The position numbers were made by a program, and so were the translations under genes. Shown one piece after another: positions 1-39,523 of a stretch of 39,523 bases of DNA (its first letter is position 1; each line of letters starts with the position of its first letter). The DNA is from Neobacillus cucumis (GTDB lineage Bacteria; Bacillota; Bacilli; Bacillales_B; DSM-18226), in assembly GCF_023715505.1 (NCBI RefSeq), contig NZ_JAMBOH010000038.1, positions 1 to 39,523 on the forward strand. The letters are read 5' to 3'. Under the pieces are notes generated by a model. That model worked only from the letters and a program-made list of their open reading frames with translations. It had not been told where the DNA came from and ran no database searches.

Positions 1-1
1 C

Positions 2-109
2 TTAGGCGAAGATTATTTCGATAAACAAAAACAAGTTTCTATTGTACGCCATTCAGTTCGAAGACTAGAAAACTTAGGTTATACTGTGACAATTACCGAA
101 GCATCCTAA
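2..109 (+). CDS. C-terminal end of an unidentified protein, possibly transposase-like
   Basis: An open frame enters from the left edge and ends at TAA 107-109, giving 35 residues that begin LGEDYFDKQK and end TVTITEAS. The segment RHSVRRLENLGYTV is amphipathic and arginine-rich. The general look (acidic-aromatic start, basic helix, LGYTVT strand) reminds me of the tails of some insertion-sequence transposases, but I could not fix a family. No terminal inverted repeat is visible downstream within 200 bases. The gene is cut by the window boundary, so only its 3' end can be judged. Seen: open frame and stop. Inferred: transposase relation, weak. Confidence 0.35.
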   Translation, partial: LGEDYFDKQKQVSIVRHSVRRLENLGYTVTITEAS

Positions 110-287
110 TCCATTATTCATAGTCCATAAACACCCTGATCAGACGCTCCTCTCTTTTTTAAAAAATGAATAAGCTGCGTCTATTTAAGTATTGCCATTT
201 TCCGGTTCTCACAGAAGTTAATTTTCATGGTAGTTTAAGTGCAATATTTCACAATGTAAACAAAAAAGAAACTCAGAGCCTCTTCTT

Positions 288-401
288 TTTCCTATAAATA
301 CCGCCATTAACGTGTATAGTCTGACCTGTAATATATTTGATTCCTAACTAACTAGAATACAACGGTATTGGCAATGTCTTCTGGTTCATCAAGAACCCCC
401 A
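288..401 (-). pseudogene. Remnant of a short-chain dehydrogenase C-terminus
   Basis: Reading the minus strand from about 401 gives GVLDEPEDIANTVVF followed by a stop, and after a one-base frame change GIKYITGQTIHVNGGIYR. Together these match the conserved C-terminal block of classical SDR enzymes (EPEDIA..V.FL, then YITGQ.I.VNGG). The catalytic YxxxK and Rossmann parts are absent, so only the last 35-40 codons remain, with one stop and one frameshift. The parent enzyme cannot be named. Confidence 0.6.
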
Positions 402-485
402 TGGTATTTGTTTTATTACTTAATATCCATAACAATATTTCTTCGCAAGGTTGAGAAATAAGAACCTCAAATTGCTAATACTAGG

Positions 486-515
486 AAGAGTGTAGGTTAT
501 CCTACACTCTTTTTT
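486..515 (+). terminator. Rho-independent terminator hairpin
   Basis: Perfect 11-bp arms (486-496 and 501-511) with a TTAT loop are followed by a T run on the plus strand. The stem overlaps the stop codon of the minus-strand EamA gene at 497-499, so it may also shape the 3' end of that transcript, although the T run is on the plus side. Confidence 0.6.
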
Positions 516-1437
516 GGATTATTAATCCGTATATGCTTTTTCGCCCTTAGTTTTTCAGTATAACCTGTCCCAAATAAAACTCCAGCCACAATAAACACAA
601 ATCCAAATAATTGTGAAGTTGTAATTGTTTCATTTAAGAAAAGTACGGAGAATACAAGACCAAAAAACGGAACAAAGTTATCAAATAGGGCGGCTTGACC
701 TGCCCCTATCTGCTGAATAGCTCCATAAAAAACAATATACCCCACTCCTGTTGACACCACCCCTGACACGATAAATAAAAAGAAAATAAATAAAGAGGCA
801 GAAGTCATTTCATTAACTCCCCCAGGTTCAGTTATAAAACTGATGATCAACAAACCAACTGAGCCTGCTAGGGACATTATTGTGGTTAACTGTTTTGAAT
901 CAAGTGTTTCTGTTGCTTTTTTTACGAAAATAAAACTAATGGCTTGGGACAACATGGCAATAAATAAATACAGTTCTCCTTTAGATAATTGCAAACTAAT
1001 GAATGAACTGCCTTGAATAAAAAAGACACCGATAAATGCGAGAATTATACCTATCATTCGCCACCTTGTTAATTGCTCACCTAAGAAGAGTGCGGCAAGT
1101 ATTGCTGTTGTAAGCGGTACTAATGCGAGGATTAAAGAAGCATTAGAAGCATCAATCATTGTTAAGCCTACTGCTATAAGCGAGTGATGTAGAATGACAC
1201 CAAATAACATTCCGAGCAGTGTATAAATCCATTCCCTTTTCGATAAACGACGAAAGGATTTTCCAATAACGATTATGATTAATGCTGTAATCCCAGCCAT
1301 CAAAATTCGAAATGCCGTCATTGTTTGTGACGAGGTAAATCTTCCACCAATACTTTAATTATTACAATATTGAGTCCCCAAATAGCCGTGACAAAAAATA
1401 ATAAACCATATGTTAGTAATAATCGTTTTTGATTCAC
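497..1437 (-). pseudogene. EamA/DMT family transporter, frameshifted near its 5' end
   Basis: The main open frame (497-1321, 274 residues) encodes about nine hydrophobic helices with two EamA repeats typical of the drug/metabolite transporter superfamily. It lacks the first helix of the family. That helix is found just upstream in another frame: a GTG at 1435-1437 behind a GGAGGGG ribosome site starts V-NQKRLLLTYGLLFFVTAI, includes the typical motif WGLNIVIIKVL, then hits TGA near 1320. A one-base change around 1320-1330 would join both parts into a protein of about 312 residues. Either the gene is inactivated or a truncated protein starts at the internal ATG 1321, which has no good ribosome site. 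Substrate cannot be predicted. The family function (metabolite or drug export) is established knowledge. Confidence 0.7.
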
Positions 1438-1650
1438 ATGTTCCCCTCCAATTTTTCTCTCTGTATAAAATACTAATGGTGATGTTTTGTTCTAAGTATA
1501 AAAATACAAAGAACAGTGGGTTAAACTAAAGTGACTTTTGTATATGATCTTTGAATAAAAAGAAAGTAGCAGCAACCGTTGAGATGAACACAAAAAGCCA
1601 GAGTGAATGAAGATATTAATAAAGTTTAGTTATTATAGATAACATAAAAT

Positions 1651-1682
1651 AAGAGCAGTGGTGAAAAATGCCCACTGATCTT
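1651..1682 (-). terminator. Terminator of the downstream EamA gene
   Basis: Arms AAGAGCAGTGG (1651-1661) and CCACTGATCTT (1672-1682) pair with one mismatch just past the stop codon of the 1687-2580 gene. On the minus strand the stem is followed by TTATTTTATG. Confidence 0.6.
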
Positions 1683-1686
1683 ATCA

Positions 1687-2580
1687 CTATTTCGATAAAA
1701 TTTTTGTGCTCTGTTTGGATAATCTAATAAATTTAGTTTCACTAACAAATGTAGAACCCAACAGGAGTGCACCACCAAGCATTTGAACAATTGTCATTTG
1801 TTCTTGCAGGATAATTGCAGAAATCAATATAGCCACAAATGGATCGACATAACTTAGCATAGCTATACTCTGTCCTTTTAATCCTTCCATACCAGAGAAA
1901 AATAACCAGAACCCAATCCCTGTATTGATAATTCCTAAAATTAAAATAAAAGGAATGGAAGAGCTTGATACTTCCAAGATACCAAAGCCTTCAGTAAAGA
2001 AAACATATGGCATTAGAAGTAAAGTAGTTGTTCCAAGCTGAATGATGGTCAGCTCTAACTTTCCCATATCTTTAATAAATTTATTTAAAAGCAATAACGC
2101 AGCATAAAATGCAGCTGCGATTAATCCAAAGGAAAGTCCAAGAAGATCATCTGAGCTTGATGCTCTCACGCCTTCTCCTACAATCATTAACATCCCTACG
2201 ATCGCTACACCAATACACACAATTTTCTTAATGGATAATTGTTCCCGAAGTACAAAGGGAGAAAGAATCATCATTAATACAGGTGCAAAGTAATAACCTA
2301 GCGTTGCATTGGCAATTGTCGTATGGTCATACGATTGATAAAGAAAAATCCAATTTCCTCCCAATGCAATACCTGAAAGAATCAGAAATAAAGCATTAGA
2401 TTTAACTAAATTCCATGATATTTTTTTCTTAATCATGAAGAATATTAAAAGTAAAAATAAGCATCCTATGAAACTGCTTAGTAAAGCTCTTTCACTCGAA
2501 GATAGATCAATGTGTCGAATAACTAAACCAATTGTACCGAAAATAATCATTGATAATATAAACTGAATTTTAGATTTCAT
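1687..2580 (-). CDS. EamA/DMT family transporter
   Basis: Complete protein of 297 residues with about ten hydrophobic helices in two EamA repeats, starting MKSKIQFILSMIIFGTIG and ending with a short basic cytoplasmic tail. Length is normal for the family. Conserved small-residue helices such as GYYFAPVLMMILSPFVLREQ (end of repeat 1) and PFVAILISAIILQEQ (repeat 2) are seen. Family members export amino acids, nucleotides or drugs across the cytoplasmic membrane; the substrate here is unknown. It follows the frameshifted EamA gene in the same orientation, 250 bp away, and has its own terminator. The two proteins are not close copies, so this is two family members side by side rather than a recent duplication. 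Confidence 0.85.
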   Translation of the reverse strand: MKSKIQFILSMIIFGTIGLVIRHIDLSSSERALLSSFIGCLFLLLIFFMIKKKISWNLVKSNALFLILSGIALGGNWIFLYQSYDHTTIANATLGYYFAPVLMMILSPFVLREQLSIKKIVCIGVAIVGMLMIVGEGVRASSSDDLLGLSFGLIAAAFYAALLLLNKFIKDMGKLELTIIQLGTTTLLLMPYVFFTEGFGILEVSSSSIPFILILGIINTGIGFWLFFSGMEGLKGQSIAMLSYVDPFVAILISAIILQEQMTIVQMLGGALLLGSTFVSETKFIRLSKQSTKILSK

Positions 2581-2720
2581 CGTCTACTCCTAAGAATCTG
2601 CGAAAAAGCTTATATTTCCCAGACTCTTAATCCGTTTTTTAATATATGTGATCACAAGACCACAATAATATTCAAGGATGGCAATACTTCACCGATTTGT
2701 GCGTATGTAAACAAAGAGAT

Positions 2721-3201
2721 CTAGCTTTCTCCCATTTTTTTCATTTCGATCACTTTCGGAATGTGCTTTGCATAGGTCAGGAATTTATTGACGATCAGCT
2801 CTGTTTTGACCTTCATATATCCTGTTGTCATTCCATCACTACATCCATACCATTCTTCCAAAAGCACATCCTTATCGAAAACCACCTGCACAAGATTTTC
2901 CCTGTCCATTAAAACACCAAATACAGTAGCAGCTCCGATTTTCACACCCAGAATTTGTTCCATTAGTTCCGCAGGAGCAAAGGAGACACGTGATATGCCG
3001 AGTGCATTGCTGAAATCTTTTGCTTTGAATGGTTTATCTGCGGTGATTGATTTCAATACAGTCCTCCATTGAAATTGCTTCATCTGTATTCACTCGTTCA
3101 AATGGAATCTGTAACTTTGTCAATGATTCATAGACCGTTTCTTGTAGATGAGAAATGTAGCTGTCTGGTGCTTTTTTCATAATATCACTCACAAAAAACA
3201 T
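2721..3201 (-). pseudogene. Prolyl-tRNA editing protein (ProX/YbaK-type) with internal deletion
   Basis: Two collinear parts of one deacylase are present. The N-terminal part starts at ATG 3199-3201 behind AAAAGGTG and reads MFFVSDIMKKAPDSYISHL through SMEDCIEINH near 3045. The C-terminal part (open from 3083 in another frame) reads DKPFKAKDFSNALGISRVSF, then IGAATVFGVLMD, VFDKDVLLEEWYGCSDG and TTGYMKVKTE, the typical end of the family. Intact homologues have roughly 25 more residues between these blocks, covering the substrate-pocket strand around KTLFLCNRQ. That stretch is missing and the frame changes at the junction, so the deletion is about 70 bp. These proteins hydrolyse mischarged Ala/Cys-tRNA(Pro). 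The remaining protein should be inactive. Family assignment is confident; the deletion size is estimated from memory of the family. Confidence 0.75.
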
Positions 3202-3329
3202 CGTTAAACACCTTTTCCTTTCCTGACTTGAATAATTAATAGCAATAATATATCATACTCACATACATTACAAAAACGAATGTTTATTATGATATGCATG
3301 ACAAAATCAGATGGAATGAGGAAAGAGAT

Positions 3330-4199
3330 GTGAATATCCAAAAATATATGGCATTTGTCAAAGCAGTAGAATTGGGGAGTTTTACAAAAGCTGCCGAAAC
3401 ATTGGACTATTCACAGTCTGGGATTAGCCGTATGATTAACGATTTAGAAAAGGAATGGGGGGTTTTCCTTTTAGAAAGAGGACGTACGGGTATCAATTTA
3501 ACCTCGGATGGTTTCAAGTTACTGCCCCAATTAAAGCGAATTTGCAATGAGTATGAAATCTTAATGAAGCAAATCGAAGACTTACACAATATGGAATCTG
3601 GGATGATTCGTATTGGGACATTTTCCAGCGTAGCATCTCATTGGCTCCCTAAAATTATTAAAATTTTTAAGAAGGATTATCCAAAGATAGATTTTGAATT
3701 TCTACTTGGTGATTATACAGAAATTGAGAGCTGGATCCTAAATGGGCGTGTTGACTTCGGATTTTTGCGGCTACCTACAAAAGCAGACCTTGAAATAATC
3801 TTTTTGGAACAAGACCGTTTGCTGGTAGTGATTCCACAAAATCATCCTCTTGCTAATTGCGAAAAGTTTCCCATCAACGGCTTACTGAACAGTCCGTTTA
3901 TGCTGTTGGAAAAGGGGGCAAAGGCAGAAATTTCCGAAATTTTTGAGAGGCACCATATTACACCGAATGTTAATTTTACAACATGGGATGACTATGCCAT
4001 TATGTCTATGGTGGAAAATGGGCTAGGAATCAGTATATTACCAGAATTGATATTACAGCGTATTCCTCACAAAATTATAGCGAAAGAACTTGAGGTTCCT
4101 GCTTTCAGAAATATTGGTGTTGCTATGAGAGAACAAAAATCACTTTCCCTTGCGTCCAAGAAATTTTTAGAATATTTATCATATAGGAACAGAGAGTGA
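3330..4199 (+). CDS. LysR family transcriptional regulator
   Basis: Protein of 289 residues from GTG 3330, chosen because GAGGAAAG lies just upstream; an in-frame ATG at 3294 has no ribosome site. The winged helix-turn-helix occupies roughly residues 3-62 (KYMAFVKAVELGSFTKAAE, then LDYSQSGISRMINDLE) and is followed by the LysR substrate-binding domain (about 88-287) with the usual GMIRIGTFSSVASHWLP start and ENGLGISILPE near the end. It acts as a tetrameric activator or repressor answering a small ligand, unknown here. It is divergent from the broken proX gene, with 128 bp between starts, a normal place for a LysR-controlled promoter. A strong terminator follows. Confidence 0.9.
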   Translation: MNIQKYMAFVKAVELGSFTKAAETLDYSQSGISRMINDLEKEWGVFLLERGRTGINLTSDGFKLLPQLKRICNEYEILMKQIEDLHNMESGMIRIGTFSSVASHWLPKIIKIFKKDYPKIDFEFLLGDYTEIESWILNGRVDFGFLRLPTKADLEIIFLEQDRLLVVIPQNHPLANCEKFPINGLLNSPFMLLEKGAKAEISEIFERHHITPNVNFTTWDDYAIMSMVENGLGISILPELILQRIPHKIIAKELEVPAFRNIGVAMREQKSLSLASKKFLEYLSYRNRE

Positions 4200-4262
4200 A
4201 TGATTATGATGAATCCAATTGTTAAAACACACATGACAGGCTGTATGATAAATTTCAAATCA

Positions 4263-4296
4263 AGGGTTCGGACCTATACGCTGGTCCGAACCTTTT
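4263..4296 (+). terminator. Terminator of the lysR-type gene
   Basis: A GC-rich 12-bp stem (AGGTTCGGACC type, 4264-4274 against 4283-4293) with an eight-base loop runs directly into TTTT. Confidence 0.8.
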
Positions 4297-4554
4297 ATGA
4301 TACTGAAGGAAATATTCAGATAGGCAACGATGCATGTTTTAAACATATACTCACTAGATCCTTAGCAAACGAATGTATAAATAACATAACAATTCCTAAT
4401 TGTTTCTGAAGTTCCTTCTTGCATTAACCTGCTTGTTAGTTCAACAATTATTAGCCGCCTAAATAACAGCTCTGACCTTAAAATCAAGCACCCATTAGCT
4501 TAAGTGTAACTGTTCGCAATCTTTTTTTATAGAGTGCATTCTTTAAATTTTCTC

Positions 4555-4600
4555 CAGATAAAAAAGAATATCAGACACTTTATGATAGCGTCTGATATTC
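4555..4600 (-). terminator. Terminator of the five-gene oxidoreductase operon
   Basis: Arms GAATATCAGAC (4566-4576) and GTCTGATATTC (4590-4600) form a perfect 11-bp stem. On the minus strand it is followed by TTTTTTATC, 31 bp beyond the stop of the last operon gene. Confidence 0.8.
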
Positions 4601-4630
4601 GGATTTTATTGCGTCTATCAATTTTCGTTA

Positions 4631-5182
4631 TTATCTCAAGCTTTTCAATGCACCGCTCCAAGCGTTAACTTGGTCAAGCATCAAATTAACTGTATCGAGA
4701 TGTACATCACCAGGTTTAAATGTTGAAAAATTTTCAAAATCAGTAAACAAAGATAATGTTGGGTGACCCTTCACACCCGCAATTTGTAATTCTCCAAAGA
4801 TTCCTCGTAAATGTTCAGCTGCACGAGCACCACCAGCTCCACCATAGCTAACGATACCTGCCGCTTTATTATTCCAAGCTTCACGAGTAGCAATATCAAG
4901 TGCATTTTTTAATGCTCCTGTAATACTGTGATTGTATTCCTGCACAATAAATACGAATCCATCCAAGCTGGCAACCTTTTCACTCCAGGCTACTATTCCA
5001 GGTTCTGTTCCATCGGTTGTTCCGAAAAACGGCAATTTGAAATCGTCAATATCGACAATTTCATAATTTGCATCTCCACGTTTGTCAGCAATTCCTTTTA
5101 CCCATTCTCCAACATGAGGACTCACTCGCCCCTGACGAGTGCTTCCTAAGATAATTCCGATATTTAATTTTCCATTTGTCAT
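4631..5182 (-). CDS. NAD(P)H-dependent FMN reductase
   Basis: Protein of 183 residues with a flavodoxin-like fold. The phosphate-binding loop GSTRQGR (about residues 13-19) and the isoalloxazine contact block FVFIVQEYNHSITGALKNAL (about 77-96) are those of the YieF/ChrR/azobenzene-reductase group. These soluble enzymes bind FMN and reduce quinones, azo compounds or chromate with NAD(P)H, usually by two electrons. It has a clear AAGGAGG site. It is the last gene of the minus-strand operon 8365-4631 and is followed by a strong terminator. The neighbours (NmrA/QorB-like, LLM flavin enzyme, NAD(P)H-binding protein, DoxX) and the divergent TetR regulator suggest a role in quinone or electrophile detoxification. 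The exact substrate is not readable. Confidence 0.88.
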   Translation of the reverse strand: MTNGKLNIGIILGSTRQGRVSPHVGEWVKGIADKRGDANYEIVDIDDFKLPFFGTTDGTEPGIVAWSEKVASLDGFVFIVQEYNHSITGALKNALDIATREAWNNKAAGIVSYGGAGGARAAEHLRGIFGELQIAGVKGHPTLSLFTDFENFSTFKPGDVHLDTVNLMLDQVNAWSGALKSLR

Positions 5183-5330
5183 GATTTCTTCCTCCTTGGT
5201 CTATTAAAACGAATTGTTTTGAATTAGTTCTACGATAATTTAATTGTTTGTTTGAGATAGTTGGCTTACAATTTGGTCCAAAACCTCTTTCATCGGCGTG
5301 AATGAGCGTCTGATACAGCGGCATTCGTCA

Positions 5331-6191
5331 TTATTTTAATAAAATTTGTAACGCTTCTTTCACAGAAGTTGGTTTGCGACCTAGAAGCATTTCTAAATCA
5401 GAATGTGGGGCTTCTAATCCACCTTCACGAATTCCATTTTGAATCATCACTAGCATTGATACAAATTCTTCTGGCACGCCAGCCTCTTTTAGCATTTTTG
5501 CATGATCTTCAGAATCTACAGCTAATAAAGGAATTTCTTTACCTGTAACCTCATTAACTGCATCAACGAATTGTTGTTGTGTTAAGTTTTCACCTGCTAA
5601 TTCGTATGCTTTATTATCGTGTCCATCACCTGCTAACACATTGGCAGTGGCTTCACCTAAATCTGGACGGTAGACCCAAGCTACCTTCCCTTCTCCTGCA
5701 GATGTAACCCAAGGTGCACCATTTAAGCATTGTTGAATGGTACCTAATTCGTTTTCAACATACCAGTTGTTACGAACGAATACATATGGAATACCTGATT
5801 CTTTAATGATGTTTTCACGTTCACGGTGAATACCAGCCAAAACAAATTCACTAACATCTGCACGTGGTGCACTTGAGTAAACCATCTGTGAAACACCATT
5901 CTCTTTTGCAGCTTCAACTGCATTGGTTTGTTGACGAATCGATGTTTCTACATCACCGAATGTTGAAACAATAAAGACACGATCCGCACCCTTAAATGCT
6001 TCAACCAATGTTTCTTTTTTCTCAAAGTCTGTTAAACGAACTTCAATCCCTTGTGCTTCGTATGCCTTTGCTTTTTCTGATTGTGGATCACGCACACCTA
6101 CGATAATATCTGAAGAGGATACTTTCTTCACTAAATTTTCAACGATATTTGATCCTAATTTTCCTGCTGCACCTGTAACTAATATCTTCAT
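5331..6191 (-). CDS. NmrA-like NAD(P)H:quinone oxidoreductase (QorB/YtfG type)
   Basis: Protein of 286 residues starting MKILVTGAAGKLGSNIVENL; this ATG (6189-6191) lies 7 bases after GGAGG, so a longer TTG start at 6206 is unlikely because it would overlap that site. The Rossmann motif GAAGKLG at the N-terminus and the following RDPQSEKA are typical of atypical SDR proteins of the NmrA group, and the length and blocks (VYSSAPRADVS, YVFVRNNWYVEN, YELAGENLTQQQ) fit the QorB/YtfG quinone oxidoreductase subgroup. The usual YxxxK pair is not evident, as in the family. Soluble; reduces quinones with NAD(P)H. Fourth gene of the TetR-linked operon, 148 bp upstream of the FMN reductase. Confidence 0.85.
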   Translation of the reverse strand: MKILVTGAAGKLGSNIVENLVKKVSSSDIIVGVRDPQSEKAKAYEAQGIEVRLTDFEKKETLVEAFKGADRVFIVSTFGDVETSIRQQTNAVEAAKENGVSQMVYSSAPRADVSEFVLAGIHRERENIIKESGIPYVFVRNNWYVENELGTIQQCLNGAPWVTSAGEGKVAWVYRPDLGEATANVLAGDGHDNKAYELAGENLTQQQFVDAVNEVTGKEIPLLAVDSEDHAKMLKEAGVPEEFVSMLVMIQNGIREGGLEAPHSDLEMLLGRKPTSVKEALQILLK

Positions 6192-6262
6192 CTTCTTTTC
6201 CTCCAAAAATAAAATTTTATATTAAATTTCCCTTTTAACTCATCTTGATAAAAAAGAAATTA

Positions 6263-6610
6263 TTACAATAAATATAGAAAAAATACAACAAACGATAGAA
6301 TGGCTAAGAATAGAATCATAGCTGTGTCCTTAAAGGAATCCTTTACCCGAATATGTGTAAGGATGCCTCCTACACCTGTAACAGCAAGTAAAAGTGCTCC
6401 TGCCATTGCCGAAGTAGGAACCCAATATCCAACAATTAAAAGTATAGCCCCGACTAATTCAACAAGCCCAGTAACGATTCTAAACCATTGCGGCAATCTC
6501 CAGTGCGTAAAAGCTTCCACATGCATCTTAGAACCAGTTACTTTCCCGAAACCAGCCATTAAAAACATTAAGGCAAGAATTCCTTGGAGAATAAAAGTTA
6601 AAATTACCAT
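6263..6610 (-). CDS. DoxX family membrane protein
   Basis: Small integral membrane protein of 115 residues with four hydrophobic helices. The N-terminal block MFLMAGFGKVTGSKMHVEAF and the second-helix block IVTGLVELVGAILLIVGYW are characteristic of DoxX proteins. These small proteins are associated with quinone-linked thiol or sulfur redox reactions in other organisms, but the function of the short Bacillus forms is unproven. It sits between two soluble oxidoreductase genes of the TetR-linked operon. A second DoxX gene with different neighbours occurs at 18075-18494. Confidence 0.85.
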   Translation of the reverse strand: MVILTFILQGILALMFLMAGFGKVTGSKMHVEAFTHWRLPQWFRIVTGLVELVGAILLIVGYWVPTSAMAGALLLAVTGVGGILTHIRVKDSFKDTAMILFLAILSFVVFFLYLL

Positions 6611-6661
6611 AATTCTTCTCTCCCCTTTTAAGTTGTTTGTAATTCTCTAAAAAGCAATACT

Positions 6662-7708
6662 TTATTTAGATAAAGCTCTGCGTACCATTGGTGCTACTTT
6701 GTTTGCCAGTAGGTCAATAGCTTTTTCTACTCTGGCTAATGGCAGACCACCCATATCGAATTGTCCCATAAAACGTGAATGTCCGAATAGCTCATGCTGA
6801 TACAAGATTTTTTCTGCCAGTTCTTCTGCACTTCCAACTGCTAATATTTGTCCAGCTGCTCGCTGAGGTGTTAATTGCTCCGCTGATGTATAAGAGTGTG
6901 GATAACCACGATCTTTTGAAAAGTTGTCAAAATATTGATTGTAGTGCGGAAGAAATTCGGTAATCGCTTGTTCTCCTGTTTGGGCGATATACGAATGCCC
7001 CGTCACAGAAACTCTTAACTGGGATACATCATGATCTGCTTCTCTAGCCGCTTCCCAGTATAGGTCTGCTAGTGGTTTGACTGATTCTGGACGACCACCT
7101 AACAAACCAAGAGCCATATTTAAACCTAGTCTCCCTGCACGAACGGCACTGGCAGGGGTACCCCCAACACCAATCCATAGAGGCAGTTTCTTCTGAACAG
7201 GTCTAGGAGCGATTTGTGCATTTTGAAGGGGGGAACGGAAATTTCCGTGCCAACTGACGACTTCCTGCTCTTGCAATCTCAAAAATAAATTCAGCTTCTC
7301 TTCAAACAATTCATCGTAATCATTTAAACTTGCTCCAAAGAGAGAGAATGATTCTATAAATGCCCCACGACCTAAAATAATTTCAGTGCGTCCGCTCGAT
7401 AATAAATCCAGTGTTGCAAAATCTTCGTAAACACGCACTGGATCAGCTGTGCTAATAACGGATAGCGTGCTGGTTAGTTTAATATTTTTCGTCTCCCGTG
7501 CAATCGCTGCAAGCAGCATGGCGTAAGAAGATGTGACAAAATCCAGACGGTGATGTTCTCCAACACCAAAAATATCAAGTCCTGCTTCATCCGCCATTTT
7601 TGCAATTTGAATAATCTCTTCTACTCTGGATAGGGCTGTTCGACTATTCCCATTGGCATCAGGTATTCGTTCACCCAATGAATAAACTCCAAATTCAAAT
7701 TGTTTCAT
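6662..7708 (-). CDS. LLM class flavin-dependent oxidoreductase
   Basis: Protein of 348 residues of the luciferase-like monooxygenase superfamily (TIM barrel, FMN-dependent). Blocks seen in order: FGVYSLGE near the N-terminus, GLDIFGVGEHHRLDF, TSTLSVISTADPVRVYEDFA, DLLSSGRTEIILGRGAF, then PLWIGVGGTPASAVRAGRLG. The last two belong to the YhbW/Atu3640-type branch. It would use FMNH2 delivered by a reductase, and the FMN reductase encoded at the end of the same operon is a natural partner (inference). The start codon sits 12 bp downstream of the previous stop, so the two genes are tightly coupled. Confidence 0.88.
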   Translation of the reverse strand: MKQFEFGVYSLGERIPDANGNSRTALSRVEEIIQIAKMADEAGLDIFGVGEHHRLDFVTSSYAMLLAAIARETKNIKLTSTLSVISTADPVRVYEDFATLDLLSSGRTEIILGRGAFIESFSLFGASLNDYDELFEEKLNLFLRLQEQEVVSWHGNFRSPLQNAQIAPRPVQKKLPLWIGVGGTPASAVRAGRLGLNMALGLLGGRPESVKPLADLYWEAAREADHDVSQLRVSVTGHSYIAQTGEQAITEFLPHYNQYFDNFSKDRGYPHSYTSAEQLTPQRAAGQILAVGSAEELAEKILYQHELFGHSRFMGQFDMGGLPLARVEKAIDLLANKVAPMVRRALSK

Positions 7709-7720
7709 TCCCTTATCCTC

Positions 7721-8365
7721 CTAGTTGTTAAATACGATTGGCATTTTATGAACCCATTCGTCTTTCGTCGCAGCATCAAGCATACATTTTGCTGCATTAT
7801 AACGAGAAACACTCATCTTGCTTTTCGTATCTCCAAACGATATACCGTATCCATTGCCATCTGTTTTCGCATTCGGATCAATGATACGCACAATTGTCCA
7901 ATCAAGCTTAGCTGTTTTAAGCAGCTTTTCTATCTCTTTCATCTCTGCGTAGCCAGTGGGCATGAACATCCTAGGCATGAGGCTCGGCAACACTGTAGCA
8001 AGCTGTTTAACGTCTTCCTTTGCAGAGATCGCAGGTGTTCCAAGCGTAATGAACCTTTTGATTCCGTACTCCTCCATAACAGAGATAATGGCTTTATGTG
8101 CTTCTGCTATAGGGAGGTCTGAAACTTTTCGTTTCATTGACATTGCTGGTCCAAGGGCACTTAAAACAGCATCTCTTCCTATGATGGCTTCTTTTAATTT
8201 TTCTTGGTCTGTTAAAGACCCTACTACACTTTGAAGTTTTTCATGTTCTATATTTAAAGCATTATGTCGTCTCGTATAGGCTGTAACATCATATCCAGCG
8301 TCAAGTGCTTGCTTAACAAGAAGTTGACCGATTTGACCATTTGCTCCGAAAATTGTTATTTTCAT
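7721..8365 (-). CDS. NAD(P)H-binding NmrA-type protein
   Basis: Protein of 214 residues starting MKITIFGANGQIGQLLVKQA; the ATG at 8363-8365 is preferred over an in-frame GTG at 8374, which lies inside the GGAGTGAGG ribosome site. The GANGQIG loop is the Rossmann dinucleotide site, followed by VTAYTRRHNAL, and VLSALGPAMSM. Family: NAD(P)H-binding domain PF13460 (atypical SDR), often flavin or biliverdin reductase-like. It is the first gene of the operon, immediately behind the shared TetR promoter region. Confidence 0.87.
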   Translation of the reverse strand: MKITIFGANGQIGQLLVKQALDAGYDVTAYTRRHNALNIEHEKLQSVVGSLTDQEKLKEAIIGRDAVLSALGPAMSMKRKVSDLPIAEAHKAIISVMEEYGIKRFITLGTPAISAKEDVKQLATVLPSLMPRMFMPTGYAEMKEIEKLLKTAKLDWTIVRIIDPNAKTDGNGYGISFGDTKSKMSVSRYNAAKCMLDAATKDEWVHKMPIVFNN

Positions 8366-8390
8366 TTTCCTCACTCCAACATCTTTTGTT

Positions 8391-8480
8391 TAGACAACAT
8401 TTGTTGTAAAATCAATATATCAAGTTGGTAAACATTCAACAACCAACAAAATAACAGATATATTGCTTAAACAACATATT
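8391..8480. promoter_or_regulatory. Divergent control region with ACAAC/GTTGT operator-like repeats
   Basis: Between the divergent operon (start 8365) and the TetR gene (start 8514) there are two related sites: ACAACATTTGTTGT at 8394-8407, an inverted repeat with perfect 5-bp arms, and AAACAACATATTG at 8469-8481. Both are preceded by TT and two or three bases. A third partial copy, TTCAACAACC, lies near 8435. Paired sites flanking a TetR gene and its divergent target are the usual layout for autoregulated TetR repressors. Binding by the neighbouring TetR is inferred. Confidence 0.55.
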
Positions 8481-8513
8481 GATAAAAATGTCTAAAAAAT
8501 AGGAGAAAAATTC

Positions 8514-9080
8514 ATGGAAAAACAAATCGACCCCCGTATTCTCCGTACCCGTAAGCTCATTATGGATGCGTTTATACAGTTATCAATGAAAAAAGAATTT
8601 AAAGACATCACCATAAAAGATATTACAACTGCTGCTACGGTTAATCGTGCAACCTTTTATTCTCATTTCACAGACAAATATGACTTACTTGAAAAGGCGT
8701 TGAGTGAAAGTGTTATGAGAGAAATCATTCAAGAAGTTAGTACACATGAGGTAATTAACGAAGAGACTATCGAGGCTATTTTTTTATCAATTATAAAGTT
8801 TCAAACATCAATCAGTAATCAATGTCGGCGAAGTTATGAGGCATTTACACCCCAAATAGAAACGATTTTTAAAAAGGAACTTGAAGCCTTTTTTTCAGAG
8901 TTGGCACAAAAACAATGGTCTAATCAAAACAAATCTGAAATAGAGGTCTATGCGGTGATGTTAAGCTGGGCACTTTATGGAGCTGCGATGCATTGGATGC
9001 AAAATCAAACCTCACAACCAGAAGATTATGTTGGGCAAATACTAAATATCATAAAAATGGAAAAAACATGGATAAAGTAA
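8514..9080 (+). CDS. TetR/AcrR family transcriptional regulator
   Basis: Protein of 188 residues starting at ATG 8514 with AGGAG nine bases upstream. The N-terminal DNA-binding domain reads RTRKLIMDAFIQLSMKKEF, then ITIKDITTAATVNRATFYSHF, the classic TetR helix-turn-helix (about residues 30-53). The C-terminal ligand domain is short and contains TetR_C-like helices rich in aromatic residues (SWALYGAAMHWM), suggesting a hydrophobic or aromatic ligand. It is transcribed away from the five-gene oxidoreductase operon and probably represses both transcripts through the ACAAC/GTTGT sites. Ligand unknown; a quinone or other electrophile is a guess from the operon content. Confidence 0.88.
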   Translation: MEKQIDPRILRTRKLIMDAFIQLSMKKEFKDITIKDITTAATVNRATFYSHFTDKYDLLEKALSESVMREIIQEVSTHEVINEETIEAIFLSIIKFQTSISNQCRRSYEAFTPQIETIFKKELEAFFSELAQKQWSNQNKSEIEVYAVMLSWALYGAAMHWMQNQTSQPEDYVGQILNIIKMEKTWIK

Positions 9081-9140
9081 TGTTAATTAAATTTAAAAAT
9101 AAACTGAACTCATCCATTTTATTTTAATTCTCCTAATATA

Positions 9141-9176
9141 AAAGAGCCTGTTTTTATATGAAAAAACAGGCTCTTT
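9141..9176. terminator. Terminator after the TetR gene
   Basis: A perfect 15-bp stem (9141-9155 with 9162-9176) built around AGAGCCTG/CAGGCTCT with A- and T-rich ends; works on paper in both directions. Confidence 0.75.
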
Positions 9177-9215
9177 CATATTGTCTTGGCTTAATCTTTC
9201 TTTAACTAACCTGCC

Positions 9216-9335
9216 CCGTTAATACAATAAGCACAGCTTGACAATTATGTATAAATATAAGCATCTATACAGTTTCGCTTTGAGTAATGATTCAAAATGA
9301 TTAATAAACATGCTGCCAAAACATACATCATTTAA
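9216..9335 (-). repeat. Copy A of a diverged direct repeat (about 110 bp)
   Basis: The stretch shares a clear collinear pattern with 11053-11165: AGCACAGCTT, then GTATAAA-ATA, ATCTATA, ACAGTT, CTTTG, TGATTCAA, AATTAATAAA and AACATACAT occur in the same order and spacing. Similarity is roughly 65-70 percent by eye. It lies downstream of the 9416-9880 gene, while the other copy is in the leader of the broken DUF3231 gene. In minus-strand reading both start ATGTATGTT and contain short open stretches interrupted by stops, so they may be leftovers of a duplicated gene or of a promoter region. Confidence 0.5.
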
Positions 9336-9370
9336 ATGCCAGAAACACATAATTAAAATATAAAACTAAA

Positions 9371-9413
9371 AAGTGCTAGGTAAACCCAATTGTTGGGATT
9401 TACTTAGCACCTT
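9371..9413 (-). terminator. Terminator of the 9416-9880 gene
   Basis: An 18-bp stem with three mismatches (9371-9388 against 9394-9413) lies directly after the stop codon; TTTAGTTTTA follows on the minus strand. Confidence 0.7.
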
Positions 9414-9415
9414 AT

Positions 9416-9880
9416 TTAATATGTTTTTTTATGATTGAATACAGAATCGTACCATCTTTGATAAAGATAAATTATTGGTAAATGACTAATTATCGCAAAA
9501 TATAGCCCCAAATTACTCATATTGTTCAACTCATAAAGACGAAATCTTTCAAAGATGAAGGGACTAATAACAAATGCTTGTATTGCATCCAAGATGAGAT
9601 TAGCTCCGAAAAATAACCAAACGTTGGGATAAAAAAAATAAAACACAAGGATCGTTGTGACGGGAAGTAGTCCATATGTAAAAGATGAAACATTAGTTAG
9701 AAAAAATAAATTACTTGTTACCTTCCACCAATTCCAAACTTCCGCCATTTGGAAATAAATTGTATTTAATAGAACAGTAAAAAATGCAACTGATAAAAAA
9801 TTTCTAACCCTCATTGAATTTAGTGGTATAAGTAAAAACCAAGGTACAATCATTACAATCCAGGAAAGGACTTGACCCAT
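9416..9880 (-). CDS. Small multi-spanning membrane protein of unknown function
   Basis: Protein of 154 residues with about five hydrophobic segments: near 7-20 (WIVMIVPWFLLIPL), 28-45, 60-82, 87-108 and 122-140. There are several conserved-looking aromatic pairs (WNWWKV, FFYPNVW). It resembles the short uncharacterised membrane proteins of spore-formers sometimes grouped as CBO0543-like, but I cannot assign it firmly. No catalytic motif is visible. It follows the broken DUF3231 gene in the same orientation and lies inside a patch flanked by the two copies of the 110-bp repeat, so it may have been part of a small cassette with DUF3231. Confidence 0.6.
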   Translation of the reverse strand: MGQVLSWIVMIVPWFLLIPLNSMRVRNFLSVAFFTVLLNTIYFQMAEVWNWWKVTSNLFFLTNVSSFTYGLLPVTTILVFYFFYPNVWLFFGANLILDAIQAFVISPFIFERFRLYELNNMSNLGLYFAIISHLPIIYLYQRWYDSVFNHKKTY

Positions 9881-9947
9881 CGATGAACCTCCGAAAATTT
9901 AGACTAAAAGATAATTCCCTCTTTTTTGTTTGTTCACTGATATTCAG

Positions 9948-10954
9948 TTACTTATGATTTTTTCTGTCATCCGCAATTGGTGGTTGCTCCATCCAACTTT
10001 TTTTAATGAGTAACTTACCAAAACTACCATATACAAGCATATCATCGAGAATTGCTTTTTCACAAAGTGTTACAATATCTGCTCTCATACTATAAATCAC
10101 CGCAGTACCGTAATAGGAAATTGCAGCAGCAAATAAAAAACCCGAATGAAACAACATTAATTTATCAGAGAAGGGGGATACATTTGAGTTTGTTATTTCC
10201 GATTCATAAGTTGAAGGTAAGTGAAGGTTTTAATTGAGTAATAAATTTGAAAAATTGCTCATGTGTTTATTAGCTGCTTGAATACACTTTTCTAAAAACT
10301 TATTTACTTCTTTATCTTTACATACTTGTTTAAAAGCAATCAAAAGTCCTTTTGTAATCGCACTTTTATCTAGATTAAAATAGATATTTCCACATTCGAG
10401 CGAATTCATCGCTCGTTTATTACCAAATAAACACCAGTAGCATAATCAATAGTGGTGATAAATTTAATTTTATCTGGTGTTGAATACAGTGGAGGTTTAT
10501 CTAAGAGATCCTTTTTCTCAAGGATTGCCAGTGATTCGTTATATAAATTCATGGTGTTTATATTACATTGATAATAAAAATCTCTAATTTCTTGACGAAG
10601 GGAAAGTGTAAAAGCTAGGCTATAAGACTGTGCTGCGTACATGGACATGGTATGAATATAATTTAAGCAAAAGAGTTCAGTAAATAAAGGGGGAGCCTCT
10701 AAATTTACATCTTTTTCATTAAATCCTTTAGGTACGGGAAAATCCTCTTTATTAAACAATTCCTCCAATTTATTTAGATGATTTTGACCAAGTTTTTGAG
10801 CATTTTGAAAAACTTTTATGATTTCTGGATCTTGAGTGATCTTTAGCATGTAATTAATTACACAAGTTCCCATTGTCTCACGTATGTAATGAGACCATAA
10901 ATTTGATATTTCTGGTGAGGTCAATTTATCAATATTTTTATTCATTTTTTTCAT
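9948..10954 (-). pseudogene. DUF3231 family protein, broken by a frameshift and a stop
   Basis: The 5' part (10954-10406) encodes LTSPEISNLWSHYIRET and the first four-helix ferritin-like repeat of a DUF3231 protein. At about 10435-10445 the frame shifts: the next frame continues WCLFGNKRAMNS, then SAITKGLLIAFKQVCKDKEV, hits a TAA at 10230-10232 (expected Glu), and continues LHLPSTYESEITNSNVSPFS, then DKLMLFHSGFLFAAAISYYG and ends KKSWMEQPP..DRKNHK at 9948. Joined, the pieces give the normal family length of about 330 residues in two repeats. DUF3231 proteins are spore-former proteins of unknown role, related in look to coat protein CotF. Two independent lesions indicate genuine decay rather than a single sequencing error. 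Confidence 0.8.
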
Positions 10955-11052
10955 CCTATAATTTATTAATTTAGGTTTAATGTCGTCAATTTTTCTTTAA
11001 ATTATGTATTAAAACGAGGTAATATATACCTTCTTCATCTATCATTTCTCTT

Positions 11053-11165
11053 TAGTACAGGCAGCACAGCTTCACAAATAGGTATAAAAATAGAATCTAT
11101 AACACAGTTATTCTTTGTGAAGTGATTCAACAGAATTAATAAAAACTTCTAGAACATACATTCTT
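11053..11165 (-). repeat. Copy B of the diverged direct repeat
   Basis: Partner of 9216-9335. It lies in the 5' region of the DUF3231 pseudogene, between a bidirectional terminator and the gene start. In the minus strand it reads MYVLEVFINSVESLHKE, then after a one-base shift NNCVIDSIFIPICEAVLPVL, which looks more like eroded coding sequence than like random DNA. No family recognised. Confidence 0.5.
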
Positions 11166-11186
11166 TCATATTTTTCCCCACAAAAA

Positions 11187-11220
11187 ACTAATCGGGAGTT
11201 TTTTCCGATTAGTTTTTCTT
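11187..11220. terminator. Bidirectional terminator
   Basis: Stem ACTAATCGG (11187-11195) with CCGATTAGT (11205-11213), flanked by CAAAAA on one side and TTTTCTTTT on the other, so a T run exists in both directions. It separates the dioxygenase remnant from the repeat/DUF3231 patch. Confidence 0.8.
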
Positions 11221-11242
11221 TTATTGATTCTCTTTTTCTTTT

Positions 11243-11710
11243 TTAAATATATGTTCCTAGTTTTCTTGCTTCAAACGGTAGCAAAGCTTGTTCAATTTTT
11301 GATTTTTGAGGTTCACTGTATTGGAAGCATCAATTTTGCACCCATTGGCTCATGTGATTCATCATGTGCGAACCCTGGTGGATTAGTTGCAATTTCAAAT
11401 AGTATTTCTCCATGTTCTCTAAAGTAAATGGCATTATAATAATTTCTGTCTTTTATAGGTGTGACACCGTATCCAATAGCGACAACAAATTTTTGCCAAT
11501 CTAATTGATCTTCATCATCAATTGCCCTCCATGCAATGTGGTGCACTGTTCCAACTCCCATTTATCCACGTCCAATCAAGTTAATTTAAGCCTGATAATA
11601 CTTCCGATTTCCACAGTTGAACTGAAACGCACGAGGTCACCTTCTTTACCGACTAATTCTAGTCCCATTACTTTTTCTAACAATTCAGCCGTTTTGTGTA
11701 GTTATCTGGT
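11243..11710 (-). pseudogene. C-terminal remnant of a ring-cleaving dioxygenase (MhqA/MhqO type)
   Basis: The minus strand carries KTAELLEKVMGLELVGKEGD, then VRFSSTVEIGSIIRLKL, a stop/frame change around 11570, MGVGTVHHIAWRAIDDEDQL, DWQKFVVAIGYGVTPIKDRN, YNAIYFREHGEILFEIATNP, EPMGAKLMLP, another one-base shift near 11315, and SEPQKSKIEQALLPFEARK to a TAA at 11243. This is the second half of a glyoxalase/bleomycin-resistance fold dioxygenase of the hydroquinone-detoxification group. The metal ligands H (VHHIAW) and E (HGEILFEI) survive in the central frame, but the N-terminal half is absent and there are at least two frame changes. It abuts the HupE gene end directly. Confidence 0.75.
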
Positions 11711-11717
11711 ATTCCAC

Positions 11718-12773
11718 TTAAAAAGCTCTTTGAATAAACCAAACCAATCCAAATGCTAAAATTGCTGCAGAGGTTCCTGGGATTACCCATTTAACAGGTT
11801 TCAAGGTTAATTTTTTAATCCATAAAATAATTGGGAAAACGAGCGAAACAATTAATAATTGACCGATTTCAATCCCAATATTAAAAGATAAAAGTGAAGT
11901 GGCCATATGGTTTGTATCTAATCGCATTTCAGATAGGATTCCTGCAAAACCAAATCCATGGATTAATCCAAAACCAAATGCTAGCCAAGGCTGGTGTTTT
12001 GAGTCCTGATTAAAAATATTCATAAGTGCTACATAAATAATACTTAAAGCAATGGCCGACTCTACAAATCTAGTTGGTAGGTGAACAATGTCTAAAGTTG
12101 CCAGAGCCAATGTAATACTATGTGCAATTGTGAAGGCTGTAACTAAGGAAAGAATATGACGAATGGTTTTCGCCCCAAACAGCAAACTAATGACAAACAG
12201 AATATGATCATATCCAGTGAAAATATGTTTTAATCCCAGCACTAAAAACTGTTGAGCGTTCTGCAAGAAACTTATTTTGCCAATCTCAAATTCCCTTGAT
12301 TCGAATGTCAAAATCTTTTCTTGTTGTTTCCCGTCCATTTTTACTGTTGCAAAATTTGCATGACTTGGGTCCGAATCGTCCATAAACATATTATATTCGA
12401 CGATTAGTTTTTCTGGTTTATGGTTTGTATTATAAGCCAAGTTTATAACGGCAAACGGACGGTCTTTAATCGTTTCTGTATCCGTTTTTAATACGCTGCC
12501 CTCTACCAATTCGCTGTCTGCATAAAGCTGGATATGGGAATTGATATAATGCTGCAATATCTTATGGTCAATCAACTCCTTTTGATCCGTTGCCTTTTTG
12601 AGTGCATGTCCGAGTTCCTCCAAATCTACCTTCAATTCATAGTCTAAAGCTTTCTCGTTGACTTCGATTTTAGAAAAACCTTCACTGTTATTAGTATGAG
12701 CAAATGCTGGGGAAGAAAGGAAAGAACTAAATGAAAGTAAAAGGAGAAAAATAAAGGACCATAACTTTTTCAT
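11718..12773 (-). CDS. HupE/UreJ-like membrane protein with extracytoplasmic N-terminal domain
   Basis: Protein of 351 residues from ATG 12771-12773. A signal peptide (KKLWSFIFLLLLSFSSFLSS, cleavage after AFA) supports this start; the frame is open 33 codons further upstream but that part has no signal character. An N-terminal extracytoplasmic domain of about 160 residues precedes six or seven membrane helices. The motifs GLKHIFTGYDHILFVISLLF, FTIAHSITLALA, and LAFGFGLIHGFGFAGILSE carry the conserved His/Asp residues of the HupE/UreJ_2 family, which has been linked to nickel or copper movement. Metal and direction are not known for this subgroup. It lies 108 bp downstream of the secreted PHP hydrolase and is probably cotranscribed with it. 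Confidence 0.8.
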   Translation of the reverse strand: MKKLWSFIFLLLLSFSSFLSSPAFAHTNNSEGFSKIEVNEKALDYELKVDLEELGHALKKATDQKELIDHKILQHYINSHIQLYADSELVEGSVLKTDTETIKDRPFAVINLAYNTNHKPEKLIVEYNMFMDDSDPSHANFATVKMDGKQQEKILTFESREFEIGKISFLQNAQQFLVLGLKHIFTGYDHILFVISLLFGAKTIRHILSLVTAFTIAHSITLALATLDIVHLPTRFVESAIALSIIYVALMNIFNQDSKHQPWLAFGFGLIHGFGFAGILSEMRLDTNHMATSLLSFNIGIEIGQLLIVSLVFPIILWIKKLTLKPVKWVIPGTSAAILAFGLVWFIQRAF

Positions 12774-12835
12774 TCTATCCACGTCCATTTCTTTTGTTTT
12801 TATTTCAAGGCTGTCTTGACATAAGATAATGGAAA

Positions 12836-12862
12836 GACGAGGAGTTTTTAATGCCCCTCGTC
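12836..12862 (-). terminator. Intercistronic hairpin between the PHP hydrolase and hupE-like genes
   Basis: GACGAGG (12836-12842) pairs with CCTCGTC (12856-12862) 20 bp after the hydrolase stop. Only CTTTCC follows on the minus strand, so this is a weak or partial terminator that would lower expression of the downstream gene. Confidence 0.45.
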
Positions 12863-12880
12863 CATTTTCCATATACCCAA

Positions 12881-14413
12881 TTATTTATCAGATTTGATGA
12901 AAATGGGGTTTGAGTAAAACCAAAGATCATTCCATGGATTTTCACCTTTAGGATCCTGTACTGGTTCTAATTGATCTGTGTTAGTACCACGTAAACGAAT
13001 ATAGCTATCCTTCTCCATGTCTTTTAATGTATAAGTAATTGTGATGTAGTCACCGTCTTTTTTCCAGTCACTTTCTGTGAAACGCTTTACGACTTTTGTT
13101 GTCGGATTAGAAGCTGTTGAGCGGTCTTCCACTTTTCCATTAACTTCTCCCAGGATTATGTCAACACGTTGAACATTTGGCTTATCACCATGAGAGTTAG
13201 CAGCGTTTGGATCTTTGATGCGAACTTTTACCGTTACATCAGATTTCTTACTTGGAAGTGTAAGTGTTTCACCGATTGATGCTGTATTTCCTTTTGCCTC
13301 TGCATGCAATGGTGATTTGCCTCCTGCTTGTACTTTCACATCAAGTTCTGAGATTAGGTCACCCGTTGTAACAAATACATTCCCTTTACGAAGGTTTTCC
13401 ATTACATCTTCATAATTTTTCTCTGCTTTTACATATGTTTTAGAATATTCACCAGGCCAGAAGTCACTTCCTCCATCACGCCAGTTGACATGTGAGTCAG
13501 AGGTAGCAGTAATCCACCAGTGTCTTCCTTCACCTAACATCGAATCCCATAAACCACCAACAATAGCACTCATCTGATCGAAACCACCCATTGTTGGAGC
13601 GTTAGAGTAACTACCACGAGATCCTTTAGGGTCAAGAGATCCATCTGGATTAATAGCACCTGCTTGGTGACCAGGAGCTCCTTCCATACCAATAGAGATA
13701 TTTGGTGCAGTATCATTCCAATTACGGAACTCTTGCGGAGTATCTTGTCCCCATACCCCAACACCTGCCGCTGAACGGGATGGATGATGTGCGATAGAAA
13801 TTGGAAGTTCGTCCATTTGTTTCATATAGTTAAGAGCTTCAATCATTTTTGATTCAGTGTTACGGCTTGGGTCATTTGGATAAGCTTCACGAGAATTAAA
13901 CTTGCTTTCAAGATCATAAAGCACTTGTGATTCATTTTCACCTTTTGGAATCATTAGCGTGCTGTGGTCAGCTCCTGGTGTGTCTAACTCCATTCCGTAG
14001 AATTGAAGAACGTCAGGAACCGCTTCACGAGATTTTAATAATTCAGGATAAGCTTGTTCTAAGTTAACTTTGGAATGGTTAGGACCCCCATGATCGGTTG
14101 TCATCATCCAATCAAGTCCATACTTCTTACCATTTTCTGCATTTTTCACAATTGGATAAATGGCATCGCCACCTCGTATGGCAGTTGGAGGGTTTGTAGA
14201 ATTGTCCCAACCTACACTCCATTCACTATGTACATGGTAGTCACCTGCAAGCCATGATGCACCATTCTTTTTCACTTTTTCTTTTGATAATGATTGTGCT
14301 TTTGCGTTCTGATAACCACCATCATTAAATATAGTTTGGGTCGTAAGTGCAGTTGTTGCAAGAACTGTCGTTGCGATTAAAGGTATTGCCTTCTTCTTAA
14401 AACGAGATTTCAT
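12881..14413 (-). CDS. Secreted CehA/McbA-type PHP-domain metallohydrolase
   Basis: Protein of 510 residues from ATG 14411-14413, preceded by AGGAGA; a longer in-frame start at 14449 would lie before the ribosome site. Signal peptide: KSRFKKKAIPLIATTVLATT, cleavage near NAKAQS. The PHP domain begins LAGDYHVHSEWS (His60, His62), followed by WMMTTDHGGPNHS (His108), FYGMELDT, SIAHHPSR, and ITATSDSHVNW, which supply the metal ligands expected for a tri-metal phosphoesterase site. The C-terminal 120 residues form a beta-rich region (VTVKVRIKDPNAANSHGDKP). CehA/McbA relatives hydrolyse carbamates or phosphoesters; the natural substrate here is unknown. Paired with the HupE-like protein, it could release a metal- or phosphate-bearing ligand outside the membrane (inference). 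Confidence 0.82.
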   Translation of the reverse strand: MKSRFKKKAIPLIATTVLATTALTTQTIFNDGGYQNAKAQSLSKEKVKKNGASWLAGDYHVHSEWSVGWDNSTNPPTAIRGGDAIYPIVKNAENGKKYGLDWMMTTDHGGPNHSKVNLEQAYPELLKSREAVPDVLQFYGMELDTPGADHSTLMIPKGENESQVLYDLESKFNSREAYPNDPSRNTESKMIEALNYMKQMDELPISIAHHPSRSAAGVGVWGQDTPQEFRNWNDTAPNISIGMEGAPGHQAGAINPDGSLDPKGSRGSYSNAPTMGGFDQMSAIVGGLWDSMLGEGRHWWITATSDSHVNWRDGGSDFWPGEYSKTYVKAEKNYEDVMENLRKGNVFVTTGDLISELDVKVQAGGKSPLHAEAKGNTASIGETLTLPSKKSDVTVKVRIKDPNAANSHGDKPNVQRVDIILGEVNGKVEDRSTASNPTTKVVKRFTESDWKKDGDYITITYTLKDMEKDSYIRLRGTNTDQLEPVQDPKGENPWNDLWFYSNPIFIKSDK

Positions 14414-14848
14414 TTTTCTCCTAGCCTCCCTAGATTGAAGTGTTTGCAATTTCTAATATTAGTTACGAAAGATTGCTAGTTTAATAACATCATTGTTTCA
14501 AATATTTAGGGCTTAAAATGTCCCTTTGTATTCCCTCTCTTCACATTTATTAAAATCAGATTAAAATTTTTAATCAAATTTTAATCTTTCTTCATACCAA
14601 ATATAAATCAGAATTGTTAATCTATTGTTAAGGCTAGGTAAAGATTTACTTATAATGAATAAAAAAATTGAGTACCATATTCTATATAATTTTTTGTACC
14701 TAATTAACAATTGGTAGATTTTAAAAAAATCTATTCCAAATGCAAAAATAGTTGGCAAAACATATAAGAATTTAGATAATAATGGATATGAAGATTTAAT
14801 CATCATCTATAGGAACCTATATAGTGATTTATTGAGGAGAGATACTGA
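14414..14848. other. Intergenic region, no gene supported
   Basis: Very AT-rich. A 78-codon open frame on the minus strand (14570-14806) has no ribosome site and only the Phe/Tyr/Ile-rich composition expected from AT-rich DNA. The region should contain the promoters of the PHP gene (minus) and of the CWC gene (plus). Confidence 0.4.
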
Positions 14849-15082
14849 GTGGCTAATAAATATTGTCCTATCTGTGGAGAAGAAAACAAGTGTATGACAG
14901 GTGCTGAAGAATACGGTAACTGTTGGTGTGACAAAGAAATATTCCCTAATGAAATCTTTGAATTAGTTCCCCCAGAAAGTAGAAGAAAACATTGTATTTG
15001 TAAAAATTGTTTAAATAAATATAAGGAAGAACTGACATTACGGAAAAGTTTTAGTGAGCAATATGAGGAAAGAGAAAAGTAA
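14849..15082 (+). CDS. Cysteine-rich CWC family protein
   Basis: Small protein of 77 residues from GTG 14849, behind GAGGAGAG. Eight cysteines are arranged as CPICGEENKC at the start, then GNCWCDKEIFP, and HCICKNCLNKY. The central CWC gives the family its name (Cys_rich_CWC). The two CxxC-like pairs suggest a structural zinc or other metal site. The function is unknown. It is the only plus-strand gene in the 11.7-20 kb island and sits between the secreted hydrolase and the copCD genes, which fits a metal-related role but does not prove it. Confidence 0.75.
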   Translation: MANKYCPICGEENKCMTGAEEYGNCWCDKEIFPNEIFELVPPESRRKHCICKNCLNKYKEELTLRKSFSEQYEEREK

Positions 15083-15193
15083 AACGTTGAAAGATTTAGT
15101 TAATAATAACTAGGTCCATATTTTTGAGAATAACAATAATTTATTCGAAAAGAAGTTAGCGAATAGACCAAATAGTTTATCGCTAATAGATTT

Positions 15194-15378
15194 TTATAGA
15201 TTATTATTGTTGGTCACATAATCGTAACCAAGTGATTTTGCTTCTTCCACAAGGCCCCCTTGTGCACCTTTGCTTTTCTCAGAGGAGTCTTTTGCAGATT
15301 TAGGTTTATCCTGATAAACCCCAGCATTACAGCAAAATACCTGTAATCTTCGCCTCTGCCCAATAGGACATCAACCTC
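15194..15378 (-). pseudogene. Internal fragment of an alkaline phosphatase
   Basis: The minus strand reads EVDVLLGRGEDYRYF near 15378-15330 and, in another frame, DKPKSAKDSSEKSKGAQGGL, VEEAKSLGYDYVTNNNNL ending at TAA 15194-15196. The order (VDVLLGGG..., KPK..S.KS.G.QG.LVEEAK.LGY.YVT) matches the middle of Bacillus-type alkaline phosphatases. No active-site serine or metal-ligand regions remain, and the frame is interrupted near 15310. Only about 60 codons are left. Identification is from memory of the family and is moderately sure. Confidence 0.5.
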
Positions 15379-15380
15379 TT

Positions 15381-15414
15381 AAAAAAAAATAAAAAGGCTA
15401 AAATTCAGCCTTTT
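15381..15414 (-). terminator. Terminator of copC-copD
   Basis: Stem AAAAGGCT (15392-15399) with AGCCTTTT (15407-15414); on the minus strand it is followed by a run of T broken by one A. It lies 34 bp beyond the copD stop. Confidence 0.8.
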
Positions 15415-15447
15415 AATCTATTTTAATGTTCTACTATTTTTTTACTT

Positions 15448-16521
15448 TTACACTAATGATAACATTAAACCAAAATATAGGACTGCGATAAATCCAATCC
15501 CGAAAAAAACGGCAGGTAAAGGTCGTTTCTGGTTGAAACTGAATAAAATCAGAAATAAAAATAGTAATGAAAGTATGATTAACAATACCGATTGGAACGA
15601 AGTTGCTAAATGAGTTTGTAAGGTTGTAAGAATATCTTTCCCTAATAACCATTCCACCCACTTGGATGCACCCTCTGACTTTACAGTGAATTCCACATCA
15701 TGTGGTGGCGATAACGTCCCCATCACAGCGGTGAAATAAAACACGAATAAGAGAATTACACTTTCCCCTTTAATCCATGGTCCTGGATTGAAGGATAAAT
15801 TCTTCAACGCTTTTTTTGTAAGTACACCATTTATAAAGGCGAAAGCCATAACAGGGATGATACTGATATGTTTTAACAGTAGCATTTGGCCATAAGGTAA
15901 CACCCATGCCTTTACATAATCTTTTGGTTCAACTATAAAGAACATTAAATAGATGCCACTAAGGATAATGATGATTAGGCAGATAACAGCAAAAGGAGTA
16001 AACCATCGTAAAAATTTAGACCAGTTAAGGTCTTCTTTTGAAAACCAGGCAACATTAATCAGTATACCTGTCCATAATGTAACTATTAAAAAATGAGTGC
16101 TGTGAGACCATAATCCTGCCTTAAATGACAGAGAAGCGACATGACTAGAATAACCAACAGCCAATATCATTAATAACAGTAAAATGGCTTGTATATATCT
16201 TGAGCCATTTAGCAAAAATGTAAGATATAAACATGTTGCTAGTAAACTTATATAGATCCAAGCTCTCCCGACTTGAAAGTCCAAGATTACGGATTGTACA
16301 GCTAAAAAGAAACCAACTCCTCCTTGGAAATATGAAACTGTTTGAACAATTGGTCCTAACGTGAGAATAATAATACCAAGTGCGGACAGGAGTAACAGTG
16401 GTTTAGGGATAGTAACTTTAGGTTTGTTCTTATCGGGTACAAATTGTAAAGCCACATGCCCAACTAGGATAGAATACAATAAATAATTTCCGAATTCAGT
16501 AATAGGAATGACGAACCCCAT
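15448..16521 (-). CDS. CopD family copper resistance membrane protein
   Basis: Protein of 357 residues with eight or nine membrane helices. CopD family features are seen: SHVASLSFKAGLWSHSTHFL in the central helices, the LVTLWTGILINVAWF helix, and FYFTAVMGTLSPP with downstream histidine. The conserved His residues in the membrane half are thought to help copper cross the cytoplasmic membrane. The start lies 2 bp after the copC stop, so the two are translationally coupled. In Bacillus subtilis the two domains are fused in YcnJ; here they are separate genes. A terminator follows. Confidence 0.85.
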   Translation of the reverse strand: MGFVIPITEFGNYLLYSILVGHVALQFVPDKNKPKVTIPKPLLLLSALGIIILTLGPIVQTVSYFQGGVGFFLAVQSVILDFQVGRAWIYISLLATCLYLTFLLNGSRYIQAILLLLMILAVGYSSHVASLSFKAGLWSHSTHFLIVTLWTGILINVAWFSKEDLNWSKFLRWFTPFAVICLIIIILSGIYLMFFIVEPKDYVKAWVLPYGQMLLLKHISIIPVMAFAFINGVLTKKALKNLSFNPGPWIKGESVILLFVFYFTAVMGTLSPPHDVEFTVKSEGASKWVEWLLGKDILTTLQTHLATSFQSVLLIILSLLFLFLILFSFNQKRPLPAVFFGIGFIAVLYFGLMLSLV

Positions 16522-16523
16522 AT

Positions 16524-17069
16524 TTAACGCTTCCTTCTAAATAACAGGAATAGACCAATGAACAAAATGACCACTACTGACACAACTATAATCGTGTTCA
16601 TATTAGAAATGTTATCCCTAGAAGGATTATCTGTTTTATTCTGTTTAACATCCGCTTTTTTAGGTTCTTCTTTTTTTGGAGTTACTGGCTGTTTGGTTTC
16701 CGCCTTTAGTTCCTCCTTTACTTCCTTTTGCACGGTAAATGGGATTTCACCCGTTATGGGATGACCGTCCTCACCAGCTATACTCCACTTAATTGTATAT
16801 GAGCCATTTTCTAATGGAGTTGATATTATACCTATTAGTTGATTATCTTTTGGCGTAACATGATCAAAAGGGATTTCTTGCCCATCTTTTACCAAAGTCA
16901 TTGTGCTTAAAGATTCAATCTTACCTTCATATGTAAGGACGATTTGTTTTTGGTCTTCTATGACCACTTGATTCGCAGCTGGATTGGATGAAGTAAGTTC
17001 CGTATGTGCACTAGCGATGCTTGGAATCATTACTAGTAAACTCATTAATAAGAATAGTAATTTTTTCAT
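16524..17069 (-). CDS. CopC domain copper-binding protein, membrane anchored
   Basis: Protein of 181 residues. A signal peptide (KKLLFLLMSLLVMIPSIASA) is followed directly by His-Thr-Glu, so cleavage would expose an N-terminal histidine, the Cu(II) brace residue of CopC. The CopC fold covers about residues 22-115 with SSNPAANQVV, LTYEGKIE and the EDGHPITGEIPF block that supplies the other His/Asp ligands. A Lys/Pro/Glu-rich linker (about 117-150) leads to a C-terminal transmembrane helix and RRKR, so the protein is anchored at the outer face. It would hand copper to the coupled CopD. No CAYTAC operator is seen upstream, so control by the neighbouring BlaI-type repressor is not supported for this gene. 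Confidence 0.87.
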   Translation of the reverse strand: MKKLLFLLMSLLVMIPSIASAHTELTSSNPAANQVVIEDQKQIVLTYEGKIESLSTMTLVKDGQEIPFDHVTPKDNQLIGIISTPLENGSYTIKWSIAGEDGHPITGEIPFTVQKEVKEELKAETKQPVTPKKEEPKKADVKQNKTDNPSRDNISNMNTIIVVSVVVILFIGLFLLFRRKR

Positions 17070-17296
17070 TTTGCTGTTCCTTTCTTAATTCCTATAATTT
17101 TTCTGTACATCCCTTTCATCATAACACTTTCATCTTGAGTTATAGTGCATTTATTTTCAACTACTTTGTACAAATCATAAAATTCCAAACCTATATCAGT
17201 ACAGAGAATTTTTACAATCCGCCGAAGGATTTTTTTCTTCGTCATCCCCTCATTCTATTAAAAGAAACGGAAATACATGTAAGATAATAATATTAA

Positions 17297-17320
17297 AGCT
17301 TTCCATATGTATGGAAAGCT
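17297..17320 (-). terminator. Perfect hairpin downstream of the dsbA-like gene
   Basis: Perfect 10-bp stem AGCTTTCCAT/ATGGAAAGCT with a four-base loop, 44 bp past the dsbA-like stop. Only CTTTAATATTATT follows on the minus strand, so termination would be moderate. Confidence 0.5.
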
Positions 17321-17363
17321 CTAATTATGGAAACCAGTGATTCACCTTTAATCTCCTAGTACC

Positions 17364-18050
17364 TTACATTTCTTTTGCTGCTTCGTTTACTCTCTCCTTG
17401 AAATCGTTATATGTATTTCCTTCAAACTTGACACCGTTGATATAAATGGCAGGGGTACTAGTAATACTAAGCTTACTAGCCGTTGACATATCTTTTTTCC
17501 ATGCCTCTCCTGCCTCGTCATGATTAAAAGAATTAACTACTTTATTCACTTCTGCCTCAGAAACAATTTCCCTTAATGTCCCCTTTAGAAAAGACTCTGT
17601 ATAGACATCCATTTGCTCTGCTTTTGTGTCTTCGGGCTGTTTTTTATATAATAGCTCATGGAACTTCCAAAACGTCTCATTTCCTAATTCTTTAAATACT
17701 GCTTCCGCAAATTTAGCAGAACGAGTAGAATCAACATTGATAAATGAATAATTCATAAAGTATAACGAGGCTTTTCCTGTATCAATAAGATCCTTTTCTA
17801 TACTAGGAAGAAGTGAATCGTTGAAATTTTTACAATACGGACACTTATAGTCACCAAATTCAACTATTTTTACTGGTGCTGATTTTTCACCTAAAAATGG
17901 CTGTCCCGCATAGTCAATGGCTTCTTTCTTAGTCTGATTTGATAAAAAAATTAAACCAGCAAGACAGATGGTGACAAAACCGATAATCCAAAATAGAAAC
18001 TTCGAAGATTGTTTTTTAGCTTTATTGGCTTTTTTGTTTCCTGATGACAT
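17364..18050 (-). CDS. DsbA family thiol-disulfide oxidoreductase, membrane anchored (BdbD-like)
   Basis: Protein of 228 residues with a Lys-rich cytoplasmic start, one transmembrane helix (about 17-38, FLFWIIGFVTICLAGLIFLS) and an extracytoplasmic thioredoxin-like domain. The active site is Cys70-Pro-Tyr-Cys73 in VEFGDYKCPYCKNF. The cis-proline loop is STPAIYING near residue 200. It should form or shuffle disulfides in exported proteins. Its usual partner BdbC is not encoded nearby; instead the gene lies 24 bp downstream of doxX in the same transcript, behind a promoter with BlaI-type operators. DoxX could re-oxidise it through the quinone pool (inference). Confidence 0.88.
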   Translation of the reverse strand: MSSGNKKANKAKKQSSKFLFWIIGFVTICLAGLIFLSNQTKKEAIDYAGQPFLGEKSAPVKIVEFGDYKCPYCKNFNDSLLPSIEKDLIDTGKASLYFMNYSFINVDSTRSAKFAEAVFKELGNETFWKFHELLYKKQPEDTKAEQMDVYTESFLKGTLREIVSEAEVNKVVNSFNHDEAGEAWKKDMSTASKLSITSTPAIYINGVKFEGNTYNDFKERVNEAAKEM

Positions 18051-18074
18051 TTACTCACCTTCTTTTTCTAAACT

Positions 18075-18494
18075 CTAAGAATTAACTTTCTTAGTCTGAT
18101 CTTTTGAGAACAATTTTGAATCAAGAGAAAGAGTAGCATTTGAATTTAGGAATAAAAATACCGCCATAACTGCAAAAGCAAGATCAAGCTCGTACCCTGC
18201 TCCTTGACCATTTCCCATGAAGCCTGCTGCTATCTTTACCTTTACAATTGCTCCAATCATAATTAAAACAAAGAGGGCTGCTATGTATCGTGTACCAAGA
18301 CCGATGATTAACAAAAGACCCCCAATTAACTCAATAATTGCAACTGCGTACCCCATAAAGCCTGGAATCCCGATACTTTCAAACCATCCGGCAGTATTAT
18401 CAATTCCATTTTGAAACTTAGATAAACCATGGATAAAGAAGGATAACCCTAAAAATACTCTTAAAATTAAAACACCGATTTCTGTTTTTTTCAT
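18075..18494 (-). CDS. DoxX family membrane protein of the BlaI-controlled operon
   Basis: Protein of 139 residues with four membrane helices. Typical DoxX blocks are seen: LILRVFLGLSFFIHGLSKFQ, then IPGFMGYAVAIIELIGGLLL, IIGLGTRYIAALFVLIMIGA. The start ATG (18492-18494) overlaps the TGA of a 25-codon leader ORF as ATGA, and the GGAGGAG site lies inside that ORF, so translation is likely coupled. It is followed after 24 bp by the DsbA-like gene. In mycobacteria DoxX forms a membrane complex with a thiol transferase and superoxide dismutase; a quinone-linked redox role here is an inference from that family and from the dsbA neighbour. Confidence 0.87.
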   Translation of the reverse strand: MKKTEIGVLILRVFLGLSFFIHGLSKFQNGIDNTAGWFESIGIPGFMGYAVAIIELIGGLLLIIGLGTRYIAALFVLIMIGAIVKVKIAAGFMGNGQGAGYELDLAFAVMAVFLFLNSNATLSLDSKLFSKDQTKKVNS

Positions 18495-18568
18495 TTCATT
18501 AACTCCTCCAATTTAACGTATTTTGTAGGAAACCATAGACAGGCACTACATTCAGTAGTGTTGAACAT
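18491..18568 (-). CDS. 25-residue CxxC leader peptide upstream of doxX
   Basis: A short ORF starts at ATG 18566-18568, six bases after a strong AAAAGGGG site, reads MFNTTECSACLWFPTKYVKL and ends EELMK at a TGA that overlaps the doxX start codon (ATGA). It contains one CxxC pair (Cys7, Cys10). One BlaI-type operator (18544-18560) lies within its codons. The strong ribosome site, exact stop-start overlap and placement in the 5' leader of a regulated operon argue that it is translated. It may couple or attenuate doxX translation in response to thiol or metal state, or be a tiny metal-binding peptide. No homologue recognised. Confidence 0.55.
   Translation of the reverse strand: MFNTTECSACLWFPTKYVKLEELMK
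18544..18560. promoter_or_regulatory. BlaI-type operator O2
   Basis: CACTAC-N5-GTAGTG with perfect 6-bp arms. It lies about 60 bp downstream of the -10 box, inside the leader ORF. Same half-sites and spacing as the site at 18608-18624. Confidence 0.7.
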
Positions 18569-18601
18569 GATTTACCCCTTTTAAAAAAGTCTTCGATAAA
18601 T

Positions 18602-18645
18602 AAATTACACTACCCATTGTAGTGTAATTTACAACGATTGGTCAA
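18602..18645 (-). promoter_or_regulatory. doxX-dsbA promoter with overlapping BlaI-type operator O1
   Basis: On the minus strand a -35 box TTGACC (rc of 18640-18645) and a -10 box TACAAT (rc of 18616-18621) are separated by 18 bases. The -10 box lies inside a 29-bp palindrome whose perfect 12-bp arms (AAATTACACTAC and GTAGTGTAATTT, 18602-18613 and 18619-18630) hold the core CACTAC-N5-GTAGTG. Repressor bound here would block RNA polymerase. The TACAnnTGTA-like core is the known type for BlaI/MecI/CopY proteins. Confidence 0.8.
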
Positions 18646-18732
18646 GGATTTTAATTTTTCCCTTGTATTTGATAAAGGTTATAAAACAAAGGATTGGATT
18701 TTGACTCCAATCCTTTAGAAAAGCAAAAATGG

Positions 18733-19587
18733 TTATGCTATTACTAAAATGAAAAGTATGACAACGAACATATTTAATGAGATAATGACTGACCGTGCCT
18801 GCATCTTAACTGGAATGGTCTGTTGTGGATTTAACAGCTGTTTTAACCGATAATCAACGGTTTCATCCGCAAAATGTACAAGAGCTGGTGCAGGATGTGC
18901 AATTTTTAATTGATTCTTGATTAACTTTAATAAAGCACTTCCCAAACCAAGTTCAGAACCCATTCTTTTAATCGCAAATTCATCCGCCACTAGTTCAACC
19001 ATGATTCTATAATTCTGATAGGACCATTTCGTAAGAGGGATATACCACATTACTTCTGAGATTATTTGTAAAACAAAAACCTTCAATCCATCATAATACT
19101 TTTGATGCGACGTCTCATGGTATATTACTGCTTCTAATTCTTTCGAATCTAACATGTCAATTAAAATAGTAGAAAGCACTATTTTTGGTTTCCGAAACCC
19201 AAAGGTAAATGCTAAAGGTTCCTTATCTTGAATAACCACAATGTCATTATTTTTTCTGTTAAATGTTTCATTCAATTCACTAGATTTATTTATTTGATTA
19301 CGTTGCTGAATCTGATGTCGAAATGAACTTAATAAGACAATCTGGTTAATAACCTTTTTACAAATAATGAAAACCGTATAAAAAATATAGGTATTTACAA
19401 TAATCTCAACTGCGAAATATCCAAACGTACCTGGTTTAAATAAACTCACGCAAAAAATAAAAATATTAAATAGCTCTATTGGTCCAATAAAATCATTTAA
19501 TATGTACAAACCCATTTGAACAAACAAAATGATCGCAAAGAAGAGGGCTAATCCAAACACTGCGGTTGACTTTTGTTTCCAGACCAT
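18733..19587 (-). CDS. M56 family membrane metalloprotease (BlaR1-like, without sensor domain)
   Basis: Protein of 284 residues with four predicted membrane helices (about 10-30, 38-50, 58-80 and C-terminal 264-283). The zinc protease motif is His157-Glu-Thr-Ser-His161 in AVIYHETSHQKYYDG, with the third ligand Glu198 in ELVADEF. BlaR1/MecR1 proteins have the same core plus a C-terminal penicillin-binding sensor of about 250 residues; that domain is absent here, so the signal is not a beta-lactam bound in the usual way. Its start directly abuts the blaI-type stop with no gap. The expected job is to cleave or inactivate the neighbouring repressor on receiving an envelope signal. The signal is unknown; redox or copper stress is a guess from the target genes. 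Confidence 0.87.
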   Translation of the reverse strand: MVWKQKSTAVFGLALFFAIILFVQMGLYILNDFIGPIELFNIFIFCVSLFKPGTFGYFAVEIIVNTYIFYTVFIICKKVINQIVLLSSFRHQIQQRNQINKSSELNETFNRKNNDIVVIQDKEPLAFTFGFRKPKIVLSTILIDMLDSKELEAVIYHETSHQKYYDGLKVFVLQIISEVMWYIPLTKWSYQNYRIMVELVADEFAIKRMGSELGLGSALLKLIKNQLKIAHPAPALVHFADETVDYRLKQLLNPQQTIPVKMQARSVIISLNMFVVILFILVIA

Positions 19588-20004
19588 TTATTTTCTGTCC
19601 CTTTTTAATTGTTCCAGTTTTTGTTCCAGTTTTTCCAGTAAATGATCATCCACCTCTTTTAATGAATCGAGCATATGGTTAACAACTAATCCCCCAAATT
19701 CATCTAAAAGGTTTTCTGTTAGTTTTTTAGATTGGTTATTAATAAAATCCTCTTTGGTGGTAAGAGGCTTAAAGAGAGATGTACGTCCTTCCAATCTTTT
19801 TGTCAGGATGTTTTTATCAACAAGACGATTCATTACCGTCATAACAGTATTAAAATTTATCGGTTTCTCTTTTTCTAAAATTAGTTGGACTTCCTTAATA
19901 CTACTTTCATTCCCATTCCAAAGAATATTCATTATTTTAGATTCAAGCGGGCCAAAAAAACGATTAAGACCTTCTTGATCAACACGAAAATTATTTATTG
20001 TCAA
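19588..20004 (-). CDS. BlaI/MecI/CopY family transcriptional repressor
   Basis: Protein of 138 residues starting TTG at 20002-20004. The winged helix is seen as LNRFFGPLESKIMNILWNG, then SSIKEVQLIL, and FNTVMTVMNRLVDKNILTKR, matching the Penicillinase_R family. The C-terminal helices (TENLLDEFGGLVVNHMLDSL) are the dimer part. It is the first gene of a two-gene unit with the M56 protease, as in blaI-blaR1 pairs. Its own promoter (20032-20060) and the doxX promoter carry matching CAYTAC-N5-GTAGTG sites over the -10 box, so autorepression and repression of leader-doxX-dsbA are strongly implied. No CopY-type C-terminal CxC metal motif is present. Confidence 0.9.
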   Translation of the reverse strand: MTINNFRVDQEGLNRFFGPLESKIMNILWNGNESSIKEVQLILEKEKPINFNTVMTVMNRLVDKNILTKRLEGRTSLFKPLTTKEDFINNQSKKLTENLLDEFGGLVVNHMLDSLKEVDDHLLEKLEQKLEQLKRDRK

Positions 20005-20023
20005 TTAACACACACCTACCCTT

Positions 20024-20060
20024 CATTACAAATTGTAGTGTATTGGGTCTAATTTTTCAA
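20024..20060 (-). promoter_or_regulatory. blaI-M56 promoter with overlapping operator O3
   Basis: Minus-strand -35 TTGAAA (rc of 20055-20060) and -10 TACAAT (rc of 20032-20037) are 17 bases apart. The -10 box sits inside CATTAC-N5-GTAGTG (20024-20040), which differs by one base from the perfect sites upstream of doxX. The promoter/operator geometry is the same at both genes. Confidence 0.78.
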
Positions 20061-20114
20061 TCAAAGGATTAGTTACCTACAAAATATGAATTTTAAAAAA
20101 AAACAATTTCTTAA

Positions 20115-20148
20115 AGTAAAAATATGCTTGATATAGCATATTTTTACT
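20115..20148 (-). terminator. Terminator of the 20149-20361 gene
   Basis: Perfect 14-bp A/T-rich stem (20115-20128 with 20135-20148) begins directly after the stop codon; TTTAAG follows on the minus strand. Confidence 0.6.
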
Positions 20149-20361
20149 CTAAGAAATAAGTTTCGTTATGTTTTTTTGCTTAACTACATCTTCAAAATCA
20201 GTGGGTTTACTTAAGATTATTCCTCTCAGATCTAAGACACTAGTAATCAAACCTAGTTCATAATACATAGCTTTAGTTAAGATCCCCTTTTCAATGTTTT
20301 TACATATCTCATAATAAAAATTAATTAGGAAATCATTAGGTGATTTTTCATAAAGGTTCAT
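20149..20361 (-). CDS. Small hypothetical protein
   Basis: Protein of 70 residues from ATG 20359-20361, with AGAAGGTG upstream; the in-frame GTG at 20370 is part of that ribosome site. Sequence begins MNLYEKSPNDFLINFYYEIC and is rich in aromatic and acidic residues in its first half (predicted helices) with LGLITSVLDLRGI in the middle. No signal peptide, membrane segment or known motif. A dedicated terminator follows. It is the gene immediately upstream of the blaI promoter and has the same orientation but is over 100 bp away, so it is probably a separate transcript. I do not recognise the family. Confidence 0.5.
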   Translation of the reverse strand: MNLYEKSPNDFLINFYYEICKNIEKGILTKAMYYELGLITSVLDLRGIILSKPTDFEDVVKQKNITKLIS

Positions 20362-20540
20362 ATTGGACACCTTCTAGGGTAATTTTCGGAATTATTAATT
20401 ATTATAACTTGTGGGGAAAACGGTTACAAGCGGTTATTTAATTTCTAATAAAACTTTAATAATCCATTCCAATCTGAAACTGAATGAAGAGAAGATGCAA
20501 TCCTCTAAATTGTACTAGGCGGGATGTGTTCTCAGAACAA

Positions 20541-20566
20541 AAAAAGAGGGGAAGTCCCTCTTTTTT
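20541..20566. terminator. Terminator, bidirectional
   Basis: GAGGG/CCCTC stem (20546-20550, 20556-20560) with five-base loop, flanked by A5 before and T6 after; likely ends minus-strand transcripts from the DUF2935 gene. Confidence 0.75.
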
Positions 20567-20577
20567 CTAACTATCAT

Positions 20578-20725
20578 TAATTTTTGTTGATCATTTGTGG
20601 TAGGTGGTAAAGTGGATTTAAACACTGATGAACATAATCCTCTTCCATTAAGGTATAACCAACTGAACCATGATTATGGTGTGGTACAAAACCGTTTACA
20701 AAACCAGCTTTCCTACCCTTGCTAT
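20578..20725 (-). other. Possible small ORF downstream of the DUF2935 gene
   Basis: The minus strand is open from a TAG near 20727 to TAA 20578-20580 and reads VYSKGRKAGFVNGFVPHHNH, then GSVGYTLMEEDYVHQCLNPL and YHLPQMINKN. It has no ATG before the internal one in TLMEEDY and no clear ribosome site. The His/Tyr/Gly content resembles small spore coat proteins, but it may be an eroded gene or chance. The opposite strand is also open (20597-20785), with no ribosome site. Confidence 0.25.
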
Positions 20726-20740
20726 AAACACACTACTCCA

Positions 20741-21643
20741 TTAACGCATTTCACTCATCTTTTTGGTATTGAACCTTTCTTCTAGTACATGAATCATATA
20801 TAAGAAATGGTCAGCTTCTCTTAGTACACAGTCTGCCAATAATGGATTTATAACATTCCTGATTTGACAGGACTTAATTAGGTCTAGTCCCGCCTGCTTA
20901 AACGCACGAATTTCTTGTGCAGCGTTCTCACTATCTTTATTCATTTTTCCAATGATTGGGTAAGTCGGCTGCTTTTGATATAACATGGACTCTACATCTC
21001 TTGCTTGATTTAAAAGCACCTCAAAATCATACCCGAATTTCCGTGCCGCATTAACTAAATTCCTTTCTGATTGGTCAAGGAGTAATGCTATAAAACGGGA
21101 ATGTTCCATCATGATTCGTAACCAAAAAACATTTTCACTAATAATTGCATCCTGAATTGGGTCTGAAATCCCCTGGTTAAACTTCGTAAGTGTCCTCATA
21201 AAATACTCTGCTTCACGTGCAATGTGATCTACGAGCAAAGGAAAATTAAATCCACTAATTTTACAGTTTATGATCAATATTAAAAGATTCCTTTTAAAAT
21301 TACGAAAGCCATGAACCAATTCAATACTCTCTTCATTTAATTTCCTAACCATTCCCACATTATTTGGTACTTGATACGCCTTTTTCTCCTGCTGTTCAAA
21401 ATAATAATGAAACCGGTCTGTTTGTTGGATTAATTGTGTATCCTTCCGATTAAATCCCTCACCTAAAAACAAGGCATGTTCTTTCATAATTCTAAGCCAA
21501 AACCTATTTTCAGTTAGAGACCGTTCAACAAATAATTGTTCGGTTAGGGATTCGGGTTTTGCAGCAAACGATTCGGGTGTAACCAACATCTGATTAAACT
21601 GATCCGTACTAACATGGCCAGGAAGATTAGTCTGAAACTGCAT
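20741..21643 (-). CDS. DUF2935 domain protein
   Basis: Protein of 300 residues made of two similar halves, each a four-helix bundle. The repeat signature is FVERSLTENRFWLRIMKEHA (about 43-62) in half 1 and DAIISENVFWLRIMMEHSRF (about 165-184) in half 2, and HIAREAEYFM matches CVLREADHFL near each repeat end. The regularly placed His and Glu residues look like a ferritin-like metal site, though none has been shown for the family as far as I know. DUF2935 proteins are found in spore-formers and have no proven role. No signal peptide. A bidirectional terminator follows at 20541. Confidence 0.85.
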   Translation of the reverse strand: MQFQTNLPGHVSTDQFNQMLVTPESFAAKPESLTEQLFVERSLTENRFWLRIMKEHALFLGEGFNRKDTQLIQQTDRFHYYFEQQEKKAYQVPNNVGMVRKLNEESIELVHGFRNFKRNLLILIINCKISGFNFPLLVDHIAREAEYFMRTLTKFNQGISDPIQDAIISENVFWLRIMMEHSRFIALLLDQSERNLVNAARKFGYDFEVLLNQARDVESMLYQKQPTYPIIGKMNKDSENAAQEIRAFKQAGLDLIKSCQIRNVINPLLADCVLREADHFLYMIHVLEERFNTKKMSEMR

Positions 21644-21881
21644 ACTTATCCCCTCCTTTACTACCCCTCTTTACCATGATATTTGCACCAATTTAAAATT
21701 TTGTTATTGGACATGAGTGGATTTTCATATGAAACTCGTCAAAAAACGCACATAAGCAATTTTCAATTAAAATTAACCCTAATTTACAGTAAATGGGTCC
21801 TTGTCCTCGTTAACTTGTCCAATCCACTGCACATCTTGAGAATAAGATGCTTAATAGACAAAGGAAAAGGAGTTGAAACAA

Positions 21882-22298
21882 TTGAGTAGAAGTAACAGAG
21901 AATTTGATAATCAAGGAAATCAGTCTGTGTTTAGAGGTTCTGCAAAAAACAATGACATTGACAACGACAATAACAGGAATAGGAATAGGAATAGGAACAG
22001 AAACAACAACACTAACAGGATCAACCACAGTAACACAAATGCCGATGTCAATGTGGACATTGATAATGAATTTGATAATGAATTTGATAATGAAGTGACA
22101 AATACTTCGGAATCCGAGGCAGAAGCTGAAGTTCGCAATGTTGACAACAATAACAATGAGGCTAGGGCAGATATGGATAACTCTGGAAATACTCGTTTTA
22201 ATGTTCGATTAAACAGCAACAGTAATGCACGTGTTAGAACGGACCAAGAACAAGACAACGAACAAAATCAAGACATCGATGTGGATTTTGATTTTTAA
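21882..22298 (+). CDS. Asn/Asp-rich low-complexity protein (copy 1 of tandem pair)
   Basis: Protein of 138 residues if it starts at TTG 21882, with AAAAGGAG nine bases upstream; the TTG at 21873 directly abuts that site. It is extremely rich in Asn, Asp, Arg and Ser and has no hydrophobic core. It contains an (Arg-Asn) run from hexamer repeats, three DNEF units, then the block SESEAEAEVRNVDNN, NSGNTRFNVRLNSNSNARVR, and an acidic C-terminus ending DIDVDFDF. The blocks after residue 60 align with the next gene. Alternating Asn/Asp with Val/Ile resembles curlin-like or beta-solenoid repeats. Likely secreted-structure or spore-surface component, but no family recognised and no signal peptide seen. 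Confidence 0.6.
   Translation: MSRSNREFDNQGNQSVFRGSAKNNDIDNDNNRNRNRNRNRNNNTNRINHSNTNADVNVDIDNEFDNEFDNEVTNTSESEAEAEVRNVDNNNNEARADMDNSGNTRFNVRLNSNSNARVRTDQEQDNEQNQDIDVDFDF
21975..22094 (+). repeat. In-frame microsatellites in the Asn/Asp-rich gene
   Basis: Four AGGAAT/AGGAAC hexamers occur at 21975-21998, and a 12-mer GATAATGAATTT occurs two and three-quarter times at 22062-22094. Both keep frame, adding Arg-Asn and DNEF units, so slippage would change protein length without breaking it. Confidence 0.75.
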
Positions 22299-22366
22299 GA
22301 GTATTCTTATAGATGTTCAATATTTAATAATTTTATAAAAGTAATAAATTTTAGGGGGATGAAAAA

Positions 22367-22645
22367 ATGGCAAGAAGAAACCAACGTAATAACACCAACA
22401 CAGATGTGAATGTTGATGTAAATAATGATATTGAAAACGATATTCGTAATCGTTCAGAATCAGAAGCAGAAGCAGACGTACGCAATGTTGACAGAAATAC
22501 AAATGTTGCTAGAGCTACAATCAATAACTCAGGTAATTCCCGTGTAGATATTAACTTAAATAGCAGAAGTAATGCACGTGTAAGATCCGATCAAGATCAA
22601 GAAAACGCCCAAGACCAAAATACTGATATAGATGTAGATTTTTAG
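22367..22645 (+). CDS. Asn/Asp-rich low-complexity protein (copy 2 of tandem pair)
   Basis: Protein of 92 residues, ATG 22367 with AGGGGGATG just upstream. It begins MARRNQRNNTNTDVNVDVNN and is a shorter paralogue of the gene 68 bp upstream. Shared blocks: SESEAEADVRNVDRN, NSGNSR-(I/F)-N-(L)-NS, SNARVRSDQDQEN, and the terminal DIDVDF. It lacks the Arg-Asn run and DNEF units. No signal, membrane segment or cysteine. Hydrophilic alternation (DVNVDVNNDIENDI) again suggests beta-strand stacking. The pair is followed by a terminator, so both are probably one transcript. Function unknown; a coat or matrix component is only a guess. Confidence 0.7.
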   Translation: MARRNQRNNTNTDVNVDVNNDIENDIRNRSESEAEADVRNVDRNTNVARATINNSGNSRVDINLNSRSNARVRSDQDQENAQDQNTDIDVDF

Positions 22646-22654
22646 TTTACATTT

Positions 22655-22682
22655 AAGGGTGGGATACATTTATTCCACCCTT
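22655..22682 (+). terminator. Terminator of the Asn/Asp-rich gene pair
   Basis: AAGGGTGGGA (22655-22664) pairs with TTCCACCCTT (22673-22682), nine bases after the stop codon of copy 2; TATT follows. Confidence 0.7.
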
Positions 22683-22882
22683 TATTAAGATAGGTGGAGG
22701 CTTTTTTTGGTGAAATTATTACCTTGTAAAAAAGTGTCATATAATGGAGTTTTTCCAAATATAGTTTTTTGCCATCTTAGTATACCTATTCAAGCTTCCA
22801 TTAATGTTGGCTTATTCGTAGGTTTTCAAATATGAACGGATACCAAATTTATTATCAAAAGGGCACTGCCTATTCAACCAAA

Positions 22883-22909
22883 AAAAGGCAGAATGCTGAT
22901 CTGCCTTTT
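22883..22909 (-). terminator. Terminator of the OFA carrier gene
   Basis: Perfect 10-bp stem AAAAGGCAGA/TCTGCCTTTT; TT GG follows a T6 run on the minus strand, 31 bp beyond the stop. Confidence 0.8.
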
Positions 22910-22939
22910 AGTTATTGCTATTTAAATTAAAAACTGCTA

Positions 22940-24187
22940 TTAACTTGCTCGTGTATCCGGTGACATGCTGCGAATTTTTCCTGGATTTCTTTTATCCTTC
23001 GCTTTAGGTGTCCCGTTACCTGGTGCCTTGATCATCATGGCGATGATAACAGATACAATGCTTAAAACTGCAATCAGCTTAAAGGTAGGGATAAATCCAC
23101 CTAATGAAGAAGCAATAAATGATCCCGAAATCGCACCAATACCGAAGCCTTGATAGATGATTCCATAGTTTTTACTTTGATTTTTCAAACCAAAGAAATC
23201 AGCTACGATGGCTGGAAATACGGTAATATTCCCGCCAAAACAAAACGCAATTGCTGCCACACTAGCAAAGAACAATCCATAATTAAGGTGGACAAAACTT
23301 AATACCGTAACCGCTGCCGCTGTAACAAGCAATGCGCCTGATACTACTCGTAATCGGCCTACTTTATCGGATAAGGCTCCAAGTATGATACGTCCGCTTG
23401 TATTAAAGATAGCCACTAACGCTACTGCATTACTTGCCGTTGCAATATTAAGCCCTGCCATTTTAACACCAATATCCTTCACAATTCCAATCAGGAATAA
23501 ACCGCTCATGCATGTTGTAAAGAAGATCACGAATAAGAGATATGCTTCCTTCGTTTTCAACATTTCTTTCACAGTATAGTCTTTTTGAATGCTGCCATTT
23601 TGAATTTTCGATTCATGAATTACTTTTGCTTCCCTAACTAGAAAAGAACCACCTACGACCATAATCATGACGATTAGTCCCCAGAAAAAGAAGGCCTGGG
23701 TAACTCCAGCTGACTGAATGAATGACCCGTTAATGAACTTGAATATCAAACTACCTGTACCGTACGCTCCAACTGAAATACCAGAAATAAGTCCTTTTCT
23801 TTCAGGAAACCATTTAATTAAATTTGATAAAGATGTGATATAGGCAGTACCATCTGCTGCCCCAACAATGACGCCTGCTAAGATATAAAGCATCCATAAG
23901 GATGATACTTGTGAACTAATAATTAACCCTGCACCTAGGACAATGCCGGCACAAATAAGTAAGCGGCGAATACCCCATTTATCTTGCAGCTTCCCTGCGA
24001 ACAACGTTGATAGTGCTAAGGCCAAGCTAGTAATCGAAAAAGTCAAAGCAACTGAATTAAACTTCCAGCCAAAGTGGTCGACTAAGGGCTGGTTGAAAAG
24101 ACTCCAAGTATAGATAGTACCTAATCCCATTTGTACAATAATCGTTCCTATTACAATTAACCAACGCCGATCCTTGCTTGCTTTCAT
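22940..24187 (-). CDS. OFA family MFS transporter (oxalate/formate antiporter type)
   Basis: Protein of 415 residues with twelve membrane helices. The N-terminus WLIVIGTIIVQMGLGTIYTW and the block WSLFNQPLVDHFGW are hallmarks of the OFA branch of the major facilitator superfamily; AGKLQDKWGIRR is the loop 2-3 MFS motif and GALSDKVGRLR its second copy in loop 8-9. Family members move small mono- or dicarboxylates such as oxalate, formate, lactate or pyruvate. The gene lies 150 bp downstream of a LytS/LytT two-component system on the same strand, arranged like carboxylate-sensing systems, so induction by the pair is plausible. Substrate not readable from sequence. Confidence 0.87.
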   Translation of the reverse strand: MKASKDRRWLIVIGTIIVQMGLGTIYTWSLFNQPLVDHFGWKFNSVALTFSITSLALALSTLFAGKLQDKWGIRRLLICAGIVLGAGLIISSQVSSLWMLYILAGVIVGAADGTAYITSLSNLIKWFPERKGLISGISVGAYGTGSLIFKFINGSFIQSAGVTQAFFFWGLIVMIMVVGGSFLVREAKVIHESKIQNGSIQKDYTVKEMLKTKEAYLLFVIFFTTCMSGLFLIGIVKDIGVKMAGLNIATASNAVALVAIFNTSGRIILGALSDKVGRLRVVSGALLVTAAAVTVLSFVHLNYGLFFASVAAIAFCFGGNITVFPAIVADFFGLKNQSKNYGIIYQGFGIGAISGSFIASSLGGFIPTFKLIAVLSIVSVIIAMMIKAPGNGTPKAKDKRNPGKIRSMSPDTRAS

Positions 24188-24335
24188 TTTAATCTCCTCT
24201 TTTCTCCCAATAAAAAAATGATCATTCTGTTTTTAGTAATTTTTAATTACCTTGTAGATGTGATCATCATATCATTGAAAAATAGGAAGAAATCGTTTTC
24301 AGAATGAAATGCTTATTATTCGGAATGAATGGATA

Positions 24336-25103
24336 TTATAGCTGCATAATTTGTCGAAACGCTTTTACTTTACTTCTGCTTACCGGAATTTCTGCATTCA
24401 GATCTTTAAGACGCAGCAGGTAGGTTTGGTTAAACCATGGCACAATTTCACGGATTTTCGTTAAGTTAACTGTATACGATCGGTGACAGCGAAAAAACAT
24501 GTCGTCTGGTAGATGGGCATGGAACTCCGTTATACTCATCTGCATCGTATACTCCTCATTCAACGTATACACCAATGTCAACTTTTCACTTGCTTCTGCA
24601 TAATAAATGTCATTTACATCTGTCACAATAATTTTATCGTTCTTTTTTAAATTGATTCGGTTTGAAGACTTTGCATGGACCTCCATTTCTTGTACTGCAG
24701 CATTAGGTCTATTGTTTAAGATATTAGTCTGTGTCTGATCACGTTTATAAGCTGCCTCAAGTCGGCTTAACATTGTTGACATCCGCTTTTCATCATATGG
24801 CTTGAGGATATAATCAAAGGCTTCAAGCTCAAACGCTTGAGCAGCATGTTCCTTATAGGCCGTGGTAAACACAATATAGGGTCTTTTCGTAAATTTGCTA
24901 ATGGTGCTAGCCAGCAGCATGCCATCAAGTGATGGGATATTGATATCCAAAAAGATCACATCTGTTTCTTGCTCCTGCAAAAATTTTAAAACATCTAAGC
25001 CATCATCAAAGAAATGAGTGACTTCAATTTCACTATAAGCTTCAATTAAGTACTCCAATTCCTCACGAGCTGGAATTTCATCTTCCACAATAATTGCTTT
25101 CAT
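24336..25103 (-). CDS. LytTR response regulator (LytT/YehT/YpdB family)
   Basis: Protein of 255 residues. The receiver domain (1-120) has the acidic pair EDE at the start, phospho-acceptor Asp53 in [14 protein letters not shown], and [20 protein letters not shown] with the conserved Lys following. A linker leads to a LytTR DNA-binding domain (about 150-253) with [19 protein letters not shown] and [20 protein letters not shown]. It overlaps the sensor gene by four bases (ATGA). Targets are probably direct repeats upstream of the OFA carrier gene; I did not find a convincing pair of LytTR half-sites by eye. Confidence 0.9.
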
Positions 25104-26761
25104 AACCTCTCCTTTACCATGTCAAAAAAAACTTCCGTACCAGGTGATAACCGGTTAATCACCAGTCCATTTCCATAAATCAGTTTGACTCGCTGATGAA
25201 CATTATACAAGCCGATTTTGTTAGCCGGTACCGTATCATTCTGCACATTGTTGATGACATCTTCACTAATTCCAGCACCCGTATCCATTACGCTTACTCT
25301 TATTTTTTCTCCCAAATCTTTGACTGCAATTGTCACCACTCCGGGGCCTTTTTTCTTTAAAATGCCATGATTAATGGCGTTCTCCACTAACGGCTGGATG
25401 AGAAGACTTGGTATGTTTACATTTACTTCGTCTATGTCATAGTCTACAGTCAAACGGCTGCCGAAACGGGCCTTTTCTATTTCTACATAATCACGGACTT
25501 GTTCCAACTCTTTATGAATATTTATCAATTCATCACTTACCTCTAAATTGTAGCGCATATAGCCAGATAGATTTATAATCAACTCACGGGCCTTGTCTGG
25601 ATTCCTTCTTGTCGTGGAGGCAATGGCATTAAGGGCATTAAACAAAAAGTGCGGATTAATCTTGGTTTGAAGTGCCTTCAACTCTGCCTTATTCGATTCG
25701 GCCTTTATTTGTTCGATCCTTGAAACCTCCATTAGAGTAGAAATGATTTGAGAAAGTCCGATCGCCATTGTCTGAAGGGAATAAGTCATTTTATAGGATT
25801 TTCGATAGTAGATTTTTAGTGTTCCCGTTACCTCACCGTGTTCCTCAAAAGGAACAATCAACAGAGAGTGAATTTGGGGGGTATGGTGATCGGCGATATG
25901 ATTCCGAATGATGAACTTGCCTGTTCGGATCGCTTCTTTCGTCAAATCACTGATAATTTCCTGACCAGTTACATATCTTTCTTCTCCAAAACCAACATAG
26001 GCGAGTACATTTTCATTATCTGTAATGGCCACCGCATCGGCGTTGATATCATTTTTTATAATACTGCAGATTTGCCTTAATGAATCCGTATTGATGGAGC
26101 GAAAATAAGGCATGGTCTTATTGGCGATATCTAATGCAAGCTTCGCGTGTCGTGCCGCAATGGTTTCCTTCTCACCCTCCACACTCATTACCAATAATAC
26201 AATCAGACCGATGTTTAATTCTCCTACTATCATAGGAAAGGCTATCTTAGAAACGATGTCCAAACCAAGTGAAAATGGATCAGCCATGGCAAGAATCAAC
26301 AGCATGGTCAATACTTCACAAAACATCCCAGCCGCAATTCCATAGATCCATCGCAACGACCTCTTTACTTTTCGGTTAATAAAACCCGAAACAATCCCCG
26401 CAATAATACTTGTGATTAAGCATGGAACTGAGGTGATTCCGCCAATATCAATCAAATAGCGGTGCACACCCGAAACGACGCCCGAAATGATTCCCACCCA
26501 AGGCCCAAACAAAATACCACCAGACACAACAGCAATGATCCTAGTATTCACAAGGGAACCTTCAACATTGATCCCTGAATAGGTACCAAAAATGGCAAAT
26601 AAACAAAATAAAATGGTAATAACAAGCCTCTCTGTAAGAGAATGGCGGTCTTTTTGCAGGGATTCCTTAAATTTTGGGATCCGAATCATAAAAAACAGAC
26701 AAATCAACAGCAAGGCTGCTCGTTCAAATAAATGGATCAGCATTTCTAATGATGTATTCAT
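25100..26761 (-). CDS. LytS-type sensor histidine kinase
   Basis: Protein of 553 residues. The first 195 or so residues form five to six helices of the 5TM-5TMR_LYT sensor domain ([20 protein letters not shown], then [15 protein letters not shown]). A GAF domain spans about 225-345 ([20 protein letters not shown]). The His_kinase box is [20 protein letters not shown], where His in NPHFLFN is the phosphorylation site, followed by the HATPase with [15 protein letters not shown] (N box) and MDTGAGIS (G box). It is the membrane sensor of the overlapping LytT-type regulator. Related systems (LytS, YpdA, BtsS) sense pyruvate or electrical state of the membrane; the adjacent OFA carboxylate carrier makes a carboxylate signal more likely. 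Confidence 0.9.
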
Positions 26762-26851
26762 GCCAAAAATCCTCTCAAATTACGCATCGATATCTTGGTT
26801 GATAATGGTTCTTCTGTACCTTTATTTTATGCAGGTTCATTCAATTGTAAA

Positions 26852-26878
26852 AGTCTGCCGCGTGATGGTAGGCAGACT
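26852..26878 (-). terminator. Terminator of the SEC-C protein gene
   Basis: Perfect 8-bp stem AGTCTGCC/GGCAGACT with an 11-base loop, then TTTTAC on the minus strand, 20 bp after the stop. Confidence 0.7.
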
Positions 26879-26897
26879 GAATAAATTCATATTATAT

Positions 26898-28118
26898 TTA
26901 TTTTCCACAACACTTTTTATATTTCTTGTTACTTCCACATGGACAAGGGTCATTTCGGCCAACTTTCTGTCTGGTTGTGAAATCCACAATATTCTCTTTA
27001 GGATTTGGAAATGGCAACAAGGTTTCTTGCTCATATGCCCCCGATAGCTCTCTTGGCGAATACCCTTTGAGTAACCATTGCCTCGTATTATTCATGAGAT
27101 TTACGACTTTGTCCATACAAGCCCTTACCATTTCTATATTTTTGAATTCTAGTCTGCTTTGCAGAAATTGAAAAATATGATTTGGACTCTCCCCAATGTT
27201 AGTCGCATAAACGCATTCTTCTACCATTCCATCCGCTTCTTGTCTGCTCATTTCATAGTTTTGAGTTAAAAAGTGAACCAATTGAAGATAGCAATCATTT
27301 CGTTCGATATATCCAGGTTCACCCGCTCTAAGTAATTGCTCTGTGGAGAATGGGAAAAATGCCAGGTCTTTTCTGGTTTTGTGTTCACCCCTTACTTTTT
27401 CTGAATCAAAGACTCGACTATTGGAAAAGCCAAACTTATCCAATCTTATTTGCTCGTAGTAGGATATAGCATGATTGATGACAGATAGATAATCGGAAAG
27501 TCTGATAGGTTCATTCATGTATTTTTCTAGCAAATCATGGAGCTCTGTGAGGGTCAAAGTCCCATAATAGTAGAGCAATCCTTGTGTAAGTTTGATCCAT
27601 TCTGTATTACGTCGGCTAATCGAGATTAATGGCTTGTGGTTGTCTCGAATAAACTCATTCTCAACTATTTCTTCAGGTATAGCCACGATCTTTTTGCCTT
27701 CAAAAGTTCCTGTGAAGATGATACCTATGTTGCGAAAGTAGTTTAGTTGATTTGCCGTTAATTTTGGCGCTTCCATATACCCGCCATGATGGACTATTTT
27801 TTTGATTAAGTTGTAACGCTCTTGGTCCAGAAACATGCATAACTTTTCAAACGAAAGTGGAATCTTTATACTTAATAAATCTATTAATTCCCCTTTTTTT
27901 AGCTGACTAGCGCCTTTTATCTCTAAACGTCTTCTTATGGAACTTAACTCATCTTTGGATAAGCTACTAAGCGCATCGTTTATTGTTAACGGAACAGAAA
28001 TATCACTCCAAATTTTTAATTCCCGTTTCTGTTGGTTCTTCCGTGTCATCTCTCTTAAACCTTCTAAAGCGCTCTGTAATTTTTCATAAGTTTCTTTATC
28101 CATGCTGCTAGTATTCAA
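26898..28118 (-). CDS. SEC-C motif domain protein
   Basis: Protein of about 406 residues. The start is set at TTG 28116-28118 because AGAAGGTGATC lies eight bases upstream; an in-frame ATG at 28103 is the alternative. The C-terminus is a SEC-C zinc motif, VGRNDPCPCGSNKKYKKCCG, with Cys-x-Cys and CysCys ligands. Near residues 50-85 there is a SAP/Rho-N-like helix pair (IRRRLEIKGASQLKKGELID, then LLSIKIPLSFEKL). The middle is helical with no catalytic motif. SEC-C proteins range from SecA tails to uncharacterised proteins such as the YecA group; the role here is unknown. Single gene with its own terminator. Confidence 0.8.
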   Translation of the reverse strand: MNTSSMDKETYEKLQSALEGLREMTRKNQQKRELKIWSDISVPLTINDALSSLSKDELSSIRRRLEIKGASQLKKGELIDLLSIKIPLSFEKLCMFLDQERYNLIKKIVHHGGYMEAPKLTANQLNYFRNIGIIFTGTFEGKKIVAIPEEIVENEFIRDNHKPLISISRRNTEWIKLTQGLLYYYGTLTLTELHDLLEKYMNEPIRLSDYLSVINHAISYYEQIRLDKFGFSNSRVFDSEKVRGEHKTRKDLAFFPFSTEQLLRAGEPGYIERNDCYLQLVHFLTQNYEMSRQEADGMVEECVYATNIGESPNHIFQFLQSRLEFKNIEMVRACMDKVVNLMNNTRQWLLKGYSPRELSGAYEQETLLPFPNPKENIVDFTTRQKVGRNDPCPCGSNKKYKKCCGK

Positions 28119-28127
28119 GATGATCAC

Positions 28128-28518
28128 CTTCTAAAAATAGTAGTTTAATGTCATTTTAAAATGGTTTTATGTAAGAAAAGGCTCGCCCTTTTTAGGTGTT
28201 TATTATATCAGAAAAAAAGTTTATACTAAACTGTTTTATCCCACATGCTATTAACGCTTAGTTTTTAAATGTTCAATAGTATCACTCAAGTATAAATCAT
28301 TTTTTAGATACGCTTTCGGCTTTGACGATAGATTAGGAAAAGAGTGAAGCAACAGACAATTAATATTTAAAGGGTTCCGTTTTAAGGTATTATTCTTAAT
28401 TTTGTGCCAAAATGACAGTAGCATTGACATCGATATTTACATAAAAAAAGCAAAAACTAGCCAATACAATGGCGAGTTTTCTTTGTTTAAGAACCGTATT
28501 TAACTGATATGACCTCAA
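28128..28518. other. Intergenic region with one hairpin
   Basis: No gene seen. A stem (AAAACT-GCCA against TGGC-AGTTTT, 28453-28480) with one mismatch has T runs on both sides and could terminate in either direction. It lies only 38 bp before the CotD-like ORF, so a promoter for that gene would have to be very close or upstream of the hairpin. Confidence 0.45.
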
Positions 28519-28764
28519 GTGTTTCCAGCTACAGATGATCCACCACTTGTCTCACCGGGGCAACAATACGTAAAAACAAATTTATTTAATAAAGTAGTTA
28601 CACATTTACATCCTTCACATACAACAACGGTTAATAACCTTCATGTTACTCATCAACACTATTTCCCCCACACAGATTCCTGCATAAATGAATGCAGTGA
28701 AATACATACAATGTGCGGTGTTCCAGTCAACCCTTGTTGTCCATTTAGTCCATTTGGTTTTTAA
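28519..28764 (+). CDS. CotD-like spore coat protein, start uncertain
   Basis: The open frame gives 81 residues ending CCPFSPFGF. The blocks VTHLHPSHTTTVNN, HVTHQHYFPHTDS and the Cys/Pro-rich tail are those of the CotD inner-coat family, with ten histidines and five cysteines. The frame is closed by TGA at 28507-28509 just upstream. The only early start is GTG 28519, with no ribosome site, and the reading PQVFPATDDPPL starts directly after the stop. The usual CotD N-terminus (Met followed by a short His/Arg/Pro segment) is missing. The gene may have lost its start, or it uses the GTG poorly. A strong terminator follows. Confidence 0.65.
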   Translation: MFPATDDPPLVSPGQQYVKTNLFNKVVTHLHPSHTTTVNNLHVTHQHYFPHTDSCINECSEIHTMCGVPVNPCCPFSPFGF

Positions 28765-28773
28765 TTTCACAAG

Positions 28774-28798
28774 AAACTCCCAAACGGGAGGTTTTTTT
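28774..28798 (+). terminator. Terminator of the cotD-like gene
   Basis: AAACTCCC (28774-28781), loop AAAC, GGGAGGTTT, continuing into T7; nine bases after the stop codon. Confidence 0.85.
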
Positions 28799-28871
28799 AC
28801 TTTTCAATTAGACACACTTTATATTCTGTATTCCATAAATGTCCCTTTCAATATGTACAAGCAATACATGT

Positions 28872-28914
28872 GCCCTACTCATTCGTGAGTGGGGCTCCTT
28901 GTTTTTAAAAGAGA
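28872..28914 (+). terminator. Second plus-strand hairpin
   Basis: GCCCTACTCA (28872-28881) with TGAGTGGGGC (28886-28895), tetraloop TTCG, followed by TCCTTGTTTTT. No gene lies between it and the cotD terminator, so it is a back-up terminator or the end of an unseen small RNA. Confidence 0.55.
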
Positions 28915-28923
28915 ACATAAAAA

Positions 28924-28943
28924 CAGACTCTATAAAGAGCCTG
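28924..28943 (-). terminator. Terminator of the cold-shock gene
   Basis: CAG-CTCT (28924-28931) with AGAG-CTG (28936-28943), one mismatch, then TTTTTATG on the minus strand. Confidence 0.6.
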
Positions 28944-28962
28944 CCTCAGTTTGTTCTTATTA

Positions 28963-29163
28963 TTAAGCTTTACGAACGTTAGCCGCTTGAGCTCCACGTT
29001 GACCTTGCTCAACGTCAAAAGTAACTGCTTGACCTTCGTCTAAAGATTTGAAACCTTCGCCTTGGATAGCTGAGAAATGAACGAATACGTCTTCTCCGCC
29101 GTCACGTTCGATAAATCCGAAACCTTTTTCTGCGTTAAACCATTTTACTTTACCCTGTTCCAT
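28963..29163 (-). CDS. csp: Cold shock protein, CspA family
   Basis: Protein of 66 residues from ATG 29161-29163, seven bases after AGGAGGAA; an upstream in-frame start would add 22 residues unlike the family. It reads [20 protein letters not shown] with RNP1 (KGFGFI) and RNP2 (VFVHF), the OB-fold RNA- and ssDNA-binding surface, and ends [11 protein letters not shown]. Length is standard. It acts as an RNA chaperone at low temperature or in growth transitions. The 5' leader is long, about 100 bases or more, and contains a 7-bp hairpin right before the ribosome site. Confidence 0.95.
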
Positions 29164-29178
29164 TTTGTTTCCTCCTGC

Positions 29179-29195
29179 TGTGTGCTTTGCACACA
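29179..29195 (-). promoter_or_regulatory. Hairpin in the csp 5' leader next to the ribosome binding site
   Basis: TGTGTGC-TTT-GCACACA forms a 7-bp perfect stem ending three bases before the AGGAGG site (29171-29176). Cold-shock mRNAs commonly have structured leaders; this stem may help present the site or respond to temperature. Confidence 0.5.
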
Positions 29196-29287
29196 ATGTG
29201 TTACTATCCTTGCACTCAGTGATCATCAAGACGAAAAGTTAATCTTATACTATCCTTTACACCGATCAAAAATAATTCTTCTAAAGT

Positions 29288-29583
29288 TTAACATTTTTTA
29301 AAAGTATTTGCAAGAAGACCTAAACACAACCATTTTTTCTCTTCCTTTTTTCTTAGTAATGAAATAACTGCTATGGTTCCAAAAATAAAAAGCATAACTG
29401 TTAGTAGCCACCACCTGAAACTCCACTTGATGATCGTTACAAATAAAACAAAAATAATGAAAGTGCTAATACGTACCTAATTTCTTTTGCTCTTCTGATT
29501 GGATTTCGTGATGATGCTATGTATTTATGTATTGCTAATCCTTCCTCGACAATCCCTGCTAAAATAAGCAAGACTATTCCCAT
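29288..29583 (-). pseudogene. Small membrane protein gene with a frameshift
   Basis: ATG 29581-29583 lies behind AAAAGGGGAG and starts MGIVLLILAGIVEEGLAIHK, then SSRNPIRRAKEIRYVLALS before running into a stop after 48 codons. A one-base shift near 29460 continues FIIFVLFVTIIKWSFRWWLL, then TVMLFIFGTIAVISLLRKKE to a TAA at 29288-29290. Together: one N-terminal helix, a basic loop, two more helices and a Lys/Glu tail, about 97 residues. The good ribosome site and coherent second half show a formerly intact three-helix membrane protein. Family not recognised. Confidence 0.5.
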
Positions 29584-29750
29584 TTAATTTCTCCCCTTTT
29601 ACAAATCCATCTGATTTGGAGTACACCCAATTAATAGATTTTTTCTATATTTATGAAAAAAATATAAGCCAGCCCTCGCTAAATGCATATCTTATTATGA
29701 TCCCCGCATTTCCCATCTAGAAAGCAAATGCTTCGAATTTAGGCGCTAAA

Positions 29751-29911
29751 AAGGCAACTCCCCCAAGGGGATAGTTACCTAGTTTGAAAATTCCCTCTTC
29801 CAAGGAAAAATACAAGAATCAAAATAAGAGCGCAAAGTAACTACCATTTAAGGTTGTTTCTTTGCGCTCTTAACGTCAGCCCGATATTCTATAGGAATCA
29901 GGTTGACTTTT
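29751..29911. other. Cluster of three adjacent hairpins in a gene-free stretch
   Basis: Between the small membrane gene and the amino-acid transporter operon: hairpin 1 at 29753-29779 (AACT-CCCC against GGGG-AGTT), hairpin 2 at 29826-29871 (perfect 12-bp outer arms AAGAGCGCAAAG/CTTTGCGCTCTT with further inner pairing), hairpin 3 at 29875-29911 (GTCA-CC-GAT against ATC-GG-TGAC). Hairpin 2 with CTTATTTTG on the minus strand is probably the terminator of the glnQ-type operon. The others are unexplained. Confidence 0.5.
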
Positions 29912-30004
29912 CCTAAATATATCTTAGGACACCATTTAAGTGTTCCCACACAGCTCGTGTCCATATTGTAATTGCAAGGTCTTTTTAAGAGGTTAAAAAT
30001 CTGT

Positions 30005-30733
30005 TTATAACACCTTACTTAAGAAAGCCTTTGTTCTCTCATGCTGAGGGTTTCCGAATAACTGATTCGGTTCATTTTCTTCTACAATATACCCTCCATC
30101 CATGAAAATAACACGATCGCCAACTTCCCGGGCAAATCCCATTTCATGTGTAACAACCACCATGGTCATTCCTTCCTTAGCAAGCTGCTTCATAACCTCT
30201 AATACATCACCGACCATTTCCGGGTCAAGTGCAGAAGTCGGTTCGTCAAACAGCATGATTTTAGGATTCATTGCCAGAGCCCTTGCTATAGCCACCCGTT
30301 GTTTCTGTCCACCAGATAGTTCTCCCGGATAACTGCTAGCCTTTTCTTTCAGGCCAACCTTATCAAGCAGCTCAAGGGCCATTTTTTCAGCCGCTGCTTT
30401 ACTAATCGAAAGAATTTTAATAGGACCTAACGTGATATTTTCTAAAACCGTTTTATGAGGAAACAGATTAAATTGTTGAAATACCATTCCAACATCTTGT
30501 CTAACTTTGTTGATATTAATTTTTGGGTCCGTAATATTATGTCCGTTAATCACTACCTCACCACCTGAAATGTCTTCCAGGCGATTTAGGCACCGGAGGA
30601 ATGTACTCTTTCCCGAGCCAGAAGGGCCTATTACACATATTACTTCTTTTTCTTGAACTTCAGCGTTAATATCTTTTAAAACCTCTAGTTTCCCAAACGA
30701 TTTGCTTAAGTTTTTTACTGATATAATGCTCAT
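30005..30733 (-). CDS. glnQ: Polar amino acid ABC transporter, ATP-binding protein
   Basis: Protein of 242 residues, the ATPase of a PAAT-type importer. Walker [21 protein letters not shown] (about 35-54), Q-loop [12 protein letters not shown], signature [17 protein letters not shown], Walker [21 protein letters not shown] and switch His [14 protein letters not shown] are all intact. It overlaps the permease gene by four bases and is the last gene of the three-gene operon, which takes up glutamine or a related amino acid. The gene symbol follows the family; exact substrate not shown. Confidence 0.9.
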
Positions 30734-31374
30734 CGAACCTGAATCCTCCTTTCAACAAAATTAGCAAGAAGGGTTAACAAATAAATAATGATAAAATAAA
30801 TGACACCTACAGCCAGCCAAATCTTAAATGCTTCAAAGGTTGCTGAAGCCTGAATTTGACCCTGCTGTGTTAAATCTGCAATACCGATAACGGATAACAG
30901 CGAAGTGTCTTTTAAACTAATAATGGATTGGTTCGTAATCGTAGGAAGCATTCTTCTAAAAGCCTGAGGCAGGACCACGTAACGCATTGTTTGTGCTCCG
31001 GTAAAACCAATCGATCTAGCGGCTTCTGTTTGTCCCTTATCAATTGATTGAATACCGGCTCTGATAATTTCTGCAAAATATGCCCCCGCATTAATCGCAA
31101 CAGTGATAATACCAGCTGTTGTGCTGTTTAAAGAAACCAAATGCAGCGAATTCACTCCAAAATATATAAAAAACAACTGTACAATAAATGGAGTTCCACG
31201 AATCGCATCAACATACACTTTTGCAATCCAATGCAAGAATTTAAGAGGTGCAAGCCGTAACAAGGCCATCAATAAGCCAATTAAAAAACCTAGAATAATA
31301 GCAATAACAAATATATAAAGTGTGACTTGTAATCCTTTTAGTAATATTGGTAAAGCTGCAACAATTATATCCAC
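30730..31374 (-). CDS. glnP: Polar amino acid ABC transporter, permease
   Basis: Protein of 214 residues from GTG 31372-31374, placed eight bases after AAAGGGG; the in-frame start at 31392 would sit upstream of that site. Five membrane helices, with the EAA loop [20 protein letters not shown] (ATPase contact) and the family block [20 protein letters not shown], then [15 protein letters not shown]. It forms the membrane channel with the ATPase encoded next to it. Expression relative to the binding protein is probably reduced by the stem-loop at 31400-31416. Confidence 0.9.
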
Positions 31375-31399
31375 TGTTTCATCCCCTTTCAAAAAGAAA

Positions 31400-31416
31400 G
31401 CGCGCTTAATGCGCGC
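31400..31416 (-). promoter_or_regulatory. GC-only stem-loop between binding-protein and permease genes
   Basis: GCGCGC-TTAAT-GCGCGC, a perfect 6-bp all-GC stem, 11 bases after the binding-protein stop, followed on the minus strand by TTTCTTTTTG. It can act as a partial terminator and as a 3' stabiliser for the upstream message. Confidence 0.7.
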
Positions 31417-31427
31417 CCAATCAATAG

Positions 31428-32198
31428 TTATTCACCAAGATAAGTTTTTATAATTTTATCATATGTTCCATCTTTTTTGAGTTCAGCAAGACCTTTATTA
31501 ATTTTTTCAATTAAGTCCTTGTTTTGCCCTTTCAAAACAGCAATTCCATATTGGTCTCCATTTAAGCGGTCACCGACAATTTTCAAACCAAGGTCCTTTT
31601 GGGCAATAGCGTAAGAGATAACAGGGTAGTCTTCAATAAGTGCATCTGCATTTCCATTAGAAACTTCCTGGAACATTGCAGGACTATCATTAAACTGAAC
31701 GACATTAATTCCTAGCTTTGATGCATTAGCTTGTGCATATTCAGCACCCGTTGTTCCTTTTTTTACAGCTACTGTTTTTCCTTTAAGATCTTTAACTGAT
31801 TTAATAGTTGCATTATCTTTTTTAACAACAACTGTTAATCCTGCATCAAAATACGGAGTTGAGAAATCTACTACCTTTTTTCTTTCATCTGTAATACTCA
31901 TCCCTGCAATAGCTACGTCAAGTTGATTGGCTTGCATGGCTGGAATAATACCACCAAAGTCCATTGGGTTAAGTTCAATTTTAAAGCCCTGATTTTTCGC
32001 AATGGCATTAATCAAGTCAATATCAATACCTTTATACTCATTTCCATCCTTATATTCAAATGGAGGGTAAGTCGTGTCCACGCCGACTTTATATACCTTT
32101 TCACTATTCGCTTTCTCTCCTGATGTTTCCTTACTACCGCACGCTGCGATAAAAACAGTCAGAATTAAAAATAAACTAAATAAACCTAATTTTTTCAT
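31428..32198 (-). CDS. glnH: Polar amino acid ABC transporter, substrate-binding lipoprotein
   Basis: Protein of 256 residues from ATG 32196-32198, behind AGGGGTG. Signal peptide [15 protein letters not shown] with lipobox IAAC, so Cys is the lipid-modified mature N-terminus. The SBP_bac_3 domain begins [20 protein letters not shown] and contains [31 protein letters not shown] and the ligand-contact region [12 protein letters not shown]. It binds glutamine or another polar amino acid outside the membrane and delivers it to the permease. First gene of the operon; the 494 bp upstream contain the promoter. Confidence 0.92.
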
Positions 32199-32692
32199 CA
32201 AATAACACCCCTACTTTTTAGATTATTTTTAATATAATAAAAACAATACTTTTTTAATATACCACATATATTAAATATGAAAAAGTATTTTTTGTATAAT
32301 AATTCTATCTATTTAATAAAATATAAAAAATTTTATTAGCCAAGAAGTATTTTAATAGTAACCCGACAATAAGGTAAAAAGCATATTATAAAAGAAATTT
32401 TTCTTTTTTTAGAGTGAATTACGATTATTATTTTAATATTCTAATTTTAGTATTAATAAAGAACAAGTTTCCCTATTCGGTTAGTCTTGGGTTACATTAC
32501 TTCACATCAATCATTTTGAACAAAGGTCAAATAATACAGCAAGTTCCTTTATTAGCGGAAAAGAGTCTTCATTTTTCAACCATTCTTTCGTTTTGCCTCG
32601 CGTTGAGATAATAATTTTTCATAACAAGGAAAATATTAAGTAGAAAAGGGCGAATAAATGATCAACCAACATGAATGATTGAAATGAGGGAA
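32199..32692. other. Divergent intergenic region
   Basis: Very AT-rich. It must hold the promoters of the binding-protein gene (minus) and the GH3 gene (plus). A 65-codon open frame (32414-32611, plus) has no ribosome site and no family resemblance. No riboswitch or operator could be recognised by eye. Confidence 0.4.
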
Positions 32693-34777
32693 ATGAATTT
32701 GAAACGAAGAAAGGCTCTCGCTTATTTAATGGCAATGGTTTTATCTATTCTTTTTATCATACCTTCGGTGGATGCCCAAAATGTTAACCAGCAGGTCTTG
32801 GCAAGGGTAAAAGAAACGCTTACTGTCAATGGAAAAGTATTTAAAGATTTAAATTCAAATGGAAAACTAGATGATTATGAAAACTGGGAGTTATCGATTG
32901 AAAAGCGAGTCGCTGACCTAATATCCAAAATGACCCTAGAGGAAAAAGCCGGACTTATGATTATACCTGAATTTCGTGAAATTGAAGGGTCCAAGATGGA
33001 ACAGCCGAATAATTTAATTGATCAACATGCACGATATTTTGTTTATCGTAGTACACCTAGTGCTGATGTGATAGCCAATACAAATAACACGCTGCAAGAA
33101 AAGGCTGAGGGAACAAGATTAGGAATACCGGCAGTTCTTATTTCAAATCCCCGAAACCATTTCACCATGATCGCAGATATTACAGATTTTAAAAAAGCAA
33201 AAGATTACTATGTACCCACAAAAGAGGGTCCTGGTCAATTTTCCATATGGCCAGATTCCTTAGGACTCGCTGCAACTCGTGACCTTGATTTGGTAAAAGA
33301 ATTTGCTCAAATTGCACGGAAAGAATGGACATCTGCCGGTCTTCGTAAAATGTATGGCTACAATGCTGATATTGCAACACAACCCTTATGGGCAAGGATT
33401 TTAGAAACATTTGGAGAAAGTCCTAAACTCGTTTCAGATATCAATTATACGTTAATCAAAGGTTTTCAAGGTGAAGAACTTGACAAAAACAGTGTTTCTT
33501 TGACAACAAAGCATTTCCCTGGTGGGGGATCAAGATATTTGGGGAAAGATCCGCATTTTGAGGAAGGAAATTTTAATATTTATCCAACACCTGGCAGCTT
33601 GCAAAAGTATCATCTCCCGCCGTTTATAGCAGCCATTGAAGCTGGAACAAATTCCATACTACCTTACTATGCTTATCCAAGTAATAAAAGTGCTGATCAA
33701 GGGCTTCCTCCCTATAACGATAAACAGCAATTTGAAGAAGTGGGTTTTGTTTTTAATAAAGCGTTTATAACCGACTTATTGCGTAAGAAACTAAGGTTTA
33801 AAGGATATGTCAACTCAGATACGGGGGCAATAATTGATATGGCATGGGGTGCTAAACATATGTCGAGGGAAGAAAGAATTGCTAAAGCAATGGAAGCTGG
33901 AGCAAATATTTTTTCCGGACAGAAGGATCCACAGCCATTAATAAATGCGGTAAATCAACGTTTGGTAAGTGAAGAGCAAATCAATCAATCCGTAGCACAT
34001 TTGCTCACAGAAATGATGACATTAGGTTTATTTGAAAACCCATATGTGAATCCGAAAACGGCATTAGAAGTGGTAAATAATCGGGCATCACAAGAAAAGG
34101 CAGACTTAGCCCACCGGAAGTCTATCGTTTTATTACGCAATGATCAGAATCTTTTGCCCCTAAAGAATACAAAAATAAAAGATATGAAACTTTATGTCGA
34201 ATCGTTCCCAGCTGGCGTACAGAATGCAAATACGATTGCATTAAGAAAAACCATTCAGCAATATGATCCGGACATCACTTTGACAAATCATTTGGAAGAA
34301 GCAACCCACGCACTTGTATGGATTAAACCCAAACAAGATCTGCTTTCGAAGCATCCATTGATTTCTATAGGACCAGATACGCAAATTCAAAATAAAAATC
34401 GGATTATCAAAATACAGAAAACTGTACCGACGATTACGGCCATTAACTTTAGTAATCCTTGGCTGATTCAAGAAATTGAACCGAATGCAGCAGCTGTCAT
34501 TGGAACATTCGGAGTAAAAACGGAAGCTTTAATTGATGTGATTCGTGGGAAATTTAATCCGACTGGAAAACTACCTATTACCATTCCAGCAAATCAGAAT
34601 GCCGTCGTAAATGACAAGATGGACGTACCAGGCTTTGATGAAGCCCCTTCCTATGTATACCAAGCAAAATCTGGTGACAAGTATGGTTTTGGTTTTGGAC
34701 TATCCTATAATACGGAGCAAAAGGAAGCAAAGTCCAGCTATATCGACACATTCTTGAGGAATTTCTTCAATAATTAA
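32693..34777 (+). CDS. Secreted glycoside hydrolase family 3 protein
   Basis: Protein of 694 residues from ATG 32693 (GAGGG just upstream; ATG 32675 is also in frame). Signal peptide KALAYLMAMVLSILFIIPSV, cleavage near VDA. A short calcium-loop-like segment, VFKDLNSNGKLDDYENWE, common at the start of secreted GH3 enzymes, precedes the (beta/alpha)8 domain. Lys273-His274 in TTKHFPGGG and the nucleophile Asp376 in GYVNSDTGA are the expected active-site residues. The second domain (from about 480, SIVLLRNDQNLLPLKNT) has the alpha/beta sandwich, but the acid/base Glu is not obvious. No fibronectin III tail, so it is shorter than many beta-glucosidases. It should cleave beta-linked glucose or xylose or N-acetylglucosamine outside the cell; the sugar is not decidable here. 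Confidence 0.87.
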   Translation: MNLKRRKALAYLMAMVLSILFIIPSVDAQNVNQQVLARVKETLTVNGKVFKDLNSNGKLDDYENWELSIEKRVADLISKMTLEEKAGLMIIPEFREIEGSKMEQPNNLIDQHARYFVYRSTPSADVIANTNNTLQEKAEGTRLGIPAVLISNPRNHFTMIADITDFKKAKDYYVPTKEGPGQFSIWPDSLGLAATRDLDLVKEFAQIARKEWTSAGLRKMYGYNADIATQPLWARILETFGESPKLVSDINYTLIKGFQGEELDKNSVSLTTKHFPGGGSRYLGKDPHFEEGNFNIYPTPGSLQKYHLPPFIAAIEAGTNSILPYYAYPSNKSADQGLPPYNDKQQFEEVGFVFNKAFITDLLRKKLRFKGYVNSDTGAIIDMAWGAKHMSREERIAKAMEAGANIFSGQKDPQPLINAVNQRLVSEEQINQSVAHLLTEMMTLGLFENPYVNPKTALEVVNNRASQEKADLAHRKSIVLLRNDQNLLPLKNTKIKDMKLYVESFPAGVQNANTIALRKTIQQYDPDITLTNHLEEATHALVWIKPKQDLLSKHPLISIGPDTQIQNKNRIIKIQKTVPTITAINFSNPWLIQEIEPNAAAVIGTFGVKTEALIDVIRGKFNPTGKLPITIPANQNAVVNDKMDVPGFDEAPSYVYQAKSGDKYGFGFGLSYNTEQKEAKSSYIDTFLRNFFNN

Positions 34778-34791
34778 AACGAAGTAGGACA

Positions 34792-34827
34792 AAAGGCAGC
34801 CCCCTCGTCTGAGGGCATACTGCCTTT
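34792..34827 (+). terminator. Terminator of the GH3 gene
   Basis: AAAGGCAG (34792-34799) with CTGCCTTT (34820-34827) and an inner CCCTC/GAGGG stem; ATTTAATTTG follows. Confidence 0.8.
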
Positions 34828-34921
34828 ATTTAATTTGTTCAACACACTCCAAATGTGTGAATGTAAATGACAACACAATGGATGTTGGTTAGTTTATCAA
34901 CATTCCTAAGAGCTTTTTCTC

Positions 34922-35025
34922 TCAGAAAAATCCAGATTTCCAGATGTCTTCCTCTGTTTCAAATACTTTTCTAATGTACGGGATAATTTCATTTGGATAT
35001 TCTTTCAGAAGCTCAACTATTTTTG
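34922..35025 (-). pseudogene. Short remnant of a DUF5071-like protein
   Basis: The minus strand reads TPKIVELLKEYPNEIIPYIR, then KVFETEEDIWKSGFF and a stop. The block (I.P.I..V....DDIWK) resembles the HEAT-like repeat of DUF5071 proteins. Only about 33 codons remain, upstream sequence has stops in this frame. Identification from memory, modest. Confidence 0.4.
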
Positions 35026-35099
35026 GGGTATTACCGAATCATATCCCGAACCCATTCAAGAAGATTTGGGCAAAGGGAGAAACGCCCCTGTTACTTGAA

Positions 35100-35583
35100 T
35101 TAGGCATCTATTCTTTTTTTCTCTTGTTCAAACAAGTGATAGTACATTTGAAGCTTGGAATGGTCCCTTAAATGAAGGGCAAAATATTTAGCCTTATAAT
35201 ATTTGAGATAACCGTTATGTTGCTTTTCAATATTGCTAAATGCTAGTTCTAAATTGGTATTTTTTTGTACCAATTTAATCCATCAACCATAAAAGACTTG
35301 AATATTACCTCCTCAATATTAGAGCCATTGAACCCACCAAATATCATTTCGATTTTTTTCGGCGTGGTTTTCTAAATGATTGATGTAATTTGATTGGTCA
35401 AGTTTACGATATAACTGTTCTTGCAGATGACATTGTTGGAATTTTGGGAGTAATTCACCTTTATATAATTCTTTTGGTCATGATATTCACCGAATTGTAT
35501 GTAAGCTGTAAAGGGTTGATTCTCATTGCTTTACTAGGAACATTAATCGATTCAGGTAATACTTTTTTACCTTCCCAGTATTC
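35100..35583 (-). pseudogene. Decayed gene for an unknown alpha-helical protein
   Basis: Switching frames along the minus strand gives a continuous protein-like path: YWEGKKVLPESINVPSKAMR, INPLQLTY, then FGEYHDQK, GELLPKFQQCHLQEQLYRKL, DQSNYINHLENHAEKNRNDI, WWVQWL followed by two stops, then NLELAFSNIEKQHNGYLKYY, KAKYFALHLRDHSKLQMYYH, LFEQEKKRID and TAA 35100-35102. At least two frameshifts and three stops. Composition and helix periodicity are those of a real soluble protein of about 160 residues; it somewhat resembles DUF4085-type proteins, but I cannot confirm this. Confidence 0.5.
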
Positions 35584-35999
35584 TTAAATCTCAACTACAT
35601 CACCACACTCCATAAATTCTTCTAAAAGAGATAAAAGAGGGAGTTTTTTTAGATGTATTGCTTCGTCATGGTCTGTATGATTAGTTACCGTTGTTAAATT
35701 AGACAATACTTCGTTTGTTAGTGGTAAAATGTTATTTCTTCGCTTGAGGATTTGGCCAGCACAGCGGATGATGATCTTGGTTAGCCAAGTCATAAAGTAT
35801 TCCGGTTGCTTTAAAGTATGAATACTTATATATGCTTGATATATCGCTTCTTAAACAACATCCAATGCCTCCTCTTCGTTATGTATATAAAGATAAGCAG
35901 GACGGTAGATTCGTTCATAGCACTGCTTAATGAGTTGTTCAAAGTCTTTTTTATTGCCCCTGATTGCTTTTTAACTAACCTATCATCCCCTATTTCCAT
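35584..35999 (-). pseudogene. ECF-type RNA polymerase sigma factor, broken and truncated
   Basis: Starts at ATG 35997-35999 behind AAAGGGG with MEIGDDRLVKK. One A is missing in the following poly-A run; the next frame gives KDFEQLIKQCYERIYRPAYL, YIHNEEEALDVV, a TAA at 35851-35853 where Gln is expected, then EAIYQAYISIHTLKQPEYFM, TWLTKIIIRCAGQILKRRNN. This is sigma region 2 of an ECF factor of the SigV/SigI-like look, including the DVVQEA motif. After ILPLTNEVLSN the region-4 DNA-binding domain is absent and the frame ends at 35584. No anti-sigma gene is next to it; the remnant at 35100-35583 follows directly. Confidence 0.7.
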
Positions 36000-36180
36000 C
36001 TCTCTCATCCCCTTTCAACTATTAGTGGTAAATAACATCAGAAAAGTTTCTGAAATTAAATATTTAACATAAGAATATATTAAATATAAAAATAGTATTA
36101 TAATATTTTAAATAATAAGTAGATAACCTCTAAAATAATACCAAAATCGAATAAAAATATAAGAATGTTGAGGTGATAAA

Positions 36181-37080
36181 GTGCAAATCAAAAATTTTAT
36201 AGTTGACCAAAGTTTAAAAGAATTAACGGAACACCGTACAGTTGTGTTACCGCTCGCATGTTACGAAACAACGATTAATCAAAACATAAATGGATATATA
36301 CCGCTTCATTGGCATGATGAATTTCAATTTGTTCTCGTTGTAAAAGGAGAAGCCATTTTTCAAATAAATGAAGAAAATATTACTGTGCAAGAAGGCGAAG
36401 GGCTATTTATAAATAGTGGCTGCCTGCATATGGCAAAAGATCAGAATGATTCTGGCTGTGCCTATATATGTTTAAATGTATCCCCAAGTTTCGTTTTATC
36501 ACAAGAACTATATACAACCCATGTAATCCCTTATATTCAGGCGACTAATATTCCTTATTTACTCTTGGTTCCAAAGGAGCTTTGGTCGAATAATATATTG
36601 GACTCTATTATAAAAATTAATCAGTTGATAAAACAAACTCCACCATACTATCAAATCGACATCAGCCTGCATCTCACATTAATTTGGAAGAACCTAATCA
36701 TTAATGGGATTGAATTAGAGTACGAACAGACGGAAATGATAAAGAATCATCGAATGAAGCAGATGCTAAATTGGATCCACTTACATTATCCTGAGAAAAT
36801 CCTTTTAGACGATATTGCACGAGCTGGAAAATTAAGCCGTTCCGAGTGCTGTCGATACTTCAAACGAATTTTAAAGAAAACACCTCTGAATTACTTAACC
36901 GATTTTCGAATTCAAAAAAGTTTAATTTTATTACAACAGCCAGAATCCAATGTAACCGATGTTGCCTATCAAGTCGGATTTAATAGCACCAGCTATTTCA
37001 TTGATAAATTCCGAAAGTCAATGAACATAACACCATTGGCTTATAAGAAGTATAAAAATTCCAATTTATTTGAGAAATAG
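36181..37080 (+). CDS. AraC family transcriptional regulator
   Basis: Protein of 299 residues from GTG 36181, with TTGAGGTG upstream. An N-terminal cupin domain (about 35-110) has GYIPLHWHDEFQFVLVVKGE and GLFINSGCLHMAK, typical sugar- or ligand-binding AraC sensors. The C-terminal double helix-turn-helix (about 195-292) reads WIHLHYPEKILLDDIARAGK, then SRSECCRYFKRILKKTPLNY and SNVTDVAYQVGFNSTSYFID. It lies downstream of the decay zone and has no co-oriented partner; the GH3 gene 1.4 kb upstream on the same strand is a possible but unproven target. Terminator follows. Confidence 0.9.
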   Translation: MQIKNFIVDQSLKELTEHRTVVLPLACYETTINQNINGYIPLHWHDEFQFVLVVKGEAIFQINEENITVQEGEGLFINSGCLHMAKDQNDSGCAYICLNVSPSFVLSQELYTTHVIPYIQATNIPYLLLVPKELWSNNILDSIIKINQLIKQTPPYYQIDISLHLTLIWKNLIINGIELEYEQTEMIKNHRMKQMLNWIHLHYPEKILLDDIARAGKLSRSECCRYFKRILKKTPLNYLTDFRIQKSLILLQQPESNVTDVAYQVGFNSTSYFIDKFRKSMNITPLAYKKYKNSNLFEK

Positions 37081-37135
37081 GGCACTTTAAACAACCTGGT
37101 GCTTCAACACATTAAGAAATAATATTGAAGAGCTG

Positions 37136-37170
37136 AAATATACAAGTTTTTATGCCCTACTTGTATATTT
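37136..37170 (+). terminator. Terminator of the AraC gene
   Basis: Perfect 12-bp stem AAATATACAAGT/ACTTGTATATTT, loop of 11, followed by TGGTTTTATT. Confidence 0.7.
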
Positions 37171-37384
37171 TGGTTTTATTGCATTTATAAAACACACAGT
37201 CATGAATCGCATTTTTAAATGCCAAATCCATTCAGAGGGATCAACTATCTATTTTGGGTTAAAATTGACCCAACCGTTAATTAAAAGATCGAATTCATTT
37301 TATTTCAATTTACATAATTATATTATATTAAACTAACTACTATTCATAAGAAAGATAGATTCGTTATTTCTAACCATGCATAAA

Positions 37385-37405
37385 AAGCACCCAATTAGGA
37401 TGCTT
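37385..37405 (-). terminator. Terminator of the YdbC gene
   Basis: AAGCA-CC (37385-37392) with GG-TGCTT (37398-37405), one mismatch; TTTATG follows on the minus strand. Confidence 0.65.
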
Positions 37406-37455
37406 ATTAATAAAAAAATATTCAATCTGCTAGTCATATCTTTAAAAACGCTTGG

Positions 37456-37671
37456 TTAAAGTGAGTTAAGAATTTCCTTCAACTTGTCTAACTCTTCTTT
37501 AGACAACGTAATCCCTTTTCCCATTTTCTCATGATCCTCGGACCAATCACGGATATCATATTTAGGTTCACGTCCATTCCAGCTAATCAGATTAAGTTCT
37601 CGCTTCCATCCCTTTGCAGATTCTGATAGTACAGCAATTTTTTGTGTGATTTCATATTTAATGTCTGCCAT
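37456..37671 (-). CDS. ydbC: YdbC family protein (PC4-like ssDNA-binding)
   Basis: Protein of 71 residues with AAGGAGG seven bases before the ATG. It reads MADIKYEITQKIAVLSESAK, GWKRELNLISWNGREPKYDI, RDWSEDHEKMGKGITLSKEE and a final helix. The SWNGREPKYDIRDW block and length match the YdbC family, whose structure is like the single-stranded nucleic-acid-binding core of eukaryotic PC4. It probably binds ssDNA or RNA as a dimer in transcription or repair; no specific target is known. Monocistronic with its own terminator. Confidence 0.88.
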   Translation of the reverse strand: MADIKYEITQKIAVLSESAKGWKRELNLISWNGREPKYDIRDWSEDHEKMGKGITLSKEELDKLKEILNSL

Positions 37672-37995
37672 GTAACTTACCTCCTTGCCATTGCATTAAA
37701 TTATATTCAAAATTAATTTTTTGGACATGTAAATCCATTGTTGTAACACTCTTTCATTAATTGAGCTTAATCATACTCCCATTCTGTTATGGCATGTCCA
37801 TATTTAATTATACCGTTTTTCATTGCTTTTCTTCCTCGAATAAGAATTTTTCTTTGTTACTGAATTCCACTCATCACTTTTCTCTCATTTTTCAAAAATA
37901 CACTCACAAATATTGAAGTATAATCATTTGTGAGTGTTATAAAGTCATTAAAATGAACTTGTTTCTAAAGATAACTTGAAATGTTATATCAGGTC
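37672..37995. other. Intergenic region
   Basis: Apart from the hydrolase terminator at 37900-37937 and the YdbC promoter zone, nothing coding is recognised. Confidence 0.4.
37900..37937 (-). terminator. Terminator of the alpha/beta hydrolase gene
   Basis: ACACTCACAAA (37900-37910) pairs perfectly with TTTGTGAGTGT (37927-37937); ATTTTTG follows on the minus strand. Confidence 0.7.
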
Positions 37996-38856
37996 TTAGC
38001 TAAGAAAATATTGCTTTATATATTTTGCAACTTCAATTGGATTATGTTCATTACAAGGAGAAAGATGATGTAATTTTGTAAGTATTAATGTTTGTGATTG
38101 TGGAATTGTTTGACTTAATAGTTGAATCATCTGGTGAATTGTTTCTGGACTTTTTTCTCCAGAAACTAATAGTATATTTGCATGAATGGTTTGATAATTT
38201 TTGTAAGTAGCTTCTAAGCGTTGGACTTCCTTATGCTCGAATAAATTTTCTGGTAACAGCTCTTTTATTTTTACCCAATGATCTCCACGGATTACCATAC
38301 GTAAGATGAGTTTTGCGTACCAGTTAGGCATTCGTGTTAAAGGACTATGTCCCGCCCCCTTTACAAAACTAGTAAATGCTTCCCGATAGTCTTTTCTATT
38401 TATGGCCTTTTCATATTGTACTATCCAGTCCCAATCAGTTGGGATCGAACCTGTAGAAACGCCAGGTTCATATAGAGCAATTTTTGTAAAGGATTGAACC
38501 ATTCGTGCAGTTTCTAAAGCTACGAGACCACCATAGCTATGTCCAAATACATAAGTAGCACCTGTTACTTGTTGTATTGCTTGAATATCTTCGCATTCCT
38601 TGTTAATTGAATACTCAATTCCCTGAGGTCCACTCATCCCGCGTCCTCTTCGGTCTATGATGTGAACTGTAAAAGTATCCGCTAGTTCTCGGGCAAGCTT
38701 ACTAAGATCCCTCGAGTCATTCAATGCACCATGGATTAGAATGATTCCAGGGCCTTGACCGATACTTTGAAAACCAATAACTGTACCATCTCGTGATGTA
38801 AGTGTTGATTGAGTGAATGTATCAGTAGGATTAGTACTTTTTAAAATGTTTGACAT
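37996..38856 (-). CDS. Alpha/beta fold hydrolase
   Basis: Protein of 286 residues. Features in order: strand and oxyanion turn GPGIILIHGALNDSRD, the loop VHIIDRRGRGMSGPQ, nucleophile Ser107 in YVFGHSYGGLVALE, and the C-terminal LVSGEKSPETIHQMI with the catalytic His in LTKLHHLSPC. The catalytic acid is likely the Glu/Asp near LVSGEKS or downstream. No signal peptide, so a cytoplasmic esterase or lactonase-like enzyme. The substrate is not readable. It is a single gene with its own terminator. Confidence 0.85.
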   Translation of the reverse strand: MSNILKSTNPTDTFTQSTLTSRDGTVIGFQSIGQGPGIILIHGALNDSRDLSKLARELADTFTVHIIDRRGRGMSGPQGIEYSINKECEDIQAIQQVTGATYVFGHSYGGLVALETARMVQSFTKIALYEPGVSTGSIPTDWDWIVQYEKAINRKDYREAFTSFVKGAGHSPLTRMPNWYAKLILRMVIRGDHWVKIKELLPENLFEHKEVQRLEATYKNYQTIHANILLVSGEKSPETIHQMIQLLSQTIPQSQTLILTKLHHLSPCNEHNPIEVAKYIKQYFLS

Positions 38857-39163
38857 ATATCATCCCTCTCCCCTGTATACAAAGATAAATTAAGTTTATT
38901 AGTGTTTATCTTACAATAGATTCGTATCGGTTAAAGAGTATTCCTCTTTCGTTAGTGTTGCGCATAAGGCAGTGAGTTAAGGAATAACTATGTTGTTAAT
39001 TTTTTCGTATAGTAATCTAATTTCATTGTTTTTGCCTTTTCTTCAAATAATTGAAGATATATTGGTAAAAAAGCAACAGCATAGAAGTTTCAACTACAAA
39101 AAATGCAAAAAAGCCGAAATCCGTTATAGGATTCGGCTATAGTCTTATTGAAAAACAAAAAGT
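38857..39163. other. Intergenic region
   Basis: No coding sequence recognised. It contains the promoter side of the hydrolase gene and, at 39112-39138, the terminator of the asnA fragment. Confidence 0.4.
39112..39138 (-). terminator. Terminator of the asnA fragment
   Basis: AGCCGA-ATCC (39112-39122) with GGAT-TCGGCT (39129-39138), followed on the minus strand by a TTTTTT run. A strong terminator preserved behind a truncated gene. Confidence 0.8.
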
Positions 39164-39413
39164 CTATAACAGGGGTATTTTCGCTTTTTTACAATCAGCA
39201 ATGGTTTGATCATTCCATACAGAAACCTGGACCTCTCCAATATGTGATTTCTTTAGGAGGAACATACATAATCTGGACTGCCCGATTCCTCCACCTATTG
39301 TGTATGGCAGCTCTTTGTTAACAATAGCTTGATGATATTGAAGCTGTTTCCGGTCCTCATTATTCGATTGTTTTAGTTGGATTAACAAAGCCCTTTCGGA
39401 TTAACCCCCGAAT
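39164..39413 (-). pseudogene. asnA: C-terminal fragment of aspartate-ammonia ligase
   Basis: The minus strand reads GVNPKGL near 39413-39393, then after a one-base shift [60 protein letters not shown] and ends [19 protein letters not shown]...HIGEVQ.SVW is the C-terminal active-site block of AsnA, the ammonia-dependent asparagine synthetase related to class II tRNA synthetases. The first three quarters of the roughly 330-residue enzyme are missing. Upstream DNA (39420-39523) does not match the family, so another element is joined here. The break may be an insertion or a deletion; the window edge prevents a decision. Confidence 0.75.
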
Positions 39414-39523
39414 TTTGGACAATTACTCTCTTAATCTATCATTTTCGTAGTTTTTTATTTTTTGATTTCTTTCGTTGTTTTTTCAGAAGGCCAAGTTGCT
39501 TGACATGGAGCCTCTGCGGGCAT

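Follow-up and report, generated by a model that had tools for sequence, protein, structure and literature searches.

Conserved operators suggest that a BlaI repressor and an M56 protease without penicillin sensor control membrane redox genes in Neobacillus cucumis and related bacteria

Pairs of a BlaI-type repressor and an M56 membrane protease are usually taken as regulators of antibiotic resistance. Which genes does such a pair control, and which signal does it follow, if it is found next to a doxX-dsbA operon? This question is raised by a stretch of 39,523 nucleotides of Neobacillus cucumis (the window, i.e. the whole stretch of DNA that was analysed), for which a first-pass annotation had proposed a BlaI/M56 switch acting on doxX-dsbA with envelope redox or copper stress as the signal. 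Our work supports the switch with its shared and conserved operators, the sensorless M56 protein and the redox-type target, but not the copper part of the proposal. We consider it probable, at about three chances in four, that operators place both the blaI-M56 operon and the redox operon under one repressor, and that the sensorless M56 protein answers a thiol/quinone-redox or envelope signal and inactivates BlaI. The locus lies on the minus strand and is arranged as follows:

20032..20060, minus strand: blaI promoter, TTGAAA-17-TACAAT; the same promoter is kept in relatives
20024..20040: operator U, over the -10 box of blaI (plus strand CATTAC-N5-GTAGTG)
19588..20004, minus strand: BlaI-type repressor, 138 aa, TTG start (PF03965, 85.1 bits)
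18733..19587, minus strand: M56 membrane metallopeptidase, 284 aa, without penicillin-binding sensor (PF05569, 48 bits)
18687..18717, minus strand: terminator-like hairpin 3' of the M56 gene (-15.9 kcal/mol, z -4.25)
18616..18645, minus strand: doxX-dsbA promoter, TTGACC-18-TACAAT
18608..18624: operator D1, over the -10 box of doxX
18544..18560: operator D2, in the doxX leader
18075..18494, minus strand: DoxX membrane protein, 139 aa (PF07681, 85.2 bits)
17364..18050, minus strand: DsbA-type thioredoxin-fold protein, 228 aa (PF13462, 95.9 bits)
17292..17325, minus strand: terminator-like hairpin between dsbA and copC

Since a hairpin sits 3' of the M56 gene, doxX-dsbA is probably a transcription unit of its own in the window. 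A long AT-rich terminator-like hairpin is present immediately 5' of the blaI promoter (20108-20155). Elsewhere, the region 6263-8374 of the window holds a second DoxX-type gene (DoxX_2) together with genes for a luciferase-like monooxygenase and for NmrA/NAD-binding proteins, and at 21873-22645 two low-complexity proteins rich in Asn, Asp and Arg (141 and 92 aa) adjoin each other, neither of which matches a Pfam family.

The Penicillinase_R domain of the window BlaI (PF03965, cut-off 22.6 bits) places it in the BlaI/MecI/CopY superfamily. The M56 protein passes the PF05569 cut-off of 31 bits; its model aligns to residues 31-290 of the longer BlaR1 chain, and with blaR1_generic it reaches 34.5 bits (cut-off 400). 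The chain ends at residue 284 and has no penicillin-binding sensor, in agreement with the annotation; in relationship and fold the protein is thus BlaR1-like but for this sensor. The HExxH motif and the downstream Glu (H157, E158, H161, E198) are present in 169 of 169 proteins, a set that was made from 120 of the 164 search relatives and the ORFs of the loci (240-339 aa, identical copies dropped). There is one invariant cysteine in the same 169 proteins, Cys46 in the outer loop; this residue may be structural, because 10 of 38 remote M56 proteins also have a cysteine in this alignment column. Regulation of beta-lactam resistance is suggested by the family names of BlaI and M56 only. With the sensor lacking from M56, and no beta-lactamase or penicillin-binding protein among the ORFs scanned (33 of the 39 in the window that reach 90 aa; the other six lie opposite other ORFs), there is neither sensor nor target, and we reject this reading as having hardly any chance of being correct.

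A copper-responsive, CopY-like switch could be proposed on the basis of the CopC- and CopD-type genes that adjoin dsbA on its downstream side (15448-17069), and of the best NCBIfam models, which are CopY_TcrY for BlaI (51.1 bits, cut-off 121.95) and HvfX for DoxX, both below cut-off. However, the translation of the window BlaI contains no cysteine, and the same is true for 58 of 96 related BlaI proteins. Moreover, CopC or CopD is near none of the 96 related loci in the flanks fetched (up to 8 kb for L001-L044, about 1.5 kb for the other 52), and in the window a terminator-like hairpin parts dsbA from copC. We therefore do not favour the copper stress that the annotation had offered as an option and regard it as very unlikely.

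What connects the blaI-M56 operon to doxX-dsbA are the operators. The motif CAYTACNNNNNGTAGTG occurs without mismatch at three places (five strand matches) in the 39,523 bases and is not found in 100 dinucleotide shuffles of the window; sites of the form CAYTAC-N5-GTAGTG are confined to U, D1 and D2. These are the three sites that the annotation had described, two of them over the -10 boxes of blaI and doxX with the same geometry, i.e. with TACAAT embedded in the operator, and the third within the doxX leader. Promoter-like matches in the region 17000-20500 are at chance (15 found, 16.0 in shuffles), and the promoter calls in the window therefore rest on conservation: 61 of 64 blaI operators from the window and its relatives exceed the 95% shuffle threshold as sigma-A-like promoters (scored with a weight matrix set from general knowledge), and in all 61 the -10 box has the identical position in the operator.

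A protein search with the window M56 returned 164 relatives, and among the 120 of these matches that were listed Neobacillus, Metabacillus, Peribacillus, Aneurinibacillus, Paenibacillus, Cohnella and others are represented. For a scan of genomes, 41 relatives were aligned with the window protein, and this identified at least 44 close-family loci (L001-L044; M56 identity 85 to 31%), all with a BlaI relative directly upstream of M56. The annotation had named a lack of operators in orthologous loci as evidence against a switch; we find the blaI operator in all 44 relatives listed (45/45 with the window) at a score of at least 10 of 12 (11 in L003), and an operator before the next gene in 41 of the 44 (42/45 with the window). 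The second operator was not found in L043 and L044, and L033 stops at a contig edge. In a second set that was selected by protein (60 loci fetched, 18 duplicates dropped, 42 distinct), the blaI operator is present in 37 loci, the other five being not evaluable, and a second operator in 30 of 42. Taken together, the second operator is missing in 13 of 96 evaluable loci, L033 being left out. Among sampled genomes, the M56 family (E values up to 1e-30) is found in 41 of 397 from the order to which N. cucumis belongs and in 165 of 296 from that of a Paenibacillus. Our locus counts treat related genomes as separate, save where clusters are named. The record that contains L036 is titled Arthrobacter, yet the locus is bacilli-like, suggesting that it is mislabelled, contaminated or transferred.

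The operator is also informative outside the locus. The exact pattern CACTAC-N5-GTAGTG has 66 sites in 44 genomes, as compared to 18 for the reversed pattern. Of 18 off-locus sites examined, a set that leaves out one match (G044 C29), 14 precede dsbA (3), yceI (8), DUF3105 (2) or a second M56 junction (1). The four misfits are L108, L110 and L113, which look like chance, and the promoter of a relic doxX-dsbA unit in L102. At the locus itself, a relative of DoxX, DsbA, DsbB, DUF3105, YceI, cytochrome c or redoxin is encoded downstream of M56 in 92 of 97 loci (same strand, up to 2.6 kb past M56), which supports a thiol/quinone-redox type of target as the annotation had seen it in the window. These are redox families whose proteins are extracytoplasmic or sit in the membrane, and both YceI and DoxX have been linked to quinones. 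A redox or envelope role of the switch fits this gene content. The open-access literature search yielded no paper on the control of DoxX, DsbA, YceI or DUF3105 by BlaI/M56. The family has a recognisable operator, and its targets form a coherent group unrelated to resistance.

Some of these loci deserve mention in their own right. The upstream region of the decayed second doxX-dsbA unit in L102 (2585-3613) matches the L006 leader at 89%. In its coding part, DoxX residues 5-32 pass directly into DsbA residues 159-225, and a gene for signal peptidase II runs divergently from the relic. The exact operator at 2982-2998 of L110 is close to the start of another gene for signal peptidase II, which makes two of them near a site. 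In L122 and L124, an unlinked doxX bears two operators. Finally, in L123, L126 and L147 an exact operator at about 1515 follows an NlpC/P60-type gene with a terminator-like end and precedes a gene for an N-acetylmuramoyl-alanine amidase (Amidase_3; one of the three loci was scanned with Pfam).

The amidase operators bear on the nature of the signal. They would be in line with a system that senses cell-wall damage via peptidoglycan fragments or M56 rather than redox stress, and in Bacillus licheniformis the hold of BlaI on its operator is weakened by a peptidoglycan dipeptide (PMC3305447). Two observations argue against wall damage as the signal: the targets that could be recognised belong almost entirely to the thiol-redox, DoxX, YceI or DUF3105 proteins, and the amidase case is limited to a few genomes whose loci were drawn from a search for a T-run pattern (see below). 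We hold wall damage to be unlikely as the signal, and what credit it has comes from the Amidase_3 operators and from a peptidoglycan fragment acting on BlaI. Redox sensing is the reading to which the regulon content and the one cysteine of M56 point.

How is the target operon controlled in those relatives that have a single operator between M56 and the next gene? Promoter scores at these single-site leader operators are at chance (2/36), and we therefore rejected the idea that they act as promoter operators. They seem to sit in a transcribed region without an overlapping promoter. Their distinctive feature is a run of T at a fixed distance. Six or more of the eight bases at -17 to -10 are T at 37 of the first set's 42 leader operators, whereas this is the case for 1 of 45 blaI operators, for none of the 6 operators at doxX promoters and for 1.9% of windows in the background. 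The proportion is 34 of 36 in single-site and 3 of 6 in dual-site loci; in the protein-selected set it is lower than in the first set (20 of 30 second operators). In both sets combined, a run of at least four T ends exactly at -10 in 62 of 83 loci, as against no more than 7 loci for any other position from -40 to -1, and with one locus per 70% identity cluster it does so in 39 of 50 clusters. The loci L118-L147, which came from the T-run pattern search, are part of the hairpin (61) and promoter (64) counts but not of the T-run counts, although the protein search brought some of their genomes back into the 83 loci. The window itself differs: no T-run ends 10 bases before D2, the nearest one being at -28 to -23. 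Its two-site layout is common to L001-L004 and L006, and among these only L004 has the T-run ending at -10.

The spacing between T-run and operator does not look like a by-product of the gene end. In single-site loci, the operator begins anywhere from 16 to 270 bases past the M56 stop while the spacing stays at 10; the T-run thus goes with the operator, and the idea that it is a feature of the M56 stop codon is not supported. A T-run ending at -10 was likewise seen at the unlinked leader operators of L103 (four T), L105, L116 and L117, as well as at L114, the second M56 junction; it was not found at L104, L106, L109 and L112, and in L115 the run ends at -12. A scan of 397 genomes for TTTT-N10-CACTAC-N5-GTAG found 35 matches, spread over 29 genomes. 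Its reversed control produced about 55 matches in 54 genomes; the count is thus not above chance, and only the positions of the matches are informative. Twenty-one of the 35 are at M56-target junctions (in 19 genomes), 4 are before doxX, 5 are of the amidase kind and 5 are unexplained; three of the 35, one doxX and two amidase matches, were classed by their matched letters alone.

Relative to shuffles, the sequence upstream of the T-run folds with z below -2 in 30 of 61 loci as compared to 6 of 183 coding controls; in the protein-selected set, 17 of 41 loci do so, and a hairpin is therefore frequent but not general. Where a second operator is lacking, T-rich stretches still occur: 6 of these 13 loci show at least six T in eight within 80 bases of the stop. 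The T-run might simply belong to an ordinary terminator of blaI-M56: the operator would then act separately, for example at a missed promoter or by looping to the blaI operator, and the spacing would reflect the packing of short regions. The window, with a terminator-like hairpin and a separate promoter, is in line with this; strong terminator-like hairpins at L010, L034 and L136 and the many single-site operators that lie just 16-20 bases past the M56 stop agree with it as well. Yet it would account poorly for a spacing of 10 that is kept over all those stop distances, for the chance-level promoter scores of the single-site operators, and for T-runs at -10 in front of dsbA, DUF3105 and yceI genes that are unlinked to M56 (L103, L105, L116 and L117). 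Looping between paired operators is not favoured, as their spacings (60-66, 98-108, 122-123 and 196 bp) have, by eye, no constant helical phase. On balance, an ordinary terminator with an independent operator is rather doubtful.

The sites, the promoters, their conservation, the regulon content and the M56 architecture are properties of the DNA; from them we infer the following course of events. The BlaI-type repressor would bind CACTAC-N5-GTAGTG at two operons, blaI-M56 itself and one of membrane redox genes. M56 would respond, possibly via the invariant Cys46 in its outer loop, to an extracytoplasmic signal of the thiol/quinone-redox or envelope kind and would inactivate BlaI, so that all operators are freed at once. 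In the window, the doxX promoter would be blocked at its -10 box by D1 and again in the leader by D2. The target of most relatives lacks a recognisable promoter of its own, and transcripts from the blaI promoter would reach it by reading through the T-run, often with a hairpin, that directly precedes the operator. In the single-site loci, the operator would thus meet an elongating polymerase, and it is tempting to speculate that BlaI, bound ten bases past the T-run, holds the polymerase where the RNA end is all U, which would favour release; once BlaI is removed, the weak terminator would be passed and the redox genes transcribed. Such a signal-gated terminator, composed of a T-run, often with a weak hairpin, and a BlaI roadblock and read through after M56 has inactivated BlaI, is a tentative idea that we judge to fall just short of an even chance. 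If it is correct, gated terminators recur before doxX, dsbA, yceI and DUF3105 in Bacillus-like and Paenibacillus-like bacteria. Irrespective of this, with a recognisable operator and non-resistance targets the annotation of BlaI-M56 pairs in many bacilli could be corrected, the signal of the family becomes testable through operator and target set, and the fixed spacing provides a natural test of how a bound repressor and a terminator act jointly.

The arrangement resembles the BlaI-BlaR1 and MecI-MecR1 systems, in which a BlaI-type repressor gene also lies beside that of an M56 protease and operators are common to the repressor operon and the target. It differs from them in the absence of the penicillin sensor and in the thiol-redox membrane operon as the target. 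With CopY and TcrY, the window BlaI shares the PF03965 superfamily and a best NCBIfam model below cut-off. CopY and TcrY carry a C-terminal cysteine metal motif, whereas the window BlaI is devoid of cysteines and has an M56 partner. From the BlaI-BlaR1 system the half-sites differ as well: TAC-N5-GTA in our loci as against TAC-N4-GTA in the B. licheniformis OP1 oligonucleotide (PMC3305447). A BlaI protein tied to non-beta-lactamase genes has been described in mycobacteria (Rv1846c; PMC12565901), but organisms and targets are different. Roadblocks by LacI, PurR, CcpA and CodY, where a repressor bound past the transcription start blocks RNA polymerase, are established (PMC10310618); the layout observed here, in which a T-run that is often joined by a hairpin precedes the operator at constant spacing, is absent from the part of that article available to us. 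Our literature search found no paper that joins roadblock, terminator, repressor, readthrough and U-tract. A further parallel is found in the yeast RNA polymerase I terminators, for which PMC12366685 describes a hairpin, a T-rich stretch and a Reb1/Nsi1 roadblock in series, with the polymerase halting 15 bp before the Reb1/Nsi1 site; according to the same paper, the interplay of repressor and terminator is still argued over for this eukaryotic enzyme. If our reading is right, the leader operators would be a bacterial and switchable counterpart of these Reb1-type terminators, in which a bacterial polymerase meets a roadblock that is switched off by a signal.
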